Assembly (NCBI RefSeq): GCF_000009365.1
Contig: NC_008260.1
Location: 1,895,501-1,959,500 of the forward strand
Reading direction: 5' to 3'
DNA from: Alcanivorax borkumensis SK2
Lineage (GTDB): Bacteria; Pseudomonadota; Gammaproteobacteria; Pseudomonadales; Alcanivoracaceae
Length of the DNA: 64,000 bases
The notes beneath the pieces were generated by a model. It was not told where the DNA came from. It searched no databases and saw only the letters and a list, made by a program, of their open reading frames with translations. Positions 1 through 64,000 of the stretch are shown here, in pieces; within the stretch, counting starts at the first letter, position 1, and every line of letters begins with the position of its first letter. Position numbers and translations under genes: made by a program.

Positions 1-16
1 AGGGCTGGGAAACAGG

Positions 17-43
17 AACCCCAACTACCCAACGGGGTTTTTT
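17..43 (+). terminator. Rho-independent terminator of an upstream gene
   Basis: AACCCC and GGGGTT form a six-pair stem around an 11-nt loop, followed by a T-rich tail. It would end a rightward transcript entering from outside the window. The stem is short, so strength is uncertain. Confidence 0.5.
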
Positions 44-101
44 ATTTGCCATACTTTAATCTATCATCACTCAACGACGTGCTAACTACTGGCAGATTCT
101 T

Positions 102-1226
102 ATGACAGCCGATGCAAAACGCGAGCATATTCCTCTAGAGCTGTTATTGCTCGACGAAAAAAACCCACGGTTTGGCAACCATGGACAAAAACTAGTTAGT
201 CAAACAGAAGTTCTCGATCATATTGTCAGCACTTTTAGTGTAGAAGATGTTTTAAGCTCTATTGCTGTAAATGGTTTCTTCGAAGCTGAACCACTAGTTT
301 GTGTTGGCCCTAACAAAAAGGGAGAATTTACCGTTGCCGAGGGCAACCGCAGACTATCGGCTTGCTTAATTTTAGCTGGCGATGAAAGAGCCAAAAACTG
401 GAAACGAAAGACAGAAGAATACCAGAAAATCCATGAAAAACATGGATCAAAAGCTTTCGATCCTGTGCCAGTAACTGTTTTCTCTGCAAACAATTCAGAT
501 AAAACCCTTCTTTCCTATCTGGGTGTGCGCCACATAGCCTCTTCTCAGCAGTGGGATTCCTATGCTAAAGCCGTCTGGATTGCAAACGTTATCCAAGAGG
601 GAGAAATTGATGTAAAAACAGTGGCAGAGATGATCGGCGACAAACATCAAACAGTTTCAAGATTACTTGAAGGCTACTATTTCATAAGACAGCTAGAAGA
701 TGAAAATCAATTTATCCCCTCAAACTCTCAAAGAAAAGGACGAGGCAGCAACACAACTTATCCATTTTCATGGGTCTACACTCTTCTTGGGTATGCATCT
801 GTTAGAGATTTCCTTGGATTGAATGACTCCAAACCAAGAGAAAACCCCGTTGAGCGTGAGAAAATTAATAATGCATCCTTGCTTGTCTCGGCAATGTTTG
901 GAGACAGATCAAAAGGCAAAGATTCTGCGCTGAACGATTCGAGACAACTCAGTACTCTCGCGAAAGTGGTTTCTGATCCAGAAAAAATTTCCTTGCTTAG
1001 AAATGGCAAAAAGATTGATGAAATTATCAAAGCAACCCAGCCTATTGATGAAAGGTTAGGAGATGGGCTGCTGGAAGCGCAGTCATCTTTAAGAGACATA
1101 TCCTCTAGGCTTATGGAGGAGGATATTTCATCTGAAATTGCAGAAAAACATAAGCCCGCAGCAAGCAAAGTTTCCAAACTAGCATCCTCTGTCTTCAACA
1201 AATTACAAGAAATATCCGATGAGTAG
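102..1226 (+). CDS. ParB/Srx-like N-terminal domain protein
   Basis: A 374-residue protein whose first ~130 residues look like a ParB/sulfiredoxin-fold domain: a 'lLLDEKNPRF' opening, then 'VAEGNRRLSA', the EGNRR signature at about residues 80-84. In this superfamily the motif binds or cleaves nucleotides or DNA. Around residues 165-190 'VAEMIGDKHQTVSRLLEGY' resembles a ParB-type helix-turn-helix. The C-terminal half is not recognised. The stop overlaps the start of the next gene by 8 bp (ATGAGTAG), so the two are translationally coupled. Base composition is AT-rich compared with the rest of the window, which suggests transfer. It is probably not the chromosomal partitioning ParB, because no parA is nearby; a role in a defence or modification module is inferred from its neighbours. 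Confidence 0.75.
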   Translation: MTADAKREHIPLELLLLDEKNPRFGNHGQKLVSQTEVLDHIVSTFSVEDVLSSIAVNGFFEAEPLVCVGPNKKGEFTVAEGNRRLSACLILAGDERAKNWKRKTEEYQKIHEKHGSKAFDPVPVTVFSANNSDKTLLSYLGVRHIASSQQWDSYAKAVWIANVIQEGEIDVKTVAEMIGDKHQTVSRLLEGYYFIRQLEDENQFIPSNSQRKGRGSNTTYPFSWVYTLLGYASVRDFLGLNDSKPRENPVEREKINNASLLVSAMFGDRSKGKDSALNDSRQLSTLAKVVSDPEKISLLRNGKKIDEIIKATQPIDERLGDGLLEAQSSLRDISSRLMEEDISSEIAEKHKPAASKVSKLASSVFNKLQEISDE

Positions 1227-2172
1227 AAGATCCACTCATGACGATCGAAATCGTCACTTCACCTTTTCCCAGAATGCTGACGAAACTGAAATCCAGGCTT
1301 TCCTTGATGGTGCCGCCCACATCGAAGCAGGAGTTCGTGATGAACTTATTGCTGATGCTCTTGACGATTTTGGCCCAAGTGACATTGGCGGGCCAGAAGA
1401 GCAGAGGATGGAAAGATTTGAAGCTGAAGATTTAGCATTAGACGAAGCAGCGGGGTCTACCCTCGAAGAGATTCAGGATCGCAACGAAATACTTGGCGAG
1501 CTGTATCCTTTCAAACTGAACGGCAACACCCTAGAGTATACGCCCTCACAAAATGGCGTTTACGAACTTCTATTGTCGATTTCTAACCTTCAAAATTCTG
1601 GAGAACAGGGTTCACTTTTTGAAAGAACAGCAACACAAGTCGCATGTAGAGTTTTAGGCCGCAACTCAAAAGCTTGGCATACTGGATGGCCGCGGTCCAA
1701 CGGTCAGCCCAAAAGAATTAAGGAGCTTTATTCAAACATCAATAGCGAGACAGGTGAGTTTCACTGGGGACCAGAGGCTGGGTTTCCAGAAGACCCGCCT
1801 CCAAGAGACGAAAAGGACTGTGGAATTGATATTATTGTCCAAAGAAAACTGGATGAATCAAGAATTGGCAATCTATTTTTGTTTGGACAATGTGCATGCG
1901 GCAATAACTGGGACTCTAAACTGGAAGAAGCAAACCCATCGACAAAACTCGCCCGATACTTCAGAACAGTTACTTATGCCCCTCCAATTATCGCGATTTT
2001 CGTGCCTTTTTGCTTGTCACAGTTTTGGATAAATGAAACTGCCAGACAAAAAGTTTTGGCATTCGATCGTCTTCGCATGGTTCAAATCTCTAACGACCTT
2101 GATGATGAAATTCCGGAGTGGCTGCATAGAGATAGAATTTTGGAGAAAGCCAAAGAAATAGCTTCGCAATAG
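1219..2172 (+). CDS. Predicted PD-(D/E)XK-like nuclease
   Basis: A 317-residue protein that I cannot assign to a named family. The N-terminal ~95 residues are acidic. The middle has a pattern like Mrr-type endonucleases: 'LFERTATQVACRVLG' (helix with a Glu), then 'DCGIDIIVQ' (Asp on a strand), then 'FLFGQCACGNNWDSK', where a Gln on the next strand replaces the usual Glu and a Lys follows several residues later. This suggests a PD-(D/E)XK fold with a relocated lysine. It overlaps the ParB-like gene by 8 bp and runs tail-to-tail, 3 bp apart, into a DNA cytosine methyltransferase gene. Context and motifs suggest the restriction component of a modification-dependent system. AT-rich like its neighbours. 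Confidence 0.6.
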   Translation: MSRRSTHDDRNRHFTFSQNADETEIQAFLDGAAHIEAGVRDELIADALDDFGPSDIGGPEEQRMERFEAEDLALDEAAGSTLEEIQDRNEILGELYPFKLNGNTLEYTPSQNGVYELLLSISNLQNSGEQGSLFERTATQVACRVLGRNSKAWHTGWPRSNGQPKRIKELYSNINSETGEFHWGPEAGFPEDPPPRDEKDCGIDIIVQRKLDESRIGNLFLFGQCACGNNWDSKLEEANPSTKLARYFRTVTYAPPIIAIFVPFCLSQFWINETARQKVLAFDRLRMVQISNDLDDEIPEWLHRDRILEKAKEIASQ

Positions 2173-2175
2173 ACA

Positions 2176-3123
2176 CTAGAGGTAATTTAGCAACTCTTTA
2201 CCGATAACATTAAATAAAGGTGGAGGAACAGCGTTGCCTACCACAGTGTATTTCATCCTCAAACTCGAATTCTCTGTCTCAGGGAAGCAACTACTTCTAT
2301 CAAAACCCTGCAAACAAGCAGCCTCTCGGTATGAATAACGGCGTGCTGGCCCATCACTCTCCCAAACCCATTTATCTGTATGCACCCTCTTAAGTTTAGG
2401 GGAAACAGGATGTAGTGGCATATGCCTTGGGTGACTAACTATAGTTTTAGCCAGCTCATCCCAGCCTCTATACCGATTTCTTGATAAATAGTACCAATGA
2501 AATGTTTCTGTCCAGTAATCCCCCTCAGGCCACAATGGAAGATCACCTATTGCATCACCAATTGTAATTTTATTCTGAATTGCAGTACCATGGGTTGCTT
2601 CAGGAAAAGCAAAAACTTCGCCAAGATCTGACCTAACACCAACAAAAATCAGCCGCTTTCTTTCTTGGGGAACCCCAAAGTCAGAAACATCGATAACTCT
2701 ATAATTAACCCTATAACCTGCGAGTCGGAATTGGCATAGCTGAGAATTTAGAAGATGCCTAAAATCAGACCTTTGCATCCCAGATACATTTTCAACGATG
2801 AAAGCCTTTGGCTTAATTCTCTTTAAGGCTCTAACGAATTCCCTATATAGGTAGTTTACTCCACGGCTTGACTGTCTTGCTCCACCTTGACTAAAACCTT
2901 GACACGGATAACACCCGACAAGCACATCCGCACTAGGAAAAGACTGAATTTCCCTAACGTCAATAACTTGATAATCAGTTTCTGGAAAGTTGGCCAAGTA
3001 GAAGTCCTTTGCATAAGGCAAGATATCGTTTGCCATTAGGACGTCATAGCCCGCTTGGTGAAGCCCTGAATCAGAACCACCACATCCAGTAAATAGAGAC
3101 ACCACCGTTTGCTTTTTCTTCAT
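2176..3123 (-). CDS. DNA (cytosine-5-)-methyltransferase
   Basis: A C5-cytosine methyltransferase of 315 residues with the canonical motifs in order: motif I 'FTGCGGSDSGL' (SAM binding), motif IV 'GCYPCQGFSQGG' with catalytic Cys74, motif VI 'ENV' at 111-113, motif VIII 'QERKRLIFVG', motif IX and motif X 'GNAVPPPLFNVIG'. It transfers a methyl group from SAM to C5 of cytosine in a target that cannot be read from sequence. Length is typical of a small type II modification enzyme with a short target-recognition region (about residues 190-260). It is convergent with the predicted nuclease gene. Together with the AT-rich composition this points to an acquired restriction-modification-like module. 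The start has no strong Shine-Dalgarno sequence. Confidence 0.9.
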   Translation of the reverse strand: MKKKQTVVSLFTGCGGSDSGLHQAGYDVLMANDILPYAKDFYLANFPETDYQVIDVREIQSFPSADVLVGCYPCQGFSQGGARQSSRGVNYLYREFVRALKRIKPKAFIVENVSGMQRSDFRHLLNSQLCQFRLAGYRVNYRVIDVSDFGVPQERKRLIFVGVRSDLGEVFAFPEATHGTAIQNKITIGDAIGDLPLWPEGDYWTETFHWYYLSRNRYRGWDELAKTIVSHPRHMPLHPVSPKLKRVHTDKWVWESDGPARRYSYREAACLQGFDRSSCFPETENSSLRMKYTVVGNAVPPPLFNVIGKELLNYL

Positions 3124-3189
3124 ATATCAACAACTTAGCCAAGTAAAGCAATATCAATGGAAAGGATAACACAGAAATCACCAACGATG

Positions 3190-3447
3190 TCATTGAAGCC
3201 ACACAGCCACACATGAATCGCTTATGCCCCACTCATTTAGAACCTTTTCAAAAAAACCATCCCTCCCACTCCCCGTCAAAAACTGCTGCCTAGCCCTAGT
3301 CATCTCCACATACAACAGCCTGACCTCCTGTCCACTCCTCCACTCCCTCTCCAGATTCTCCTTGTCATCCTTCAAGCCCCCCAGTACCACGGTATCGAAC
3401 CCAAATTCTTTACTGTTTTGCCGAGTGAGTAGTGTGAGCGTAACAAT
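3190..3447 (-). pseudogene. UvrD-type helicase C-terminal fragment
   Basis: About 85 codons resemble the very C-terminus of the intact NERD-UvrD helicase encoded at 9038-10933: 'LLTRQNSKEFGFDTVVLGGL', 'KDDKENLERE', 'EVRLLYVEMTRARQQFLTGSG' against 'LLTRQSSKGLEFDTVVLAGL', 'VRLLYVGMTRARQQLLLTGSG'. The helicase motif V/VI region is altered (SSKGLEFDT becomes NSKEFGFDT) and the 540 residues before it are absent. In this reading frame the sequence upstream is only the antisense or overlap of the DUF2726 gene. It is a decayed, truncated paralogue and not a functional gene. It lies at the edge of the AT-rich module. Confidence 0.75.
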
Positions 3448-3490
3448 GGGCTCAGATCTTGCCCAGAGCATCAACTTAATCCTTTCCAAC

Positions 3491-4201
3491 TCAACACTTC
3501 CTAACTCCCCGACACTTCGGAAACGCACTGCATCCCCAAAACGTTTGCCCCGCCTGTTTTCCAGAGCGCGCTTTTCGCAACACCATCGCCTCACCACATT
3601 TATGGCAAGCTGGTGCAGCAGCTTGAAACCCATCAGTCGTGCCCGCCGAGGGGGCAATGCGCTTTTGCGCTTCTGAATCGGCGGCTTTCTTCAAAGGCAC
3701 CTCACCCGTCCCAGGGAACAGAATCGCCTCAATCTGCTGGCGAATATCCACTACGACATAGCCCCTAGCCGCCCTAATTCTTAACAGCGGCAAGCCAGCC
3801 GACTCACAGGCTTGTTCCAGAAAGGCATCGCGCTTCTGCCGGGAGGCCGAACCATGGCTGGCATCGTCCAGCTCAATGGCCAGTTTTACGGCGCAGTCTT
3901 GTGGGTCGCAGAGGAGAAAGTCGACGTGTTTGGCGGAAATCGGGTTGAAGGCGCGTTGCCAGTTGGACCGGTTGAGGCCTTTTTGCGGGGTGAGCACATC
4001 CGCAACGCGGACTTTAGAGAAAATGAGGGCCTTGTCGCCCACGGCCTGTGTGAGCACGCCGTAGAAGGAGCGTTCGGCCTTGGACAGCAGGTAAGGTTTG
4101 CGGCGATAGCCAAAAGCGGGCGCCCCGCCACCGGGCCGTTTCTGTTGGGCCAGGATCAGCATGACGCCAATGGCAATAACCAGTAGAACGCCTAATTCCA
4201 A
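3491..4201 (-). CDS. DUF2726 protein with topoisomerase-type zinc ribbon
   Basis: A 236-residue protein with an N-terminal hydrophobic stretch (residues 1-19, probable membrane anchor), a DUF2726 domain (about 38-165, with 'LSKAERSFYGVLTQAV', 'HVDFLLCD' and 'AIELDDASH'), and a C-terminal zinc ribbon, 'CHKCGEAMVLRK' followed by 'FWGCSAFPKCRGVRKC', of the type found at the end of topoisomerase I. DUF2726 is related to the VSR/PD-(D/E)XK endonuclease fold; the D...E-x-D pattern around 'VDFLLCD' and 'IELDD' fits this. The start is TTG, chosen for the GGGAGAAG ribosome site just upstream. Likely role: membrane-associated nucleic-acid enzyme, function unknown. It lies directly upstream of the helicase remnant. 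Confidence 0.75.
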   Translation of the reverse strand: MELGVLLVIAIGVMLILAQQKRPGGGAPAFGYRRKPYLLSKAERSFYGVLTQAVGDKALIFSKVRVADVLTPQKGLNRSNWQRAFNPISAKHVDFLLCDPQDCAVKLAIELDDASHGSASRQKRDAFLEQACESAGLPLLRIRAARGYVVVDIRQQIEAILFPGTGEVPLKKAADSEAQKRIAPSAGTTDGFQAAAPACHKCGEAMVLRKARSGKQAGQTFWGCSAFPKCRGVRKC

Positions 4202-4332
4202 GGGCTTCTCCCCCGTTTAGCCGTAAACGGGGGTGACCATACTGAATATGGTGATAACCAGACTGGCATCCTTTCCCCTGAGTCATATTACAAGCCGTGC
4301 CATCCTGGCCAGCCGCGGTTATTGATATCGTG

Positions 4333-4432
4333 TTATTTGCGATTACTTTGAATGTACACAATCTTTAGGCGCAAAGAAATGAATAGGCTTCAGGAGGCTT
4401 GCTTTGCAGGAGAGAGAACGCAGAGGCCGCCC
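4333..4432. repeat. Diverged intergenic repeat, copy A
   Basis: This stretch matches 11581-11692 in conserved blocks in the same order and spacing: TTATTTG, GAATGTACAC, GGCGCAAA, AAATGAATA, TTCAGGA, and then more loosely GCA-GAGA-AA-CGCA-AGGCCGC. Each copy sits in a gap just upstream of a leftward gene. It may be a shared regulatory element, a small RNA gene or a degenerate mobile repeat; nothing seen distinguishes these. Confidence 0.6.
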
Positions 4433-4495
4433 TCCAGTGGCGCCTCGACAAAGAGAAAAAGGCGCCCAGCCTGGTGGCAAAAGCGCCATTGGGAA

Positions 4496-4798
4496 TTACG
4501 CCTCGAATCGTTTTAGCCGCCGCAGCAACGCGTGGTTTTCCCGGCGTAGCGCCTGCACTTCATCGAGCAATTCCAGGGCCAGTGCTACGCCCTCCCAGTT
4601 GATCTCAAGGTCCCGCCGCAAGCGGGTGGCGCGGGCGATTTCGGCGAGCACGGCATCGTCAAACTGCCATTCGCTGGCCTGCCTATCCTGGGGTTCGATA
4701 ATACCGAGGCTGACGATGTCGATGAGATCCTGCTCTGATATCTGCACCCGTTGGCAAATGTCGTTACTGCATACCGTGATTCTTAATTGAGAGGCCAT
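4496..4798 (-). CDS. cbpM: Chaperone modulator CbpM
   Basis: CbpM binds the J domain of CbpA and inhibits its DnaJ-like and DNA-binding activities. The 100-residue product has the MerR-like helical N-terminus ('LRITVCSNDICQRVQISEQDLIDIVSLGIIEP'), the 'WQFDDAVLAEIARATRLRRDLEINWEGVALALELLDE' core and a C-terminal coiled segment ('VQALRRENHALLRRLKRFE'), all typical of the family and of the usual ~100-residue length. The ATG at 4798 begins 2 bp after the cbpA stop, so the genes form one operon. Longer upstream starts would run into cbpA. Confidence 0.9.
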   Translation of the reverse strand: MASQLRITVCSNDICQRVQISEQDLIDIVSLGIIEPQDRQASEWQFDDAVLAEIARATRLRRDLEINWEGVALALELLDEVQALRRENHALLRRLKRFEA

Positions 4799-4800
4799 AA

Positions 4801-5739
4801 TTACCGTCTCCATTTTGCACGTGGATCGAAGCTTGCCTTGTCGGCCAGTTGTTGCCACAGCGCGTCAATGTCTTCGCCGGTGGCATCGGGCATGACTACT
4901 TTTAACACGGCAATCAGGTCGCCCTTCCCTGCCTTGCTGGGCAGCCCTTTACCAGGAATACGCAGCTTCTTGCCGTTCTGGCTGTGTGCCGGGATGGTCA
5001 TCTGTACTGTGCCGGTGAGGGTGGGCACTTCAATTTTTGCCCCCAGCGCCACTTCCCAGGGCGCCACCGGCACGGTAACGATCAGGTTGTGGCCTTCCAC
5101 ATCAAACAAGGGATGCGGCACCAGGCGAATGCGCAGGTACACGTCGCCCGCGGGGGCGTTACCGATACCGGCAATACCCTGGCCTTTGAGCCGAATGCGT
5201 TCACCGTCGGTCACCCCGGCCGGAATTTTCACGTTCAGGGTTTTGCTCTTTTCGCCGACCACCTGGCCGTACTGGTCGTATTCCGGCAGCCGGTAGGAAA
5301 CAGATTTGGATTCGCTGCTGATCGTGTCTTCTAGAAAAATGGGCAGCTCGATTTCCACATCTTCACCACGCCGCGATGGCGCGTGCCCGCCACGGGCCTG
5401 GCGGGCGCCGGTGAACAGGGATTCAAAGAAGTCAGAAAAGCCCGCATCGGCCGGGTCAAAGCCCCCGCTCGACGGCTGCCAGCCAGGGGGCGGCTGAAAC
5501 GAACCGCCATCGCCTTGCTGGTTTCGAAAGGCGCGTAGCTGGTCGTAATCAGCGCGTTTATCTGGATCTTTCAGCACCTGCCAGGCCTCAGCCACGTCCT
5601 TAAACTTGGCTTCGGCGTCGTTTTCCTTGCTGATATCCGGGTGATACTTGCGGGCCAGCCGGCGGTAGGCCGTCTTGATAGCGGCCGCGTCGGCGTCTGG
5701 CTCCACCCCAAGCAGGGCGTAGTAGTCCTTAAAATCCAT
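4801..5739 (-). CDS. cbpA: Curved DNA-binding protein CbpA (DnaJ-like co-chaperone)
   Basis: A 312-residue DnaJ homologue. The J domain covers residues 5-70 with the HPD motif at 33-35, followed by a Gly/Pro-rich linker ('[20 protein letters not shown]') and two C-terminal substrate-binding beta domains ('[22 protein letters not shown]', '[13 protein letters not shown]'). It has no cysteine-rich zinc domain, as expected for CbpA. CbpA stimulates DnaK and binds curved DNA in the nucleoid. A GGAGAGG site lies just before the ATG. It is followed by its modulator cbpM. Confidence 0.93.
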
Positions 5740-5941
5740 TCCACCTCTCCGGAGTCAGATATTCCATTCCTACCATACTGCTATTTCAATGATATGCCTG
5801 TTGAAAATGCACCATTCCTGATTACCGTCAAATTACACCGCCCGGCCCCCTTTCTACTGCTCTTTGTTTGAGCCATTCTTGAAGTGGTGGCCGCGCAGTG
5901 CGGCCCGGTAACCACCCTGTGCCAACCCGCTCTCGCTGGGA

Positions 5942-7783
5942 TTACAGGCGTATCTCGCCTTGTTGTATCTGCCTGTATAGCTGGGGCGTCAGCGGTTGGT
6001 AGCCGCGCTGGTTATCCAGCAGTACATACACGGGTTCGGCCACTTGATCGGGCGCTATGCCTTGTTTTTTCAGCGCTACCTTGCGGTATTTAAAGGTGCC
6101 GGTGGTTTCCTGATGATCACGGATGCGCAGAAACAGGGGCACCGCATAGGCCGGCAGCACACGGCTCAAATGCTGTGCCAGGCCCCAGCCATTAAGGGCG
6201 ACGCCCTGGCTGAGCGTAATGGCCGCCATCCCTGCGCGGCCATCGCAGCCGGGAATGCTGACTCCGTACACCACACCATGATCAATATCAGGGTGCTGAG
6301 CCATAGCCCCTTCCACTTCGCCGGCGGCCACGTTCTCCCCTTTCCAGCGGAAGGTATCGCCTACCCGGTCGACAAATTGAATGTGGCGCAAGCCCTGGTC
6401 GCGCACCAGGTCACCAGAATCGAACCAGCAATCGCCTTTTTTGAAGACATCGCGCAGCAACTTTTTCTCCCCGGCAGCAGGGTCGGTATAACCATCGAAG
6501 GGCCGCCGCGGGGTCACTTCGCTAATCAAAAGGCCAACCCCACCCTTAGGGATGCGCTGCATAAACCCATCACGGTTACGGCGCGGGGTTTCGGTGTCAT
6601 TGTCGAATTCGACGATGGCGAAAGGCAGCGGAGTAAACCCCGCAGTCTGGGCCACACCAAAGAGGTTGATAAACCCAATATTAGATTCACTGGCACCGTA
6701 AAATTCATAGATACGGTGGATACCAAAACGCTGCTCAAAGGGCTCCCAGATTTCCGGGCGCAGCCCGTTGCCGGTGATTAATCGAATACGGTGCTGACGG
6801 TCCATGTGGCTGGGCGGCACATTGAGCAGGTAACGGAGCAGCTCACCGATATAACATAACGCGGTGGCGTCGTAATGGCGCACCCGCTCCCAGAACTGGG
6901 AGGCACTGAACTTGCGATCCAGTGCTAGGGTGGCGCCCATGGATAATACCGAGCCCCAGGCCACGGTAAGCGCATTGTTGTGGTACAGCGGCAGGCAGCA
7001 ATAGAACACCTCTTTGCGGCGGATGCCCAAGGCCAAGCCGCCCATACCCGCCATGGCGGCCAGCCAGCGATAATGTGTCATCACCGAGGCCTTGGGTAAG
7101 CCGGTGGTGCCGGAGGTAAAGATGGAAAAACACGGCTGCTCGGCGCGCACTCGGCAAGTGCTGGGCGGGTTGGCTTGCGATTGCCGGCTGCTGTGTTCAT
7201 GCAGATCTAGCCAACCCGGCGGCGCAGGCTGCCCCTGGTCGCCACCGTGCCACAGATAGCCGATTGATGAAGCGGGCGACGAGCTGTTCGGCGCGCTTGG
7301 CGTTGGAGTAAAGCGAGTGGTGGCCAGGGCCGCTGCACATTCCGCACTGACTACCAATAACCGCGGCTTGACCAGCTGGATACTGTGTTCCAGCACCTCG
7401 CCACTCTGGTTGTGGTTGAGCATGGCCGCGATGGCGCCCAATTTGACGGTGGCCGCCACACAGGCCAACGCCTCAGGCCGGTTTTCCATCATGATCGCGA
7501 CAGTGTCTCCGGCGCCCACACCCTGCTCCCGCCAGCAGGCGGCCAAGCGGTTGGCCCAGGCGTTAAATTGCGCGTAGGTCCACTGCTGATCCTCGAACCG
7601 CAAGGCGATGTTGTGCGGGGTGCGACTGGCCCAGTATTGGATAACCTTGCCAATGGACTGCTTGCTGCTGGGCCGCAACCCGGCTAGGCGCAACAGATTA
7701 CTGCGCTGAATATCCAGCAGTGGCGGCACCATGTACCGCACTCCTTTGGCCAAATCTCGCCAGCCAACCTTCTTCACAGGCAT
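5942..7783 (-). CDS. Long-chain acyl-CoA synthetase (FadD6/FATP type)
   Basis: A 613-residue adenylate-forming enzyme. It has the AMP-binding P-loop-like motif 'FTSGTTGLPKASV', the 'YEFYGASESNIGF' motif and the later 'DSGDLVRDQGLRHIQFVDRVGDTFRWKGENVA' hinge and C-terminal region, which is the style of the very-long-chain/FATP (FadD6) subgroup and differs from E. coli FadD. It would activate long-chain fatty acids with ATP and CoA for breakdown or lipid synthesis. The start at 7783 was chosen because GGAGG lies 5 nt upstream; an upstream in-frame start (7807) has no such site. It stands alone on the minus strand before cbpA with ~200 bp between. Confidence 0.88.
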   Translation of the reverse strand: MPVKKVGWRDLAKGVRYMVPPLLDIQRSNLLRLAGLRPSSKQSIGKVIQYWASRTPHNIALRFEDQQWTYAQFNAWANRLAACWREQGVGAGDTVAIMMENRPEALACVAATVKLGAIAAMLNHNQSGEVLEHSIQLVKPRLLVVSAECAAALATTRFTPTPSAPNSSSPASSIGYLWHGGDQGQPAPPGWLDLHEHSSRQSQANPPSTCRVRAEQPCFSIFTSGTTGLPKASVMTHYRWLAAMAGMGGLALGIRRKEVFYCCLPLYHNNALTVAWGSVLSMGATLALDRKFSASQFWERVRHYDATALCYIGELLRYLLNVPPSHMDRQHRIRLITGNGLRPEIWEPFEQRFGIHRIYEFYGASESNIGFINLFGVAQTAGFTPLPFAIVEFDNDTETPRRNRDGFMQRIPKGGVGLLISEVTPRRPFDGYTDPAAGEKKLLRDVFKKGDCWFDSGDLVRDQGLRHIQFVDRVGDTFRWKGENVAAGEVEGAMAQHPDIDHGVVYGVSIPGCDGRAGMAAITLSQGVALNGWGLAQHLSRVLPAYAVPLFLRIRDHQETTGTFKYRKVALKKQGIAPDQVAEPVYVLLDNQRGYQPLTPQLYRQIQQGEIRL

Positions 7784-8162
7784 GCTTGCCTCCGTTGCTC
7801 GGCCCAATACTGCTCCCGGCAGGGCTACTGCTAACAGTGCAACCTGTTGTTATACGCCTGCCGGATGGCATTGGAGCTTACTTGTCATTGACTCGTTTGG
7901 ATCAGGCTCGCGAGCAGGGCAATGTCGTGGCTGCTGGCCTGCGATCCAGTTCGAATCTACATAATCGTGGGGTGTAAATAAATGAACAGAATTGCGGGGG
8001 GTGTTTCTTAGGGTCAATAGGCTGACGGAGGCGTTCGCGACTCCACCGCCACTTCTGCGAAATCCAATAGTTGGCATGGTTCCCGCAGTATCTTGCTCAG
8101 TGGCCAGCCATATTGCTGGCTTAACCCTTTGTGGTACCTGACCCGAGCAAGAGGTAAGCCCC

Positions 8163-8582
8163 ATGGATTCTGTATCGATCAAGGACTTGATGTGCACCCG
8201 TTTTGCGACTATCCGCCCGGAGATGCCGGTGGTGGAAGCCTCCAGCAATCTGATCAAACTGGATATGCTGGGCAGCCCCGTTACCGATAGCGCGGGAACG
8301 CTGGTGGGCTGGATCAGTGAGCGCGAATGCCTGCAGGCGGCCTTACAGGTGGTATATCACAACCAGCGCGTAGCAACCGTGAGGGACCTAATGCAAAGCG
8401 AGGTACTGACGGTATCGCTGAACGACGATGTACTGAACCTGGCCCAGCAGATGCTGAACGCCAAGCCGAAAATCTATCCGGTGGTGAATGCCGCCAACAA
8501 GGTGGTGGGGGTAATCAGCCGCCGCCATATTCTGAATATGCTAGATCAGAAGCTGGCCGAGTTGTGCAAAAAGGCCAGCTAA
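8163..8582 (+). CDS. CBS-pair domain protein
   Basis: A 139-residue protein made of two CBS motifs in tandem (about residues 6-60 and 73-130: 'MCTRFATIRPEMPVVEASSNLI', 'GTLVGWISERECLQAAL', 'VLTVSLNDDVLNLAQQML', 'VVGVISRRHILNML'). Stand-alone CBS pairs bind adenosyl ligands (AMP, ATP, SAM) and act as energy or metabolite sensors. No effector domain is attached, so the target is unknown. An AGAGGTAAG ribosome site precedes the ATG. It is monocistronic and convergent with the helicase gene. Confidence 0.85.
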   Translation: MDSVSIKDLMCTRFATIRPEMPVVEASSNLIKLDMLGSPVTDSAGTLVGWISERECLQAALQVVYHNQRVATVRDLMQSEVLTVSLNDDVLNLAQQMLNAKPKIYPVVNAANKVVGVISRRHILNMLDQKLAELCKKAS

Positions 8583-9037
8583 GGCCCTGTATGCGTGCAC
8601 GTAGGCAGCCTAGCTGCGCGCTATTGGTGCTCAAAACGCATGCATAAATGCCTCATTTAGGTTCGCGCAGGCACCACTAACCGTCTGTGCTGTTGGGTTC
8701 ATTCGCAGCACCGCATCGCGGTAGCGCGGCCTTCACGCATGTGGCGGCCATGGTATCGCTGCTAGGGCTGTTCACCAAAGCGCGCCATGGGGTCGTCGCT
8801 GCTGGGCGAATGCCGCAGTAATGCGATGCCGCCATGAGCCGTGATGTAGTTCATTACGGACGGGTTACGAAGGTAAAGATAATGTGAGTAATTCAGATTT
8901 AATCTGAATGACGCTAGGTAATGGCATTGCGAGGCAAAGACGGCAAAGAAGGCCTAGCCTGCACTTACCATAGTGGTTTGCGCCACCGGGTACTCTGCAA
9001 AAACAATAGCGCTAAGTTTGCCCCTTACATTATTCAA
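8583..9037. other. Convergent intergenic gap with a 19-bp palindrome
   Basis: This 455-bp gap between the ends of two convergent genes holds no convincing gene. It contains a perfect inverted repeat at 8891-8909: ATTCAGATT, one T, AATCTGAAT. There is no T tract, so it is not a standard terminator. It may be a protein-binding site or a cruciform-prone element. Confidence 0.5.
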
Positions 9038-10933
9038 CTACTGCCCAAACCGGCCAACAAACCAATTCTCACCACTCCCGGTCAGCAATAACTGCTGCCG
9101 TGCCCGCGTCATCCCCACATACAATAGCCGCACCTCGCGCTCCAGGTTCTCCTGGTCGTCTTTCAATCCGCCCAGCCCTGCCAGCACCACGGTATCGAAT
9201 TCCAGCCCCTTGCTGCTTTGCCGGGTAAGTAGCGCCACCCGCTGCGCATTCGCGTCGTAGGCTTTCTTGCTGGCGCTGTTTTTTAACCAGGCATGGGGAA
9301 TGCCTTCGGCGTTGAGGGCTCGTTGCAGAGTGTCTGCCTGCCAGGTGTAACCGTAGATCACCGCAATGGTGTTGAGGGGGCGGCCGCTTTGGTGCCATTT
9401 GTGAATGCAGCGAGCGATGTAGTGGGCTTCGTCGTTGAAGTTGTCGAATTTGCGAAACGCCGGTGGCGGGCCGCTCACACCGGCCACCTCCGGTGCGATG
9501 AGGGGAATGTGGTCGTCGTCGGCATCTTGAGCTTGCAGGAAGTCCTTCGCGAAATCGTAGGCGTAGCTAAGGATTTCGCGGGTGTTGCGGTAATTCAGTT
9601 TCAAAATGGTGGTTCGACCACGGGCCTGAATGCCGGCACTGGACAGGGGAAACTTGAGATTGCGTTTCTTGTAGATGGACTGGGCATCGTCATAGAGCAG
9701 CAGCAGGGAATTGGTGTTCGGGTCGATCATCTGCACAATCAGGGCCAGCCAGTCCTGCTCGAAGTCGTGGCCTTCGTCGATCATCACCGCGCTGTATTGG
9801 GCACGAGGAATCTGATTCTTATCCACGGCCTGTATAACGGTTTCCACCTGCCGTTCCCAGGGTTTTAGCTCTGGTGTGGCGGCGATCGGGTCCACGTTGT
9901 AGGTTTGCATTTGCCGGCCACACCATTCATGGAAGTGGTGCACCTGCACTTTCTCTTCGATGCCCTTTTCGGCAATAAAACTTCGCAGTCGGGCAGCCAA
10001 GGTGATATTGAAGCACAACACCAAAATCGGCTTGGTGACGGCCTGGGCCAAGTGCAGACAACGATAGCCGAGGATCAGCGTCTTGCCAGAGCCGGCCACG
10101 CCATGGATAACCCGGTGGCCATCACCCATGCTCCGGGCCAGCTGTTCTTGCTGCAGGTCCATCACGCGGACAATGTCTGGGATGGTGTTGTAACTTGGCT
10201 GGCTCGCGACCACCGGCTTTCCCTCATTGGCCCCGCCCTGCCCTACCTCTGGTTCATCGTCTTCACCCTCCGCATCGAACAGCCCTTGCTGGGGCGCGTT
10301 TATGCGAATTTCAGGGAATAGATTCCAGCGGATACGATCAATCTGCGGCAGGGTGAGTTTGTCGCCGAAGGTGTATTCGAACATGGCCCATAGCTGCTCC
10401 TGGAACACTTCCGGGTCAATGGTGGCGGTCATTTCATCCCGGCAGATCAAACGGTGTGGGGGTAACACCAGTTCCTGATGCTCCTCACTAATGGCCTCGT
10501 TCCATTGCTTACGGGTGATATTAGGGAACACGACCCCATAGCCCCACGGGAAGCAGAGCTTGCCTTTGTGCTGTGCGCAGGTTTGTTGCAGGTGCGCATC
10601 GCGCTGCAGTTTTTTGATGGCGGTGAGCGCACACTGGCGGGCCTGCTGCAAAGGATTGGTGACGGTCTTCAAACCATCGGAGGTAAAAATCTCCGCATCG
10701 CGGGGCGTGATCGTCTTGAGGGTATCTAGCTTCCAATCTTTTACCTCCAGAAACAGCAAGCCACGGCCGGGATGCAGGATAATGTAATCTGGATAGCGCC
10801 GATTGCGGCCCACCGGTGTGTCGTACCAAACGGTGTAGTCATCCTCTAATAGCGTTTCTAAGCGCTGCCCCAGGCGCCTCTCGCCTTTCGTCATGCCACG
10901 CAGGGTGCTGAGGTTGGGTATAACGGTGGCCAT
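9038..10933 (-). CDS. NERD-domain UvrD/Rep-type DNA helicase
   Basis: A 631-residue fusion. Residues ~15-120 form a NERD nuclease-related domain with the PD-(D/E)xK pattern 'PDYIILHPGRGLLFLEVKDWK' (Asp49, Glu63, Lys65). A superfamily 1 helicase follows: Walker A 'GVAGSGKT' at 278-285, Walker B 'VMIDEGHD', motif IV/V 'LTRQSSKGLEFDTVVLAGL' and motif VI 'VRLLYVGMTRARQQLLLTGSG'. It probably unwinds DNA in repair or defence with a linked nuclease activity. The ATG is 5 bp after the stop of the upstream exported-protein gene, suggesting co-transcription. A degenerate copy of its last ~85 codons lies at 3190-3447. Confidence 0.9.
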   Translation of the reverse strand: MATVIPNLSTLRGMTKGERRLGQRLETLLEDDYTVWYDTPVGRNRRYPDYIILHPGRGLLFLEVKDWKLDTLKTITPRDAEIFTSDGLKTVTNPLQQARQCALTAIKKLQRDAHLQQTCAQHKGKLCFPWGYGVVFPNITRKQWNEAISEEHQELVLPPHRLICRDEMTATIDPEVFQEQLWAMFEYTFGDKLTLPQIDRIRWNLFPEIRINAPQQGLFDAEGEDDEPEVGQGGANEGKPVVASQPSYNTIPDIVRVMDLQQEQLARSMGDGHRVIHGVAGSGKTLILGYRCLHLAQAVTKPILVLCFNITLAARLRSFIAEKGIEEKVQVHHFHEWCGRQMQTYNVDPIAATPELKPWERQVETVIQAVDKNQIPRAQYSAVMIDEGHDFEQDWLALIVQMIDPNTNSLLLLYDDAQSIYKKRNLKFPLSSAGIQARGRTTILKLNYRNTREILSYAYDFAKDFLQAQDADDDHIPLIAPEVAGVSGPPPAFRKFDNFNDEAHYIARCIHKWHQSGRPLNTIAVIYGYTWQADTLQRALNAEGIPHAWLKNSASKKAYDANAQRVALLTRQSSKGLEFDTVVLAGLGGLKDDQENLEREVRLLYVGMTRARQQLLLTGSGENWFVGRFGQ

Positions 10934-10938
10934 GGTAA

Positions 10939-11520
10939 CTATCGCTCCCAGCTCATGGTGACCCCATAGGCTTTGCCATCAATCTGCAAGGAGGAATATT
11001 GAAGCATGAGCTTGTCGCCACTTTTTTGCTGCCACTGAACCAGTGGCAGCGTCTCCTCTATGTCCTCTTTCCCGTCCAACCACAAAACGAGCCTCGCCAT
11101 CCAGCCGAGATTAAAAGCATTAAATGATGGATCTCCAAATTCTGCCTCTATTGCTGCTTGATGGGTTTTAAAGAAAACCTTTTGGTGCTCCTCGTTATTG
11201 AACCAGACTCCGTAATAAACCAACGAGATACGGTCTTCGCCGCATTGATACCCAGTCACTTCAGAACGTTCCGGGGTGTCGCGGTAAAACGCCAGAAGTT
11301 CGTGCTCCAGCATCGTGTGCAGAGGGAAGTCAGCCTCCGCTCCCCTGTCAATTTCCATTTCATAGGTTTCAAGACAGGAATCACCGGGTGAGACACCAAG
11401 GAACAGGGCTGAATGGGCAAACGGAGAGCACAGGAGTATGCACAGCATGGAGAACGTTCGGCATTGCTGAGGGGTAATCCGGCAGATTGTCTGCTTCTGC
11501 GTTCTTCGGAATAAAAGCAT
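10939..11520 (-). CDS. Predicted exported protein of unknown function
   Basis: A 193-residue protein not recognised. The region near residues 25-42 ('MLCILLCSPFAHSALF') is hydrophobic and ends in a signal-peptidase-like site. The reading frame starts at 11520 with GAGGG just upstream; starting at Met25 (11448) would give a cleaner signal peptide but has no ribosome site. Two cysteines ('DSCLE', 'YQCGEDRIS') could form a disulfide. It ends 5 bp before the helicase gene, and repeat copy B lies just upstream. The start is uncertain. Confidence 0.65.
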   Translation of the reverse strand: MLLFRRTQKQTICRITPQQCRTFSMLCILLCSPFAHSALFLGVSPGDSCLETYEMEIDRGAEADFPLHTMLEHELLAFYRDTPERSEVTGYQCGEDRISLVYYGVWFNNEEHQKVFFKTHQAAIEAEFGDPSFNAFNLGWMARLVLWLDGKEDIEETLPLVQWQQKSGDKLMLQYSSLQIDGKAYGVTMSWER

Positions 11521-11580
11521 CCTGCCCTCATTGCTTTATTGCCCACCATCCTGGCAGGCTCATTATTATTAACCGCGTTT

Positions 11581-11692
11581 TATTTGTGCTTCAGTTCCGA
11601 ATGTACACGACCTTACGGCGCAAATAAATGAATACGATTCAGGATTTTGATTCTGGTGTGCGCAAGAGAAATCGACGCAAAGGGCCGCGCCC
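11581..11692. repeat. Diverged intergenic repeat, copy B
   Basis: Second copy of the element at 4333-4432, with shared blocks GAATGTACAC, GGCGCAAA, AAATGAATA and TTCAGGA in the same order, spacing and orientation. It lies 60 bp upstream of the exported-protein/helicase operon. The two copies share roughly 70% of bases over the best 65 positions by eye. Confidence 0.6.
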
Positions 11693-11734
11693 CTGAGACG
11701 CAGCCACATGCCGTTCGCAGAGTGGCCTCTTATC

Positions 11735-12604
11735 TCACGATGCTTTTGCTTTGATCTGCCAGCAGGCAGCGTTGAATTTCACGGTATCACCGAACACAAA
11801 AGGCTCGAAGGCTTCTCTGACCACCGTAATAAGCTGTGCTTGGGTTTTTTCATCCAGACCGGGAAGAATGCGACCGAGCGGGCCGATGCGGGTGAAAAAA
11901 CTCACCAGCTCGGTCTCGGGGAACGCACATTCGAAATCCAGCGGTTCAATGCTGATGTCGTGCCAACCTGCTGATTCAAGAATGCTCTCTACCCGTTGGG
12001 GGTCTGCAAATGCAAACTGCCCGGGCGCGTTCCGGTCTTGTTGCGGCAAGGTGACGATAGACTTGGCCGCCCGGCCAGCGGTAGTCATAAAGGGGGTTTC
12101 TTTCGGGGAGCGCCAGGAAAAAAACAACGCCGTGGCCTCTTTGCTAGCGGCGCGCCTGAGGTTTTGAAAGGCCCGCACGGGATCTTCGAAAAACATGATG
12201 CCAAAACGCGACACCAGCATGTCGAACAAGCCTTCTTGGAAATCATAGCGGGCGGCGTCGGCGCAGATAAACTCTGGGCCGGGTCCTTCCTTGTCCGCAC
12301 CATCCTGCTCACTACCCTGTCGTGCGGCGTCGATCATTACCTCGGACACGTCCACGCCGGTGGCATAGCGCCCTTCTTGGGTATGGCGATGAATCGTGCG
12401 GGTTGTGCCACCGGTACCGCAGCCTATATCAAGAACATGGCGCGGGGATTGGGCCTGCACCGCTTCGGCCAGCAGCACTTCGATGGGCTTGAACAAATGA
12501 TCAATCAGCTGCTGGGAAGCTACCCAGTTGCGCCCACCCATGGTTTTCCACAACGAGGACGGGTCTTCGGCTGTGTCTACAAATGTGGCGACAGGCTTAC
12601 TCAT
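11735..12604 (-). CDS. SAM-dependent class I methyltransferase
   Basis: A 289-residue Rossmann-fold methyltransferase. Motif I is 'HVLDIGCGTGGTTRTI' (SAM glycine loop) near residue 60, followed by 'ATGVDVSEVMIDAAR' (acidic residue binding the ribose), 'PEFICADAARYDF' and 'FDMLVSRFGIMFFEDPVRAFQNLRRA'. It resembles the UbiE/COQ5-like small-molecule methyltransferases (Methyltransf_25/11). The substrate is unknown. A GGAGAG ribosome site precedes the ATG. It lies 135 bp downstream of the sodium-channel gene on the same strand; no functional link is evident. Confidence 0.85.
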   Translation of the reverse strand: MSKPVATFVDTAEDPSSLWKTMGGRNWVASQQLIDHLFKPIEVLLAEAVQAQSPRHVLDIGCGTGGTTRTIHRHTQEGRYATGVDVSEVMIDAARQGSEQDGADKEGPGPEFICADAARYDFQEGLFDMLVSRFGIMFFEDPVRAFQNLRRAASKEATALFFSWRSPKETPFMTTAGRAAKSIVTLPQQDRNAPGQFAFADPQRVESILESAGWHDISIEPLDFECAFPETELVSFFTRIGPLGRILPGLDEKTQAQLITVVREAFEPFVFGDTVKFNAACWQIKAKAS

Positions 12605-12739
12605 GTTTACTCTCCGGCGTTCGGTCTCGGTTTATTTGTCAGCGAGCCACTTCACGTCGAGGTCACCTCAACTGAACAGCCCAGAAGACAACCGTGCACG
12701 ACTCACAGAGCCGCTCCATGATAGGTAAATCGCCAACCT

Positions 12740-13591
12740 TTACTGGCCGGCCTTGCCCTGCTGGGCAGCTTCCAGCGCCACAATTTTTGCGTGCATTGCG
12801 CGCATAAGATCCAGCATTTCCTGGCGCTCATCGTGGGCAATCAGATTATTGGCTTCCCGCTCTGCACGCTGCTCGCTCTCATGTACTTCTTGGGTCGCGC
12901 TCACAATGATGGCAATAAACAGGTTGAGCACCATAAAGCTGGAAATGAGGATGAAGGGCACGAAGAAGATCCACGCTAGGGGATACACCTCCATAACAGG
13001 TCGGGCGATCCCCATAGACCAACTTTCCAGGGTCATAATCTGAAACAGGCTATAAATGCTGGCGCCCAAGCTGCCAAACCACTGCGGAAACGCTTCGCCG
13101 AACAGCTCGGTGCCCATCACTGCAAAGATGTAGAACATCATCAGTAGCAGCGCTGCGGTCCAACCGATACCGGGCAAGGCTTGCATCAAGGATTCCACCA
13201 GCATGCGCAGTCGTTTCACCGATGACAGCAGGCGCAACACCCGCAGGATGCGTAAACTCCGCAAGATAGCCAACGGCCCTGAGGCTGGCGTCAGGGAGAT
13301 AGCGACGATCAGAAAGTCAAATACGTTCCAACCGGAACGGAAAAAGCGCGGACCAAAGGCCACCAACTTGAGTGCAATTTCCAGCGTGAAGGCGAACAAA
13401 ATCACTTGGTTGACCAAGGTCAACCACTGCCCTACTCGCTCTTGCGCTACTGAGGACGTTTCCACTCCAAGAATAATGGCATTCAGGAGAATCAACGCGG
13501 TGATGCTATTCGCGAATAACGAAGAATTAAGCCAAGCACTCAGACGCTGGCGCCAAGCATTAGCGGGTACGGAGGAAGGCGTAGCCTGCAT
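12740..13591 (-). CDS. NavBac voltage-gated sodium channel
   Basis: A 283-residue, single-domain six-helix channel that would act as a homotetramer in the inner membrane. S1-S4 cover about residues 28-131; the S4 voltage sensor is 'ILRSLRILRVLRLLSSVKRLRML' split in regularly spaced arginines. The pore loop holds the selectivity filter TLESWSM at 187-193, the signature of Na+-selective bacterial channels. S6 ('MVLNLFIAIIVSATQEV') leads to an acidic neck and a C-terminal heptad coil ('LMRAMHAKIVALEAAQ'), as in NaChBac and NavAb. Such channels occur in marine and alkaliphilic bacteria. It appears monocistronic. Confidence 0.93.
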   Translation of the reverse strand: MQATPSSVPANAWRQRLSAWLNSSLFANSITALILLNAIILGVETSSVAQERVGQWLTLVNQVILFAFTLEIALKLVAFGPRFFRSGWNVFDFLIVAISLTPASGPLAILRSLRILRVLRLLSSVKRLRMLVESLMQALPGIGWTAALLLMMFYIFAVMGTELFGEAFPQWFGSLGASIYSLFQIMTLESWSMGIARPVMEVYPLAWIFFVPFILISSFMVLNLFIAIIVSATQEVHESEQRAEREANNLIAHDERQEMLDLMRAMHAKIVALEAAQQGKAGQ

Positions 13592-13708
13592 GGAAAATCA
13601 CCGAAAAACTCAAGGAGCGGCGAGTATACCTGATGCAGGGCCAGTGATTGACACCGACACGCGATGAAGGAGGGTCTTCACCGCCATCGAAAGCCCCCAA
13701 AGGGAGCT

Positions 13709-14122
13709 TTACCGGTGCAGGCTAAATTGCATCCAGACTGCCAACCCCAAACCCCAAGCCGCATTCACGATTAAACCGCCCACGACCTTGGTGGCATTCA
13801 CGTCCAATCCTTTCATAGGGAAAACCAGCAACATGGCCACCAGGGTCGGGCCAATGGCGCCAATAATCATGGCGCTAAGCCAAAATTTGATACCCTGCCA
13901 GCGGCGAATGATCAACCATACGGGCAAACCCCAAACACCCCCCCAGAATGCCAGAGAGAGCACTTGAGGAATGCCCAACGGCGGCACGGGCGTCATGTTC
14001 CAAGGAAACGTGGGGATAAGGCCGCCCAACCAAAACAATGCGAGGACGCCTTGATGGAACAACAGGGTGGCAATAAATCCACCGGTGAAAGCCTGCAGCC
14101 ATTGTTGTTTGGTGTTGGTCAT
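13709..14122 (-). CDS. Small integral membrane protein, unknown function
   Basis: A 137-residue hydrophobic protein with about four membrane helices (near residues 9-34, 52-70, 80-103 and 112-132). I do not recognise the family. Positive residues ('IIRRWQG') follow the second helix. A GGAGACCCCC site precedes the ATG. It lies 117 bp upstream of the channel gene on the same strand, and a shared transcript is possible but not shown. Confidence 0.65.
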   Translation of the reverse strand: MTNTKQQWLQAFTGGFIATLLFHQGVLALFWLGGLIPTFPWNMTPVPPLGIPQVLSLAFWGGVWGLPVWLIIRRWQGIKFWLSAMIIGAIGPTLVAMLLVFPMKGLDVNATKVVGGLIVNAAWGLGLAVWMQFSLHR

Positions 14123-14340
14123 GGGGGTCTCCGTCGGGTTGCGCTATCGAGCAGATGCCGATTAGCGGATAGACGCTAGCATAGCCCACAACGTAGCGAC
14201 GTGAGCGCCATAACCCTTCTTTATTGCACTCGTTATTACTTCAGGGGCGGTTGAAGCTTATATCTTAGAAGAGGCAACACACCCACAGGGCATGAAGGCG
14301 TTTTTTTGCGGGAGCTTAGCCATAACCCAGAAAACAAAAA

Positions 14341-14358
14341 CCCCGGGCAAAGCCGGGG
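14341..14358 (-). terminator. Hairpin terminator for leftward transcription
   Basis: CCCCGG and CCGGGG form a six-pair stem with a six-base loop. On the minus strand it is followed by a T-rich tract. It would end transcripts coming from the remnant at 14572-14867. Confidence 0.55.
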
Positions 14359-14571
14359 TAAACGCAGAAGCAGCAACAGAATTTAATTCTCGTGTTCGAC
14401 GTAGCGAAGGTACAGAAAACGGCTTTTTGAAGACCCTCGCTGAGCCCCCCCCCAATACCATCAGAATAGATCACCAGAAGAGAAACCGTTATTTCCACCT
14501 ACAGCATCGTCAAAGCATTGCCTGTTATATGCCCAACGTCTGTAAGCCTCATCGTATTTTCCCATAGGAAT

Positions 14572-14867
14572 TTAACTGTTCGTGGAGCTGGCAACCTTGT
14601 ACACACCGGCATCTGAGTCACCGCCGATGGCAAACGGGGGCGCGGGGAAATAACAAGAAAAGCCATCAATCGCGCATCATCCTCTAACGGATAAAAACTC
14701 GAAGAGTTCGGCCACGAGAAGAGGCCATTCGCAACGGGGTATTGGCTTCCCTGCTTGGTCGTGACGGCGCTTATATCCTGAAGGGAAGAATACCCACCGC
14801 ACCCTGGTAGTAAGCTGCCATTCGGTGATTTAGCTGTGGCGGTTTGCAATGCAACCTGCGCACTCAC
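14572..14867 (-). pseudogene. Frameshifted remnant of a small exported-type protein
   Basis: Two overlapping frames on the minus strand read as one protein. The first ('GSLLPGCGGYSSLQDISAV' then 'LFSWPNSSSFYPLEDDA') runs from about 14867 to about 14670; the second ('IDGFSCYFPAPPFAIGGDSD' then 'AGVYKVASSTNS') ends in TAA at 14572. A one-base shift near 14668 joins them. The N-terminus is unclear, with no good start or ribosome site. The composition and the Cys pair suggest an exported protein. A terminator on the same strand follows. A sequencing error instead of true decay cannot be excluded. Confidence 0.45.
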
Positions 14868-14978
14868 TGGGAGCCTGCGCCTTTCTCGGCGGCGAACCCG
14901 CCAACGAACAAACCCGCCCAGCCTGAGCCATTCACTTAGGTGCGCCTAACAGGCTCACCGAAGCCCTAAGTTTACGGT

Positions 14979-15635
14979 ATGCTCCGCCTGTCGCAGCCGG
15001 ATATTTCAGATATGCCAACCACACAACCACCACTCAATGACCTTGCCCACGTGTTCAGCCGGGCCTTTTTTCATGACCCACTGTTTGAATACTTTTTTGC
15101 GGACCCGTCGCAACGGCAAGCACTGGCGTTCTTCACTTTTCGCTTTCTGGTCGCCCATGCTCGCCACAACGGTCAAGTAGACACCACGCCGCAGCCTGTC
15201 GATGACCATAATAGCCTTAATGGCGCCGCAGTCTGGTTGCCCTCGTCAGCCATTGAACACAGCGTAATTGATATGTTGCGTTTTGGTGCGGTGCGGGCGT
15301 TGTTCAAGCAAGGCCCCGGCGCCATAAAACGCCAAATGGTGGCTGCAGATGCCATGCAGGCAGTGCACCACCGGGTTCTCACCACCCCGCATATGTACCT
15401 GCTACTGCTGGGTATTGATCCCTCGCAGCAAGGGCGCGGGCTGTCCACACCGCTACTGCAACCCTCGCTAGACCTGTTCGATCAGCAAGGCTTGCCCTGC
15501 TATCTCGATACCCATAACCCGAACAATGTTTCTCTGTATCAACGGTTTGGGTTTGAGGTAGTGCATGAGGGCGATATCCCCGGCACGTCGGTACAACACT
15601 GGGCCATGTTGCGGCAGTGCAAATCGCGCGCCTAA
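14979..15635 (+). CDS. GNAT-family N-acetyltransferase
   Basis: A 218-residue protein with the GNAT acetyl-CoA-binding core in its C-terminal half: 'YLLLLGIDPSQQGRGLSTPLL' (motif A, with the pyrophosphate-binding QGRG) and 'LDTHNPNNVSLYQRFGFEVV' (motif B). The N-terminal half ('AFFHDPLFEYFFAD') is typical of the COG0454/COG3153-like acetyltransferases. The acceptor is unknown. Start 14979 or 15012 (Met12) are both possible; neither has a strong ribosome site. It is convergent with the zinc operon. Confidence 0.8.
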   Translation: MLRLSQPDISDMPTTQPPLNDLAHVFSRAFFHDPLFEYFFADPSQRQALAFFTFRFLVAHARHNGQVDTTPQPVDDHNSLNGAAVWLPSSAIEHSVIDMLRFGAVRALFKQGPGAIKRQMVAADAMQAVHHRVLTTPHMYLLLLGIDPSQQGRGLSTPLLQPSLDLFDQQGLPCYLDTHNPNNVSLYQRFGFEVVHEGDIPGTSVQHWAMLRQCKSRA

Positions 15636-15673
15636 TACGCTGTTGTCATAAAGCGCATTAAAATAAGGCCGGG

Positions 15674-16216
15674 TTACTGGTCATAGCCAGTAAATGGCTC
15701 TGCGCTTTCTCCTTCCAGCACATAGCCGGCCGTGCCGTATTCCGTTTCTTGGCTGCTAACGGTAAGCGTTCCCGAGAGCCACATGGCATCCAGAGCCAGA
15801 TCCAGCGGCACGCCCCGGCCTTTCATTTTCACCAACACAATCTGATTGCGCGGCGGCGGAGGCGTGTGGATACAGGCGCCAAAATACGGTACTAGCAGGA
15901 ACTTACGTACATATTCCTCATCGCCATCCAGCGGCACGCCGTAACCCGCCAAGCGCACCGCAGTATTGTCTAAGGACTGTTTCAGCGGCGCTTCGCGCCA
16001 GGCTTTATCGATGGCGTCTAACATTTTCTTGCCTCGAGCGTCGCCATCCGCAATGGAGTCAGGCGCTTGCTGTTCCCCATAAATATCATCGAAGAGAGTG
16101 TTATAAATCTCCGAGGGGTCATAACCTTCCGGCACTAGCGCCTCCCACTCGATCTCATTGGCCGCCATGGAAGACAGGCTCCAGCTAAAACAGAGCACAG
16201 CAAGCAAATAACGCAT
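15674..16216 (-). CDS. DUF3299 exported protein of the zinc operon
   Basis: A 180-residue protein with a signal peptide (about residues 1-18, 'LLAVLCFSWSLSSMAA') and a DUF3299 domain ('VRLAGYGVPLDGDEEYVRKF', 'FLLVPYFGACIHTPPPPRNQ', 'PLDLALDAMWLSGTL'). DUF3299 proteins are periplasmic and often sit beside FtsX-type ABC transporters and DUF2796 proteins in zinc-responsive loci; in Vibrio such a cluster is called zrg. The conserved Cys-His ('GACIHTPPPP') could bind metal. It starts 2 bp after the permease stop and is the last of nine leftward genes. Function inferred from context: zinc acquisition. Confidence 0.8.
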   Translation of the reverse strand: MRYLLAVLCFSWSLSSMAANEIEWEALVPEGYDPSEIYNTLFDDIYGEQQAPDSIADGDARGKKMLDAIDKAWREAPLKQSLDNTAVRLAGYGVPLDGDEEYVRKFLLVPYFGACIHTPPPPRNQIVLVKMKGRGVPLDLALDAMWLSGTLTVSSQETEYGTAGYVLEGESAEPFTGYDQ

Positions 16217-16218
16217 GA

Positions 16219-17457
16219 TCAGTTCCTTGGGGTCAGGCCATCGGCCAAGCTATTACGGAAGGCCTTTTCTGCCGGGATCAGCCCTGCCAGGGAGCCGGCG
16301 AGCAGAATAGCGCCAATGGCCGGTAATTCCCGCCACGCGAGAAAGTGTTCAGGAAGTCGCAACGACCATTCAGCCAGCGCCATTGGCGCTAACCCCCATT
16401 GCGCCAAAAATAACACCCCCAGACCCAACAAGCAGCCCAACACGGTAAAACACAGGCTTTCACCGACGATTACCGTATACACGGCCAGCCGCCCGGCACC
16501 TGTCGCCCGCAGGACAGCGATTTCATGGCGGCGCCCTTCCAGCGCCGCCAGCACCGTGGACACCAGCACCAGCAAAGCGACCACCAGCACCGCCAGCGAT
16601 GTGGCGCGCAGAGCATTTTCGCCGGCGGCAGTGATTCGCCACAACCGCTGCAATTGCACGCCGGGAATAATGGCCGTAAGCGGCTCGCGCTCATAACGGG
16701 ACAACTCCCGCTGCAAGCTCAACACGGCCATGCGGCGTTTCAATCCCAACATGACCGCATTCACTGAATCGGGTTTATCCCGTGCTTGGCCTAGCATGGG
16801 AGGCAGGCCCGACCTATACGCGCCCCCGCGATGAATCACCGCCATGCCTTCCAGAGAGATATGCACGCTTTGATCCACAGGGGTGCCGGTGGGCGCGAGA
16901 ATACCGACCACCGTAAACGGGTGGTTATCATGTTCCACAATGGCCGGCCCGCTGGCACCGTGAGCCAACACAATGTGCTCACCCTGCTGATAGCCAAGCC
17001 GGGCAGCCACGGCACTGCCAAGCACGGCTTGATCCGCCCGAGCAAACCAAGCGCCACTTTGCAGGACCAAGCGCTGATCTCGGCCATAACGGTAATGCGC
17101 TAAATAACTGTCGTTGGTGGCCACCACCGGATAACCACGATGGGAATCACCCAAGGCAATGGGAATCCACCACTTCACATCCGGGTGGTCAGCCAAATGT
17201 TCCACCGTCTTCCAGCTAATACCTGCAGTGGGATCACTGAGCCGGAAGACGCTGTAGAGCAAAATGTTCATCGGCCCACCACGGGCGCTGACGATCAAAT
17301 CTGTACCCGAAATGGTACTGGAAAAATTGGCACGCACCTGATGCCGTACCCGATCGATGCCGATGATCATCAGCACACTCAGGCCAATGGCAGCAACGAT
17401 CAATAGCGCTGATGTTCGCCGGGTTTTCAGGGAGGCAAGCATCACCTTAGCTAGCAT
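16219..17457 (-). CDS. FtsX/MacB-type ABC transporter permease
   Basis: A 412-residue permease with one N-terminal membrane helix ('ALLIVAAIGLSVLMIIGI'), a large periplasmic MacB-like domain ('GTDLIVSARGGPMNILLYSV' onward) and three C-terminal helices forming an FtsX domain ('RRHEIAVLRATGAGRLAVYTVI', with the usual coupling helix). Such permeases usually move lipoproteins or peptides or transmit mechanical force, rather than transporting metal directly. Start 17457 was chosen for GGGGAGG six nt upstream; it overlaps the ATPase gene by 11 bp. It works with the ATPase at 17447-18154. Its position in a Zur-linked operon suggests a part in zinc uptake or release. Confidence 0.87.
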   Translation of the reverse strand: MLAKVMLASLKTRRTSALLIVAAIGLSVLMIIGIDRVRHQVRANFSSTISGTDLIVSARGGPMNILLYSVFRLSDPTAGISWKTVEHLADHPDVKWWIPIALGDSHRGYPVVATNDSYLAHYRYGRDQRLVLQSGAWFARADQAVLGSAVAARLGYQQGEHIVLAHGASGPAIVEHDNHPFTVVGILAPTGTPVDQSVHISLEGMAVIHRGGAYRSGLPPMLGQARDKPDSVNAVMLGLKRRMAVLSLQRELSRYEREPLTAIIPGVQLQRLWRITAAGENALRATSLAVLVVALLVLVSTVLAALEGRRHEIAVLRATGAGRLAVYTVIVGESLCFTVLGCLLGLGVLFLAQWGLAPMALAEWSLRLPEHFLAWRELPAIGAILLAGSLAGLIPAEKAFRNSLADGLTPRN

Positions 17458-18154
17458 GGTTTGCCTCCCCTGCCAGGTGGGCGAAATCCACACTGCGTTG
17501 AAAATGATCGCCCACCTGTTTGTCGTGGCTAACCATCAGCAAGGCACTGCCAGACTGTTCGCACAGTTCACACAGTAATGTAAGCAAAATATCGCGGCTG
17601 TGGTTATCCAACGCGGAGGTGGGTTCATCGGCAATAATGAGGTCCGGTTTACCGAACAAAGCACGGGCTGCGGCCACCCGCTGTTGCTGCCCGAAAGACA
17701 ACTGCCACGCGGGCAGAGTAACGGTGCTGTCATCTAAGCCCAGCCGAGCCAGCAAAGCCCGGGCAGTGGATTGTCTATGGGCCTTACTGCGAATCCCTTC
17801 CCGGTCACAACGCTGACGGGAGAAACCGGCAGCCAAGCACACGTTGTCCACGGCATTTAGGTAAGGAAGCAAATTAAAGGCCTGAAAAATCACCCCCAGG
17901 TGATCGGCGCGAAATGCATCTCGGCGGCGCTGGGGCAACGAGGAAAAGGGCTGGCCTGCAATGTGGATACGGCCACGCTGCACCGGACGAATGCCGGTAA
18001 TCAAGGACAACAAGGTGCTCTTGCCACAACCACTGGGGCCATGGAGCAACACACGTTCTCCCGCCTGCAGGGAAAAATGCGGCACCTGCAGAAAGGCCCG
18101 CAGGTCGCCGGGATGGCGGTATTCCAGCTCGTTGAGCTCCAGTACCAAACCCAC
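17447..18154 (-). CDS. ABC transporter ATP-binding protein (LolD/MacB type)
   Basis: A 235-residue ATPase with Walker A 'GPSGCGKSTLL' (about 40-50), Q-loop 'VIFQAFNLLPYLNAVDNV', ABC signature 'LSFGQQQRVAAARAL', Walker B 'LIIADEPTSALD' and the H-loop 'LMVSHD'. It belongs to the LolD/MacB/FtsE group that pairs with FtsX-type permeases, here the next gene. It begins 7 bp after the ZrgA-like gene. ATP hydrolysis would drive the partner permease in the inner membrane. Confidence 0.9.
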   Translation of the reverse strand: MGLVLELNELEYRHPGDLRAFLQVPHFSLQAGERVLLHGPSGCGKSTLLSLITGIRPVQRGRIHIAGQPFSSLPQRRRDAFRADHLGVIFQAFNLLPYLNAVDNVCLAAGFSRQRCDREGIRSKAHRQSTARALLARLGLDDSTVTLPAWQLSFGQQQRVAAARALFGKPDLIIADEPTSALDNHSRDILLTLLCELCEQSGSALLMVSHDKQVGDHFQRSVDFAHLAGEANHAS

Positions 18155-18161
18155 TACGGCC

Positions 18162-18716
18162 TTACTCCACGAGTATTCGAGTTTGACCCGGAGCCAGACG
18201 CGAAGCGCTCTGGACGGCCGGTAACAACAGCACCACGTCTGTGGTCAGGCTCGAAAAGGTACTAAGAAACGGCAGATCTACGGCTTGCAGCTGCTGAGGG
18301 GCCTCGCAGGCAAACGTCCATTCGTGGACGATGTCCTGATGATGATTGACCGCTTCATGGGAATCATCATCGTGGTCATGGTCATCACGATCATGCGCCT
18401 TACTTTCCGGAAACAAATCGGCTACGGAACGAGAGGACACATTGATCAATTCACACAGGGCAGCTGCAGACGGCTGAGGTTCTATAACCTGTGCCAAGCG
18501 CTTGCTGTAACGCAATCGCGCTGAGGCATCGGCCGGTGGCTGCTCGCTACCGAAAATATCCATCAACGGCGCCCGGAAACTAACGGTTAACTGATCGCCT
18601 TCGAGTACAACCGCCGCCTCGGCATGACCATGCTGATGCACATCTGCTGCGAAGCCAGCCACACTCAATGGCAGTAATAGAGCAGCCAGCCACTTAGGTT
18701 GCATAGGGTTTTTCAT
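18162..18716 (-). CDS. DUF2796 zinc-binding periplasmic protein (ZrgA-like)
   Basis: A 184-residue exported protein: signal peptide about 1-23 ('WLAALLLPLSVAGFAAD'), then 'VHQHGHAEAAVVLEGDQLTV', the N-terminal His motif of DUF2796, and a central His/Asp-rich stretch ('DRDDHDHDDDSHEAVNHHQD') that is a likely Zn2+ sink. ZrgA of Vibrio cholerae is a DUF2796 protein with the same kind of His-rich region and is zinc-regulated. It overlaps the upstream MerC-like gene by 23 bp and precedes the ABC pair, supporting a periplasmic zinc-capture role for that transporter. Confidence 0.88.
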   Translation of the reverse strand: MKNPMQPKWLAALLLPLSVAGFAADVHQHGHAEAAVVLEGDQLTVSFRAPLMDIFGSEQPPADASARLRYSKRLAQVIEPQPSAAALCELINVSSRSVADLFPESKAHDRDDHDHDDDSHEAVNHHQDIVHEWTFACEAPQQLQAVDLPFLSTFSSLTTDVVLLLPAVQSASRLAPGQTRILVE

Positions 18717-19098
18717 GATTTATCTCGCAGTCATTGCAGCCTCGAATATTGCCCACATGGGTTCCCACCAAACAGAGTCCGATCAGAACTGTCAGCAATG
18801 GTTCCCAAAAAGTGCCGTGCATAGCATGTTCAAAAACGGTTAGCAGACACAACCCCGCCAAGGCTAATACGCCTGGAACCAAGACGGAAAGACGACGATG
18901 TCGCCGGTAACCTACGCCAATGGCGAGCAGGCTTACCGGCACTATGATGGCCAGCATGACCAAGTGAAATATTTCATCCACACTGCCAAACGCGGATAAC
19001 AATCCGATGGCAAAGAGCCCCGCCACGCTGGCGACGCAGTGAATCATGCAGAGGCTAGACAGGCCGATAGCCATCACGTCTAGGCGAAAACGTTGCAT
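18694..19098 (-). CDS. MerC-domain membrane protein
   Basis: A 134-residue membrane protein with four predicted helices. The first contains 'LSSLCMIHCVASVAGLF', the Cys-x-x-x-Cys of MerC-type metal carriers, and the C-terminus has 'RGCNDCEI', another Cys pair, followed by a His. MerC proteins move Hg2+ across the inner membrane, but MerC-domain proteins within Zur operons are common and probably handle zinc. It starts 25 bp after zur and overlaps the next gene. Confidence 0.82.
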   Translation of the reverse strand: MQRFRLDVMAIGLSSLCMIHCVASVAGLFAIGLLSAFGSVDEIFHLVMLAIIVPVSLLAIGVGYRRHRRLSVLVPGVLALAGLCLLTVFEHAMHGTFWEPLLTVLIGLCLVGTHVGNIRGCNDCEINHEKPYAT

Positions 19099-19123
19099 TA
19101 CTGTCTCCCGAGAAGAGTGTTGT

Positions 19124-19597
19124 TTAGCTGCCCGCTAGCGATGCGCAATCGGCACAACGGCCATGCACTTCCAACAGCGGTTCTTGCTGAATTACAAAAC
19201 CCACTTCATCCAGGGTGTGTTGTAATTCGTCAACAGCGGCCCCCGCCATGGGGGTTTCCTGAACGCCACCACACTGATCACATAACAAGAACACCGTTCC
19301 GCGATGGCCGTGTTGGCAGGTAATGTGATCACAGGCCAGATACTGGTTGGTGGAGCTAAGCCGGTGGGCCAACCCTTGCTGAACCAGAAAATCCAGCGCT
19401 CGATAAATCGTGGGCGGCTGTGCATTGCTCTGATAGCGGGCTTTGAACTGGTCGAGTAGCTGATAGGCACTTTGCGGGGTTTTTTGCTCCAGTATTAGCG
19501 CCATAACTTGTTTGCGCTGGGGGGTCATGCGCACACCCAGCTTTCGACATTGCTGCTCAGCGCTATTAAGAATCTGCTCTGTTCGACTCACTGCCAT
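19124..19597 (-). CDS. zur: Zinc uptake regulator Zur (Fur family)
   Basis: A 157-residue Fur-family repressor. The winged helix covers about residues 10-90 ('GVRMTPQRKQVMALI', 'SAYQLLDQF', 'PPTIYRALDFLVQQGLAHRL'). The dimer domain has metal ligands 'YLACDHITCQHGHRGTVFLLCDQCGG', with the structural CxxC, and a C-terminal 'HGRCADC' pair, which fits Zur and not Fur. Zn-bound Zur would repress this operon through the palindrome at 21900-21917. It begins 9 bp after the DUF1826 gene, so the regulator lies inside the operon it probably controls. Confidence 0.92.
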   Translation of the reverse strand: MAVSRTEQILNSAEQQCRKLGVRMTPQRKQVMALILEQKTPQSAYQLLDQFKARYQSNAQPPTIYRALDFLVQQGLAHRLSSTNQYLACDHITCQHGHRGTVFLLCDQCGGVQETPMAGAAVDELQHTLDEVGFVIQQEPLLEVHGRCADCASLAGS

Positions 19598-19606
19598 GTT
19601 CTCAGC

Positions 19607-20233
19607 CTAAATATCCAGAGTGATCAACAACCGCTGCTGACCGGGAGACATGGGCGGGGACCGGTGGACCACGCCTGCCCCCGGATTATCCCGCCATGAC
19701 TCGCCTTTTAACAGCGCCACCTGCCCGGCCTCAAGTTGCTTGACGTTTTCTTGCTGAAAAAGCAAAGGCTGGTTACTGCCAGGCGAGAGCAATTGATCGT
19801 CCACGCAATCAAACGGCAGCCACTGACTGCCCTGGCCGCCATAGGTGCACAATAACCGAACCGGAATTCGGTCCACATGAAAGCGTGGGCACATAGGCGC
19901 TTGCAAAGCCGTAACACGTAACCCTAGGCCAGACACGCCAAATAGACACGCAGTCATGTCGGCAAGCAAAACTAGATCGTCCCGCAACGCCCCATAGCGC
20001 TCATCCGGAAGCATTCGCTCGATAGCCCCCTCAAGCTGAGAAAGCTCAAGCCAGTGTTTTAGTGCCAGCCGTTGTTGGCAGGCCAACGCTACCACGTCCT
20101 GGCCCACAGGACTGGGACGATCCCAGACGGCCACCTCCATATCATCCTGAACGATGTCCGCCAGCACCGCTGCATCTGGCGAACAATGCCATTGCGACGT
20201 AGTAATCTCCGCTTGCGCCACTGCCATCGTCAT
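19607..20233 (-). CDS. DUF1826 protein of the Zur operon
   Basis: A 208-residue DUF1826 protein. Visible features are 'MCPRFHVDRIPVRLLCTYGG', 'SQWLPFDCVDDQLL' and near the end 'GAGVVHRSPPMSPGQQRLLI'. The His-x-Asp followed ~75 residues later by His is the iron-ligand layout of 2-oxoglutarate oxygenases, which is only an inference here. The start at 20233 overlaps the GTPase stop as TGATG with a purine-rich site upstream. DUF1826 genes very often lie next to COG0523 GTPases in Zur-controlled loci. Biochemical function is unknown. Confidence 0.82.
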   Translation of the reverse strand: MTMAVAQAEITTSQWHCSPDAAVLADIVQDDMEVAVWDRPSPVGQDVVALACQQRLALKHWLELSQLEGAIERMLPDERYGALRDDLVLLADMTACLFGVSGLGLRVTALQAPMCPRFHVDRIPVRLLCTYGGQGSQWLPFDCVDDQLLSPGSNQPLLFQQENVKQLEAGQVALLKGESWRDNPGAGVVHRSPPMSPGQQRLLITLDI

Positions 20234-21456
20234 CACCCCGCCATCTCCCATTGCGGAAACGGATCATCCAACTGTTCCCAAAGCGCCTTACCTTGGAGCA
20301 TTTCTGCTTCCGTCAACAAACAGGCATCCAGCGCTTGGCGAGTTGCCTCTGGTTGCAGGTTGTGGCCGATAAACACCAACTCCTGGCGCATATCACCAAA
20401 CGGTTCTTGCCACTTTTCCATGATCAAGGCCCGGTATTCCTCGTCAGTGGGCCACTGTTGTTCCGGCACGGTTTTCCAGAACATGCCCGCCGGGCCGTGA
20501 TGAACAACATCGCCCGCCTGGCTCCAGTTACCCGCAAATTGGGGCCGACTGGCCAACCAGAAAAAACCCTTTGAACGTAACAACGTGCCGTAGGGCCAAG
20601 GCTGTTGCAAAAAGTCCCAGAAACGTTGCGGGTGAAACGGGCGACGAGCTTCATAGGTGAAACTGCTGATGCCGTATTCCTCAGTTTCGGGCAAATGTTC
20701 GCCACGCATTTCTTTTAACCACCCCGGCGCCTGCTGGGCTTTTTCAAAGTCGAACAGGCCGGTGTTAAGCACATCATCCAGCGGCACCGCACCGTGGCTA
20801 ATCGGTAGAATACGAGCATCCGGATTCAACAACCGCAAGGTGGCTTGCAGAGCATCGAGCTCCTTTTTCGTGGCCAAATCCGTCTTGCTGATCAGGATCA
20901 CATCAGAGAATTCCACCTGTTCCACCAAGAGATCCACCACATTGCGGTGATCTTCTTCGCCCAGGTTTTCTGCCTCTTGCTGGAGCGTACGGCAACTATT
21001 GTAATCGCGGAGAAAGTTAACCCCATCCACCACTGTGACCATGGTGTCCAGCCGTGCTACAGAAGATAGCCCTTCACCGTTTTCGTCTTCGAAGGTAAAG
21101 GTTTCTGCCACAGGCAAAGGCTCAGATATCCCTGTGGATTCGATAACCAAGTAATCGAAGCTCCCTTCTCTGGCCAGCCGATCCACTTCCACCAACAAAT
21201 CCTCGCGCAGGGTGCAACAGATGCAACCATTGCTCATTTCCACCAGTTTCTCTTCTGCCCGATTGAGAGAAACGTTCTGATTGACCAGTGCAGCATCAAT
21301 ATTGATTTCACTCATATCGTTAACGATAACGGCAACCCGCAGCCCGCTTCGATTGTTAAGAATATGGTTCAGCACCGTGGTTTTTCCGGCACCCAGGAAC
21401 CCTGACAATACGGTAACGGGAAGCTGGCGAATGGAATTGATTTGCTGGCCTGTCAT
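20233..21456 (-). CDS. zigA: Zinc metallochaperone GTPase (COG0523, ZigA-like)
   Basis: A G3E-family GTPase of about 407 residues. It has the P-loop 'GFLGAGKT' at 19-26, the metal-binding CxCC motif 'GCICC' at 77-81 and the 'SKTDLA' base-recognition motif, plus a C-terminal CobW domain ('[20 protein letters not shown]'). COG0523 proteins under Zur deliver zinc to client enzymes during starvation. Upstream starts at 21495 (ATG) or 21504 (TTG) are possible and would overlap dksA2; 21456 was chosen because it follows the dksA2 stop and places the P-loop at the normal distance from the start. Its client may be a protein encoded in this locus. Confidence 0.9.
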
Positions 21457-21460
21457 GTCT

Positions 21461-21883
21461 TTATCCGGTTCGTTGATGGGCATAGTGGCGTTCATTTTGT
21501 TCAAGGCGAGCCTTTACCTCGGCACAGTATTCCGTGGTGGGGCGAGCGAGCAAACGCGGTAAACCAATAGGATCACCGCTGATTTTGCAGTAACCGTAGT
21601 CTCCGTTTTGCAGCCGCCTCAACGCACCGCGTATTTTTCCCAACAAGGCCTGCTGGCGCGCCATAAAACGTAGCTGGTGACGGCACGTCTCTTCTTCTAC
21701 AGCCGCATCCAGTGGGTCTGCCTGGGCCGGTGTCTGCAGATTGTTTCTAGCGTTCCCAAGGTGTTGTTCGCACTCTAGAGCCAGAGCAAGGAGACGTTTG
21801 CGGAAAAACTCCCGCTGGCTCGCATTCATGTACTGCGACGCTGTCATCGCCAACAACGCCTCTTCACTAATGGTATGAGGCAT
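21461..21883 (-). CDS. dksA2: DksA2-like RNA polymerase regulator with incomplete zinc finger
   Basis: A 140-residue DksA/TraR protein: helical coiled coil (about 20-90) and a C-terminal finger region. The four finger ligands of E. coli DksA correspond here to Cys99, Ser102, Cys120 and Val123, so two are lost. DksA2 of Pseudomonas likewise lacks a full zinc site and replaces zinc-dependent DksA in zinc starvation. The first gene of the leftward operon, directly downstream of the Zur box, it would keep ppGpp-linked transcription control working without zinc. Confidence 0.9.
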
Positions 21884-21899
21884 GATGCTCTCCTTTCAT

Positions 21900-21917
21900 G
21901 TTATGTTATAACATTGC
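21900..21917. promoter_or_regulatory. Zur box between the two divergent zinc operons
   Basis: GTTATGTTATAACATTGC holds a perfect 12-bp palindrome, ATGTTATAACAT, and closely matches the gammaproteobacterial Zur consensus as I remember it (GTAATGTTATAACATTAC). It lies 17 bp before dksA2 on one side and 33 bp before the small-protein gene on the other, so one site could repress both operons. Confidence 0.85.
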
Positions 21918-21950
21918 ATCAATAATCAACAACCTTCGTGGAGAAGAACC

Positions 21951-22175
21951 GTGAATTTGCCCCTGCCCGGCTCCTACACCGAATGGCGACACTGCATTAC
22001 CGAAATATGCGGGATCCCTCTTGGCGAGAGTTTTATCCGCGAAAGGCTGATTGCTTTAGACGACGACAATGACCACATGACCCGCAAGTTCATTGAGCTT
22101 TACGGCCGCGAGCACTGGAAACAGACGAAAACCTGGTTTAACCAGGCACTGAAAGACGAAGGAAGAAACAAATGA
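21951..22175 (+). CDS. Small Zur-regulon protein, unknown
   Basis: A 74-residue soluble protein with no recognised family ('YTEWRHCITEICGIPLGESF', 'FIELYGREHWKQTKTWFNQA'). It starts with GTG; GGAGAAG is placed 5 nt upstream. Its stop overlaps the next start as ATGA, so it is coupled to the gamma-carbonic anhydrase gene. It lies directly downstream of the Zur box. Small uncharacterised proteins are also found in the Pseudomonas zinc locus, but homology is untested. Confidence 0.75.
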   Translation: MNLPLPGSYTEWRHCITEICGIPLGESFIRERLIALDDDNDHMTRKFIELYGREHWKQTKTWFNQALKDEGRNK

Positions 22176-22732
22176 TTCGTAAAAACCCTAATGGTGACTT
22201 GCCGGATATTCATCCGGACGCCTTCGTCGACCCTACCGCTATCATCTGTGGCAAAGTCATCGTAAGTCGCCATGTCTTTATCGGCCCCTACGCCGTCATT
22301 CGAGCGGACGAAACGGATGATCAAGGCAATCTTCACCCCATTCTCATTGGCGAAGGAACCAACATTCAGGATGGCGTCGTCATGCACTCCAAGGATGGAG
22401 GCCCCATCACGATTGGTAAGCACAGCTCTATTGCCCATCGAGCCATCGTGCATGGCCCCTGTGAGGTGGGAGACAGCGTTTTTGTAGGCTTCAACAGCGT
22501 GCTTTTCAACTGCACTATCGGCGACGGCTGCGCCATTCGTCATAATGCGGTTATCGACGGCATGACGCTTCCCGCAAATTTTTATATCCCATCCACCAGC
22601 CGTATTGGACCCGACACGGATCTCAGCCTCATTCCCCGTGTGAGCCAAGACATCACCGCGTTTTCAGAAAGTGTATCCGATACCAATCAGCAACTCGTTC
22701 AGGGCTATAAAAGGATTCAAAATGAACTGTGA
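22172..22732 (+). CDS. Gamma-class carbonic anhydrase family protein
   Basis: A 186-residue left-handed beta-helix protein with hexapeptide repeats ('ICGKVIVSRHVFIGPYAVIR', 'GTNIQDGVVMHS', 'IGKHSSIAHRAIVHGPCEVG'). The three metal-ligand histidines of gamma-carbonic anhydrases have candidates in 'VMHS', 'IAHRAIVHG'. Gamma enzymes can use Fe2+ or Co2+, which fits a backup for zinc-dependent carbonic anhydrases. A GAAGGAAG site precedes the ATG. The second gene of the rightward Zur operon. Confidence 0.88.
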   Translation: MIRKNPNGDLPDIHPDAFVDPTAIICGKVIVSRHVFIGPYAVIRADETDDQGNLHPILIGEGTNIQDGVVMHSKDGGPITIGKHSSIAHRAIVHGPCEVGDSVFVGFNSVLFNCTIGDGCAIRHNAVIDGMTLPANFYIPSTSRIGPDTDLSLIPRVSQDITAFSESVSDTNQQLVQGYKRIQNEL

Positions 22733-24044
22733 AAACAGCTCTAGCCTATTAATCAAAGGTGCCACGGTCCTGTTGCCTGGTGGCCCTGAAGAAACCGATG
22801 TGGCCTGTCGTGATGGCCGCATTGTGGCTATTGGCGAGCCCTTTCAGGCAGACACGATCTTCGAGGCCCGCGGCTTACACCTCTTACCTGGCGCCGTGGA
22901 TTCCCAAGTCCATTTCCGCGAACCGGGCATGACACACAAGGAAACGCTGGAAGCTGGCACACGCGGTGCCATTCTCGGCGGCATCACTAGTGTCTTCGAG
23001 ATGCCTAACACTCAGCCTTTAACGCTCTACGCGGAAGATTTGCAGGCCAAAATTGCCATTGCAGAACGGGATGCCTGGTGCAATTACGCCTTTTATATCG
23101 GCGGGTCCGCCGCCAATGCCGAGCAGCTGGAAGAACTGGAATGTTTACCCGCCTGCAGCGGTGTAAAAATTTTTATGGGCAGTTCATTTGGCGATTTGCT
23201 CGCCGATAGCGATGACGTGTTACGCAATATACTCCGCCATGGTCGCCGGCGAGTGGCGGTTCATGCTGAAGACGAAGCCCGCTTACTGTCTCGCCGACAC
23301 CTTGCTGAAGAAGCAGCAAACCCTGTAGCCCACCCCGTTTGGCGCGATGAAAACAGCGCCCTGTTAGCCACTCAGCGCATTGTCGCACTGGCAGCAGAAG
23401 CTGGCCGCCCCCTACATGTGCTGCACATATCTACCGCCGAGGAGATGGCGTTCTTGCAACATCACAAGTCCAGCGTGTCGGTAGAGGTGCTGCCCCAACA
23501 TCTCACTCTATCGGCACCGGAGTGCTACGAACGGCTCGGCACGCTGGCACAGATGAATCCTCCGATCCGCGATCAACGCCACCAAGATGCGCTCTGGAAA
23601 GCGGTACAAAACGGTATCGTGGATGTCATCGGCAGCGACCACGCCCCCCATACTCGAGAAGAAAAACAGCGACCCTATCCGAATTCACCCAGCGGCATGA
23701 CCGGAACCCAAACACTGCTACCCTTGATGCTCAATCATGTTAACCAGGGACGACTCAGCCTCCCGCGATTAGTGGATATGGTATGCGCAGGACCTGCGCG
23801 GCTGTTCGGCATGGCTGGCAAAGGGCGAATTGCGGTGGGGTACGATGCTGATTTGACCTTAGTAGACATGCAACGTAAACAAGCGGTGGATGACCGCAAA
23901 CTGGCCTCACCTTCAGGCTGGAGCGCCTACGATGGCATGATGCTGCAAGGCTGGCCTTCGGCCACGATTATTGCAGGGCAAATTGTCATGCTCGACGAGC
24001 AGGTCATCGGCAGCCCAGCAGGAAAACCGCTCAGGTTTCTATAA
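22722..24044 (+). CDS. pyrC2: Dihydroorotase homologue (PyrC2-like)
   Basis: A 440-residue amidohydrolase of the type I dihydroorotase family. It has 'GAVDSQVHFREPGMTHKETL', 'GVKIFMGSS', 'RVAVHAEDE', 'LHVLHISTAEE' and 'VIGSDHAPHTREEK'. The usual metal-binding His-x-His is Gln62-x-His64, so one ligand is missing, while the substrate motif FREPG and later His and Asp ligands remain. Start 22722 (AAGGA upstream) overlaps the previous gene by 11 bp; the longer frame from 22671 was rejected. In Pseudomonas a pyrC2 paralogue is Zur-regulated, matching this context as a reserve pyrimidine-pathway enzyme. Confidence 0.85.
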   Translation: MNCENSSSLLIKGATVLLPGGPEETDVACRDGRIVAIGEPFQADTIFEARGLHLLPGAVDSQVHFREPGMTHKETLEAGTRGAILGGITSVFEMPNTQPLTLYAEDLQAKIAIAERDAWCNYAFYIGGSAANAEQLEELECLPACSGVKIFMGSSFGDLLADSDDVLRNILRHGRRRVAVHAEDEARLLSRRHLAEEAANPVAHPVWRDENSALLATQRIVALAAEAGRPLHVLHISTAEEMAFLQHHKSSVSVEVLPQHLTLSAPECYERLGTLAQMNPPIRDQRHQDALWKAVQNGIVDVIGSDHAPHTREEKQRPYPNSPSGMTGTQTLLPLMLNHVNQGRLSLPRLVDMVCAGPARLFGMAGKGRIAVGYDADLTLVDMQRKQAVDDRKLASPSGWSAYDGMMLQGWPSATIIAGQIVMLDEQVIGSPAGKPLRFL

Positions 24045-24150
24045 CGGGCACAGCCAGTTAAAAATACCCCTCAAAAACAACACTCACGTGGATGATGAAA
24101 AGGATTTCGCGTTCTCTGGAGTTTGGCGCCAAGCGGCCCGCGGTTAAAAT

Positions 24151-24744
24151 TCACCCTATCAACAGTTCATCAAACCGGCGGATAACCCGGTCCGCAAGAT
24201 AGCCATGGGTATTGAGGCCGTCCATGTCCAAGTAAACCCCAACCATGCCAGCATTGCGCGCTGCCAGCAGGTCATATTTAAAATCCCCTACGTAGGCAAT
24301 GGTGGCAGGCGCCATATTCCATTCACGGGCAATAGCGAGCAGCCCGTCTGGAGCCGGCTTGGGCGCAGCATCCTCCCTTGCCAGCACACGCTCCACAGGA
24401 ATATTCAGCCGTGAAACGGTGAGCTCGGCAATGACACGGGCATTACGGGTAAGAATAGCCGTAGGAATACCCATTACCGACAATTGTTCAAGGCAGGATT
24501 CTGCGCCGGGTATCCAGGTGGCCCGTTGCGCCCCTTCACGCTCATATTCAAGCACCACAGCGTGAGCGGCTGCCTGCTCACGCTGTGGTAACGTGTCGAT
24601 AAACTCCAGAACACCTACATCTTCCGGGCAACGAAGAGCCTTACGGATGGCAGCAAAGTCCAGACGAGAATCGACTAGGGTGCCATCCAGATCAAAAATA
24701 ATGCCATTGAACATCGTCTGAGGAGTCGCTGCTGACAACGTCAT
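24151..24744 (-). CDS. HAD-superfamily phosphatase (Gph-like)
   Basis: A 197-residue HAD hydrolase. Motif I is 'FDLDGTLVDS' (nucleophile and acid Asp), motif II 'AILTRNAR' and motif III/IV 'KPAPDGLL' with 'VGDFKYDLLAARNAG'. A helical cap lies between motifs I and II, as in phosphoglycolate phosphatase types. Start 24744 was chosen for a GGAG site 7 nt upstream; a GTG at 24780 and an ATG at 24714 are also in frame. It follows the exported-protein gene closely (within 40 bp), so the two may be co-transcribed. Confidence 0.83.
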   Translation of the reverse strand: MTLSAATPQTMFNGIIFDLDGTLVDSRLDFAAIRKALRCPEDVGVLEFIDTLPQREQAAAHAVVLEYEREGAQRATWIPGAESCLEQLSVMGIPTAILTRNARVIAELTVSRLNIPVERVLAREDAAPKPAPDGLLAIAREWNMAPATIAYVGDFKYDLLAARNAGMVGVYLDMDGLNTHGYLADRVIRRFDELLIG

Positions 24745-24781
24745 CGCACGCTCCAGCCTGCCATTGGCAATGGTGAACACA

Positions 24782-25789
24782 CTATTGGCACGGCCAATCC
24801 TCCATTAACGCCTCACCACCCGAAGCCATGGCGATAATCTGCCGGTCGCTGTTGAGCGTGTATTGAAGACCTTTCTTGCCTCGTACTTGCCAGTACACCG
24901 CCTTAATCGGCGATACCCCTGGCCCGGCCTCCGAGGTCTCCTCCAACACGCCCTCATAGAGTGCGTATAAGGGTAGTGATTCGCCCAACGCCACATTGCT
25001 GTGGGTACGAATATCCGAAGGCGGCGTGACCTCCCATCGGGTAATACGATTGTTTCTGAACTGGGCGGATAGCCCCGCGGGCCACATCGCACTGCGCACA
25101 CGGCCACAGCTACCTTGCCCTGCAATAATATCCAGCGGCGCCTTGCTGGTCGCCTGCGCACTGGACAAGGTATCGCCAACACAAACCGAACCGTAACAGC
25201 CCGGCGACAAGCGTTGCAGCGGCTGCTCACTATCCAACGTTAAAGTCACTGTCAGCTCTACCGTCATTGGGTCATCGCCACTTTCCGGTTGGCCAATGTG
25301 AGCAAGGTAATCGCTGACAAGATCTGGCGCCGTATGCGCACCACTTGCTGGAGAAGAAAAGCCCCCACGAAAGGTGACACACAGTTGCTCGGCACGGGCA
25401 TGATCCCCTGACAACAACGCCCTGGAAGCCGCAGTGATCCCAGAACACACCACCGGCTCCACCGCTCGCTGCCAAGTGTCTGGATACCCGCTGTCATCGC
25501 AATACTCATGGGAAAAATTGAGCATACAGTGATGAGGAACGATCTTGTGAGTAAGAATGGTAAGGCCAATGTTTTGGCCGGCCTGGGCCAACAATGCCTC
25601 ACCGTAGTCCGCGCCCATATAACGGAAATAGGCCATTTCCCAGCCTACATTGGTGCGCAAATCTAAACGTAAACCGGCAGATGACGGCCCCAATGCCGGC
25701 GCAGCCATCCCATTCGTTGACATCAACAGTACCAAGCTAACCAACAACGTCCTCCGCCAACGCTGCGCTTGCTGTACCCATCGCTTCAT
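24782..25789 (-). CDS. Predicted exported protein, unknown function
   Basis: A 335-residue protein with a clear signal peptide (about 1-30: twin basic region, 'TLLVSLVLLMSTNGMAAPA'). The mature part carries eight or more cysteines, for example 'HHCMLNFSHEYCDDSGYP', 'PVVCSGIT', 'GCYGSVCVGDT' and the final 'DWPCQ', suggesting several disulfides and a periplasmic or outer-surface site. I do not recognise a family. No neighbour explains its role; the HAD gene follows it. Confidence 0.7.
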   Translation of the reverse strand: MKRWVQQAQRWRRTLLVSLVLLMSTNGMAAPALGPSSAGLRLDLRTNVGWEMAYFRYMGADYGEALLAQAGQNIGLTILTHKIVPHHCMLNFSHEYCDDSGYPDTWQRAVEPVVCSGITAASRALLSGDHARAEQLCVTFRGGFSSPASGAHTAPDLVSDYLAHIGQPESGDDPMTVELTVTLTLDSEQPLQRLSPGCYGSVCVGDTLSSAQATSKAPLDIIAGQGSCGRVRSAMWPAGLSAQFRNNRITRWEVTPPSDIRTHSNVALGESLPLYALYEGVLEETSEAGPGVSPIKAVYWQVRGKKGLQYTLNSDRQIIAMASGGEALMEDWPCQ

Positions 25790-26124
25790 GCTTTCCCCCT
25801 ATAGCTCTAGACAGCGAGACCCGGCTCCCAGGTGTTACTCACAAGAAAAGCAAATTCTGCCGACCGAGGCCAGCCCATTCTTCAACCACGGGCTAGCCAA
25901 CGCAGTGTAAGGCCCCATACACACAGGCGTTACTACAATGGGCAATACATGCTGAGGGTTCTTTTCAGGAAGTAATCGGGAGGGCTAGGCTGTAGATGCC
26001 CGGCATGATGTTAAGACATAGCAGGTTTGCGAAAGGGTAAGGCGCGTATAGCAACCTAAACACCCGCTGTTAAACGAGGCTTACCCCTTCACCGAAGTTT
26101 GCGTAGCTGGCTATTCGCGCACGG
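25790..26124. other. Intergenic gap without recognised gene
   Basis: About 335 bp between two leftward genes. I see no coding sequence with a ribosome site, no strong terminator and no repeat. The promoter of the exported-protein gene is presumably in its left part. Confidence 0.4.
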
Positions 26125-26835
26125 CTACATATGAATACCGCACTCGGTTTTTTTGTTGCCCTTCCAGCGCCCTTCGCGGCCTTCGCCCTTGAAGGTGCAG
26201 TGGCTGCACCCGATGGAGTCAAACCCTTGGGCCACCAGTGGGTGAAACGGCAGGTCGTGCTCCTTAATATAGGCGTCACGCTGTTCCTTGGTGACATCAA
26301 TCATCGGGTTGAACTTGATCATGCCACGACGCTCTTCAAACACCTCCAGACCGGCACGGTGTTCGGTTTGCCAACCCATCAGACTGGAAATCCACAGATC
26401 GTAGTTTTCCTTGGCTTCTTCCAACGGATTAACCTTGTTCACCTGGCAGCACAGGTCCGGATCCGTTTCCCACATACGATTTTCTTGGGATACCTGGTGG
26501 TGATCCGGATCCGGCGTCACATCGACCACATTCAGGCCAAATCGCTCGATCAGGTAATCCTTGTACTTCAGGGTATCCGCAAAGTGATAACCGGTATCAA
26601 TAAAATGCACCGATTGCTGAGGACGGATGGTAGAGATGATGTGCAGAAAATAAGCCGACGTCGCGGCAAAAGACGAAGTCACCATGATCCGATCCGGCGC
26701 AAAGTCTTCGTAGACACGGCGAATGCGCTCCGCAAAGCTCAGCGGACGATAGACACGATTCAGCTCCTCCAACGCCTCTTTGGACAAGCCAACGGTATTG
26801 TCACCAAATCGTGTAATCAGCTGTGCATTACCCAT
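26125..26835 (-). CDS. cysH: Adenylylsulfate/PAPS reductase CysH (iron-sulfur type)
   Basis: A 236-residue assimilatory sulfate reductase that reduces APS (or PAPS) to sulfite with thioredoxin. Features are the pyrophosphate loop region 'VTSSFAATSAYFLH', 'FIDTGYHFADTLKY', the 'DLCCQVNKVNPL' Cys pair, 'SIGCSHCT' (CxxC) and the catalytic C-terminal 'ECGIH'. The CC...CxxC set binds a [4Fe-4S] cluster and is typical of APS-type enzymes, not the E. coli PAPS type. Start 26835 (ATG) is preferred over a GTG at 26847, because GAGG lies upstream at workable spacing. It is monocistronic. Confidence 0.9.
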   Translation of the reverse strand: MGNAQLITRFGDNTVGLSKEALEELNRVYRPLSFAERIRRVYEDFAPDRIMVTSSFAATSAYFLHIISTIRPQQSVHFIDTGYHFADTLKYKDYLIERFGLNVVDVTPDPDHHQVSQENRMWETDPDLCCQVNKVNPLEEAKENYDLWISSLMGWQTEHRAGLEVFEERRGMIKFNPMIDVTKEQRDAYIKEHDLPFHPLVAQGFDSIGCSHCTFKGEGREGRWKGNKKTECGIHM

Positions 26836-27263
26836 GATCTGCAGCACCTCAAAAGGGAAATTTCAAGCTGCCATAATAGGGGCCTAAAAAGGAATATAAA
26901 GTAATATATAGTGATACTTTTATAACCAAAAGGGATATGAAAACAAAACAGAGGCAGTAACTCAGCACGGCCATTTTGCCTCGCCGTGCACCATCAAAAA
27001 GGGTAACCCGCGCCCAAACCGATCAACCACAGCACATAGGGCCTGCCAACGCTGTAGTTAATCGCACGTAAGCACATATAAAAGGCTTGTTCACATCAGT
27101 ATCCGATACGCATCGTCACTGTGAATCATGATTTAACATTTCTCGTCGAACTTACAGGCTGATGGTGGTCGGACTTTGCAGTGTCGCCGTATTTTGGTTT
27201 CGGCCACTTTGGGTAACACCGTAATCCCCGACCGCTTCGGGGCGATTGACAAGGAGATGAAGC
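26836..27263. promoter_or_regulatory. Divergent control region of cysH and DUF4168 gene
   Basis: This 428-bp gap has an AT-rich block at 26888-26935. Read on the minus strand it offers a -35-like TTGGTT and a -10-like TATTAC 17 bp apart, a candidate cysH promoter. Near the other end a hairpin CCCCGA-N5-TCGGGG (27226-27242) lies just ahead of the GGAG site of the DUF4168 gene and could affect its translation. Other content is not recognised. Confidence 0.4.
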
Positions 27264-27677
27264 ATGAGCAAACGGATGATGGCGCTCGGCGCCCTGATGA
27301 TTTCCGCTACCTTCACTGGCACGGTAGCCGCACAGCAGCCTGGTGCACCCGCGTCACAAACCCCACAGACCCAGCAGCAACAAATGCAGCAACAGCAGAT
27401 GCAGCAGCTGCCCAAGGCCTCTGAATTCAGCGACAAACAGCTTGATGCCTTTGCCGATGCACAAAAAGACATGTCTGGCATCCAGCAGAAATACTCCCAG
27501 CAACTGCAGGCGAACAAAGACAAGCCTGAAGAAGCCATGAAAGTGCAGAAAGAAGCACAGGAGAAAATGGTAGAAGCCGTTAAAGAGAGTGGGTTGGAGC
27601 TGAGCACCTATAACCAGATTGCTCAGCTGGCCCAATACGATGCGGACTTCCGCACCCGCATTCAGGAAAAAATGTAA
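27264..27677 (+). CDS. DUF4168 exported protein
   Basis: A 137-residue protein with a signal peptide (about 1-23, ending 'TVAAQQPG'), a Gln-rich linker ('QTQQQQMQQQQMQQ') and a DUF4168 domain ('FSDKQLDAFADAQKDMSGIQ', 'SGLELSTYNQIAQLAQYDAD'). DUF4168 proteins are small helical periplasmic proteins, function unknown. Low-complexity Gln codons could be prone to length change. AAGGAG precedes the ATG. A strong terminator follows at once, so it is monocistronic. Confidence 0.83.
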   Translation: MSKRMMALGALMISATFTGTVAAQQPGAPASQTPQTQQQQMQQQQMQQLPKASEFSDKQLDAFADAQKDMSGIQQKYSQQLQANKDKPEEAMKVQKEAQEKMVEAVKESGLELSTYNQIAQLAQYDADFRTRIQEKM

Positions 27678-27692
27678 TCCTGAACGCAGCAA

Positions 27693-27730
27693 AACAACAA
27701 CGCCGGCATTCGCCGGCGTTGTTGTTTTTA
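27693..27730 (+). terminator. Strong hairpin terminator
   Basis: A perfect 15-pair stem (AACAACAACGCCGGC with its complement) around ATTC, followed by a run of T. It ends the DUF4168 transcript and, with A tract on the other side, may also stop leftward transcription past the receptor pseudogene. Confidence 0.9.
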
Positions 27731-27759
27731 CATGACCTGTTCCCACGTCGGGCTGACAA

Positions 27760-29689
27760 TCAGAAGTTTGTCACCACCCCTACCCAGTAACGCCGACCAT
27801 CTTCCACGTAACCATATTCGTCGTAGAAAATTTCCTTGTCGGCCAGATTATAAATTCCCGTATTGAGTTTGGTCTGCGGTGTCAGCTGGAAACCGATACC
27901 GGCATCAACCAGGGTATTCGACGGCGCGATGGTGGCGCAGCTGGACGGCCTCGTGTTTGGCTGACTCTCCTCACCCCGATAGCGAACGGTCCCAAGGCGA
28001 CACCGTATCTGTCGCTTGCCAATCCAGGTTCAGGCTGGCCAGATGCTTGGGCAATTGAGTCAACGGCTCGCCTTTGTACTCCCCGGATTTCTGCTCCGAA
28101 TCGGTATAGGTATAGCTCAGGTTGATGGACACCACCCTCGCCAACGTGGTGGACAGCGCCGCTTCCACGCCCTGGGTTTGCGCTTCATCCACATTCACCC
28201 GGTAGGTGGGGTCGGAACCAAACTGGTTGGGACCATCCGGACAGATACTGACCGGACAGGTAATACGGGTGATCTTGTCCTTGAAGTCGTTGTGAAACAC
28301 CGTCACGTTGGCCAGCAACGTGCGACCCGCGTTGAAGTACAGGCCCAGCTCCTGGTTAAGCGAGGTTTCAGGCTCCAGATCTGGGTTGCCGTAGATGTTG
28401 CCACCCCGGCTCACCTGCCCCCAATCCGGGGTCAATTCACGCAGCGACGGAGAGCGGAAGCCAGTGGAGACGCCACCTTTCACCGTCCAGCGCGGGCTGA
28501 ATCCCCACACGCCATAAAGGCGCGGGCTAACATGGGTGCCGAAATTTTCATCATCGTCCATCCGCGCACCTGCGGTCACCGAAAAGGTATCGGTGAGCAT
28601 CCATTCGTCTTCCACAAATAGAGCGTATTTTGATGACTCAATATTGGTGCGGTCAGAAATCCGGTTGGAGGTTTTGTCGTCCAGTTTTTCTTCCGTGAAA
28701 TCGGCCCCCACCGTCACCATATGATTACCCACCGGCATGACCAACGCCGTCTTGGCATGGGTATTGGTGATAGTCATTTCACGGCTTTCATTTTCCGCTT
28801 TTTCTCGCTGAATGTAGGTATCGGATGTGCCGACGGCCCAACGGCCAGTGTGGGTCAGCGAAAAAGCTTCGCGGGTATGATCAGTAAAACTATCGTCGGA
28901 ATCTGCGCTACGCCCGATCAAACTCTGGCGGCTATCCTCGGTGCGGGTAGTTTCCACTGAAAAGTCATGATTTTCTGTCGGTGTCAGAGTCAATTTAGCT
29001 GTCAGGTTACGCAAGTCTTTTTGCTCATAACCATCCACGAATAAATCTTCCTGGCGGTTATAAAAGCCTCCATAGACTTGCAGGCCCAGCAAATCGTCTT
29101 TCAATGGGCCGCTCAAGCTGAAATTGCCCTGCTGGCTATCACCGGATCGGGAATCGTCCTGGATGATCGCGTCCAGCTGTACGGAGCCGCCCCACTCTGT
29201 CTCCACTTTGCGGGTGATAATGTTGACCACGCCCCCCATGGCATCGGAGCCATACAGGGTGGACATGGGGCCACGGACCACCTCGATACGCTCGATGCTT
29301 TGCAGCGGCGGCAACCAGCTTTGTTCAAACCCGGCACTACCATTAGGACGGCTTTCCCGAGTGGACACCGGCTTACCATCAACCATGATCAGCGTATAAG
29401 AGGACGGCATACCGCGAATAACGATATCGGTGCCACGGTCGCCGGAGCCTCCGCCGGTGACAATCACACCGGGGACATCCCGTAAGGCATCAGTGGTGTC
29501 TTGGTAGAAACGCGCTTCAATCTACTCACGGTCAATAACGCTAATCGACACGGGCGCATCGTCCACCTGTTGAATGTACCCTCCGGCTGTCACAGACACC
29601 TGCCCCAGCTCATGTCCTCCCTCTTCCCCCCACACGGCGCCACTGGCTGCGGCCAGCGCCATCGTTAGAGTCCCCAAGCGCATTCCCAT
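27760..29689 (-). pseudogene. TonB-dependent siderophore receptor, broken
   Basis: A full-length outer-membrane receptor can be traced but not translated intact. ATG at 29689 with AGGAGG-like site, signal peptide, then 'SVIDRE', an in-frame TAG at 29522-29524 where homologues would have Gln, then 'IEARFYQDTTDALRDVPGV', the plug ('IRGMPSSYTLIMVDGKPVST', 'VVRGPMSTLYGSDAMGGVVN') and the barrel. Near 28000 the frame shifts by one base; the other frame continues 'TVRYRGEESQPNTRP' and ends with the classic 'NLADKEIFYDEYGYVEDG' and a terminal aromatic Phe at 27760. Two independent lesions argue for a pseudogene. A GTG at 29467 lacks the signal peptide. A Fur-like box lies upstream. It was probably a catecholate-type receptor by its FepA/CirA-like plug. 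Confidence 0.85.
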
Positions 29690-29853
29690 GGTTTTCCTCC
29701 TCGAAGATAAACAACAACATCCAACCGGAGTGCCAACCGCCCCCTTTCACCACTCAAGCTTGCCGCCTGGTAGCGAAAAACCGATACAGCTCCCCCTGGT
29801 AAATCGGCCAGACAGGGCTGCTGAAAGCAGCAATGGATCTGCCGAAGAAAAGG

Positions 29854-29873
29854 AATGGTATTGATTCTTATTT
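29854..29873. promoter_or_regulatory. Candidate Fur box upstream of the receptor
   Basis: AATGGTATTGATTCTTATTT resembles the Fur consensus (repeats of GATAAT around ATTATC), with the TGATTCTTATT half well kept. It sits 165 bp before the receptor start, in the gap after the kinase gene. This suggests that the receptor was iron-regulated before it decayed. Confidence 0.6.
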
Positions 29874-29895
29874 ATAACAAAAGGAGGTTTACACT

Positions 29896-31251
29896 TTATA
29901 CACGTGCCGGAGCCGGCAGGCGCAAATGCACGCACAACCCAGGGTCCCGGTTATGTGCCCAAAGCTCTCCGCCAAGCCGCTCCACTGTTCTGCGGGCAAT
30001 ACTTAATCCCAGCCCAAAACCGCTATCAGTCGTCCTCGCGGTATTTAGGCGCACGAAGGGCGCAAAGATACTGTGCAGCTTATCTTCAGGCACCCCTGGC
30101 CCCTGATCCACCACCTGAAGATGCCAGGCACTCCCTTCACGCTGCCCCTGCAATAAGACCGTCCCCTGCTCAGGCGAATACCGAATGGCATTCCGGACCA
30201 AATTTTCAAATACCTGAGCTAAGGTATTCAAATTGCCATACACCTCCGTGTCATCAGGTAAGGTGCAAGGGAAGCGTTGTTTACTCCAACCACTCTCAAA
30301 CGCCGCATTCTCGACAACCATGTCCCACAACACCGGCACCGACAAAGACTGCAGGCCAGCGTTACCGGTATTGGTATCGGTGTCCTGCCAACCTAGCGCC
30401 AAAGTGTCATCGACTAAGGTGCGCATGTGGCGCAATTCCTGCTCTAACCGCTGGCGCAGTTGCTGTTCGTTGATTGCGTTTTCCAAGGCCACAGACAACC
30501 GGCTCAGCGGAGTACGTAACTCATGCGACATATCATTGAGTAACTGTTTTTGAGTTTCGAGTATGCCGCAAACCTGCTCTGCCATATGGTTGAAACTACG
30601 AGCAAGCTCACCAAATTCATCTGAACGGGTGGCCAACGGCCCAACCACACGGGCATCAGTATCGTCTTTGAATACGAGCACCTGCGCTTGTAACGCCTTC
30701 AACAAGACGCGGGCACGCCAGAACAGCAGCCCACCCAGCATGAGGGCCGATATCGTAGGAACCCCCACTAACAATAAAGGTTCAACCCAAGGCCAGTAGG
30801 TACCCGGACGAAACCGGGGAGGCAGCTGCATCAGCAGGCTTCCCTGTTCTGGGACAGTAGGAAATGGCAACCCCAGATAAGGCATCTTCTTGCCGTAACG
30901 GAAACTCATGCGGCTATGAACACCCCGCTGAAAGCGAAGCCCGCTACGCTCCTGTACCGTCAATGGAGTACTGCTCAGGGACTGGTCGGTGTTACTGATC
31001 ACAGCGATATCACCACTTTCACGGGAACGCATGCCCGCCAGCCATTGGTCTACCCCTGCCCGCCCCTCCGCGAGCCATGCCTGCTCCGCAGCCGCCGCAT
31101 AACCGCGCATTACGGCAACCGCCTGGTCACTCAAAAGCTGAGCATCATTTCGCAGAGCGTTGGTAACACGCGTTCCCACTACCATGGTGGTAACTACGGT
31201 AACAACAAGAAGTAGCGCCAGGCGCCAAAGAAGGGAGTAGCGTTTTAACAT
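29896..31251 (-). CDS. Sensor histidine kinase of the iron locus
   Basis: A 451-residue membrane kinase with a first helix (about 8-25), a periplasmic sensor region of about 130 residues, a second helix near 160-180, HAMP ('LATRSDEFGELARSFNHMAE'), HisKA with the phosphorylated His in 'NDMSHELRTPLSRL', and HATPase ('VFENLVRNAIRYSPEQG', 'VVDQGPGVPEDKL', 'SGFGLGLSIARRTVERLGG'). Its ATG overlaps the response-regulator stop as TGATG. The periplasmic ligand is unknown. Fur-like sites flank the unit, so expression probably depends on iron. Confidence 0.92.
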   Translation of the reverse strand: MLKRYSLLWRLALLLVVTVVTTMVVGTRVTNALRNDAQLLSDQAVAVMRGYAAAAEQAWLAEGRAGVDQWLAGMRSRESGDIAVISNTDQSLSSTPLTVQERSGLRFQRGVHSRMSFRYGKKMPYLGLPFPTVPEQGSLLMQLPPRFRPGTYWPWVEPLLLVGVPTISALMLGGLLFWRARVLLKALQAQVLVFKDDTDARVVGPLATRSDEFGELARSFNHMAEQVCGILETQKQLLNDMSHELRTPLSRLSVALENAINEQQLRQRLEQELRHMRTLVDDTLALGWQDTDTNTGNAGLQSLSVPVLWDMVVENAAFESGWSKQRFPCTLPDDTEVYGNLNTLAQVFENLVRNAIRYSPEQGTVLLQGQREGSAWHLQVVDQGPGVPEDKLHSIFAPFVRLNTARTTDSGFGLGLSIARRTVERLGGELWAHNRDPGLCVHLRLPAPARV

Positions 31252-31949
31252 CAGAGGTTGTCAGTGATCAGGGTATAGCCCTGCCCCCAGACTGTTCTCA
31301 CCGCCGACTCTGCTGCTCCGGCGTCACGAAGTTTGCGACGCACATGACTAATGTGCAGGTCCAGGCTGCGATCATGGCGGCCACAGCCTCGGTGCAGAAC
31401 CGCCTGGTAGAGGAATGGCTTGCTGAGCACCGCACCTCGGTGCTCCAACAGCACCTGCAACAAACGAAACTCAGTGTTGGTCAGCCCTAGGTCGGTTTCT
31501 TGGTAAAAGGCCGCCATGCTGTGGTCGCACAGCACCAGTTTACCCACTGATTCCCATTGCGGCTCTTCCGGACGCACCCGTTCCAGCGCCACCCTGCGCA
31601 ACACCGCATCCACCCGCACCGCAAGTTCCGCCATACTGAATGGCTTGGGAAGGTAATCATCCGCACCGTTGATAAGTCCCTGAATACGGGCCTGCTCATC
31701 GCCCAATGCAGACACCACAATCACCGGCACCGGGCTTTGCTGGCGCAGGGCATTAAGTAGCTCCAAGCCATTAAGGCCGGGCAACAGGATGTCCAGCAGC
31801 ACTAGGTCATAATCACCGGCCGTCGCCGCATCCAGCCCCGCCGGGCCTTCGGCACACACCGAAACCAGATAGTGCCGCTCGGAAAAATAATCAAGCAAGT
31901 GGCCACTGAGTACCGAATCATCTTCAATGACCAGTAAACGGGCAGGCAT
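31251..31949 (-). CDS. OmpR-family response regulator of the iron locus
   Basis: A 232-residue regulator. The receiver domain (1-118) has acidic 'VIEDD', phosphoacceptor Asp in 'LVLLDILLPGLNG', 'VVSALGD' and 'PKPFSMAELAVRV'; the C-terminal winged helix has 'LTNTEFRLLQVLLEHRGAV' and 'LDLHISHVRRKLRD'. Start 31949 was chosen because it begins the receiver domain normally; the frame extends to 31997 over the Fur-like box. Likely targets are the adjacent uptake genes, an inference. Confidence 0.92.
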   Translation of the reverse strand: MPARLLVIEDDSVLSGHLLDYFSERHYLVSVCAEGPAGLDAATAGDYDLVLLDILLPGLNGLELLNALRQQSPVPVIVVSALGDEQARIQGLINGADDYLPKPFSMAELAVRVDAVLRRVALERVRPEEPQWESVGKLVLCDHSMAAFYQETDLGLTNTEFRLLQVLLEHRGAVLSKPFLYQAVLHRGCGRHDRSLDLHISHVRRKLRDAGAAESAVRTVWGQGYTLITDNL

Positions 31950-31973
31950 TTTCACAACGGCTAGCATTTTAGA

Positions 31974-31992
31974 AATGATAGAAATTATCATT
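31974..31992. promoter_or_regulatory. Candidate Fur box before the two-component genes
   Basis: AATGATAGAAATTATCATT is close to a palindrome of AATGATA and TATCATT and matches the Fur consensus well. It lies 25 bp upstream of the regulator start and 135 bp from the divergent PepSY gene. Confidence 0.75.
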
Positions 31993-32069
31993 CGCAAATG
32001 CTAGCTTTTATCGAATAAACCGCATTCAAGCACCCTAAGATTACATTCTTTACGAAGATAACCGTGGTT

Positions 32070-32088
32070 AAATATAACGGTTCTCATT
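32070..32088. promoter_or_regulatory. Weak Fur-like site before the PepSY gene
   Basis: AAATATAACGGTTCTCATT has a good right half (TTCTCATT) and a weaker left half. It lies 38 bp upstream of the GTG of the PepSY gene and could serve the rightward iron operon. Confidence 0.5.
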
Positions 32089-32126
32089 AACATCCCTGCC
32101 TCCGTTGTAAATGAACGAGCCACTCC

Positions 32127-32732
32127 GTGAACAAGAAACGCAAAGCCTTTTGGCTGAAACAACTCCACCAGTGGCACTGGGTCACCTCCGCCATCTGTCT
32201 GATCAGCTTGGTGCTGTTCAGCCTCACCGCCATCACCCTTAACCATGCCAGCCAGATCAGCGCCGAACCGGTAATTCGTGAACATCAGGACACGCTGCCC
32301 ACCGAGCTGCTATTTCAGCTCGCAGACCAAACCGGCGGCCAACTGCCCGCCGCCGTTCAGCAATGGCTGGCACGGAAAATGGACCTGCAGCACACCGATG
32401 GAGAGCCGGAATGGGCAGCCGATGAGATTTATCTGCCCATGCCCCGGCCTGGTGGCGATGCTTGGCTTGCGATTGATATGAGTGACGGGGCGATACTCGC
32501 GGAAACCACGGACCGTGGCTGGATTGCGTTTTTTAATGACCTGCATAAAGGTCGCCACACCGGCACGGTGTGGATTTGGTTCATCGATATTTTTGCCATC
32601 GCCAGCCTGCTATTTGCGTTCACCGGGCTTGGGCTAATGATGCTTCATGCTAAACGGCGGCCGGCCACCTGGCCGGTCACTTTGGCGGGGTTAGTTCTCC
32701 CCTGGCTATTGATCATTTTTTTCATGCATTAA
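32127..32732 (+). CDS. PepSY-associated membrane protein
   Basis: A 201-residue protein with a membrane helix near 20-40 ('SAICLISLVLFSLTAITLNH'), a periplasmic PepSY-like region ('WLAIDMSDGAILAETTDRGW'), and two C-terminal helices after 'FNDLHKGRHTG'. This HxxxxxxT-type layout is that of PepSY_TM (PiuB-like) proteins linked to siderophore or heme iron reduction at the inner membrane. It starts with GTG; the ribosome site is weak. It is the first gene of a three-gene iron-type operon divergent from the two-component system. Confidence 0.85.
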   Translation: MNKKRKAFWLKQLHQWHWVTSAICLISLVLFSLTAITLNHASQISAEPVIREHQDTLPTELLFQLADQTGGQLPAAVQQWLARKMDLQHTDGEPEWAADEIYLPMPRPGGDAWLAIDMSDGAILAETTDRGWIAFFNDLHKGRHTGTVWIWFIDIFAIASLLFAFTGLGLMMLHAKRRPATWPVTLAGLVLPWLLIIFFMH

Positions 32733-32764
32733 GACCCGACATTCAGATAAGGAAGGACATTTTC

Positions 32765-33256
32765 ATGCGCTTGCGTTATCTCGCTCTGCTTCCCCTGCTA
32801 ACCAGCCAGGCCATGGCTGATACCTTTTCTGTAGAGGTGGAAGTGCCGCGTTTGAGTGTGGCCGAATATCATGCTCCCTATGTGGCCTTCTGGGTGGAAA
32901 ATGCCGACCGTAGCACCCTAAAACCACTGGGCCTGTGGTACGACGACCAGGAAAAATGGCTCAAAGATATTCGCCAGTGGTGGCGCAGAACCGGCCGCAG
33001 CCAGTCGGCGCCCTACGACGGTCTCACTGGCGCCACCCGCTCTCCTGGCACTCACACTGTGGACTTTAGTGATGTGGACGCACTTAAATCCCTGCCCGCC
33101 GGCGAATACACCTTGGTGGTAGAAGCAGCCCGAGAAGTCGGTGGCCGCGAAGTGCTGAAATTACCGTTCCTGTGGCCGGCCGGGGAACGCCCTCAACAGC
33201 AGCAAGTAATAGGCACCGACGAACTGGGCACTGTCACCCTCACCGTCTCTCAATAA
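32765..33256 (+). CDS. DUF2271 periplasmic protein
   Basis: A 163-residue exported protein (signal peptide about 1-18, 'LALLPLLTSQAMA') with a DUF2271 domain: 'APYVAFWVENADRSTLKPLG', 'YDDQEKWLKDIRQWWRR', 'DGLTGATRSPG' and 'LPAGEYTLVVEAAREVGG'. The family is often found in one operon with PepSY_TM and DUF4198 proteins near TonB receptors. Molecular function is not known; the fold resembles flagellar-hook-assembly FlgD-type beta domains. GGAAGGAC precedes the ATG. Confidence 0.85.
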   Translation: MRLRYLALLPLLTSQAMADTFSVEVEVPRLSVAEYHAPYVAFWVENADRSTLKPLGLWYDDQEKWLKDIRQWWRRTGRSQSAPYDGLTGATRSPGTHTVDFSDVDALKSLPAGEYTLVVEAAREVGGREVLKLPFLWPAGERPQQQQVIGTDELGTVTLTVSQ

Positions 33257-33281
33257 CACCGACTACTCAAGGAGCGCCACC

Positions 33282-34094
33282 ATGACCCGAGTCCGTTTCC
33301 CTAAAGTTGCACTGGCCGCATTGGTGCTGGCCACAGCCCTACCCGCCCATGCCCACAAGCTGTGGTTACTGCCCAGCCACACCACCGTTTCTGAGCCCCA
33401 GTGGATTACCGTTGATGCCAGCATCTCCAATGAAATTTTTGGTTTCGAGCGAGCCTACCCTGTCGATGGCCTGGAAGTGACCGGCCCGGATGGCAAGCCA
33501 GCCACCGTGGATAACGCCATGAAAATGCACACACGTAGTGTGTTTGACGTACAGCTGGAAAAGGAAGGCAGCTACCGGATCAGTGTGGCGCAACCCAGCT
33601 ACTTTATCTCCTACGAGATCAACGGTGAGCGCAAACGCAGCCGCGGCAAAGATGCGGATACGATGCTGGCCGAAGTGCCCAGCGGGGCCGATAAAGTAAA
33701 ACTGCGTGAGGTTCTCAACCGTTTGGAAACCTATGTCACCCTAGGGGCGCCAAACGAAACCGGCCTGAAGCCCACCGGCAAGGGCCTGGAACTTGAGTTA
33801 CTCACTCACCCCAACGACCTTTACGCGGGCGAAACCGCTCAGTGGAAACTGCTGGTCGATGGCAAGCCGACCTCCGACCTCAAGGTAGAACTGGTTCCGG
33901 GTGGAACCCGATACCGTGACAGCCAAGAAAGCTGGTCCGTGACCAGCGATGATAAAGGCATTGTCAGCATCCAATGGCCTGCCGCTGGCCGTTACTTCCT
34001 GGAAGCGGGCACAAGCGACAAAAACGTTAGCAACCCCAAAGCCACGGAACGCTACCTGCAATACCTCGGCACCGTTGAAGTGCTACCGATGTAA
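33282..34094 (+). CDS. DUF4198 periplasmic protein
   Basis: A 270-residue exported protein: signal peptide 1-25 ('LAALVLATALPAHAH'), then 'HKLWLLPSHTTVSEPQWITV', the N-terminal His hallmark of DUF4198, an Ig-like middle, and a C-terminal repeat of the fold ('GLELELLTHPNDLYAGETAQ', 'GKPTSDLKVELVPGGTRYRD'). DUF4198 proteins are periplasmic, often tied to Ni/Co or iron uptake. The mature N-terminal His may bind metal. AAGGAG precedes the ATG. The last gene of the operon; its usual receptor partner here is a pseudogene. Confidence 0.85.
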   Translation: MTRVRFPKVALAALVLATALPAHAHKLWLLPSHTTVSEPQWITVDASISNEIFGFERAYPVDGLEVTGPDGKPATVDNAMKMHTRSVFDVQLEKEGSYRISVAQPSYFISYEINGERKRSRGKDADTMLAEVPSGADKVKLREVLNRLETYVTLGAPNETGLKPTGKGLELELLTHPNDLYAGETAQWKLLVDGKPTSDLKVELVPGGTRYRDSQESWSVTSDDKGIVSIQWPAAGRYFLEAGTSDKNVSNPKATERYLQYLGTVEVLPM

Positions 34095-34324
34095 CCCCCT
34101 CCACATAGAAGTTTGCCGGGTTTGCTTTACCCGGCTTCCGGCTGATTCCGATCGCTGCCTGCTCAGAATCAGCCGCTCTACTTTTTCACCATCACGAACA
34201 CAGCACCCCCTCTGCGCTAACAGCAACTGGCGAAAAAACGTGCAATTTCAACCCCACCTATGTATACTCCGCCGTCCTCGCCGACCCATGCTCGGCTCCT
34301 CCCCTCCTAATTCATAGGTACTAC

Positions 34325-35980
34325 ATGTCAGATTCCCGTTCCGGGTTCGCCTCTTTAGGCCTGCCCGAGGTTCTGCTCACTGCGATCGCCCGTCAGGGCT
34401 TCGAGCAGCCTTCGCCGATTCAGGCGCAAGCCATCCCGCTGTTGCTGGATGGACACGATCTTCTGGGCCAGGCACAAACCGGCACAGGTAAAACGGCTGC
34501 GTTTGCATTGCCCCTTTTGGCCCGTCTCGATCCGTCTCTGCGTGAACCGCAGATGCTGATCCTGGCCCCAACCCGCGAGCTGGCTATTCAGGTTGCCACT
34601 GCGTGTGAAGAATTTGCCAAAGACATTAAAGGTCTGCAGGTTCTGCCCATTTACGGCGGTGGTGAATACCGCACCCAGCTGAAAGGCCTGCGCGGCGGCG
34701 CCCAGGTGATTGTCGGCACCCCCGGCCGCGTTATGGATCACATGGACCGCGGCTCCATGAAGCTAAACAATCTGAAGGCTCTGGTGCTCGACGAAGCCGA
34801 TGAAATGCTTCGTATGGGCTTCATCGACGATGTGAAATGGGTACTTGAGCGTACTCCGGATGACTGCCAGCTGGCGCTATTCTCCGCCACCATGCCGCCG
34901 GTCATTCGCAAGGTTGCCGACCAGCACCTCAAGCAACCCAAACTGGTTCGCATTGATAATGGCGGCGCCACCACTGGCACCACCATCCGCCAGCGTTACT
35001 GGCCCGTCGCGGGTTTGAACAAGCTGGACGCCGTGTGCCGGATTCTGGAAGCAGAAGAACACGATGCAGTACTGGTTTTCGTTCGTACCAAACAGGCGAC
35101 ACTAGAACTGGCCGAGCAGCTTAACCGTCGCGGCCTGCGTGCCGAAGCCCTGAACGGCGACATTCCCCAACAACAACGGGAAAAAACCGTACAGCGCCTG
35201 AAAGATAAGCGTTTCGACTTGCTGATCGCCACCGACGTGGTTGCCCGTGGCCTAGACGTGCCGCGCATCACCCACGTGGTGAACTACGACATGCCCGGCG
35301 ACCCGGAAGCCTACGTGCACCGCATCGGCCGTACCGGCCGGGCCGGTCGCCAGGGTGACGCCATCCTGTTTGTGGCTCGTCGTGAGCAACACGTGTTGCG
35401 TCAAATCGAACGCATTACTCGCCAGTCCATCGAAAAGATGGCGCTTCCCTCCGTTGATGACCTCAATGCCAAGCGGATTGCCCGCTTTCAGGAGCAACTG
35501 GCCGGGTTCACCTCTGGAGCCAACGTTGATGAAGCCCGCGCGCTGGTGAATCAACTACGTGACGCCATGGATATCAGCGACAATGACATGGCGGCCGCAC
35601 TGGCCACCATGATGTTCAAACGCGAACCGTTGATTCTGAAAGAACCCAAGATGGTCAAAGAACCGCGCCGTCGCGAATCCGCCCACGTGGGTGGCCGTCG
35701 CGAAGACCGTAACCCGCGCAACCGCGGCGACAAAGGTCGCACAGACAAAACCATGCGTCGCTACCGGATCAAGGTAGGTCACGATCACGGTGTGAAGCCG
35801 GGCAATATCGTTGGTGCCATTGCCAATGAAGCTAAACTGCCTAGTCGCCTGATTGGTCCAATCAAGATCCATCAGGACCACAGCACCGTGGAATTGCCAG
35901 AAGACCTGTCTCCAAAGCAGTTGCACGTTATCCGTACCGCGCGGGTCTGCCAGCAGGCTCTAGACCTAGAAATGGTATAA
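34325..35980 (+). CDS. deaD: DEAD-box RNA helicase DeaD/CsdA
   Basis: A 551-residue RNA helicase with the Q motif ('GFEQPSPIQAQAIP'), motif I 'AQTGTGKT', 'PTRELAIQ', 'GTPGRVMDH', DEAD box in 'LVLDEADEML', 'SATM', and C-domain 'VARGLDVPRITHVVNYDMP' with 'HRIGRTGRAGRQGDAI'. A basic linker follows ('RRREDRNPRNRGDKGRTDK' region), then a DbpA-type RNA-binding domain ('YRIKVGHDHGVKPGNIVGAI'). DeaD helps ribosome assembly and mRNA turnover in the cold. The 230-bp leader upstream contains a hairpin CCGGGT-N7-ACCCGG, perhaps regulatory. Confidence 0.95.
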   Translation: MSDSRSGFASLGLPEVLLTAIARQGFEQPSPIQAQAIPLLLDGHDLLGQAQTGTGKTAAFALPLLARLDPSLREPQMLILAPTRELAIQVATACEEFAKDIKGLQVLPIYGGGEYRTQLKGLRGGAQVIVGTPGRVMDHMDRGSMKLNNLKALVLDEADEMLRMGFIDDVKWVLERTPDDCQLALFSATMPPVIRKVADQHLKQPKLVRIDNGGATTGTTIRQRYWPVAGLNKLDAVCRILEAEEHDAVLVFVRTKQATLELAEQLNRRGLRAEALNGDIPQQQREKTVQRLKDKRFDLLIATDVVARGLDVPRITHVVNYDMPGDPEAYVHRIGRTGRAGRQGDAILFVARREQHVLRQIERITRQSIEKMALPSVDDLNAKRIARFQEQLAGFTSGANVDEARALVNQLRDAMDISDNDMAAALATMMFKREPLILKEPKMVKEPRRRESAHVGGRREDRNPRNRGDKGRTDKTMRRYRIKVGHDHGVKPGNIVGAIANEAKLPSRLIGPIKIHQDHSTVELPEDLSPKQLHVIRTARVCQQALDLEMV

Positions 35981-36075
35981 AAAAGAGAAGCAGCAAGCTT
36001 CACGCTGCACGGCAACACAAAGCCAAGTTATGCTTGGCTTGAGCTGCCCAGCCAGCACCACGCTGGGCTCTCTAC

Positions 36076-36109
36076 AAAAAAACCGCACCCTTTCGGGTGC
36101 GGTTTTTTT
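36076..36109. terminator. Bidirectional terminator between deaD and dodecin
   Basis: ACCGCACCC and GGGTGCGGT flank a TTTC loop with A and T tracts on either side, a strong two-way terminator for the convergent genes. Confidence 0.92.
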
Positions 36110-36130
36110 GTAGCTCGTGCTTGTCGCGAT

Positions 36131-36346
36131 TCAGGAGCCGGAAATCCTGAACCCTACTTTCAGGGTCACCTGATAATGCCCCACCTTGCCATTTTCAATA
36201 TGGCCACGGGTTTGCGTTACCTCGAACCACTCCATTAGTTCCAAGCTTTCATTGGCCGTTACCAACGCATTCTCAATGGCATCTTCAATCGTGGTACGCG
36301 AAGACCCAACAAGTTCGACTTTCTTGTAAACATGATCATCAGACAT
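36131..36346 (-). CDS. Dodecin flavin-binding protein
   Basis: A 71-residue dodecin: 'VYKKVELVGSSRTTIEDAIE' and 'WFEVTQTRGHIENGKVGHYQ', then 'VTLKVGFRI'. Dodecins form hollow dodecamers that store FMN, riboflavin or CoA-FMN pairs and protect against flavin photochemistry. The W-x-E-V-x-x-x-R-G segment supplies the flavin-stacking Trp. The start at 36346 is fixed by an AGGAGAG site; the frame extends upstream to 36421 without support. Confidence 0.93.
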   Translation of the reverse strand: MSDDHVYKKVELVGSSRTTIEDAIENALVTANESLELMEWFEVTQTRGHIENGKVGHYQVTLKVGFRISGS

Positions 36347-36581
36347 GACTGCTCTCCTTTTCGGCACATGTTCCGTTGAGTGTGAGCGACCACGCCCTAG
36401 TTTAAGCACGCCGCCCTCCATCTACTTTCATCTGTGGCATCGAAATGGGCAGATTACAAGGGAAGACCCATGTCTAGTCGATCAAAAAAACAACAACACT
36501 CCATTGAAAGGTCCCGCGAACATCCTTCAGCGCTGAAACTAAAACAGTCGATCATTTTCTATTCATTGAGGAGAACCAGCG

Positions 36582-36728
36582 ATGGATATGCACAAGATGA
36601 CACCTTGGCATTGGCTTCATCAGATTGGATGCGGGTTTGTGGTCTATCTAACCCAAATCGTTCAGAGCAACTCCACCATTATTTTTTTGGCACCAATAGT
36701 GCCTCCAGCGGCTGACGTTCCGGTTTGA
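36582..36728 (+). CDS. Possible 48-residue small protein
   Basis: An ATG with GAGGAG placed 7-8 nt upstream opens a 48-codon frame: 'MDMHKMTPWHWLHQIGCGFV' then a hydrophobic stretch ('VVYLTQIV', 'STIIFLAPIVPPAADV'). The composition is protein-like and includes a possible membrane helix. It runs over the 3' end of the convergent nitroreductase gene (36679), so it may be a small membrane protein or the left-over N-terminus of a longer gene. No family is recognised. Confidence 0.4.
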   Translation: MDMHKMTPWHWLHQIGCGFVVYLTQIVQSNSTIIFLAPIVPPAADVPV

Positions 36729-37395
36729 ACTGGTTGATGGTTTCATCCGCTTCATAGCCCAGCGACATGCCACACAATAATTTATAGTTTTCCGGAATAT
36801 TAAAATGTTTTTCCAAGGGCGACCGCCAAATTGCCAAAGCCCCTTGGGCACAGGTGGCCAACCCGGCATCCGTGGCCGCTAACATCAGGCTTTGCAGAAA
36901 AATGCCTGCATCCAATGCACTGTAAACATCTAGCCCTTCATGGACAAAAATAAACACCGCCACCGGCGCATTAAAAAAACGGAAGTTTTCGCGCATCTGC
37001 TGATGGCGAGCCTGCTTATCGTCACGCTGAATGCCTAACAATTCATATAACTGATAACCGGTGGCACTACGGCGTGGCTGCAAGTCTTTGGGGTAATCGG
37101 TAACCGGTTTGAAATCACCGTCCGGCATGCCTTTTTTAGTCACCATGGCCTTGAGCTGTTTGAATTTAGAGCCCTTCGCTAGGTCCATTAACTCATCAAA
37201 CATAGGGGGCAATGTTTGCCGCAAATCCTCCAGCACCTCGCCCTTCGCCACCGCGATCTGATAAGGCTGGGTATTGGACCAACTCGGCGCCGAGGCGGCA
37301 GTGCTGAGCAGTTTGTTCAGCACCTTTTCGCTTACTGGCTGGTCGGTAAATGCCCGTACACTATGGCGCCGGGCCATCACATCTTTAAATTCCAT
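36679..37395 (-). CDS. Nitroreductase-family flavoprotein
   Basis: A 238-residue FMN enzyme with the family pattern: 'MARRHSVRAFTDQPVSEKVL' (FMN phosphate-binding Arg-Ser), 'ASAPSWSNTQPYQIAVAKGE', 'LDAGIFLQSLMLAATDAGLA' and 'LCGMSLGYEADETINQFKPE'. These enzymes reduce nitroaromatics, quinones or flavin substrates with NAD(P)H as homodimers. The substrate cannot be told. It is monocistronic and divergent from the DUF1643 gene. Confidence 0.9.
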   Translation of the reverse strand: MEFKDVMARRHSVRAFTDQPVSEKVLNKLLSTAASAPSWSNTQPYQIAVAKGEVLEDLRQTLPPMFDELMDLAKGSKFKQLKAMVTKKGMPDGDFKPVTDYPKDLQPRRSATGYQLYELLGIQRDDKQARHQQMRENFRFFNAPVAVFIFVHEGLDVYSALDAGIFLQSLMLAATDAGLATCAQGALAIWRSPLEKHFNIPENYKLLCGMSLGYEADETINQFKPERQPLEALLVPKK

Positions 37396-37456
37396 ACTCT
37401 TAGCCTGTTTAAGTGCCCTTAGCCTTCACTGTGCCAGAGATTTATAATACGCAGCC

Positions 37457-37960
37457 ATGACCAAGACAGCCGATAATCTGCAACGTCACGCCAACTTTTC
37501 ACGCTGTGGACAGTACCGCTATGCGCTCTGGCGCCAGTGGGGGGAAGGTGATGATTTTATGCTGCTGATTGGCCTCAACCCCTCCACCACTGATCCCCAC
37601 CAAGACAACCCCACCATTCGTCGCTGCATGGGCTTTGCCCAGGACTGGGGCTACTCAGGACTGTGCGTGGCCAACCTGTTTGCATATCGGGCAACTTACC
37701 CAAAGGATCTATTTTCTGCCGCAGACCCCGTGGGCCCACAAAATGACGCCTGGCTACGCCGCTTGGCCCGTCAGGCCGACCTAGTCGTGGCGGCTTGGGG
37801 CAACCATGGACGCTTTAACGACCGCGCCGTGCAGGTGGTCCGCCAATTGCCAACCATGCATTACATTCGCCTTAATCGCTCCGGGGAGCCGGCACACCCG
37901 CTATACCTCCCCCGCCACCTGAAAGCCCAACCCTGGGTTGGCTACCCCTCCTTGCCTTAA
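37457..37960 (+). CDS. DUF1643 family protein
   Basis: A 167-residue protein with the DUF1643 pattern: 'RYALWRQWGEGDDFMLLIGL', 'NPSTTDPHQDNPTIRRCMGF', 'CVANLFAYRATYP', 'ADLVVAAWGNHGRF' and 'IRLNRSGEPAHPLYLPRHLK'. The family is related to uracil-DNA-glycosylase-like folds; function unknown. The start is at 37457; no strong ribosome site is visible. The DUF3429 gene follows within 55 bp. Confidence 0.88.
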   Translation: MTKTADNLQRHANFSRCGQYRYALWRQWGEGDDFMLLIGLNPSTTDPHQDNPTIRRCMGFAQDWGYSGLCVANLFAYRATYPKDLFSAADPVGPQNDAWLRRLARQADLVVAAWGNHGRFNDRAVQVVRQLPTMHYIRLNRSGEPAHPLYLPRHLKAQPWVGYPSLP

Positions 37961-38013
37961 CCTTCACTCTGCATCATCGATAATAGAAAAAAACATCCGT
38001 TGGAATCGACACT

Positions 38014-38466
38014 GTGCGCACACGTCAGGAAAAAAATATCCGTCGTGCCAAAGCCCTGTCCTACTCTGGACTTATCCCCTTTTATGGCATGGCTGGGCTA
38101 TCTTGGTTTGCCCAAACCGGCAGCTGGGCACTGCATGCTCTGGCCACCTACTCCGCCATTGTACTGGCCTTTCTCGGCGCCATTCATTGGGGCAGGGCGC
38201 TCGATAAAATGCCCTACAGCAACCAGTACCCAACACTACTATTTGGTCTGATACCGGCGTTATTGGCATGGCTTTCCCTGCTACTTCCGTTGGAACTATC
38301 GCTGCCCATGCTCGCCGCCGGGCTTATGTTCGTGTGGGGCACAGAACAGATGGTATTCAATGACACACTCCCCACTTGGTATCGACACCTAAGGCATCAA
38401 CTCACCGCCGCCGCCGTTATCGCCGTCCTGATCGGTTGGGCTGCCACTATGTTCTGGATGCTATAA
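38014..38466 (+). CDS. DUF3429 membrane protein
   Basis: A 150-residue protein with four to five membrane helices and the DUF3429 pattern: 'ALSYSGLIPFYGMAGLSWFA', 'YSAIVLAFLGAIHWGRAL', 'FGLIPALLAWLSLLL'. The G-x-IHWG segment is the hallmark. Function is unknown. GTG start. It may be co-transcribed with the DUF1643 gene. Confidence 0.85.
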   Translation: MRTRQEKNIRRAKALSYSGLIPFYGMAGLSWFAQTGSWALHALATYSAIVLAFLGAIHWGRALDKMPYSNQYPTLLFGLIPALLAWLSLLLPLELSLPMLAAGLMFVWGTEQMVFNDTLPTWYRHLRHQLTAAAVIAVLIGWAATMFWML

Positions 38467-38595
38467 AGGGCGCATTGCTTCTAACCGCCAATTTTCGGCT
38501 TTTTACAAAACAACAGATGCTGATAGGGGGCCAGCCATGGCCGGCTCTGTCCGCCCCCGCTACACTGTCAATCCGTTATAGGGAGATTCGGGAAT

Positions 38596-40959
38596 ATGAA
38601 AAACCATTGGGATTCACATGGCCCCTTTTCACTAGGGATATTGTTCTTTTTGCTTTGCGCTCTGTCTGCACCGGTTACCAGCGCCCCGCTCCCTCCCAAG
38701 TACCTCACCAATACCTCACCCAATTACCATGACGACATTCATCCTATTTTCGAAAAGAAATGTTTAGCCTGTCATGGCTGCTATGACGCCCCCTGCCAAT
38801 TGAAACTTGAAGCGGTAGAAGGCCTAGACCGGGGGGCCAGCAAGAAAAACGTTTACGATGGGGCTCGTACTCAAACCATCTCCCCAACGCGCTTGTTCAA
38901 GGATGCACAAACCACGGCACAATGGCGTGACAAGGGCTTCTATTCTGTCATCGACAGCACCTCTGGCCTGCAGGATTCTTTGCTTTATCAAATGCTGGCG
39001 TTAGGAAAAAAACACAGTTTTAAACCGAACCAGAAACTTCCAGACGATATTGTCTTGGGCCTAGCTCGGCAGAACGAATGCCCCGCACCAGATGAATTCG
39101 ATGACTATGCCGAAAGTCACCCCATGGAAGGCATGCCATTGGCGGTCGCAGGGCTGACCGACAGCGAATTTACGACCATCCGTCAATGGTTGGAGCAAGG
39201 GGCCCCTTTGGAGCCTAAAATAATTACTCCCACCAACGAAGAGCAGCAACTGATTGCCGACTGGGAAGCTTTTCTCAACCAAAGAGACCTAAAACACCAG
39301 CTGGTGGCCCGCTGGCTATACGAACACCTTTTTCTTGCCCACCTGTACCTGGACAAAGGTCAAGACAGCAAGCCGGCACATTTTTTTAAACTTCATCGCT
39401 CTAGCACCCCTCCCGGGGAGCCGATTAAGCCAGTAGCCACCGATCGCCCCAATGGCATGCCACCGGAAAATTTCTGGTACCGTATTGCACCTGTGCCCGG
39501 CACCTTAGTGCACAAAACACACATTACCTTTGGCCTAGCCAAGGACAAACTGGCTAGGACCAAAGAGCACTTCTTCAGCACTGACTGGAGCGTGGAAACG
39601 TTACCAGGCTATGGCTACGAACAACGTGCCAATCCCTTTGTTACCTTTTCCGCTATCCCAGCCCGGGCCCGCTACCAGTTTATGCTGGATGAAGCCGAAT
39701 ACTTTGTTCGTACCTTCATTCGCGGTCCGGTTTGTCGCGGGCAAGTAGCCACCGATGTAATTCGCGATCATTTCTGGGCCGTGTTTCAGGCCCCGGAACA
39801 GGACCTTTACATCACCGATAACAATTACCGCGCGCAAGTCAGTGATCTGTTGGGCTTACCCGGTCAAGACGATGACCTATTGGCTTTAGGGCCACAGTGG
39901 CTCAAGTACAGTGAAAAACGTAACGACTACCTGAAAGCTCGCAAACAGGCCTATGGCACCAATAAACCCAAAGGCCCAGATTGGGATTCATTGTGGGATG
40001 GCGATGGGGATAATCGCAATGCACTACTAACCATCTTCCGTCACCACGATAACTCCTCGGTACGCAAAGGCCTGATCGGCGACTTGCCTTTAACGACCTG
40101 GGTGATGGATTACCCGTTATTCGAACGCAGCTATTACAACCTAGTGGTTAACTTTAATGTTTTCGGATCCGTGTCCCATCAGGCGCAGACTCGCCTCTAC
40201 TTTGATCTGATCCGTAATGGCGCAGAACAGAACACGCTCCGCTACCTCCCAGCAAAACTGCGCCAACTCGTGTTGGCCAACTGGTATCAAAACACCGGGA
40301 AACTGCGGTTGGCGATCAGTTATGAATCCGTAGATACGGATCTGCCCACGAGTATCCAGTTCGATACCAGCACCCCAATGAACGAGTTCAACAATAATCT
40401 GCTGATTAAATTTGCCAAACTAAACGCCCGCCCAGACCCGATAAACCGTTGTGACGGTGAAAACTGCCAACGGCCCAATGTCTCTGCCTGGAAACAGGAC
40501 GCAGACCACATCCTCAGCAGTATCTCTTCACGGCGCGCGGCCAACCTGCAAGCCGTCAATTTCATGCCGGAAGTCAGCATGATCCACGTAAGGGGCAACA
40601 AGGGTGAACAGGAAATCTATTCCTTATTCCGAAACCGGGCACACACCAATGTCGCGTTCATGATGGGTGAATCTCTGCGCTACCAACCGCCACTGGACAC
40701 CTTAACCCTGTATCCCGGCGTCTTGGCGAGCTATCCCAACTTCATGTTCCTGGTGCAGGAAGATCAGCTGCAAGCTTTCGTTACTCAAATGGAAGCGGTG
40801 AAAACGGAGAAAGATTTTACCGAACTAGTGGATGCCTATGGTATTCGCCGCACTCACCCTGAGTTTTGGCAATACTTCCATGCGCTGAACCAGTATCTGG
40901 AAAAGCACGAGCCAACCCAGGCTGGCATTCTCGATATGAACCGGTACGAAAACCTTTGA
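38596..40959 (+). CDS. cti: Fatty acid cis/trans isomerase Cti
   Basis: A 787-residue periplasmic heme enzyme that converts cis to trans double bonds in membrane phospholipid acyl chains, stiffening membranes against solvents and heat. It has a signal region (about 12-30), the heme c motif 'CLACH' at 56-60 ('FEKKCLACHGCYDAPCQLKL') and the long Cti domain ('RVTTLPGYGYEQ'-like region, 'HDNSSVRKGLIGDLPLTTWV', 'DYPLFERSYYNLVVNFNVFG', 'YSLFRNRAHTNVAFM'). Full length for the family. GGGAGA precedes the ATG. Cti is common in Pseudomonas, Vibrio and Alcanivorax. It appears monocistronic. Confidence 0.95.
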   Translation: MKNHWDSHGPFSLGILFFLLCALSAPVTSAPLPPKYLTNTSPNYHDDIHPIFEKKCLACHGCYDAPCQLKLEAVEGLDRGASKKNVYDGARTQTISPTRLFKDAQTTAQWRDKGFYSVIDSTSGLQDSLLYQMLALGKKHSFKPNQKLPDDIVLGLARQNECPAPDEFDDYAESHPMEGMPLAVAGLTDSEFTTIRQWLEQGAPLEPKIITPTNEEQQLIADWEAFLNQRDLKHQLVARWLYEHLFLAHLYLDKGQDSKPAHFFKLHRSSTPPGEPIKPVATDRPNGMPPENFWYRIAPVPGTLVHKTHITFGLAKDKLARTKEHFFSTDWSVETLPGYGYEQRANPFVTFSAIPARARYQFMLDEAEYFVRTFIRGPVCRGQVATDVIRDHFWAVFQAPEQDLYITDNNYRAQVSDLLGLPGQDDDLLALGPQWLKYSEKRNDYLKARKQAYGTNKPKGPDWDSLWDGDGDNRNALLTIFRHHDNSSVRKGLIGDLPLTTWVMDYPLFERSYYNLVVNFNVFGSVSHQAQTRLYFDLIRNGAEQNTLRYLPAKLRQLVLANWYQNTGKLRLAISYESVDTDLPTSIQFDTSTPMNEFNNNLLIKFAKLNARPDPINRCDGENCQRPNVSAWKQDADHILSSISSRRAANLQAVNFMPEVSMIHVRGNKGEQEIYSLFRNRAHTNVAFMMGESLRYQPPLDTLTLYPGVLASYPNFMFLVQEDQLQAFVTQMEAVKTEKDFTELVDAYGIRRTHPEFWQYFHALNQYLEKHEPTQAGILDMNRYENL

Positions 40960-41336
40960 AAAAACTGCATCAGCAGCAATAACAAGACCACGCGGGAGGG
41001 ATGAGTGCCATACGGCAGCTGCCCTCTCCGTGTGATCTAATTGAAAGTAACACATTGAGCAGGAGACATTTTTCCTCCGAAAAAAACAGATTGCCGTGCT
41101 TATTCCGCAATCTCTGCCGTAAACGGCTTTTGCTTTTTTCTTTAAAACAACACATCTAATGTGGCCCGCTACTATTGCCCCTTACCTCCCATACCCTCTA
41201 ATCCTACCAATGGCTAGGCCTGTGGCGCCGGGCTGTTGCCACTATGCCCGGCCAGCCAGTCACACTGGTCAATGTGGCTCTGCCCCATCTCGCCATAATC
41301 GAGTGCAATCCATAGACACAACAATGAGGTTTCACC
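40960..41336. other. Intergenic region upstream of the acyl-CoA dehydrogenases
   Basis: This 377-bp stretch has no supported gene. A short hairpin GCCGT-AA-ACGGC followed by T-rich sequence (41116-41137) may end the cti transcript. A palindrome CCAGT-CAC-ACTGG (41256-41268) lies 69 bp before the first dehydrogenase and could be an operator. Confidence 0.45.
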
Positions 41337-42644
41337 ATGGCGAGAAATGCAGTGGGGTATGCGCTAACCGCGCTTAACCGCCTGGCCTGCTCGGAAGTAC
41401 TCGACAAGATCGGCATGCGCAAAAGTGTCGAACGGCTTGCCTACACCCTCACCAAAAGCGGGTTCCAGGTACTCACCACCACCGCCCGTGCGTTCAAATC
41501 GGCTAGCTCAGGCAACAAGCCCCAGCGCCTGGCCGCGCCCGGCCATACCCGCGATCTGTTCGACCTTGGCATTACCGACGAACAACAGATGATCCGCGAC
41601 AGCGTTCAAGGCTTTGCCATGGACGTGCTGCGTGAGCAGGCCGAACACGCCGACGCCGCACAGCAGACTAGTGATGAGGTTATTGGTCAGGCTCAAGAGT
41701 TGGGCCTTAACTTCTTCGCGGTACCGGAAGCGCTCGGGGGTGCAGCCACCGAGAGATCCACCGTTACCAGCATGCTGCTGGCAGAAGACCTGGCCCACGG
41801 CGACATGGGCCAAGCGGTAGCGATTCTTGCTCCCATGGGCGTGGCCAATGCCCTGACCCAGTGGGGCACCGCGCAGCAACAAGACAAATATCTAAGCAGC
41901 TTCGCGGAAGAAAATCCGCCCAAAGCTACCATTGCTGTATGCGAGCCGCGTCCCTTGTTCGACCCAATGGTGCTGGCCACCACCGCACGCAAAGATGGCA
42001 ACGATTACATTCTTAACGGGGAGAAATCTCTGGTGCCATTGGCGGCCGAAGCAGAAATCTTCCTGATAGCGGCACAAACCGATAGCGGCCCGGCTGTGTT
42101 CATTGTGGAAGGTGGCAACGACGGGCTCACTGCCGGTAACGATCCCTCCATGGGCATCCGCGCCAGCAGCCAACGCCCACTGAAACTGGACGAGGTCCGC
42201 ATCCCAGCAGACAACCGTTTGGGCAATGACGATTTTGATTATCGCGCTTTTGTAGATCTGGGCACTCTAGCCTGGTGTGCCATGACCATTGGCACGAGCC
42301 AGGCGGTACTCGATTACGTTGGCCCCTACTGCAACGAACGCACCGCCTTTGGCGAACCCATCAGCCACCGTCAATCTGTGGCATTCATGATCGCCGATAT
42401 GGCCATCGAATTAGATGCCATGCGCATGCTCACCTACCGCGCCGCCAGCCGTGCCGAACAGGGCAAAAGCTTCCAGCGAGAAACCCACCTGGCGCGTACC
42501 TTAGTCAAAGATAAAGCCATGAAAATCGGTACCGACGGCGTGCAACTGCTCGGTGGCCACGGCTTCACTAAAGAGTACCCGGTGGAACGCTGGTATCGGG
42601 ATCTGCGTGCTGTGGGTATCGCCTTCGGCGGCCTGCACCTGTAA
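41337..42644 (+). CDS. Acyl-CoA dehydrogenase-family protein, atypical
   Basis: A 435-residue member of the acyl-CoA dehydrogenase family. A ~75-residue N-terminal extension ('RKSVERLAYTLTKSGFQVLT') precedes the dehydrogenase N-domain ('DLFDLGITDEQQMIRDSVQG'), the FAD-binding middle ('ILNGEKSLVPLAAEAE', 'GIRASSQRPLKLDEVRIPAD') and the C-domain ('CNERTAFGEPISHRQSVAFM', 'GTDGVQLLGGHGFTKEYPVE'). It lacks the usual C-terminal EGT motif ending and stops at 'GIAFGGLHL'. The catalytic Glu is therefore uncertain. GAGG precedes the ATG. Fifteen bp separate it from the second dehydrogenase gene. Confidence 0.88.
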   Translation: MARNAVGYALTALNRLACSEVLDKIGMRKSVERLAYTLTKSGFQVLTTTARAFKSASSGNKPQRLAAPGHTRDLFDLGITDEQQMIRDSVQGFAMDVLREQAEHADAAQQTSDEVIGQAQELGLNFFAVPEALGGAATERSTVTSMLLAEDLAHGDMGQAVAILAPMGVANALTQWGTAQQQDKYLSSFAEENPPKATIAVCEPRPLFDPMVLATTARKDGNDYILNGEKSLVPLAAEAEIFLIAAQTDSGPAVFIVEGGNDGLTAGNDPSMGIRASSQRPLKLDEVRIPADNRLGNDDFDYRAFVDLGTLAWCAMTIGTSQAVLDYVGPYCNERTAFGEPISHRQSVAFMIADMAIELDAMRMLTYRAASRAEQGKSFQRETHLARTLVKDKAMKIGTDGVQLLGGHGFTKEYPVERWYRDLRAVGIAFGGLHL

Positions 42645-42658
42645 GGAGGGAGACAACC

Positions 42659-43864
42659 ATGAATATTGAAATTCCCAAGAAGTTTAAACCCCTAATTAAC
42701 AACGCCTATCAGGTAGCCCAAAGCACTCTCCGTCCGCTGTCGCGCAAGTATGACCGCGGTGAGCACGAATATCCGAAAGAATTGGATATGCTCGCCTCGG
42801 TATTGGATGGCTTTAACGAAGGCGACCCGGCCAATTCCGCTGGCGCCGCCACCACCGGTAGCGGCAAGGTGCAGGATGACGGCAGCGTCAAAAATGGCGC
42901 TAACATGGGCGTATGCTTGGGTGCCATGGAAATGTGCTACGGCGATACCGGCTTCCTGTTGGCCATGCCCCGCCAGGGTCTAGGTAACGCGGCCATCGCG
43001 GCCGTAGCCAACGACGAACAACTGGAACGCTTTAAAGGCAAATGGGCCGCCATGGCCATCACCGAGCCCGGCTGCGGCTCCGACTCCGCAGCCATTCGCA
43101 CCACCGCTAAACAGGACGGCGACCACTACATTCTCAATGGTGAGAAAATTTTTGTGACCTCCGGAGAGCGCGCCGACTGCGTGGTGGTATGGGCCTCACT
43201 GGACCCAAAGCTGGGCCGCGCGGCCATCAAGTCTTTCGTCGTAGACTGGGGCACCCCGGGCATGGAACTGGCACGCCTTGAGAAGAAGCTCGGCATCCGT
43301 GCTTCCGACACCGCAGCGATTAATTTTGTGGACTGCCGGGTACCGGCAGAAAATCTGCTCGGCACCCCGGAGATCGACACCAAGAAAGGCTTTGCGGGTG
43401 TCATGGAGACCTTCGACAATACACGCCCGCTGGTGGCGGCCATGGCCATTGGTTGTGCCAAGGCCTCCCTAGAGCGCATCAAGGAGTTGCTCAAAGACAG
43501 CATCAACTACGATTACAGTAAACCGGTAGACAACTGCTCCGCAGTAGAAGCGGAAATTTACAAGATGGAAGCTGACTGGGAAGCGGCCTATTGGCTTGCT
43601 GTGAAGGCGGCATGGATGGCCGACAATAAGAAAGCCAACACCTTGGAGGCCTCCATTTCAAAAGCCAAGGCCGGGCGTGTTGGTAATGCCATTACTTTAC
43701 GCTGTGTGGAATTAGCAGGCAGTTTGGGTTACACCGAAGATGAATTGCTAGAAAAGTGGGCCCGTGATTCAAAAATCCTAGATATCTTTGAAGGCACCCA
43801 ACAAATTCAACAACTCGTTATCGCTCGCCGTATATTGGGGCTTAGTTCCAAAGAATTGAAGTAA
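42659..43864 (+). CDS. Acyl-CoA dehydrogenase
   Basis: A 401-residue flavoenzyme for the first oxidation step of fatty acid beta-oxidation. Visible features: 'WAAMAITEPGCGSDSAAIRT' (substrate/FAD loop), 'ILNGEKIFVTSGERADCVVV', 'EKKLGIRASDTAAINFVDCR' and the C-terminal 'ILDIFEGTQQIQQLVIARRI' with the EGT catalytic/FAD motif. It forms an operon with the preceding atypical paralogue; the two may form a heteromeric enzyme, which is an inference. AGGAGGGAG precedes the ATG. A strong terminator follows. Confidence 0.93.
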   Translation: MNIEIPKKFKPLINNAYQVAQSTLRPLSRKYDRGEHEYPKELDMLASVLDGFNEGDPANSAGAATTGSGKVQDDGSVKNGANMGVCLGAMEMCYGDTGFLLAMPRQGLGNAAIAAVANDEQLERFKGKWAAMAITEPGCGSDSAAIRTTAKQDGDHYILNGEKIFVTSGERADCVVVWASLDPKLGRAAIKSFVVDWGTPGMELARLEKKLGIRASDTAAINFVDCRVPAENLLGTPEIDTKKGFAGVMETFDNTRPLVAAMAIGCAKASLERIKELLKDSINYDYSKPVDNCSAVEAEIYKMEADWEAAYWLAVKAAWMADNKKANTLEASISKAKAGRVGNAITLRCVELAGSLGYTEDELLEKWARDSKILDIFEGTQQIQQLVIARRILGLSSKELK

Positions 43865-43890
43865 CATTGCCCGAGCAATACCTTCTGATA

Positions 43891-43928
43891 AAAAGCCGTT
43901 TCTGATATTAGTCAGAAGCGGCTTTTTT
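43891..43928 (+). terminator. Terminator after the acyl-CoA dehydrogenase operon
   Basis: AAAAGCCGTTTCTGA pairs with TCAGAAGCGGCTTTT (one G-T pair) around TATTAG, then a T run. It is strong and nearly symmetric. Confidence 0.9.
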
Positions 43929-44118
43929 GATTAACCGAATATAGAAGGCATAACCTTGCTGCACTCCGACATTATTCAAACAGCAACGAGGCGGGGAATG
44001 GCGGGTGGGGAGTGGCGTCACTCCAAGACAGCGATAACAGCTAAATACTTTATTAAGTCATCAACCGTAAAGAGCCCATAGATTTACTGCCATTACATAC
44101 CCCTGGTACTTGGTACCC

Positions 44119-44448
44119 TTATATTTCAAAAAAATGCGCCAACCGACTTTGCATCATCGACTCCGCATGGCAAAACCGACGGCGGCCTTCGCGTTCAACC
44201 CGAATTAAACCCGCATCAGACAATGCCCGAACATGATGAGATACCGTTGACGCACCAATATTTAATCGTTGCATGAAATCCCCAAAGGCACAGCCTGTCG
44301 GCACATTGGCAAGGTCCGCCTGACCATGCTCGCGGCAATGATCCACAATAACCTGATAGATCCTCAACCGATTGGGGTTCGACAGTGCACGAAAGGCTGC
44401 AGCAAGCTGATCCGCCGTCACCGTGTCTTCCTGTGCCAAAACCCACAC
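44119..44448 (-). CDS. ArsR-family transcriptional regulator
   Basis: A 109-residue winged-helix regulator: 'LAAAFRALSNPNRLRIYQVI', then the recognition helix region 'MQRLNIGASTVSHHVRALSD' and the wing 'AGLIRVEREGRRRFCHAESM'. The ArsR metal motif ELCVCDL is absent, so the signal is probably not a metal. GTG start in a G-rich context. It is divergent from the Old Yellow Enzyme gene with a perfect inverted repeat between; it likely represses both. Confidence 0.88.
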   Translation of the reverse strand: MWVLAQEDTVTADQLAAAFRALSNPNRLRIYQVIVDHCREHGQADLANVPTGCAFGDFMQRLNIGASTVSHHVRALSDAGLIRVEREGRRRFCHAESMMQSRLAHFFEI

Positions 44449-44486
44449 CCCCCACGAGAAACAGTTTGACGATTATAAAACTAGCT

Positions 44487-44512
44487 TATAGTTTGACCAC
44501 CATCAAACTATA
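44487..44512. promoter_or_regulatory. Candidate operator of the ArsR regulator
   Basis: TATAGTTTGA and TCAAACTATA are perfect 10-bp arms separated by six bases. A further half-site AGTTTGAC lies at 44463. The palindrome sits between the divergent regulator and reductase genes and overlaps the expected promoters. Confidence 0.8.
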
Positions 44513-44563
44513 CCGTTGCGGCAAACCTTGCCGTCACAGTTAGTCACCACCGGAGAAAACACT

Positions 44564-45817
44564 GTGAGCCACGCTGATACCCTGAGCCAGACTCTGACAC
44601 TACCCTGCGGCGTTACCCTACCCAACCGCTTCGGTAAATCCGCCATGAGCGAAGCACTGGGCACTATCGATAATCATGTTACTCCGAAGCTGGAACGTCT
44701 CTATGCCCGTTGGGCAAAGGGCGGCACCGGCCTGAATATTACCGGAAACATCATGATTGATCGCCGCCATACCGGTGAGCCAAACAATGTGGTGGTGGAA
44801 GATGAGCGTGACATGCCACTACTAAAGCGTTGGGCAGAGGCAGGCAAATCTCAGGGCGGCGCTATCTGGGTGCAACTGAATCATCCCGGCAAGCAAATCC
44901 CTCGTATGCTGGCCAGCGGCGATACCCTCTCTCCTTCTGCCGTACCCTTTGGCAAGGAACTGAAAAGTGCCTTTAAAACTCCCCGCGCGCTGACTGAAGA
45001 AGAAATTCAAGACATCATCCAACGTTTTGCCCGCACCGCCAGCATCTGTAAGAAAGCCGGTTTCACCGGCGTACAAATTCACGGTGCCCATGGTTATTTG
45101 GTAAGCCAATTCCTGTCCGGCCACCATAACCGTCGCACAGACCAATGGGGCGGCTCATTGGAAAATCGCATGCGCTTCCCACTGGAAATCTATCGCGCTA
45201 TTCGTAAGGAGGTGGGTGAGGGCTACCCGGTAAGCATCAAGCTCAACTCCGCCGATTTTCAGCGCGGGGGCTTCAGCGAAGAAGAATCCATGACCGTAGC
45301 CAAAACCCTCGCGGATGAAGGCCTAGACCTGCTGGAAATTTCCGGCGGCAACTACGAAAACCCGGTCATGGCAGGCGCCAAAGGCGTGCGCGAAAGCACC
45401 GTCAACCGGGAAGCCTACTTCCTCGATTACGCCAATGAAATTCGCAAGCGGGTTTCCGTTCCGCTGATGGTTACCGGAGGCTTCCGCTCGGCCAAAGCCA
45501 TGGCCGAAGCCGTAAATAGTGGCGCGACCGACGTCATCGGCATTGCTCGTCCTCTAGCCGTTGAACCCGACCTACCCAACGCCATTCAAGCTGGCCGAGA
45601 AGGTGTTGTCAGCCGCGTCACCCCGCGTAAAACCGGCATTAAAGCCATTGATGAAATGGCCATGATGGAAGTGTCCTGGTATACCCGTCAGCTACACCGC
45701 ATGGGTGCCGGCAAAGAGCCCAAACCAAACGAAAGCGTATTACTCGCCCTGTTCAAGGTTATCGCAACCATGGGCGTTGGCAGTTTCAAGACCCGCCGGT
45801 TACGGGCCAACATCTGA
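44564..45817 (+). CDS. NADH:flavin oxidoreductase (Old Yellow Enzyme family)
   Basis: A 417-residue FMN enzyme with the TIM-barrel pattern of OYE and FadH N-domains: 'FGKSAMSEALGT', 'IWVQLNHPGKQIPRM' (active-site His), 'GFTGVQIHGAHGYLVSQFLS' (H-x-x-H catalytic pair), 'NRRTDQWGGSLENRMRF' and 'VTGGFRSAKAMAEAV' with 'DVIGIARPLAVEPDL'. No C-terminal iron-sulfur or FAD domain is present. Start GTG at 44564 is set by GGAGAAAAC; a TTG at 44516 lies within the operator side. It reduces activated double bonds; the substrate is unknown. Likely under the ArsR regulator. Confidence 0.9.
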   Translation: MSHADTLSQTLTLPCGVTLPNRFGKSAMSEALGTIDNHVTPKLERLYARWAKGGTGLNITGNIMIDRRHTGEPNNVVVEDERDMPLLKRWAEAGKSQGGAIWVQLNHPGKQIPRMLASGDTLSPSAVPFGKELKSAFKTPRALTEEEIQDIIQRFARTASICKKAGFTGVQIHGAHGYLVSQFLSGHHNRRTDQWGGSLENRMRFPLEIYRAIRKEVGEGYPVSIKLNSADFQRGGFSEEESMTVAKTLADEGLDLLEISGGNYENPVMAGAKGVRESTVNREAYFLDYANEIRKRVSVPLMVTGGFRSAKAMAEAVNSGATDVIGIARPLAVEPDLPNAIQAGREGVVSRVTPRKTGIKAIDEMAMMEVSWYTRQLHRMGAGKEPKPNESVLLALFKVIATMGVGSFKTRRLRANI

Positions 45818-45880
45818 ACGGACAGCTGCAAGAAAATGATGCGCATGGATGGCGCACATTTTTTATCAATCGCTGACATA

Positions 45881-45905
45881 AAAAGCCCCGAATATCGGGG
45901 CTTTT
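45881..45905. terminator. Bidirectional terminator between convergent genes
   Basis: AAAAGCCCCG and CGGGGCTTTT with an AATAT loop. It serves both the reductase gene and fadH. Confidence 0.9.
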
Positions 45906-45939
45906 TATGTTCCTGTTCGCTTACAGCTTGTCGGGGCGC

Positions 45940-47958
45940 TTAAAGCTTCGCAGCCACTTCCGCCCCTTGCTTTATTGCGCGTTTGGCATCCAGTTCAGCG
46001 GCCAAATCTGCACCACCAATCAAGTGGAAATTGCTGCTGTCTTCCTTGTACAACTCTCGCAATGATTCTTGGCCGGCACACAGAATGACGTTATCCACGT
46101 CGAGCACTCGGCTTTCTTCACCGATCTTGATGTGCAGGCCCGCATCATCAATTTTTTCGTAGCTGCAGTTCTTCAGCATTTCCACGTTACGGGATTTCAG
46201 TGTGGCACGGTGCACCCAACCAGAGGTTTTGCCCAGATCTTTACCCAATGGCGTAGGCTTGCGCTGCAGCAGGGTAATCTGGCGTGCCGGCTTTTCAGGG
46301 GCGGGTTCAACCAGGCCACCAGCGGTATCGCCGGCCATGTCCACGCCCCACTCTTTCATCCATTCCGGTAACGGCTGCTCGCCTTCACGGGGATGTTCGG
46401 CCAAAAATTCAGACACATCGAAACCGATACCGCCGGCACCGATGACTGCCACTTTTTCACCTACTTTGGCTTTGCCACGCAACACATCCACATAGGACAA
46501 CACCTTGGGATGATCCACACCAGGAATGTCCGGCGTACGCGGCAGAACACCGGTGGCAATAACAATTTCGTCAAAGCCCGCCGCTTCAAGATCGGCGATT
46601 TCCACCCGGGTGTTCAACTTCGTGGTGACACCGGTGGTTTCCAACTTTTTGCTGAAATAACGAATGGTGTTGTGAAATTCTTCTTTACCTGGGACCACCT
46701 TGGCCATATTGAACTGGCCACCGATTTCCCCCGCCTGATCAAACAACGTCACCGCATGGCCACGCTCTGCCGCCACCGTGGCACACGACAAGCCCGCCGG
46801 GCCAGCACCAACGACGGCAATTTTTTTCGGCTTTGCCGTTTTAAGGTACAACAACTCGGTTTCATGGCAGGCACGGGGGTTTACCAGGCAGGAAGCCCGC
46901 TTAAGCTGGAACGTATGGTCAAGGCACGCTTGGTTACAGGCGATGCAGGTATTGATCTCATCCGCCTTGCCTTGTTCGGTTTTCTTGACGAAATCCGGGT
47001 CCGCCAGCAATGGGCGCGCCATGGACACGGCATCTGCCTGGCCAGCGACCAAAATCGCTTCTGCCACATCCGGGTCATTAATGCGATTGGAGGCCACCAC
47101 CGGAATCGAGACCACCTCTTTCACTTGCCGTGTCGCTTCCACAAAGGCGGCGCGGGGAACAGACGTGACGATGGTGGGCACGCGTGCTTCGTGCCAGCCA
47201 ATACCGGAATTGAGTAAGCTTGCACCCGCCGCTTCCACTTCCTTAGCCAGCGCTAACACTTCTTCACGGGTCGCCCCGTCCGGCACCAGATCGACTACGG
47301 AAATACGGAACATCACAATGAAATCGTCACCGCATTGCTTGCGTACTTCACGAACAATTTCCACAGGGAAACGGCGACGGTTTTCGGCACTGCCACCGTA
47401 TTTGTCAGTGCGTTTGTTGGTACACGGCGCAGTGAACTGATTGATCAAATAGCCTTCGGAGCCCATGATTTCCACACCGTCATAGCCGGCTTTCTTGGCC
47501 AGCAATGCCGTGTGAGCAAAATCCTTGACCGTCTGCTCCACCTCCTTGGTGGACATAGCCTTGGGCTTGAAAGGGTTGATCGGGCTTTTAATCGCCGAAG
47601 CCGAACGAGAGAATGGATGATAGCTATAACGGCCTGCATGGAGAATTTGCAGGGCAATTTTGCCTCCTTCCTGGTGTACAGCATCGGTCACCTTGCGGTG
47701 ATTACGTACATCGAAGCGGCTGTTGAACAACCCGGCAAATGGATAGAACCACGCTTTTTTGTTGGGGTTAAAACCGCCCGTCACGATCAAGCCAACCCCC
47801 CCGCGGGCCCGCTCGGCAAAATAGGCCGCCAGCTTGGGGAACTGCCAAAAACGGTCTTCAAGACCCGTATGCATAGACCCCATGATCACCCGATTCTTGA
47901 TTTGGGTATGCCCCAGATCCAGCGGGGAAAGCAGATTGGAATAGCGGTTGGCTGTCAT
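45940..47958 (-). CDS. fadH: NADPH-dependent 2,4-dienoyl-CoA reductase FadH-type
   Basis: A 672-residue flavo-iron-sulfur enzyme. The N-terminal TIM barrel binds FMN ('IALQILHAGRYSYHPFSR', 'GYDGVEIMGSEGYLINQF', 'RTDKYGGSAENRRRF'); a [4Fe-4S] cluster binds at 'CIACNQACLD' with 'RASCLVNP'; the C-terminal FAD/NAD domains start at 'KIAVVGAGPAGLSCATVAAE' and 'VAVIGAGGIGFDVSEFLAEH'. It removes 2,4-dienoyl-CoA from polyunsaturated fatty acid oxidation. The start at 47958 is set by GGAGACAAC; the longer frame to 48072 crosses the palindromes at 48011-48050. Divergent from a TetR-type regulator. Confidence 0.93.
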   Translation of the reverse strand: MTANRYSNLLSPLDLGHTQIKNRVIMGSMHTGLEDRFWQFPKLAAYFAERARGGVGLIVTGGFNPNKKAWFYPFAGLFNSRFDVRNHRKVTDAVHQEGGKIALQILHAGRYSYHPFSRSASAIKSPINPFKPKAMSTKEVEQTVKDFAHTALLAKKAGYDGVEIMGSEGYLINQFTAPCTNKRTDKYGGSAENRRRFPVEIVREVRKQCGDDFIVMFRISVVDLVPDGATREEVLALAKEVEAAGASLLNSGIGWHEARVPTIVTSVPRAAFVEATRQVKEVVSIPVVASNRINDPDVAEAILVAGQADAVSMARPLLADPDFVKKTEQGKADEINTCIACNQACLDHTFQLKRASCLVNPRACHETELLYLKTAKPKKIAVVGAGPAGLSCATVAAERGHAVTLFDQAGEIGGQFNMAKVVPGKEEFHNTIRYFSKKLETTGVTTKLNTRVEIADLEAAGFDEIVIATGVLPRTPDIPGVDHPKVLSYVDVLRGKAKVGEKVAVIGAGGIGFDVSEFLAEHPREGEQPLPEWMKEWGVDMAGDTAGGLVEPAPEKPARQITLLQRKPTPLGKDLGKTSGWVHRATLKSRNVEMLKNCSYEKIDDAGLHIKIGEESRVLDVDNVILCAGQESLRELYKEDSSNFHLIGGADLAAELDAKRAIKQGAEVAAKL

Positions 47959-48010
47959 GGTGTTGTCTCCAAAGGCATCTGCACCACAGATGGCTACGCG
48001 TTGATTAATC

Positions 48011-48050
48011 TGGACAGTGTCAAGCTTAGGCGTTATTTTGACAGTGTCAA
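48011..48050. promoter_or_regulatory. Paired palindromic operator between fadH and the TetR gene
   Basis: Two copies of a 13-bp palindrome: TGGACAGTGTCAA (48011-48023) and a perfect TTGACA-G-TGTCAA (48038-48050), spaced 27 bp start to start. They lie in the divergent control region, the expected binding place of the adjacent TetR repressor. Both also contain -35-like TTGACA on the fadH strand. Confidence 0.78.
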
Positions 48051-48149
48051 GATGGCACGAGAGACAATTCACCTTACCCAGCCTACAAGCATCTCTATGC
48101 CGTCTGCATAAGACACAAAGTCAATATATCGCCTAAAGACAGGACACGC

Positions 48150-48743
48150 ATGACCCAAAGCCCTCGCTACCACCATGGAGACCTGCATGACACCCTACTG
48201 CAGGAAGCCAACACCCTGCTCAATGAGCAGGGCATAGAAGGGTTGTCACTGCGCAAGCTGGCCGAACGAGCCGGGGTTTCGCGTACTGCGCCCTACCATC
48301 ATTTCCGCGACAAGAATGCACTACTGTGCGCGCTTGCCGCCCAAGCCTTTGCGCAGCTGGACACCATTATTGAGCACCAGCTAGAAGCCGCCGCCAGCAA
48401 ACCAGACATCCAGGCTTTCGTAGTCGAATACCTGCGTTTCGCCACCGAAAACCCAGAACAATATGAGCTGATGTTCGGGCGCACCATCTGGAAAAGCGGC
48501 AACCCCACAGACGATCTGAAAGCGGTGGCTTACCGCAGCTTTCGTCGCTATGCCGAAGGGTTACAGCCTCTGGTTAAGGGGCGCCTGCCCACTGACACAG
48601 ACCCCCTGCGGGTGGCTCAGGCCAGCTGGGCGACTATCCACGGCCTCTGCAAGTTGTTCATTGATGGGGTCTATGTAAACCGGGACGACATGGAAGCGGT
48701 GAGCCAGCAGGCGGTATCGCTGATTATGGCGGCGCTCAAATAA
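48150..48743 (+). CDS. TetR/AcrR-family regulator next to fadH
   Basis: A 197-residue regulator with an N-terminal helix-turn-helix ('GIEGLSLRKLAERAGVSRTA' then 'PYHHFRDKNALL') and a ligand domain of the WHG/TetR_C_13 type ('EYLRFATENPEQYELMFGRT', 'ASWATIHGLCKLFIDGVYVN'). The WHG motif is 'WATIHG' here. Ligands in this group are often acyl-CoAs, an inference. It probably controls fadH and itself through the two palindromes at 48011-48050. Confidence 0.9.
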   Translation: MTQSPRYHHGDLHDTLLQEANTLLNEQGIEGLSLRKLAERAGVSRTAPYHHFRDKNALLCALAAQAFAQLDTIIEHQLEAAASKPDIQAFVVEYLRFATENPEQYELMFGRTIWKSGNPTDDLKAVAYRSFRRYAEGLQPLVKGRLPTDTDPLRVAQASWATIHGLCKLFIDGVYVNRDDMEAVSQQAVSLIMAALK

Positions 48744-48826
48744 GGTTTATCGCGAGATTAGTGCAATGGTATAAACGGAGCGTCTTTCTCTCTGGCGTGT
48801 AAAGAGTCAAGTTCCCCAGAAGCCAA

Positions 48827-48853
48827 GCGGAGATCCCTTTCTAGGGTCTCCGC
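48827..48853. terminator. Hairpin between convergent genes
   Basis: GCGGAGATCCC and AGGGTCTCCGC form a stem with one mismatch around TTTCT. No T run follows, so it is a possible Rho-assisted or attenuator hairpin, not a standard terminator. Confidence 0.4.
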
Positions 48854-48902
48854 CCTAAAGCAACACTGAACGCTTGCCTGCAAACGATGCCGGGTTCTGG
48901 CA

Positions 48903-49913
48903 TCAGCGATTACTGGCCAAGAACGTTGTCAGTGCCTTGATGTAATCTTCGAACGCTTCGTACTGTGGCACATGGCCAATACCGTCCAGTTCCACCAAGC
49001 TTGCCTCCGGGATGCTCTGTGCCGCTTGCCGACCCAGCGCGCCATATAACCCCAACTTATCCTGCATTGCTTCAGGAGCGCGATTGCTACCCAATGCGGT
49101 GCGGTCACGATTACCAATAATCAGCAGGGTTGGCACGGCCAGGCGGTCAAATTCATGCACCACCGGCTGGCTATAAATCATGTCGTAGGTCAGGGCTGAG
49201 TTCCAGGCAATCAACGGATAGTCAGGGCCGCGAATCCAGCCTTGCTGCAACGCCAGTAACGGCTCGTAATCCGCTTTCCACTGACCATCAAAATAACTGC
49301 GCGTCATGTACGCTTTAACCTTCTCGGGGGTTTTCTTCAGCTCCCCTTCATACCAAGCATCCACGGACTGCCAAGGTACCTGTTTTTGTTTCCAGTCTTC
49401 CAGGCCAATGGGATTGACCAGTGTCAGCGAGTCTGTGCGCTGCGCAAACATCAGCGCAAAACGGGTGGCAAGCATGCCACCCATGGAGTGACCGACAACA
49501 GAGGCCCGCTCTATCTCGAGGGAATCCAGCAGCCGGCGAGTCTGATCCGCCAGCACCTGAAAGCTGTACTGAAAACGGTCCGGCTTGGACGATTTACCAA
49601 ACCCGATCTGGTCGGGCACCACCACGCGATACCCTTGTTCCAGCAACGCATCCATGGTGCTTTTCCAGTACGCCCCGGAGAAGTTCTTGCCGTGCAGTAA
49701 CAGGACCGTTTCGCCATTGGCTTTTTGCGGCTGCACGTCCATGTAGGCCATCTCCAGGCGCTGCTGCTGATCGGCAACGGTTAACCTCTGAACCGGGTAG
49801 GGATAGGCATACTCGCTGAGCTGTGCATCCAGAGCCACAGGCTCTGCCAAGGCCACACAACTCAACAACAGGCAAAGCAGCACAGCCAGCCCCCTACTCC
49901 ATTGACGCTGCAT
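48903..49913 (-). CDS. Exported alpha/beta hydrolase
   Basis: A ~336-residue alpha/beta-fold hydrolase with a signal peptide (residues 1-24 from 49913: '[18 protein letters not shown]'). Catalytic parts: oxyanion strand '[15 protein letters not shown]', nucleophile elbow 'GHSMGG', acid 'IGNRDRTAL' and His in '[12 protein letters not shown]'. It would act in the periplasm on esters or amides; the substrate is unknown. A start at 49928 also has GGAGAGG upstream; 49913 has GGGGAG and a neater signal peptide. It lies downstream of the kinase operon on the same strand. Confidence 0.87.
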
Positions 49914-49980
49914 GGACTCCCCCTTCATGACCTCTCCTGCTCAAATATGTATATGAATATTCACCCGTGGTGAATGCACA

Positions 49981-51351
49981 TCACGCTTTCCGTTCTCTCT
50001 GAAAACCAGTGCTTTCACTGTGCGAAGCAGGCAAGCGTAAGCAAACTCGCAAGCCGCCCAGTGAACTATCATCCAGCACCAATGAGCCGCCATAGGCCGC
50101 CACCGTATCACTGACAATGGATAGCCCCAGCCCATGGCCGGCGGCGTGCTCATCCAAGCGCAGCCCCCGTTGCAAAACCTGATTCTGACGCTCCGCCTGA
50201 ATGCCGGGGCCATCATCCTCCACACACAGAATCAACTGTCTGTGTCCGTCGTCACCCATGTCGCTCTTCGCGATCACCTTGACACGTTGATTTGCCCATT
50301 TAAAGGCGTTATCCAACAGGTTGCCCAACACTTCCAGCATGTCATCACGGTCAAACGGCTGGGCCGGCAGCGGCGCCATGTCCAGATGGATGTCCAGATC
50401 CCGCTGGTGGGCCTGCTCCAGCGTGCCAAGCAGCAAGGGAATATCCTCCGCCGGACAAAACCGGTTACGGGTTGTCACTCCGGCCGCGACCCGAGCGCGC
50501 CCTAGAGCACGACGAATATTGGCTTCCATCTGCCCCAGCTGCTCGGTCAGCATGGCGTATAGCGCCGGATCAGACGCGGCCAGCTCCTGTGTGCAGCGGT
50601 TTTTGAGAATGGCGAGCGGGGTTTTCAGTGCATGCCCCAAGTCGCCCAGGGCATGGCGGGAGCGCTGTAGCTGTTGCTCTGTATGGCGCTGCAGGCGATT
50701 GATCTCCACCACCAAAGGATGCAATTCCAGCGCTACCTGTTCGTTCAACTCATGGCGTTCACCGCCGCGCAGCTGTTCGATTTCATCCCGCGCCCGGCGC
50801 AGGGGCGCCAACCCCCGGCGTAATAGCCACTGCTGAATACCCGCCAGCAGCAGCAACACTACCACCCAGGCCACCAACACCACGGTGCGCGTCTGGTTAT
50901 AGGTTTTCAGAACCGGCGTGTAATCCTGAGCCACCACCACGGTGACAGCCTGCCCTTCTTTTTGGTACTCACCACGAAAACGCAATAGTTGCTGATCCGC
51001 CGGCCCGGGTTGCAAATCAGGGTGTACGCCCACTTGCGAAGGCGCTGCCAATTGCTGATCCCACAACGAACGGGAACGCCAGCGCTGCTCGCCCAGCAAC
51101 ACCACAAAATAACGCCCAGACAAGGGGCGCCGATAGGCGGGATGCAGACGTGTCGTATCCAAACTCAAGTGGCCTTGCGGGCCAGCCACTAATGCCGCCA
51201 GCACCCCAGCGGCGTCATCGCGCAATTGCAGGCTCAGGGTCTGGCGTTGATCGCGCTCCAGCCACCACAGCGTTCCTTGGATGATCAAACCACCTGCCAG
51301 CAGCAAGCTGACGAACAGGCTGATTCCCAGCCGGCGGCCCATGGATCTCAT
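49981..51351 (-). CDS. Sensor histidine kinase of a PepSY-linked system
   Basis: A 456-residue PhoQ-like membrane kinase: helix 1 (about 8-28), a ~130-residue periplasmic region, helix 2 ('[20 protein letters not shown]'), HAMP-like segment, HisKA with '[18 protein letters not shown]' (phospho-His) and HATPase ('[17 protein letters not shown]', '[15 protein letters not shown]', '[18 protein letters not shown]'). Its ATG overlaps the regulator stop as ATGA. Two small PepSY proteins encoded upstream are likely periplasmic partners or targets. Confidence 0.93.
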
Positions 51352-52016
51352 TGTGCTTTACCGGTAAAAACGTAGCCTTGGCCACGGCGGGTTTCAATCA
51401 CAGTTTTACCCAGCTTGCGGCGCAGGCGATTCACATGCACTTCCAGCACATTAGAATCGCGGTCGCTTTCGTTATCGTACAAGTGAGAAGCCAGCTGCCC
51501 TTTCGAGAGTAACCGGTCAGGGTTATGCATGAAGTAACGAAGCATTCGAAACTCCGCGCCAGTCAACCTAATTTCCTCTTCCCCTGACCAGACGCTGTGT
51601 CGATTTTCATCCAACGTAAAGGTGCCCGCGGTAAGCTGAGATGTATTGGCGCGGCCATGAGTGCGTCGCAACAAAGCCTGCACCCGTAATAACAACTCGT
51701 CCGGATGAAACGGTTTGGCCAGGTAGTCATCGGCACCGCTCTGCAAACCTTCAATGCGTTCAGCCCAGCTATCACGGGCGGTGAGAATTAGCACAGGGAC
51801 CGCCTGCCCTTCTACACGCCACTGCTCAAGCACCTGCAGGCCATCCAGGCCCGGCAATCCCAGGTCCAGAATCACCAGATCGAACGGATCATCATTGAGT
51901 GCCGGCAAGGCATCACGGCCATCCGCCAACCAATCCACCGCGTAGCCATGTTCGCGAAGCATGGGCATAAGTTGATCCGCCAACGCAATACTGTCTTCCA
52001 CCAACAGGATGCGCAT
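51348..52016 (-). CDS. OmpR-family response regulator
   Basis: A 222-residue regulator: receiver domain with 'LLVEDS', phosphoacceptor Asp in '[17 protein letters not shown]', 'LILTARDSW' and '[10 protein letters not shown]'; winged helix with '[20 protein letters not shown]' and '[14 protein letters not shown]'. It resembles the PhoP/QseB group. It starts in a TGATG overlap with the PepSY gene and ends in an ATGA overlap with the kinase gene, so the whole operon is tightly coupled. Confidence 0.93.
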
Positions 52017-52351
52017 CAGTCGTCACGCTCGTCATCAAGAACCTGGCCGGTGCGGGCATCCATCTCAATCTCACGGACCACCCGGTCTCCGGTCAGTAAT
52101 TCAATCTCATAGATCAACTGGCCATCGTCGCGCTCCAGTTCAACCTCCAGCACACGCCCTTGTGGATAGCGCAGCTTCAGGGTTTCCAACAAAGAGGAAA
52201 ACGCCACAATTTCGCCCTGCTGACGTAACTGCAAGGCCTCATCCTGGCTAATGTCATCAGCCGCACTGGACAATGAACACACGCAAAGCAGGGCGACAAG
52301 TATCGCCCTGCTGTTACGTGGCCGCTGACCCGGCAAGGTGTGAACAAGCAA
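52016..52351 (-). CDS. PepSY-domain exported protein, second copy
   Basis: A 111-residue exported protein with a signal region ('[18 protein letters not shown]') and a PepSY domain ('[20 protein letters not shown]', '[20 protein letters not shown]', '[13 protein letters not shown]'). It starts with a rare TTG placed after AAGGA, 4 nt beyond the stop of the first PepSY gene; no ATG is available in the right place. PepSY proteins bind or inhibit periplasmic proteases or sense at the membrane. Probably an accessory of the two-component system. Confidence 0.82.
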
Positions 52352-52355
52352 GGAC

Positions 52356-52664
52356 TCAGTCCTTCTCTTCGCCCAGCACATCACCGTTGCTGGCATCAAT
52401 GTCCAGTTCCCACTCCACGCCCTGCGGGTCGCGCAGCTCAACCTGGTAGAGGTAACGGCCATACTCGTTTTCCAGCTCCGTATCGGTGATTTTCGCATCA
52501 GGGTGCTTGTCTAATGCTACCTTATCGAGTTTATCCAGCGACTGGATAGTCCCGTCCTTCACTAGCGAATCGATCTTGCTATGAGGCACGTCATCAGCTT
52601 GCAGCACACCGACAGAAGCCACACCCAATACGGCGGCAATCAAGGTTGTCTTGGTCAAAGTCAT
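52356..52664 (-). CDS. PepSY-domain exported protein, first copy
   Basis: A 102-residue exported protein: signal peptide about 1-22 ('LIAAVLGVASVGVLQAD'), then 'ALDKHPDAKITDTELENEYG' and 'YLYQVELRDPQGVEWELDID', 'ASNGDVLGEEKD', a single PepSY unit. A very good AAGGAGAG site fixes the ATG at 52664. The first gene of the PepSY-PepSY-regulator-kinase operon. Confidence 0.87.
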   Translation of the reverse strand: MTLTKTTLIAAVLGVASVGVLQADDVPHSKIDSLVKDGTIQSLDKLDKVALDKHPDAKITDTELENEYGRYLYQVELRDPQGVEWELDIDASNGDVLGEEKD

Positions 52665-53000
52665 GTTTACTCTCCTTTTCGTTGAGGTCGGGTGAACCAT
52701 AACGGGCCAAGCTGAATGGAACCTGAATGCAGGCTGACACCGACCTGAACCCACCGGCAGGATTTGCACACGCCTTCCCTGACCCACCAATACCCTTCTA
52801 TCGCTTAACACCTCTCGCTCTATGAATAACTCAGAGGAGAACCCGACATAACCACCACACCGGCCAGATCGCCTGAAACAACGACACGAGGAATCTATTG
52901 AGGATTAACGCGGGGCCGAGAGAAAGAGAGGGCGAGTGTCATCGCACTCTCCTGTTACGAGAACCCTGAGGCAGCCGCAGGGCGGTATAAAGAACGGCAT
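52665..53000. other. Gap upstream of the PepSY operon
   Basis: This 336-bp stretch between the PepSY gene start and the thiolase terminator presumably holds the leftward operon promoter. No gene or clear regulator site is recognised. Confidence 0.35.
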
Positions 53001-53030
53001 AAAAAAACCGGCCACTTGGCCGGTTTTTTT
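53001..53030. terminator. Terminator after the thiolase gene
   Basis: AAACCGGCCA and TGGCCGGTTT form the stem core, with A and T tracts on each side, just beyond the thiolase stop. Confidence 0.88.
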
Positions 53031-53047
53031 ATTAGCAAAAGGGAGGA

Positions 53048-54334
53048 TTACTTCTCGATAATCGCAACCACACCCTGGCCACCAGCAGCACACACGGAGA
53101 TCAGTGCGCGGCCGGAGCCTTTTTCGTTCAGCAACTTGGCCGCGTTGGCGATAATACGGCCACCGGTGGCAGCGAACGGGTGGCCCGCAGCCAGTGAGGA
53201 ACCTTTCACGTTCAGCTTGCTGCGATCGATACTACCCAATGCCTTCTTGCGGCCCAGGCGCTCTTTGCAGAAGCTTTCATCTTCCCATGCTTTCAGGGTA
53301 GACAGTACCTGAGAAGCGAAGGCTTCATGGATTTCATAGAAATCGAAGTCCTGCAGGCTCAAGTCAAGCTTGTCTAGCATGCTTGGCACCGCATACGCCG
53401 GCGCCATCAACAGGCCTTCTTTTTTACCAATGAAGTCTACCGCTGCAGCTTCGCCGATAGTCATGTAAGCCAACACGGGCAAACCACGCTCTTTAGCCCA
53501 CTCTTCAGAAGCCAACAAAACAACAGACGCTCCGTCAGTTAGCGGGGTGGAGTTGGCCGGGGTCATTGTGCCGTTAGGACCACCAAAGCAAGGCTTAAGA
53601 GTCGCCAGCTTTTCTAAGGTAGAATCGCCACGCATATTGTTGTCGCGTTCCAGGCCATTGAAAGGCGTGACCAAATCATTTTGCCAGCCATCTTCATAGG
53701 ACTTGGCTAAGTTCTGGTGAGAGCGCCATGCCAGCTCATCCTGCGCTTCACGGGAAATGCCCCACTCGGCGGCAGTAATTGCCTGGTGCTCACCCATGGA
53801 CAGGCCGGTACGCGGCTCGCCGTTTTTAGGAACATCGGGCATCAGAGATTTCGGATTCAGCAGCTTCAAACCCAGCTTGGCACGTTCGCCATTGGTCTTG
53901 GCGCGGTTCAACGCCATGAACACCTTCCGGGCATCTTCGTTCACACCCAACGGCGCGTCAGAAGTAGTGTCCACACCACCGGCGATGGCGCAGTCGATCT
54001 GTCCCAAAGCGATCTTGTTGGCGACCAGGATAGCGGCTTCCAGGCCGGTTCCGCAGGCTTGTTGCAGATCGTAGGCCGGGGTTTCCGGAGCCAGCTTGGA
54101 GCCCAATACGGATTCGCGGACCAGGTTAAAATCGCGGGCATGCTTCATCACGGCGCCAGCGGCGACTTCGTCAATTTTCTCACCATGCAGTTTGAAGCGA
54201 TCCACCAAACCATCCAGTGCTGCGGTCAGCATGTCCTGGTTGCTGATGTCGATGTAGGCGCTGTTGGAACGGGCAAACGGGATACGGTTACCACCAATAA
54301 TGGCGACCTTACGAACGGCTTTACCTGCCAGCAT
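53048..54334 (-). CDS. fadI: Acetyl-CoA acyltransferase (FadI-like thiolase)
   Basis: A 428-residue thiolase with the acyl-binding Cys94 in 'DLQQACGTGLEAAI', the 'GSSLAAGHPFAATGGR' His motif and the C-terminal active Cys in 'ISVCAAGGQGVVAIIE'. It cleaves 3-ketoacyl-CoA in beta-oxidation, or condenses acetyl-CoA in reverse. The order of motifs and length fit the FadI subgroup more than FadA. The start at 54334 is set by GAGGAAAA; the frame extends to 54403. It is divergent from a FabG-like gene around a PsrA-type palindrome. No fadJ or fadB partner is in the window. Confidence 0.88.
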   Translation of the reverse strand: MLAGKAVRKVAIIGGNRIPFARSNSAYIDISNQDMLTAALDGLVDRFKLHGEKIDEVAAGAVMKHARDFNLVRESVLGSKLAPETPAYDLQQACGTGLEAAILVANKIALGQIDCAIAGGVDTTSDAPLGVNEDARKVFMALNRAKTNGERAKLGLKLLNPKSLMPDVPKNGEPRTGLSMGEHQAITAAEWGISREAQDELAWRSHQNLAKSYEDGWQNDLVTPFNGLERDNNMRGDSTLEKLATLKPCFGGPNGTMTPANSTPLTDGASVVLLASEEWAKERGLPVLAYMTIGEAAAVDFIGKKEGLLMAPAYAVPSMLDKLDLSLQDFDFYEIHEAFASQVLSTLKAWEDESFCKERLGRKKALGSIDRSKLNVKGSSLAAGHPFAATGGRIIANAAKLLNEKGSGRALISVCAAGGQGVVAIIEK

Positions 54335-54447
54335 AATTTTTTCCTCTAGAGATGGACGGTCATCAACGATGACAACGGTGGCGAATTTAGCCACGGTATT
54401 CACTCGACAGGGCGCAGTCTACCCCCTACCGTGCCGGCCTCATTGGC

Positions 54448-54463
54448 TCAAACGACTGTTTGA
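54448..54463. promoter_or_regulatory. PsrA-type operator between thiolase and FabG-like genes
   Basis: TCAAACGACTGTTTGA matches the PsrA box of Pseudomonas as I remember it (C/GAAAC, 2-4 bases, GTTTG/C). PsrA is a fatty-acid-sensing TetR repressor of beta-oxidation genes. The site lies 114 bp before the thiolase and 195 bp before the reductase start. Confidence 0.65.
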
Positions 54464-54657
54464 CGGTCAGGGCCGGTCAATACACCCGTCACACTGCAGT
54501 GATTCAATACGCGCCAGTGTGCGATAGGGGCAGATTTCCTGCCCTACGAAAGACGGCGTATTTTCACCCCGTCTTTGCGCGGCACCCCTTTAAACCCGTT
54601 TCGTTTACCCTAAGGTAAATGAACACATTCATCATTCGATGGAAAAAGGACAGGACC

Positions 54658-56076
54658 ATGAGCGATACCTATCAGACGATTGCCAACTCTCCCATGGGCA
54701 AGGCGCTATTCGGTGCCATCAACTTGCCGATCCCGATTATTCTGGAGCGCTGGCAGCCGGGCCAGGCATCCTTTATCAAAGGACGCGTGCTGGTAGGTGC
54801 CGCCCAGGGCTCCACAGCCATCGACAATGTACTGAAAACCCTTAAAGGTGCCCCCGACGCGCAGGTTGCCGTTCTTGCCAACACCGCCAACGCCACCGAA
54901 TTGCAGAAGAAAGCCGGGAAGCTGGGTGTTGATGCGGGCAACTACACTGCTAACCGTGAAGACAATGCTAAATTCAAAGGTCTGGTATTTGATGCCACCA
55001 GCATCCAGAGCCCAGATGAGCTAAAAGCTCTGTGGGAGTTCTTCCACCCGGTGATCCGCAAGCTGGATAAATGCGCCCGCGTTGTCGTTATTGGTCGCAC
55101 TCCAGAAAAACAGGCTGGCGCAGTGCGTGTTGCCCAGCGCGCCCTAGAAGGCTTCACTCGCTCCGTGGGCAAGGAAATCAAGAAAGGCGCCACTGCCCAG
55201 CTAATCTATGTAGATGAAGGCGCTGAGGCGCAGCTGGCGTCCCCACTGCATTTCTTCCTATCACCCAAATCTGCTTATGTGTCCGGCCAGGTGGTGCGTG
55301 TTTCAGACGCAGGCTTCAAAGCCGCCAACTTCAACTGGGACAAGCCATTGGCAGGCAAGAAAGCCTTGGTTACCGGTGGTTCCCGCGGTATTGGCGCCGC
55401 CATTGCTGAAGTTCTGTCCCGCGACGGCGCTTCTGTCACCGTGCTGGACATCCCTCCCATGGCCGATGACCTAAATACGGTAGCCGCGCAGATCGGTGGT
55501 GACACCCTTGAAATGGATATCACCGCTGACGAAGCCCCTGCAGCCATCGCCGCAAAAGCGAAGGCCATTGGCGGCTATGACGTGATTGTCCACAATGCCG
55601 GTGTAACCCGCGATAAAATGCTGGGCAACATGTCGGAAAAATTCTGGGACATGGTATTGAACATCAATATTGCCAGCCAACTACGCATTAACGAGGCCCT
55701 GCTCTCCAGCGGCGGCTTGGGCAAAGGCGCCAGCATCATCTCCATCAGCTCCATCGCAGGCATTGCCGGCAACCTGGGCCAGACCAACTACGGCTGTTCC
55801 AAAGCAGCAGTAATTGGCATGGTCGATGCTTTTAAAGATGAGTACGCCGAGAAAGGCATCACCATCAATGCCGTGGCGCCGGGCTTCATCGAAACTCAGA
55901 TGACCGCCGCTATCCCCTTCACCATCCGTGAAGCAGGCCGTCGTATGAACGCCATGAACCAGGGCGGTCAGCCAGTAGATGTGGCAGAAACCATCGCCTT
56001 CTTTGCTAGCCCGGCATCTCAAGGCCTGACCGGCAACGTAGTACGTGTGTGTGGGCAGATGCTCTTGGGGGCGTAA
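54658..56076 (+). CDS. 3-oxoacyl reductase, high-molecular-weight FabG4 type (SDR)
   Basis: A 472-residue short-chain dehydrogenase with an extra N-terminal Rossmann-like domain (about 1-200), typical of FabG4. The catalytic SDR part has 'KKALVTGGSRGIGAAIAEVL' (NAD(P) glycine motif), 'VIVHNAGVTRDKM', Ser in 'ISISSIAGIAGNLG' and Tyr-x-x-x-Lys in 'NYGCSKAAVIG'. It reduces 3-oxoacyl-CoA or ACP, NADH-dependent in known FabG4. AAGGAC fixes the start. It may work with the MaoC-type hydratase at 61651-62520 and the divergent thiolase in fatty acid turnover. Confidence 0.9.
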   Translation: MSDTYQTIANSPMGKALFGAINLPIPIILERWQPGQASFIKGRVLVGAAQGSTAIDNVLKTLKGAPDAQVAVLANTANATELQKKAGKLGVDAGNYTANREDNAKFKGLVFDATSIQSPDELKALWEFFHPVIRKLDKCARVVVIGRTPEKQAGAVRVAQRALEGFTRSVGKEIKKGATAQLIYVDEGAEAQLASPLHFFLSPKSAYVSGQVVRVSDAGFKAANFNWDKPLAGKKALVTGGSRGIGAAIAEVLSRDGASVTVLDIPPMADDLNTVAAQIGGDTLEMDITADEAPAAIAAKAKAIGGYDVIVHNAGVTRDKMLGNMSEKFWDMVLNINIASQLRINEALLSSGGLGKGASIISISSIAGIAGNLGQTNYGCSKAAVIGMVDAFKDEYAEKGITINAVAPGFIETQMTAAIPFTIREAGRRMNAMNQGGQPVDVAETIAFFASPASQGLTGNVVRVCGQMLLGA

Positions 56077-56142
56077 ACGTCCGCGGTAGGCGACACGTTT
56101 CACGCAGCCCGTGTGACGCCGAGCCACATATCAACAAAAGAG

Positions 56143-56167
56143 CCGCGCCTTAGGGTGCGGTTTTTTT
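56143..56167 (+). terminator. Terminator after the FabG-like gene
   Basis: CCGCGCC and GGTGCGG form a seven-pair stem with one G-T pair, a TTAG loop, and seven T after it. Confidence 0.85.
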
Positions 56168-56311
56168 GTGATTGATCTCATATGGGTAATAGCCTAAAGA
56201 GCGCGGCTTTCGCTCTAGCAGCGCAAAGAAAGGCTGCCGGAAGAACCCGCCCCTTGAATTCCGAGCTAAGCATAACCACATATTGATTATTAACAGCAAA
56301 CAGGACACCCC

Positions 56312-56830
56312 ATGGGTTTTGGTCGCGTCTTCTTCTTTATCTTCGGTTTCGCCCTACTGGAAGTCTTGGTGCTGGCACAGGTGGCCGGCACTATTGGCTG
56401 GCCCATTACCATCCTCGCTACGGTGATAACAGCCTTGCTGGGTAGTTATCTATTTCGTCGCCAGGGGCTGGATACTTGGGTGCGACTGAATCAGCGTATG
56501 CAACAGGGTGAAATGCCCGGCCAAGAAATGGTCGAAGGTATGATGCTGCTACTCGGCGGCGCACTGCTGATCACCCCCGGATTTATTACCGATACCGTGG
56601 GGTTTGCCCTACTGTTACCCGCCTCACGCCGCTGGATGGCAAACAAGGTGATTCAAAAAGGATCCTTGCAAAGTTTCACCACCGTCAAAGGCGCCGGGTT
56701 TGCCTACACCCGCACCCACTATACAAACGGGGGAAGCAATCCATTTCAGCAACGCCCAACCAGCAATGATGATCGCACCATTACCGGCGGCGACACCATT
56801 GAGGGCGAATCCCACCGCACCGACCAATAG
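56312..56830 (+). CDS. fxsA: FxsA cytoplasmic membrane protein
   Basis: A 172-residue FxsA protein with three to four membrane helices: 'FFFIFGFALLEVLVLAQVAG' (the FxsA E-x-x-x-L motif), 'WPITILATVITALLGSYLFR', and 'GALLITPGFITDTVGFALLL', the conserved LxTPGFxTD-x-x-G signature. The C-terminus is polar. In E. coli FxsA affects exclusion of phage T7 by F plasmid. It is normally upstream of groESL; those genes are not seen here. Confidence 0.9.
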   Translation: MGFGRVFFFIFGFALLEVLVLAQVAGTIGWPITILATVITALLGSYLFRRQGLDTWVRLNQRMQQGEMPGQEMVEGMMLLLGGALLITPGFITDTVGFALLLPASRRWMANKVIQKGSLQSFTTVKGAGFAYTRTHYTNGGSNPFQQRPTSNDDRTITGGDTIEGESHRTDQ

Positions 56831-57115
56831 CAACCGGAAGCGTCCATCGTCAGCTCTTCCGTTACCCGGTAGAGCGGATGCTTCTTAATTCTAAAGAGAT
56901 CAAACAGAACCTACAGATTAAGAATCATATGGGCACCTCATGCAATGCGCCCCCCACGTCTGGATTGCAATAATCACTCACCTGCTGATCGCTTTTCCCG
57001 TGAAGGCGGGGCACTCTAGAACATCATTAACATCATTCGCGTGTTACACACCCAACCGGCTTACGGCGCGCAAAGCCTGGAAAAACGCTTAATCCATAGC
57101 GTCTAAACAAACATA
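56831..57115. other. Intergenic gap without recognised gene
   Basis: About 285 bp between the fxsA stop and the AraC terminator. Nothing supported is seen. Confidence 0.35.
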
Positions 57116-57148
57116 AAAAAAGCGAAGCTCAGATGAGATTCGCTTTAT
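57116..57148 (-). terminator. Terminator for the leftward AraC gene
   Basis: AAAGCGAA pairs with TTCGCTTT, and inside it CTCA with TGAG. Read leftwards it ends in a run of seven T. It is 75 bp beyond the AraC stop. Confidence 0.85.
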
Positions 57149-57222
57149 CACGCCGCCAACCGTGTAACAGTAGTGGCCAGCTACGCTTTTTCAGTTTTGT
57201 ATTTACAAGGACACGGGGGCTT

Positions 57223-58236
57223 TTACCCCATCGCATCCTCTTCCGCCTTCAGTTTACGGTATTCGATAGGGGTCATCCCGACCCAGCGTTTGAATGCACG
57301 ATAAAAGGTGGACGGTTCTGAGAACCCAGTGAGATAGACAATTTCGTCGATGGATTCGTCGGTACCAGCTAACAATCGTTTTGCCAGACGGCAACGGTAG
57401 TCAGCCACCAACTGATTAAAGTTGGTGCCCGCATCCGCCAGCCGGGTGCGAAGTTGGCGTGCCTTAATACCCAACCGTTCCGCCACTTCTTCTAGGTTGG
57501 CATGACCGGATTCCAGCAATTCACCAATTAACCGGTTTACCTGCGCCACCAAGTCCTGCTTCTCAAGCCGGGCCACCTGTTCACTGGCAAGCTGTTCGTG
57601 CAAGTACAACAGCTCTGGCTCGTGATGCGCGGAAGGCAAGTTCATGAGTTTGGCATCGAAATACAGACCCACACTGGGCATGTCGAATTTCACCGGGCAA
57701 TCAAACAGGCGCTCGTATTCACGTTGATCCGCGTGGCGGGGATGGCCGAAATGCACTTCTAATGGCTCAAATGCATCATCGGTGACGAAGCGGAAGAACT
57801 TGATCAAACCCATGATCATGCATTCATTGAGATGGCTGAGACGAACACTCCAGATTTTTTGCTTAAGAAAAACTCGGTCACCTTCCTCAAACAATTCGCC
57901 CTGAGCGGCATCAGAAAGCAAGCGCTGATAGTCCAAGGCCCGTTTCAGCCCTTCACCAAAGGTCGGGCTGGAAAGGAACAAGTACTCAAGCACCTGGCCC
58001 TTGTAGACGGGAATATGTTCGCCCAAATGTAATCCGACGTACTCATCACCGGACACTTTTTCCAGCGCCTGCCAGAACCATTCTTGGGCATCGTGGGGAG
58101 TGCGCAGGTCCGGAACCTGCAAAATGGACTTATCCAGCCCGACCTCCGCCAACACGGCATCAGCATCAATACCGGCTTTTACCATGGCTTTGTACGCCAT
58201 TCGTAACAGCACACCGGAATCCGTCATTTCTGCCAT
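57223..58236 (-). CDS. AraC-family regulator (OruR/ArgR-like layout)
   Basis: A 337-residue regulator with an N-terminal Arabinose_bd-type domain (about 10-200: 'DLRTPHDAQEWFWQALEKVS', 'YVGLHLGEHIPVYKGQVLEY') and a C-terminal double helix-turn-helix ('NLEEVAERLGIKARQLRTRL', 'IDEIVYLTGFSEPSTFYRAF' then 'KRWVGMTPIEYRK'). Such proteins often control amino-acid or lipid genes. The start at 58236 uses a GGAG site with long spacing; a TTG at 58254 is also in frame. Located downstream of the desaturase gene, 107 bp away; its target is unknown. Confidence 0.87.
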   Translation of the reverse strand: MAEMTDSGVLLRMAYKAMVKAGIDADAVLAEVGLDKSILQVPDLRTPHDAQEWFWQALEKVSGDEYVGLHLGEHIPVYKGQVLEYLFLSSPTFGEGLKRALDYQRLLSDAAQGELFEEGDRVFLKQKIWSVRLSHLNECMIMGLIKFFRFVTDDAFEPLEVHFGHPRHADQREYERLFDCPVKFDMPSVGLYFDAKLMNLPSAHHEPELLYLHEQLASEQVARLEKQDLVAQVNRLIGELLESGHANLEEVAERLGIKARQLRTRLADAGTNFNQLVADYRCRLAKRLLAGTDESIDEIVYLTGFSEPSTFYRAFKRWVGMTPIEYRKLKAEEDAMG

Positions 58237-58343
58237 GCGCTTGCTTGTCTCCAAACAAAAAAACTAGCCTCAGAGGGCCTGAGAGTAGCATAAGGACGCA
58301 GGCCCAGAACAGCATTCCGGCCTACCCAAGAAATCGTATTGGC

Positions 58344-59504
58344 TCAGGCCGCGCTACGGTTTTTTGCTTCTGGCGTTGAAGTCAGTGATTCTGCCTTGGC
58401 TTGCCACCCTTTCAGCAAACCAGGGCCTTGCCCATCTTTTTTGCGCTTGCCTGGCAGGCTCAGCTTGAGAATCCTCTTCCAAGTACTGATCGATTGGCCA
58501 ATAAAAGAGCCCGTATTGTAAGGCAACCCATGTTTTTCACAGATGGCTTGTACTTCAAGGGAAATTCGAGCATAGCGATGCGCCGGAATATCGGGGAACA
58601 AATGGTGTTCAATCTGAAAGCTCAAGTTACCACTCATCAAGTGCATCAAGCGGCTACCTTCAAAGTTGGCAGAGCCTAGCATCTGTCGCACATACCATTG
58701 GCCGCGAGTTTCATTTTCCACCACGGACTCGGCGAATTGCTCTACCGCTTCAGGGAAATGACCGTTAAAAATCACCACGCAGGACCATAGATTACGCGTC
58801 ACGTTTGCGGCCAGGTTTCCGGCAAACACCAGCGGCGCAAACGGGCCTGCCAATGCGGGAAAGAGCAGATAATCCTTAGCCAACTGCTTACGCATTTTTT
58901 TCCAAATCGGCTTAAACTCAGCCTTAATGTCTTCTTTGCTCTTGGTTTTGTTGATCAAATAGTCTTCTAACTTAAGACTTTGAACGGCCACAAAGTGCTG
59001 GAAAAACACGGCAAGAATCACCGACAACACCGGGTTAAACAGAAAACGGGGCTCCCACTTCTGATCTTCAGACATGCGCAGCAGGCCATAACCAATATCG
59101 TGGTCCATATCGAGCACGTTGGTATAAGTGTGGTGCTCGAAGTTATGCGTGTGTTTCCAGTTTTTATTAGTACAGGTGTTATCCCAGTCGAATGTCCTGG
59201 AGTTCAGGTTCGGGTCACCCATCCAGTCATACTGGCCATGCATCACATTATGACCGACTTCCATATTATCAATGATCTTTGAGGCGGACAGGCAAGCCAC
59301 CCCGGCCAACCATGCTGGTGGCAAGAAACCCAACATTAACAAGCCACGGCCAGCCACTTCCAGCTGACGCTGACGCTTCACTACGCTACGGATGTACTTT
59401 TCGTCTTTCTCACCCAAGTCCGCCAGCTCGCGGTTACGGATCTCGTCTAATTGCTGGCCAATCGTCTCGAATTGTTCGGCGGTAAGGTTGCTAAAAATGC
59501 TCAT
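58344..59504 (-). CDS. desB: Acyl-CoA/acyl-lipid fatty acid desaturase (DesB-like)
   Basis: A 386-residue membrane diiron desaturase with three His boxes: 'GHNVMHG', 'HTHNFEHHTYTN' and 'QIEHHLFPDIP', the QxxHH form seen in COG3239 (front-end and DesB-type) enzymes. Hydrophobic segments near 55-75 and 160-180 and 215-245 anchor it. It introduces a double bond into saturated acyl-CoA or lipid using electrons from the adjacent ferredoxin reductase. The pair and its divergent TetR gene match the desCB/desT arrangement of Pseudomonas. Confidence 0.9.
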   Translation of the reverse strand: MSIFSNLTAEQFETIGQQLDEIRNRELADLGEKDEKYIRSVVKRQRQLEVAGRGLLMLGFLPPAWLAGVACLSASKIIDNMEVGHNVMHGQYDWMGDPNLNSRTFDWDNTCTNKNWKHTHNFEHHTYTNVLDMDHDIGYGLLRMSEDQKWEPRFLFNPVLSVILAVFFQHFVAVQSLKLEDYLINKTKSKEDIKAEFKPIWKKMRKQLAKDYLLFPALAGPFAPLVFAGNLAANVTRNLWSCVVIFNGHFPEAVEQFAESVVENETRGQWYVRQMLGSANFEGSRLMHLMSGNLSFQIEHHLFPDIPAHRYARISLEVQAICEKHGLPYNTGSFIGQSISTWKRILKLSLPGKRKKDGQGPGLLKGWQAKAESLTSTPEAKNRSAA

Positions 59505-59531
59505 AATAATGTCTCGCCTTCCTTGATCGAT

Positions 59532-60653
59532 TTAGATATCCAGCGTGACCGTGCCCACCGGCACGGTCACACAGATTTGGATGATTTCTTCACTGGCATC
59601 GCTGATTTCACCAGTACGAATGTCGCGGACCTTGCCCGCTGTCTTGCGGCAAGAGCAGGTATGGCAGATACCCATGCGGCAACCGGATTGGGGAGTTAGC
59701 CCGGCCTCTTCTGCTTGCTCAAGCAGAGTCGCACCACTGTTTACTTCTACTCGTTCGCTCTGTAGGAAGCGCACTTCGCCTGCAACGTTGTCGCTTTGCA
59801 GATCCGGTGAGGCCAAGGTGAATTGCTCTTTATGCAGCCGGTCGCCAAGTCCGTCTTCCTCCCATATTTTTTCAACTGCGGCCATCATCGGCGGCGGGCC
59901 ACACAGGAAAACCGTTGCCTCGGCATAGTCCGGCACGGAACGGAATAAATGTTCACGGCTAAACAAGCCCGTTAATTCTCCGTGTTCACTTTCGTCATTG
60001 AAGCAACGCAACAGAGTCACATTGTCATGACGCTCAGCAATGCTCTCCAGCTCGGAGGCATAGATCATGTCAGCCGCGCTGTTGGCATAGTGTAAGAACG
60101 TCACAGGCCCAGAAAACCCTTCATCACAGAGTGTCCGTAGCATGGACATTACCGGGGTAATGCCGCTGCCACCGCTGATCAACAACACCCGTTCAGGTCG
60201 CTCTGCCGGGAGCGCAAATTCGCCCGCCGCCTGAGACAAGGTCACCACTTCCCCCACTGACATCTGCTCACGCAGGTAGCGCGAAACAAAACCGTTAGCA
60301 TGAGCCTTCACCGTTAACTCAATGCGGCCATCTGCGCGGTGCACAGAGTTTGCCGGGGAGTAGCAACGTGTTTGACGCTTGCCATCGATTGTCACGGTAA
60401 GTTGCACAAACTGCCCGGGAATAAACCCCTGCCAATTACTGTTGGGGCGTAGTGTCACGGTGGCACTGTCGTCGGTGAGATAGTCCACGCGCTCCACTTC
60501 AGCGCGCACTTCATCGACCGACCACATCGGATTCAATACTTCCAGATAACGATCCACACCGTGAGGAGTAGCCAGAATGGTGGCCACACGGGATTGCAGA
60601 AGACGGTTAACGCCTTGCTGAAAACGATTGGATGTTTGTGTTATCGAGCTCAT
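59532..60653 (-). CDS. desC: Hybrid ferredoxin reductase, electron donor to desaturase (DesC-like)
   Basis: A 373-residue reductase: FAD domain ('QTRCYSPANS', RxYS motif), NAD(P)H domain ('VLLISGGSGITPVMSMLRTL', 'ATVFLCGPPPMMAAVEKIWE') and C-terminal [2Fe-2S] ferredoxin ('SGCRMGICHTCSCRK', last ligand in 'IQICVT'). It passes electrons from NADPH to the diiron centre of the desaturase encoded 27 bp downstream. The two form an operon with a DesT-like operator upstream. Confidence 0.92.
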   Translation of the reverse strand: MSSITQTSNRFQQGVNRLLQSRVATILATPHGVDRYLEVLNPMWSVDEVRAEVERVDYLTDDSATVTLRPNSNWQGFIPGQFVQLTVTIDGKRQTRCYSPANSVHRADGRIELTVKAHANGFVSRYLREQMSVGEVVTLSQAAGEFALPAERPERVLLISGGSGITPVMSMLRTLCDEGFSGPVTFLHYANSAADMIYASELESIAERHDNVTLLRCFNDESEHGELTGLFSREHLFRSVPDYAEATVFLCGPPPMMAAVEKIWEEDGLGDRLHKEQFTLASPDLQSDNVAGEVRFLQSERVEVNSGATLLEQAEEAGLTPQSGCRMGICHTCSCRKTAGKVRDIRTGEISDASEEIIQICVTVPVGTVTLDI

Positions 60654-60708
60654 GGGTCAGGCCCTTCAAGTGAACAGTTGTAGGCATTATTCACACCCCC
60701 TGCCCTTC

Positions 60709-60726
60709 AGTCAACACGTGTTCACA
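60709..60726. promoter_or_regulatory. DesT-like operator
   Basis: On the minus strand TGTGAACACGTGTTGACT closely matches the DesT palindrome of Pseudomonas as I remember it (AGTGAACGCTTGTTGACT). A half-like AGTGAACAGTTG lies nearer the gene (60669). The site lies 56 bp before desC and 112 bp before the regulator. Confidence 0.8.
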
Positions 60727-60837
60727 AAAAAGATAAAGTCGTTTTTTTTCATGGTGTTATAACTTGCCATAGGGAATTGGTTGCATCACAAGCCCGCACA
60801 GAAGAGAATAAGCAGCTGATTTTGGAGGCAAAAAACG

Positions 60838-61488
60838 ATGACAAAGGAAAGCACCAGCAGAACTCGCAAGCCTAAACGGGGACAGACCCGGGAAGCACTG
60901 ATGACGGCTGCGTTGGAGCTGGTGGTCAAAAAGGCCCCCTTTTCTGCCCTGAGTCTGCGGGAAGTCACCAAAAAAGCCGGGGTAGTACCGACTGCCTTTT
61001 ATCGCCATTTCTCGGACATGAGTGCCATGGGCCTCACCTTGCTGGACGAATCCTTCCGTACTCTGCGTCAGATGATGCGCCAAGTACGCCAGCAGGAATT
61101 ACCCAACGAGCACATGTTGCGCAGCTCCATGGAAACTTACTTCACCTATGTGCGTAACAACCGCGCCCACTTCCTGTTCGTATCCAAGGAACTGGCTAGT
61201 GGCACCCCCACCATGCGCAATGCCATTCGCCGCGAAATCCGCATGTTCACCAACGAACTGGCGATGGACATGGCACGCTTCCCCTTCCTCGATCACGTTA
61301 ATGCCGAAGACCTACAAATGATGGCAGGCCTGGTTGTTAACAATGTCACCGCATTGACACAGGAAATGTTGGAACTGGAAGAAACGGATGAAACGGGCCA
61401 GCAAGAAGTGCTGATTACCGCAGAGAAGCAACTACGCCTTATTTACTTCGGCGTGGGCATGTGGCGTTCAGACAAAAACCGTTCCTGA
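60838..61488 (+). CDS. desT: TetR-family repressor DesT/FabR-like
   Basis: A 216-residue regulator. The helix-turn-helix is 'FSALSLREVTKKAGVVPTAF' with 'YRHFSDMSAMG', the FabR/DesT-type recognition helix. The ligand domain ('YFTYVRNNRAHFLFVSKELA' and 'MRNAIRREIRMFTNELAMD') resembles the acyl-CoA-sensing fold. DesT reads the ratio of saturated to unsaturated acyl-CoA and represses desCB. It is divergent from desC, with the operator between. TTGGAGG precedes the ATG. Confidence 0.9.
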   Translation: MTKESTSRTRKPKRGQTREALMTAALELVVKKAPFSALSLREVTKKAGVVPTAFYRHFSDMSAMGLTLLDESFRTLRQMMRQVRQQELPNEHMLRSSMETYFTYVRNNRAHFLFVSKELASGTPTMRNAIRREIRMFTNELAMDMARFPFLDHVNAEDLQMMAGLVVNNVTALTQEMLELEETDETGQQEVLITAEKQLRLIYFGVGMWRSDKNRS

Positions 61489-61650
61489 ACAAGTTTCATC
61501 CTTTCTAGCCCTGTGTCGAGCACCCTGTGCTTAACTCACCAGCCACCCTGTCTATACGGCCAATAGCGACCCGGCTGCCCTGCTCTATACTCTTTTTCAC
61601 TGTCACCGTTGCCTTTCATTGCAACGCTATCAACGGGAAAGGATTGAGTC

Positions 61651-62520
61651 ATGAGTGAGGTCAAATTTCGCGAGCTACGTAATACACCGCCCATGGTGGT
61701 CAACTTTGCCAAGGCCGTATTACGTGCCACAGTTAAACCGGGCAGTAACCCCACCCTGCCGGACGTGGGTCTACGCCTGAATGATGTCTCCCTTGATGAA
61801 AAACATTTGGCCGCTTACCGAAAAGTGTGTGGGTTTGCCGCCGACGGCAAGCTGCCCGTGACCTATCCGCACATGCACGCCTTCCCATTACATATGGCGC
61901 TGATTCTTACCGATGGCTTTCCTTTCCCTGCCATGGGTCTGGTGCATGTACGCAACAGCATCACCCAATACCGCCCCATTGCCGAGCGTGAACAACTTAA
62001 CGTGAAATGCTTCCTGGGCAACCTGCAAAAAGTGGACAAGGGCTACGAATTTTCCATTTTCACCAGTGTTAGCACCGGCGGCGAACGGGTCTGGGAAAGT
62101 GAATCCGTGAACTTTTTCCGCAGCGGTGGCGGTAACAGCAGCAAAAAGAAAAACGCCTCCAAACCACAGCCGGCCACCGACACCGTGGAATGGAAGGTGC
62201 CTGGCGATATCGGTCGTCGCTATGGTGCTGTCTCCGGTGATCGTAATCCGATTCATTTATACCCGCTGTCGGCCAAACTGTTCGGTTTCAAACGCCAGAT
62301 CGCCCACGGCATGTGGTCTAAAGCCCGCTGCTTGGCCGAGCTGCAGTACCAGCTGCCGGAAAACGCCTTCACCGTGGATGTGCAATTCAAGCTACCTATG
62401 TTCGTGCCTGCCACCGTGAAGTTCGAGAACAAGCCCGCCAACGGTGGCAGCGACTTCCGCCTGCTCGCCAAAGACGGCATCAAGCCGCACCTGGCCGGCC
62501 AGATCAGCCCGGCAAAGTAA
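61651..62520 (+). CDS. MaoC-family (R)-hydratase/dehydratase
   Basis: A 289-residue protein with two hot-dog units. The C-terminal one holds the hydratase-2 motif: 'RRYGAVSGDRNPIHLYPLSA' (Asp-x-x-x-His catalytic pair) and 'AKLFGFKRQIAHGMW'. It would hydrate trans-2-enoyl-CoA or dehydrate 3-hydroxyacyl thioesters. The double hot-dog size matches proteins that work with FabG4 in long-chain turnover. GGAAAGGA precedes the ATG. It is monocistronic. Confidence 0.87.
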   Translation: MSEVKFRELRNTPPMVVNFAKAVLRATVKPGSNPTLPDVGLRLNDVSLDEKHLAAYRKVCGFAADGKLPVTYPHMHAFPLHMALILTDGFPFPAMGLVHVRNSITQYRPIAEREQLNVKCFLGNLQKVDKGYEFSIFTSVSTGGERVWESESVNFFRSGGGNSSKKKNASKPQPATDTVEWKVPGDIGRRYGAVSGDRNPIHLYPLSAKLFGFKRQIAHGMWSKARCLAELQYQLPENAFTVDVQFKLPMFVPATVKFENKPANGGSDFRLLAKDGIKPHLAGQISPAK

Positions 62521-62671
62521 AGTAGCAGAGAGCTACAACCCTCAAGCTGCAACGTGGGTTGGCGCGGCGCCACACGGACCGCCCTGCCCACGAAAGTCAG
62601 CTGAATGTTCTGAGTGAACCGTTGAAAAGGAAAACTGGCGACCACCCTCGGTTCCACATCCAATTTCCTCG

Positions 62672-62699
62672 CGTGTAGCGTGTAGCGTGTAGCGTGTAG
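62672..62699. repeat. Heptanucleotide tandem repeat
   Basis: Four perfect head-to-tail copies of CGTGTAG lie 21 bp upstream of mnmH, where its promoter and ribosome site should be. Copy-number change could alter promoter spacing. Confidence 0.85.
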
Positions 62700-62719
62700 C
62701 TGGATTACACTCGCCAACC

Positions 62720-63808
62720 ATGCGCGACGATACCTGTGATTACCTGTCCCTGTTCCTCAATGACACACCCTTGCTGGACGTGCGTGCCCCCGTGGAATTT
62801 GCCAAAGGCGCCTTTCCTGGTACCACCAATCTCGCTCTGATCAACGATGAAGAACGCCACCGCATAGGCATCTGCTATAAGCAGCATGGTCAACAGGCGG
62901 CGATTGATCTGGGCAACACGCTGGTTTGTGGCGAGGAGCGAGAGCGGCGCCTATACGCTTGGCAGCAATGGTGGCAAGCCAATCCCAACGGCTACTTATA
63001 TTGCTTTCGTGGCGGGCTGCGTAGCCAGACGACCCAGGCGTGGCTGCGCGAAATCGGCATCGATGCCCCGCTAGTGACTGGTGGCTACAAAGCGCTGCGC
63101 CGTTTTCTGATCGATGAAATGGAAGCCTGCATCGCCAACCTACCGCTGGAGGTCCTGTGTGGCCGCACCGGCTGCGCCAAAACACGAGTCATTGAGCAAC
63201 AACCCAACGCTATCGATCTGGAAGGCCTTGCCCACCATCGCGGTTCATCCTTTGGTCGTCGCCCAGGTGGCCAGCCCAGCCAAATTGATTTCGAAAATAG
63301 CCTGTCCATTGCTCTGATCAAACAACGTGCCGCACAGCCTGTAAGCATTCTGGTGGAAGACGAAAGCAAACTGATCGGGCGCTGTCACCTGCCTTTTTCC
63401 CTCCAAGACCAGATCAAGTCGCAACCACGTATCATCATTGAAGAATCGCTGGAGTCCCGTGTTCAGGTAACGCTGGAAGATTACGTCATTGGCCCACTGC
63501 AGGAATATGCCCGCTACTTCGGTGAACACGACGCTCTCAAACAACTCGGTGACGAATTACTGGCGTCCATGGATCGCATTCGCCGCCGCCTGGGTGGCAT
63601 TCGCCACCAGCAACTTCGTCAACAGCTTCAGGAAGCCTTGGCCGTGCAAGCAAACTGCGGCAATACCGAGCTGCACCGCGAATGGATCCACAGCCTGCTC
63701 GCCGATTATTACGACCCCATGTACGACTACATGTTGTCGCGCCGGGCGGGCACTATCCTGTTCCAGGGCAGCCGAGCTGAAGTCAGTGCTTTCCTTAACA
63801 GTCGCTGA
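62720..63808 (+). CDS. mnmH: tRNA 2-selenouridine synthase MnmH/SelU
   Basis: A 362-residue enzyme that replaces sulfur by selenium in 2-thiouridine at the wobble base of certain tRNAs, using selenophosphate, through a geranylated intermediate. The rhodanese domain (1-125) has the active Cys95 in 'LYCFRGGLRSQTTQAWL'; a P-loop domain follows with 'LCGRTGCAKT' near 146-155, and 'GSSFGRRPGGQPSQIDFENS' is a family hallmark. Full length. No selD is in the window. A probable selenium-type transporter gene follows. Confidence 0.92.
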   Translation: MRDDTCDYLSLFLNDTPLLDVRAPVEFAKGAFPGTTNLALINDEERHRIGICYKQHGQQAAIDLGNTLVCGEERERRLYAWQQWWQANPNGYLYCFRGGLRSQTTQAWLREIGIDAPLVTGGYKALRRFLIDEMEACIANLPLEVLCGRTGCAKTRVIEQQPNAIDLEGLAHHRGSSFGRRPGGQPSQIDFENSLSIALIKQRAAQPVSILVEDESKLIGRCHLPFSLQDQIKSQPRIIIEESLESRVQVTLEDYVIGPLQEYARYFGEHDALKQLGDELLASMDRIRRRLGGIRHQQLRQQLQEALAVQANCGNTELHREWIHSLLADYYDPMYDYMLSRRAGTILFQGSRAEVSAFLNSR

Positions 63809-63896
63809 GCAATATCACCGGCAGGCCGCTATACTGCATAAGCGTTCCTTGCCGAATCCAACATTCCTTAAGCCTCCCTATTGAACGGAGACAACG

Positions 63897-64000
63897 ATGC
63901 GTTTGAAACTTCTTGTTGCACTGGTTGCTGCCCTGCTGCTCTCTGCCTGCAATGACCCCCACACCGGCACCTTCATCTTTACCGCCATCCCCGACCAGGA
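63897..64000 (+). CDS. Lipoprotein, likely substrate-binding protein (5' end only)
   Basis: The first 34 codons are visible: a lipoprotein signal ('LVAALLLSACND', lipobox LSAC) and then 'TGTFIFTAIPDQ', which resembles the start of PhnD-type phosphonate/selenate ABC binding proteins. GGAG lies upstream. The window ends inside the gene. It follows mnmH, and in Pseudomonas a putative selenate-binding protein gene often sits beside mnmH, so selenium uptake is possible. The assignment rests on a short stretch. Confidence 0.6.
   Translation, partial: MRLKLLVALVAALLLSACNDPHTGTFIFTAIPDQ

Follow-up and report, generated by a model that had tools for sequence, protein, structure and literature searches.

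A ParB-fold protein, a predicted PD-(D/E)XK nuclease and an exchangeable DNA methyltransferase form a candidate restriction-modification-type module in Alcanivorax borkumensis SK2

Three genes in an AT-rich island

The window, here meaning the whole 64,000 nt stretch of the Alcanivorax borkumensis SK2 chromosome that was analysed, contains at positions 102-3123 three intact genes within an AT-rich island: A, encoding a ParB-fold protein; B, encoding a predicted nuclease; and M, encoding a C5-cytosine DNA methyltransferase (Table 1). A preliminary description had reported two overlapping genes convergent with a methyltransferase gene, and open reading frames were found at exactly these positions; the overlap of A and B makes it likely, as far as can be read from the sequence, that the two are translationally coupled. 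The island was likewise evident, with a GC content of 0.42-0.44 in the first three 1 kb segments of the window, compared with 0.487-0.604 in the other 61, and a low-GC stretch spanning positions 1 to 3300 or thereabouts. As each gene has long relatives elsewhere, in other Pseudomonadota, on an Acidobacteria contig (L005) and on viral contigs, all three represent more than chance open reading frames. No tRNA was detected at the island, the search covering approximately 12 kb upstream and only around 1.4 kb downstream of it, nor any flanking direct repeat beyond chance expectation, and tRNA-borne integration was consequently rejected. A promoter scan found fewer sites than in shuffled sequences.

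Table 1. Features of the A-B-M locus (coordinates are those of the window)
Feature	Position	Strand	Details
Gene A, ParB-fold protein	102..1226	+	374 aa; PHROG phrog_3694, function unknown
Gene B, predicted nuclease	1219..2172	+	317 aa; PHROG phrog_14650, function unknown
Gene M, C5-cytosine DNA methyltransferase	2176..3123	-	315 aa; convergent with A-B
A/B overlap, ATGAGTAG	1219..1226	+	8 bases; read from sequence
A residues 57-64, NGFFEAEP, equivalent of ParB Box I (C-motif) loop	270..293	+	Inferred from alignment with host ParB
A residues 80-84, EGNRR, P-motif (GxxR, Box II) of ParB fold	339..353	+	Aligns with GERR of host ParB
A residues 171-191, ParB-type helix-turn-helix	612..674	+	Aligns with helix-turn-helix of host ParB
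B residues about 109-310, PD-(D/E)XK domain	1543..2148	+	Predicted structure
B D204, catalytic Asp	1828..1830	+	Asp in 34/34 aligned B proteins
B Q224, Gln of QxK position	1888..1890	+	33/34; Ala in L080
B K234, putative displaced catalytic Lys	1918..1920	+	32/34
M PCQ motif (catalytic Cys)	2899..2907	-	22/23 distinct M, one gap
M residues 206-244, target-recognition region (SRNR..W..RH..LHP)	2392..2508	-	Aligns with M.HaeIII stretch

Sequence profile searches of the PDB gave neither A nor B a credible relative, hence predicted folds were needed. That of A consists of a ParB NTP-binding fold and a ParB-type DNA-binding domain, in keeping with its earlier description as a ParB/Srx-fold protein. 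The DNA-binding domains of KorB, Noc, ParB and Spo0J match the model within residues 130-297, the repressor KorB being the top Foldseek match. Residues N57, G58, F60, E63 and P64 of the putative Box I loop are identical in all 43 aligned A proteins, as is the EGNRR motif singled out at the outset. Both the fold and the GxxR P-motif expected of a ParB-type CTPase are therefore found in A, which resembles ParB, Noc, KorB and PadC in these respects and differs from them in the partner gene being B rather than ParA, in the two long helices formed by its last 60 or so residues, and in the ENxQR motif. This motif, needed for CTP hydrolysis, is not conserved in A: the ENIQR of the host ParB corresponds to an invariant RHI region, in a weak and gapped part of the alignment. 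Kaljevic et al. (PMC12704722) report that the nucleotide cannot be predicted reliably from sequence or by AlphaFold3. A may act as a nucleotide-dependent loader or switch, as first suggested. By sequence, A matches no Pfam-A family at E ≤ 1, while two of its relatives give weak matches to ParB_N (0.034 and 0.026) that fall short of the cut-off for this family. Weak matches of A to the NCBIfam ureidoglycolate lyase and Csa3 families, and to CdvB and Rep68, were discarded as chance.

C proteins regulate Type II systems transcriptionally, and both KorB and DndB are repressors. Since it has a ParB-type DNA-binding domain and KorB is its closest structural match, A could be solely a transcriptional regulator of the module, for which a timer could be needed given the convergent M, while B alone served as a Type II-like site-specific nuclease. 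This is considered unlikely: over 105 pairs, the mean pairwise identity of A (0.43) exceeds that of B (0.36), and no variation is seen in the ParB Box I and II residues of A. Furthermore, PADLOC searches met just two PD-Lambda-5 model names, a ParB-headed protein and a D12 enzyme, suggesting that the ParB head in that system belongs to the effector.

The AF2 model of B (pLDDT 89.0, pTM 0.87) contains a restriction-endonuclease-like PD-(D/E)XK domain with MspJI as its nearest match, consistent with the nuclease fold anticipated for this protein. Restriction or nicking enzymes make up 11 of the 12 top structural matches, several of these being versions of one enzyme. The resemblance to MspJI, AspBHI, FokI and Nt.BspD6I is confined to their catalytic PD-(D/E)XK domains, and the QxK Lys has moved in 32 of the 34 aligned B proteins. 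The succession of Asp, Gln and displaced Lys already recognised in the window thus extends across the family: every aligned B protein has the Asp and a Lys at exactly one of positions 226 and 234, the two proteins without K234 (L078 and L081) carrying it at 226, the canonical QxK place. The active Lys of B is probably the displaced K234, eight residues further on. Together, the fold and the catalytic Asp, Glu/Gln and Lys are those of the PD-(D/E)XK superfamily.

Sequence searches with B identified no named family. The protein from the window has no Pfam, NCBIfam or PADLOC match at E ≤ 1 and no sequence match to any solved restriction enzyme. Six relatives searched against Pfam at E ≤ 1 gave nothing for five and a chance-level value of 0.21 for the sixth (L010), and three more gave nothing at E ≤ 0.1; similarly, no PADLOC model was matched by six relatives (E ≤ 1) or a further three (E ≤ 0.01). 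Relatives of B match only unnamed PHROGs, and a weak match of B to sucrase-isomaltase was attributed to chance.

These structural matches also bear on abortive infection, whereby A-B would sense a loss or change of methylation caused by the phage and B would kill the cell through cleaving DNA or RNA, without the phage being cleared. Such a role seems fairly unlikely, as the enzymes most similar to B restrict or nick DNA, and nothing in the analysis indicates an RNA target.

The assignment of M as a C5-cytosine methyltransferase was secured by matches to PF00145 (1.2e-59) and TIGR00675 (4.7e-52). Its nearest solved structure is M.HaeIII (4.9e-39), aligned over nearly the full length, and the SRNR, W221, T227, RH and LHP residues of its target-recognition region are identical in all 23 distinct M proteins. 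The single gap at the PCQ motif is probably accounted for by the 223 aa open reading frame of G125. PADLOC names M as DruM2/DruM (PDLC00027, 1.5e-108), yet the same search returned no further Druantia model for A or B, and the idea that M is a mere DruM or Dcm-like orphan was rejected.

Conservation of the trio and exchange of the methyltransferase

The three genes were found to travel together, as the preliminary description had proposed checking. A, B and M are all present in each of the 12 viral contigs found using A as the query, and in all 11 reference genomes with a match to B, drawn from searches of overlapping sets of 398, 369 and 385 genomes, gene A immediately precedes B and a DNA methyltransferase gene lies next to the pair. 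The same order of A before B was seen at each locus of B for which the surrounding genes were inspected. Relatives of A number at least 1355. The methyltransferase itself varies: it is of the C5 class in four genomes, the D12 adenine class in five and the N6/N4 class in two, across three gene orders, with the class assigned by Pfam for eight of the 11 genomes and for the window as a ninth, and by a custom M profile for G125 and G569. Hence the A-B pair, in terms of association, re-pairs with other methyltransferases. Two loci, L006 and L055, have A-B with no adjacent methyltransferase, none being annotated at L055. At a further locus, L062, the gene after an A-like gene encodes an Mrr-type nuclease (PF04471, 7.9e-7), and inspection by eye, as at L055, noticed no methyltransferase nearby.

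In a tree of 39 A heads, 20 rows with C5 partners group with L006 in one supported clade (100/99), and seven rows with D12 or N6/N4 partners form a second (98/94), within which these two classes are mixed. Three Wphi-type C5 rows and another C5 row, L079 (with L055), fall apart from these; the tree has long branches and was relied upon for the first two clades only.

The trio is also found in prophages. In two P2-like prophages of Escherichia coli it lies between the replication endonuclease and the portal, thereby occupying the tin/old hotspot, a site described as a defence hotspot (PMC9519451). A divergent version of the whole trio is present in E. coli W, with a copy also in phage Wphi. Of 225 E. 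coli genomes matching the trio query, 188 match only in part; the 33 partial matches among those listed are over the methyltransferase, although one of them, E. coli W, is that carrying the whole divergent trio.

Orphan methyltransferases are carried by many phages, and M might be a counter-defence enzyme through which the prophage protects itself, sharing its locus with an unrelated A-B pair. Both the partial E. coli matches and the A-B loci without an adjacent methyltransferase would suit such an arrangement. It is nevertheless judged very unlikely, as a methyltransferase is kept beside A-B in 11 of 11 genomes despite the differences in class, and repeated replacement by unrelated methyltransferases at this position fits a functional need.

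Relationship to known systems

The preliminary description did not recognise this gene combination as a known type, and no account of the trio was found among the open-access papers listed by literature searches; REBASE or a supplementary table may already list it. To this can be added that the methyltransferase is exchangeable and that the trio is kin to two systems, PD-lambda-5 and PDC-M38.

PD-lambda-5 is an experimentally selected phage defence, termed a prophage version of RM+Abi by Vassallo et al. 2022 (PMC9519451). It too has a ParB-like head with EGNRR, and A matches PD-Lambda-5_A models with values up to 2.9e-15 in the N-terminal part. The match is partial, for example of residues 7-156 to 5-152 of 440, and A falls short of the full length of these proteins (about 430-510 aa); full-length matches were obtained with the control loci L023, L024 and L028 (6e-255, 9.3e-244 and 3.7e-164). 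The window differs further in having a separate nuclease gene and in M being a C5 enzyme (PF00145) rather than the D12 enzyme PD-Lambda-5_B. However, five distantly related A-B pairs have a PF02086 neighbour, and all four of those run on PADLOC match PD-Lambda-5_B (5.6e-83 to 7.9e-121), making the trio kin of PD-lambda-5. Conversely, no B was detected by the B profile at the loci L056, L057 and L058, where A matches PD-Lambda-5_A end to end, or at L064, where it does so in part; in all four, A is longer (438-506 aa) and a D12-motif gene is adjacent downstream.

PDC-M38 is an uncharacterised PADLOC candidate system, which was not found by name in the literature search. Residues 6-348 of A align with the first half of the 715 aa model PDC-M38A (9.7e-15), matched more strongly by Wphi orf98 (9.2e-25); the second half of the model is unmatched in A, and B has no match at E ≤ 1.

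The convergent nuclease and C5 methyltransferase genes, as well as the alignment of the target-recognition region of M with M.HaeIII, recall Type II systems of the HaeIII kind, a likeness from which a GGCC-like site may be guessed for M, and a methyltransferase is adjacent to the nuclease in the window and 10 other genomes with B, but not at L006 or L055. The difference is the conserved ParB-fold partner; its presence beside B in every neighbourhood read argues against a nuclease acting without a nucleotide-binding partner.

The GmrSD family (GmrS/DUF262 with GmrD/HNH; BrxU, SspE, TgvAB) offers a functional parallel, as its N-terminal ParB/Srx-fold part is likely to sense DNA modification and control the nuclease through a nucleotide (PMC4619093 and PMC11411939); the first of these papers also presents the ParB-fold GmrS as a component of Type IV restriction. 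The trio lacks the DUF262 and DUF1524/HNH domains, Pfam searches of both A and B having given nothing at E ≤ 1, and its predicted nuclease is of the PD-(D/E)XK rather than the HNH type. A methyltransferase also accompanies the trio, such that self would be marked, rather than foreign DNA being known by its modification. MspJI and AspBHI, both among the best structural neighbours of B, cut at modified cytosine, the structure of AspBHI being titled as modification-dependent; together with the precedent of GmrS, this could cast A-B as a Type IV-like nuclease directed against foreign methylated DNA, with M incidental. That is scarcely probable, since the C5 enzyme encoded next to A-B would generate targets in the DNA of the host itself, and the MspJI match is limited to its C-terminal part (chain residues 271-439).

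Proposed mechanism and significance

A, B and M probably constitute a restriction-modification-type phage defence with a ParB-fold reader. M, judging from its family, would methylate its own site in the DNA of the cell, and A would bind this site when unmethylated. Probably in a nucleotide-bound state, A would then recruit or activate B, which is predicted to cleave DNA using a PD-(D/E)XK active site with a shifted Lys, and the partner methyltransferase would define what counts as self. A more specific version is put forward tentatively, as a possibility rather than an expectation: A may load at an unmethylated site, switch with an NTP and perhaps slide as a clamp that carries or licenses B, with B, an Mrr-type nuclease and the C-terminal part of PD-Lambda-5_A being alternative effectors of the same ParB reader head, and methyltransferases of three or more classes its partners.

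If this is correct, the ParB fold, known from chromosome partitioning, would act as the reader in a restriction-modification family of modular build, which is found in Pseudomonadota, on an Acidobacteria contig and in prophages, and which occupies a P2 defence hotspot. A ParB clamp that distinguishes self from non-self would, to our knowledge, be without precedent. A function would be suggested for two proteins still listed as unknown in PHROGs, and PD-lambda-5 would gain relatives in which the reader and the cutter are encoded by separate genes, and their roles are therefore separable. As the trio is present in phages and prophages, with copies in E. coli W and phage Wphi, these proposals are directly testable in laboratory E. 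coli. Should the reading of A as a ParB-type nucleotide switch hold, the module would represent a new architecture of restriction-modification.

The island and its conservation

Within a dip in GC content, positions 102-3123 of the window contain three intact genes: A, encoding a ParB-fold protein (374 aa); B, a predicted PD-(D/E)XK nuclease (317 aa); and M, a C5 methyltransferase (315 aa). Together these form a real and conserved defence candidate, often found in prophages, and not an artefact. B has a single match within the host genome (3.12 Mb, one contig).

Coordinates of the island, its neighbours and related loci in other contigs
Feature	Sequence	Coordinates	Strand	Remark
A	window	102-1226		ORF
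B	window	1219-2172		8-base overlap with A
M	window	2176-3123	minus	end 3 bases from end of B
Helicase remnant ORF	window	3190-3657	minus	UvrD-type C-terminus, adjoins island (0.0035)
DUF2726 protein	window	3491-4201		directly past island; topoisomerase-type zinc ribbon; one match in genome
NERD-UvrD helicase gene	window	9038-10933		intact, 631 aa; PADLOC C3a187 (NERD+UvrD), 6.9e-162
A-B and following genes	L006 (Palleronia)	9066-12986		then two proteins and a C5 methyltransferase unlike M
A-like ParB protein, nuclease	L062	6182-8135		Mrr_cat nuclease (PF04471) in place of B
B	L078	1372-2304		Lys at canonical QxK place, lacks K234
B	L081	5287-6342		Lys at canonical QxK place, lacks K234

Searching viral contigs with A identified 12, all with B directly downstream followed by M; M runs convergently in 11 of them and in the same direction as A-B in L040. 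The equivalent search with B found 10 contigs, six of them common to both scans, and the whole trio is present in all 16 of the union; in L029 the contig stops within M. A-B is present in all four named genome contigs recovered with B, M being convergent in three. The fourth, L006, has no adjacent methyltransferase; its different C5 gene, about 2.8 kb away, is perhaps a displaced or substituted partner. The two proteins following A-B there we take to be TniQ-like and Vsr-like.

Beside the island, the helicase remnant is 67% identical to the end of the NERD-UvrD gene (195 aligned columns), suggesting that a decayed copy of this gene may adjoin the trio; the intact gene is a second, nearby defence candidate.

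Occurrence in E. coli, prophages and phages

A 3150-base query from the viral trio copy L034 matched 225 of 5426 E. coli genomes, with the whole trio at 99% or above in 37 and a partial match in the other 188; among the partial matches listed (33 of 188), the matched part was the methyltransferase. In BEN2908 and SCU-109 the trio lies in a P2-like prophage between the replication endonuclease and portal genes, exactly the position at which tin, old and other defence systems have been described (Vassallo et al., PMC9519451). The main text of a study of such hotspots mentions neither ParB nor methyltransferase (Rousset et al. 2022, PMC9122126).

Divergent trios with unchanged gene order are carried by phage Wphi (orf98, orf96, mth), vB_EcoM-12474III, Pseudomonas phage D14A and E. 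coli W. The three phages were found via A and not via B, a tblastn of L034 B against annotated phages giving no match; mean identity to the main group (45 pairs) is only 28% for A and 26% for B, but 64% for M.

Exchange of the methyltransferase class

Searches with B over overlapping sets of 398, 369 and 385 reference genomes matched 11 distinct genomes. In each of the 11, A immediately precedes B in the same orientation, and the pair has a DNA methyltransferase gene as its immediate neighbour, although the class of this enzyme varies: C5 and convergent (G000, G125, G569, the ORF in G125 being short at 223 aa); of another C5 subgroup and co-directional (G1072); D12 adenine, either convergent (G250, G176, G831) or upstream and co-directional (G713, G826); or PF01555 N6/N4-type, downstream and co-directional (G071, G979). 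In both L078 and L081 a D12 methyltransferase gene lies upstream of B and shares its orientation. No methyltransferase is annotated in the 10.8-kb stretch surrounding A-B on a Neorhizobium plasmid (L055).

Relation to PD-lambda-5 and proposed mechanism

A matches the N-terminal part of the PD-Lambda-5_A models (2.9e-15), and its residues 6-348 match the first half of PDC-M38A (9.7e-15), from a PADLOC candidate system. Five A-B pairs have a D12 partner, and PADLOC searches with four of these enzymes each gave a match to PD-Lambda-5_B (L060, 7.9e-121; L081, 7.2e-101; L059, 6.7e-86; L080, 5.6e-83). By contrast, PD-lambda-5 proper (L056, L057, L058; L064 similar) has a longer ParB-headed protein adjoining a D12 gene, assigned by Pfam in L056 and by motif in the others, and lacks B. 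One reader head therefore appears, from these comparisons, to occur with at least two effector arrangements. A broader search with A matched 17 of 398 genomes, five strongly and 12 weakly; among five weak matches run against PADLOC, three align with PD-Lambda-5_A over the full length and the other two (L018, L026) give partial matches. PD-lambda-5 altered plating or plaque size of all tested phages but one; the host used was a strain lacking the mrr region (Vassallo et al., PMC9519451).

The closest solved structure to M is M.HaeIII (4.9e-39). The target-recognition stretch, FHWYY-SRNR..W..-RH..LHP, is nearly invariant across 23 distinct M proteins and lines up with SRNR.R.W.E.A.T....R...LHP of M.HaeIII. 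HaeIII recognises GGCC, and our guess is that the site of M is similar.

The analysis directly shows how the genes are ordered and conserved, which folds are predicted, the residue pattern of the active site and the exchange of methyltransferase class; mechanistically, M would mark self, A would read the unmarked site and need nucleotide, and B would cut. Mean pairwise identity (105 pairs) falls from M (0.61) through A (0.43) to B (0.36), an order that fits, without proving, an effector that changes faster than M and A, both of them tied to the site; the three identities correlate only modestly (Spearman 0.34-0.43). The GmrSD family offers a precedent for a ParB-fold sensor controlling a nuclease via nucleotide (PMC4619093, PMC11411939). 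No description of the trio was found in a literature search whose reach excluded supplementary tables and REBASE, and we regard it as a candidate new form of restriction-modification, kin of PD-lambda-5.
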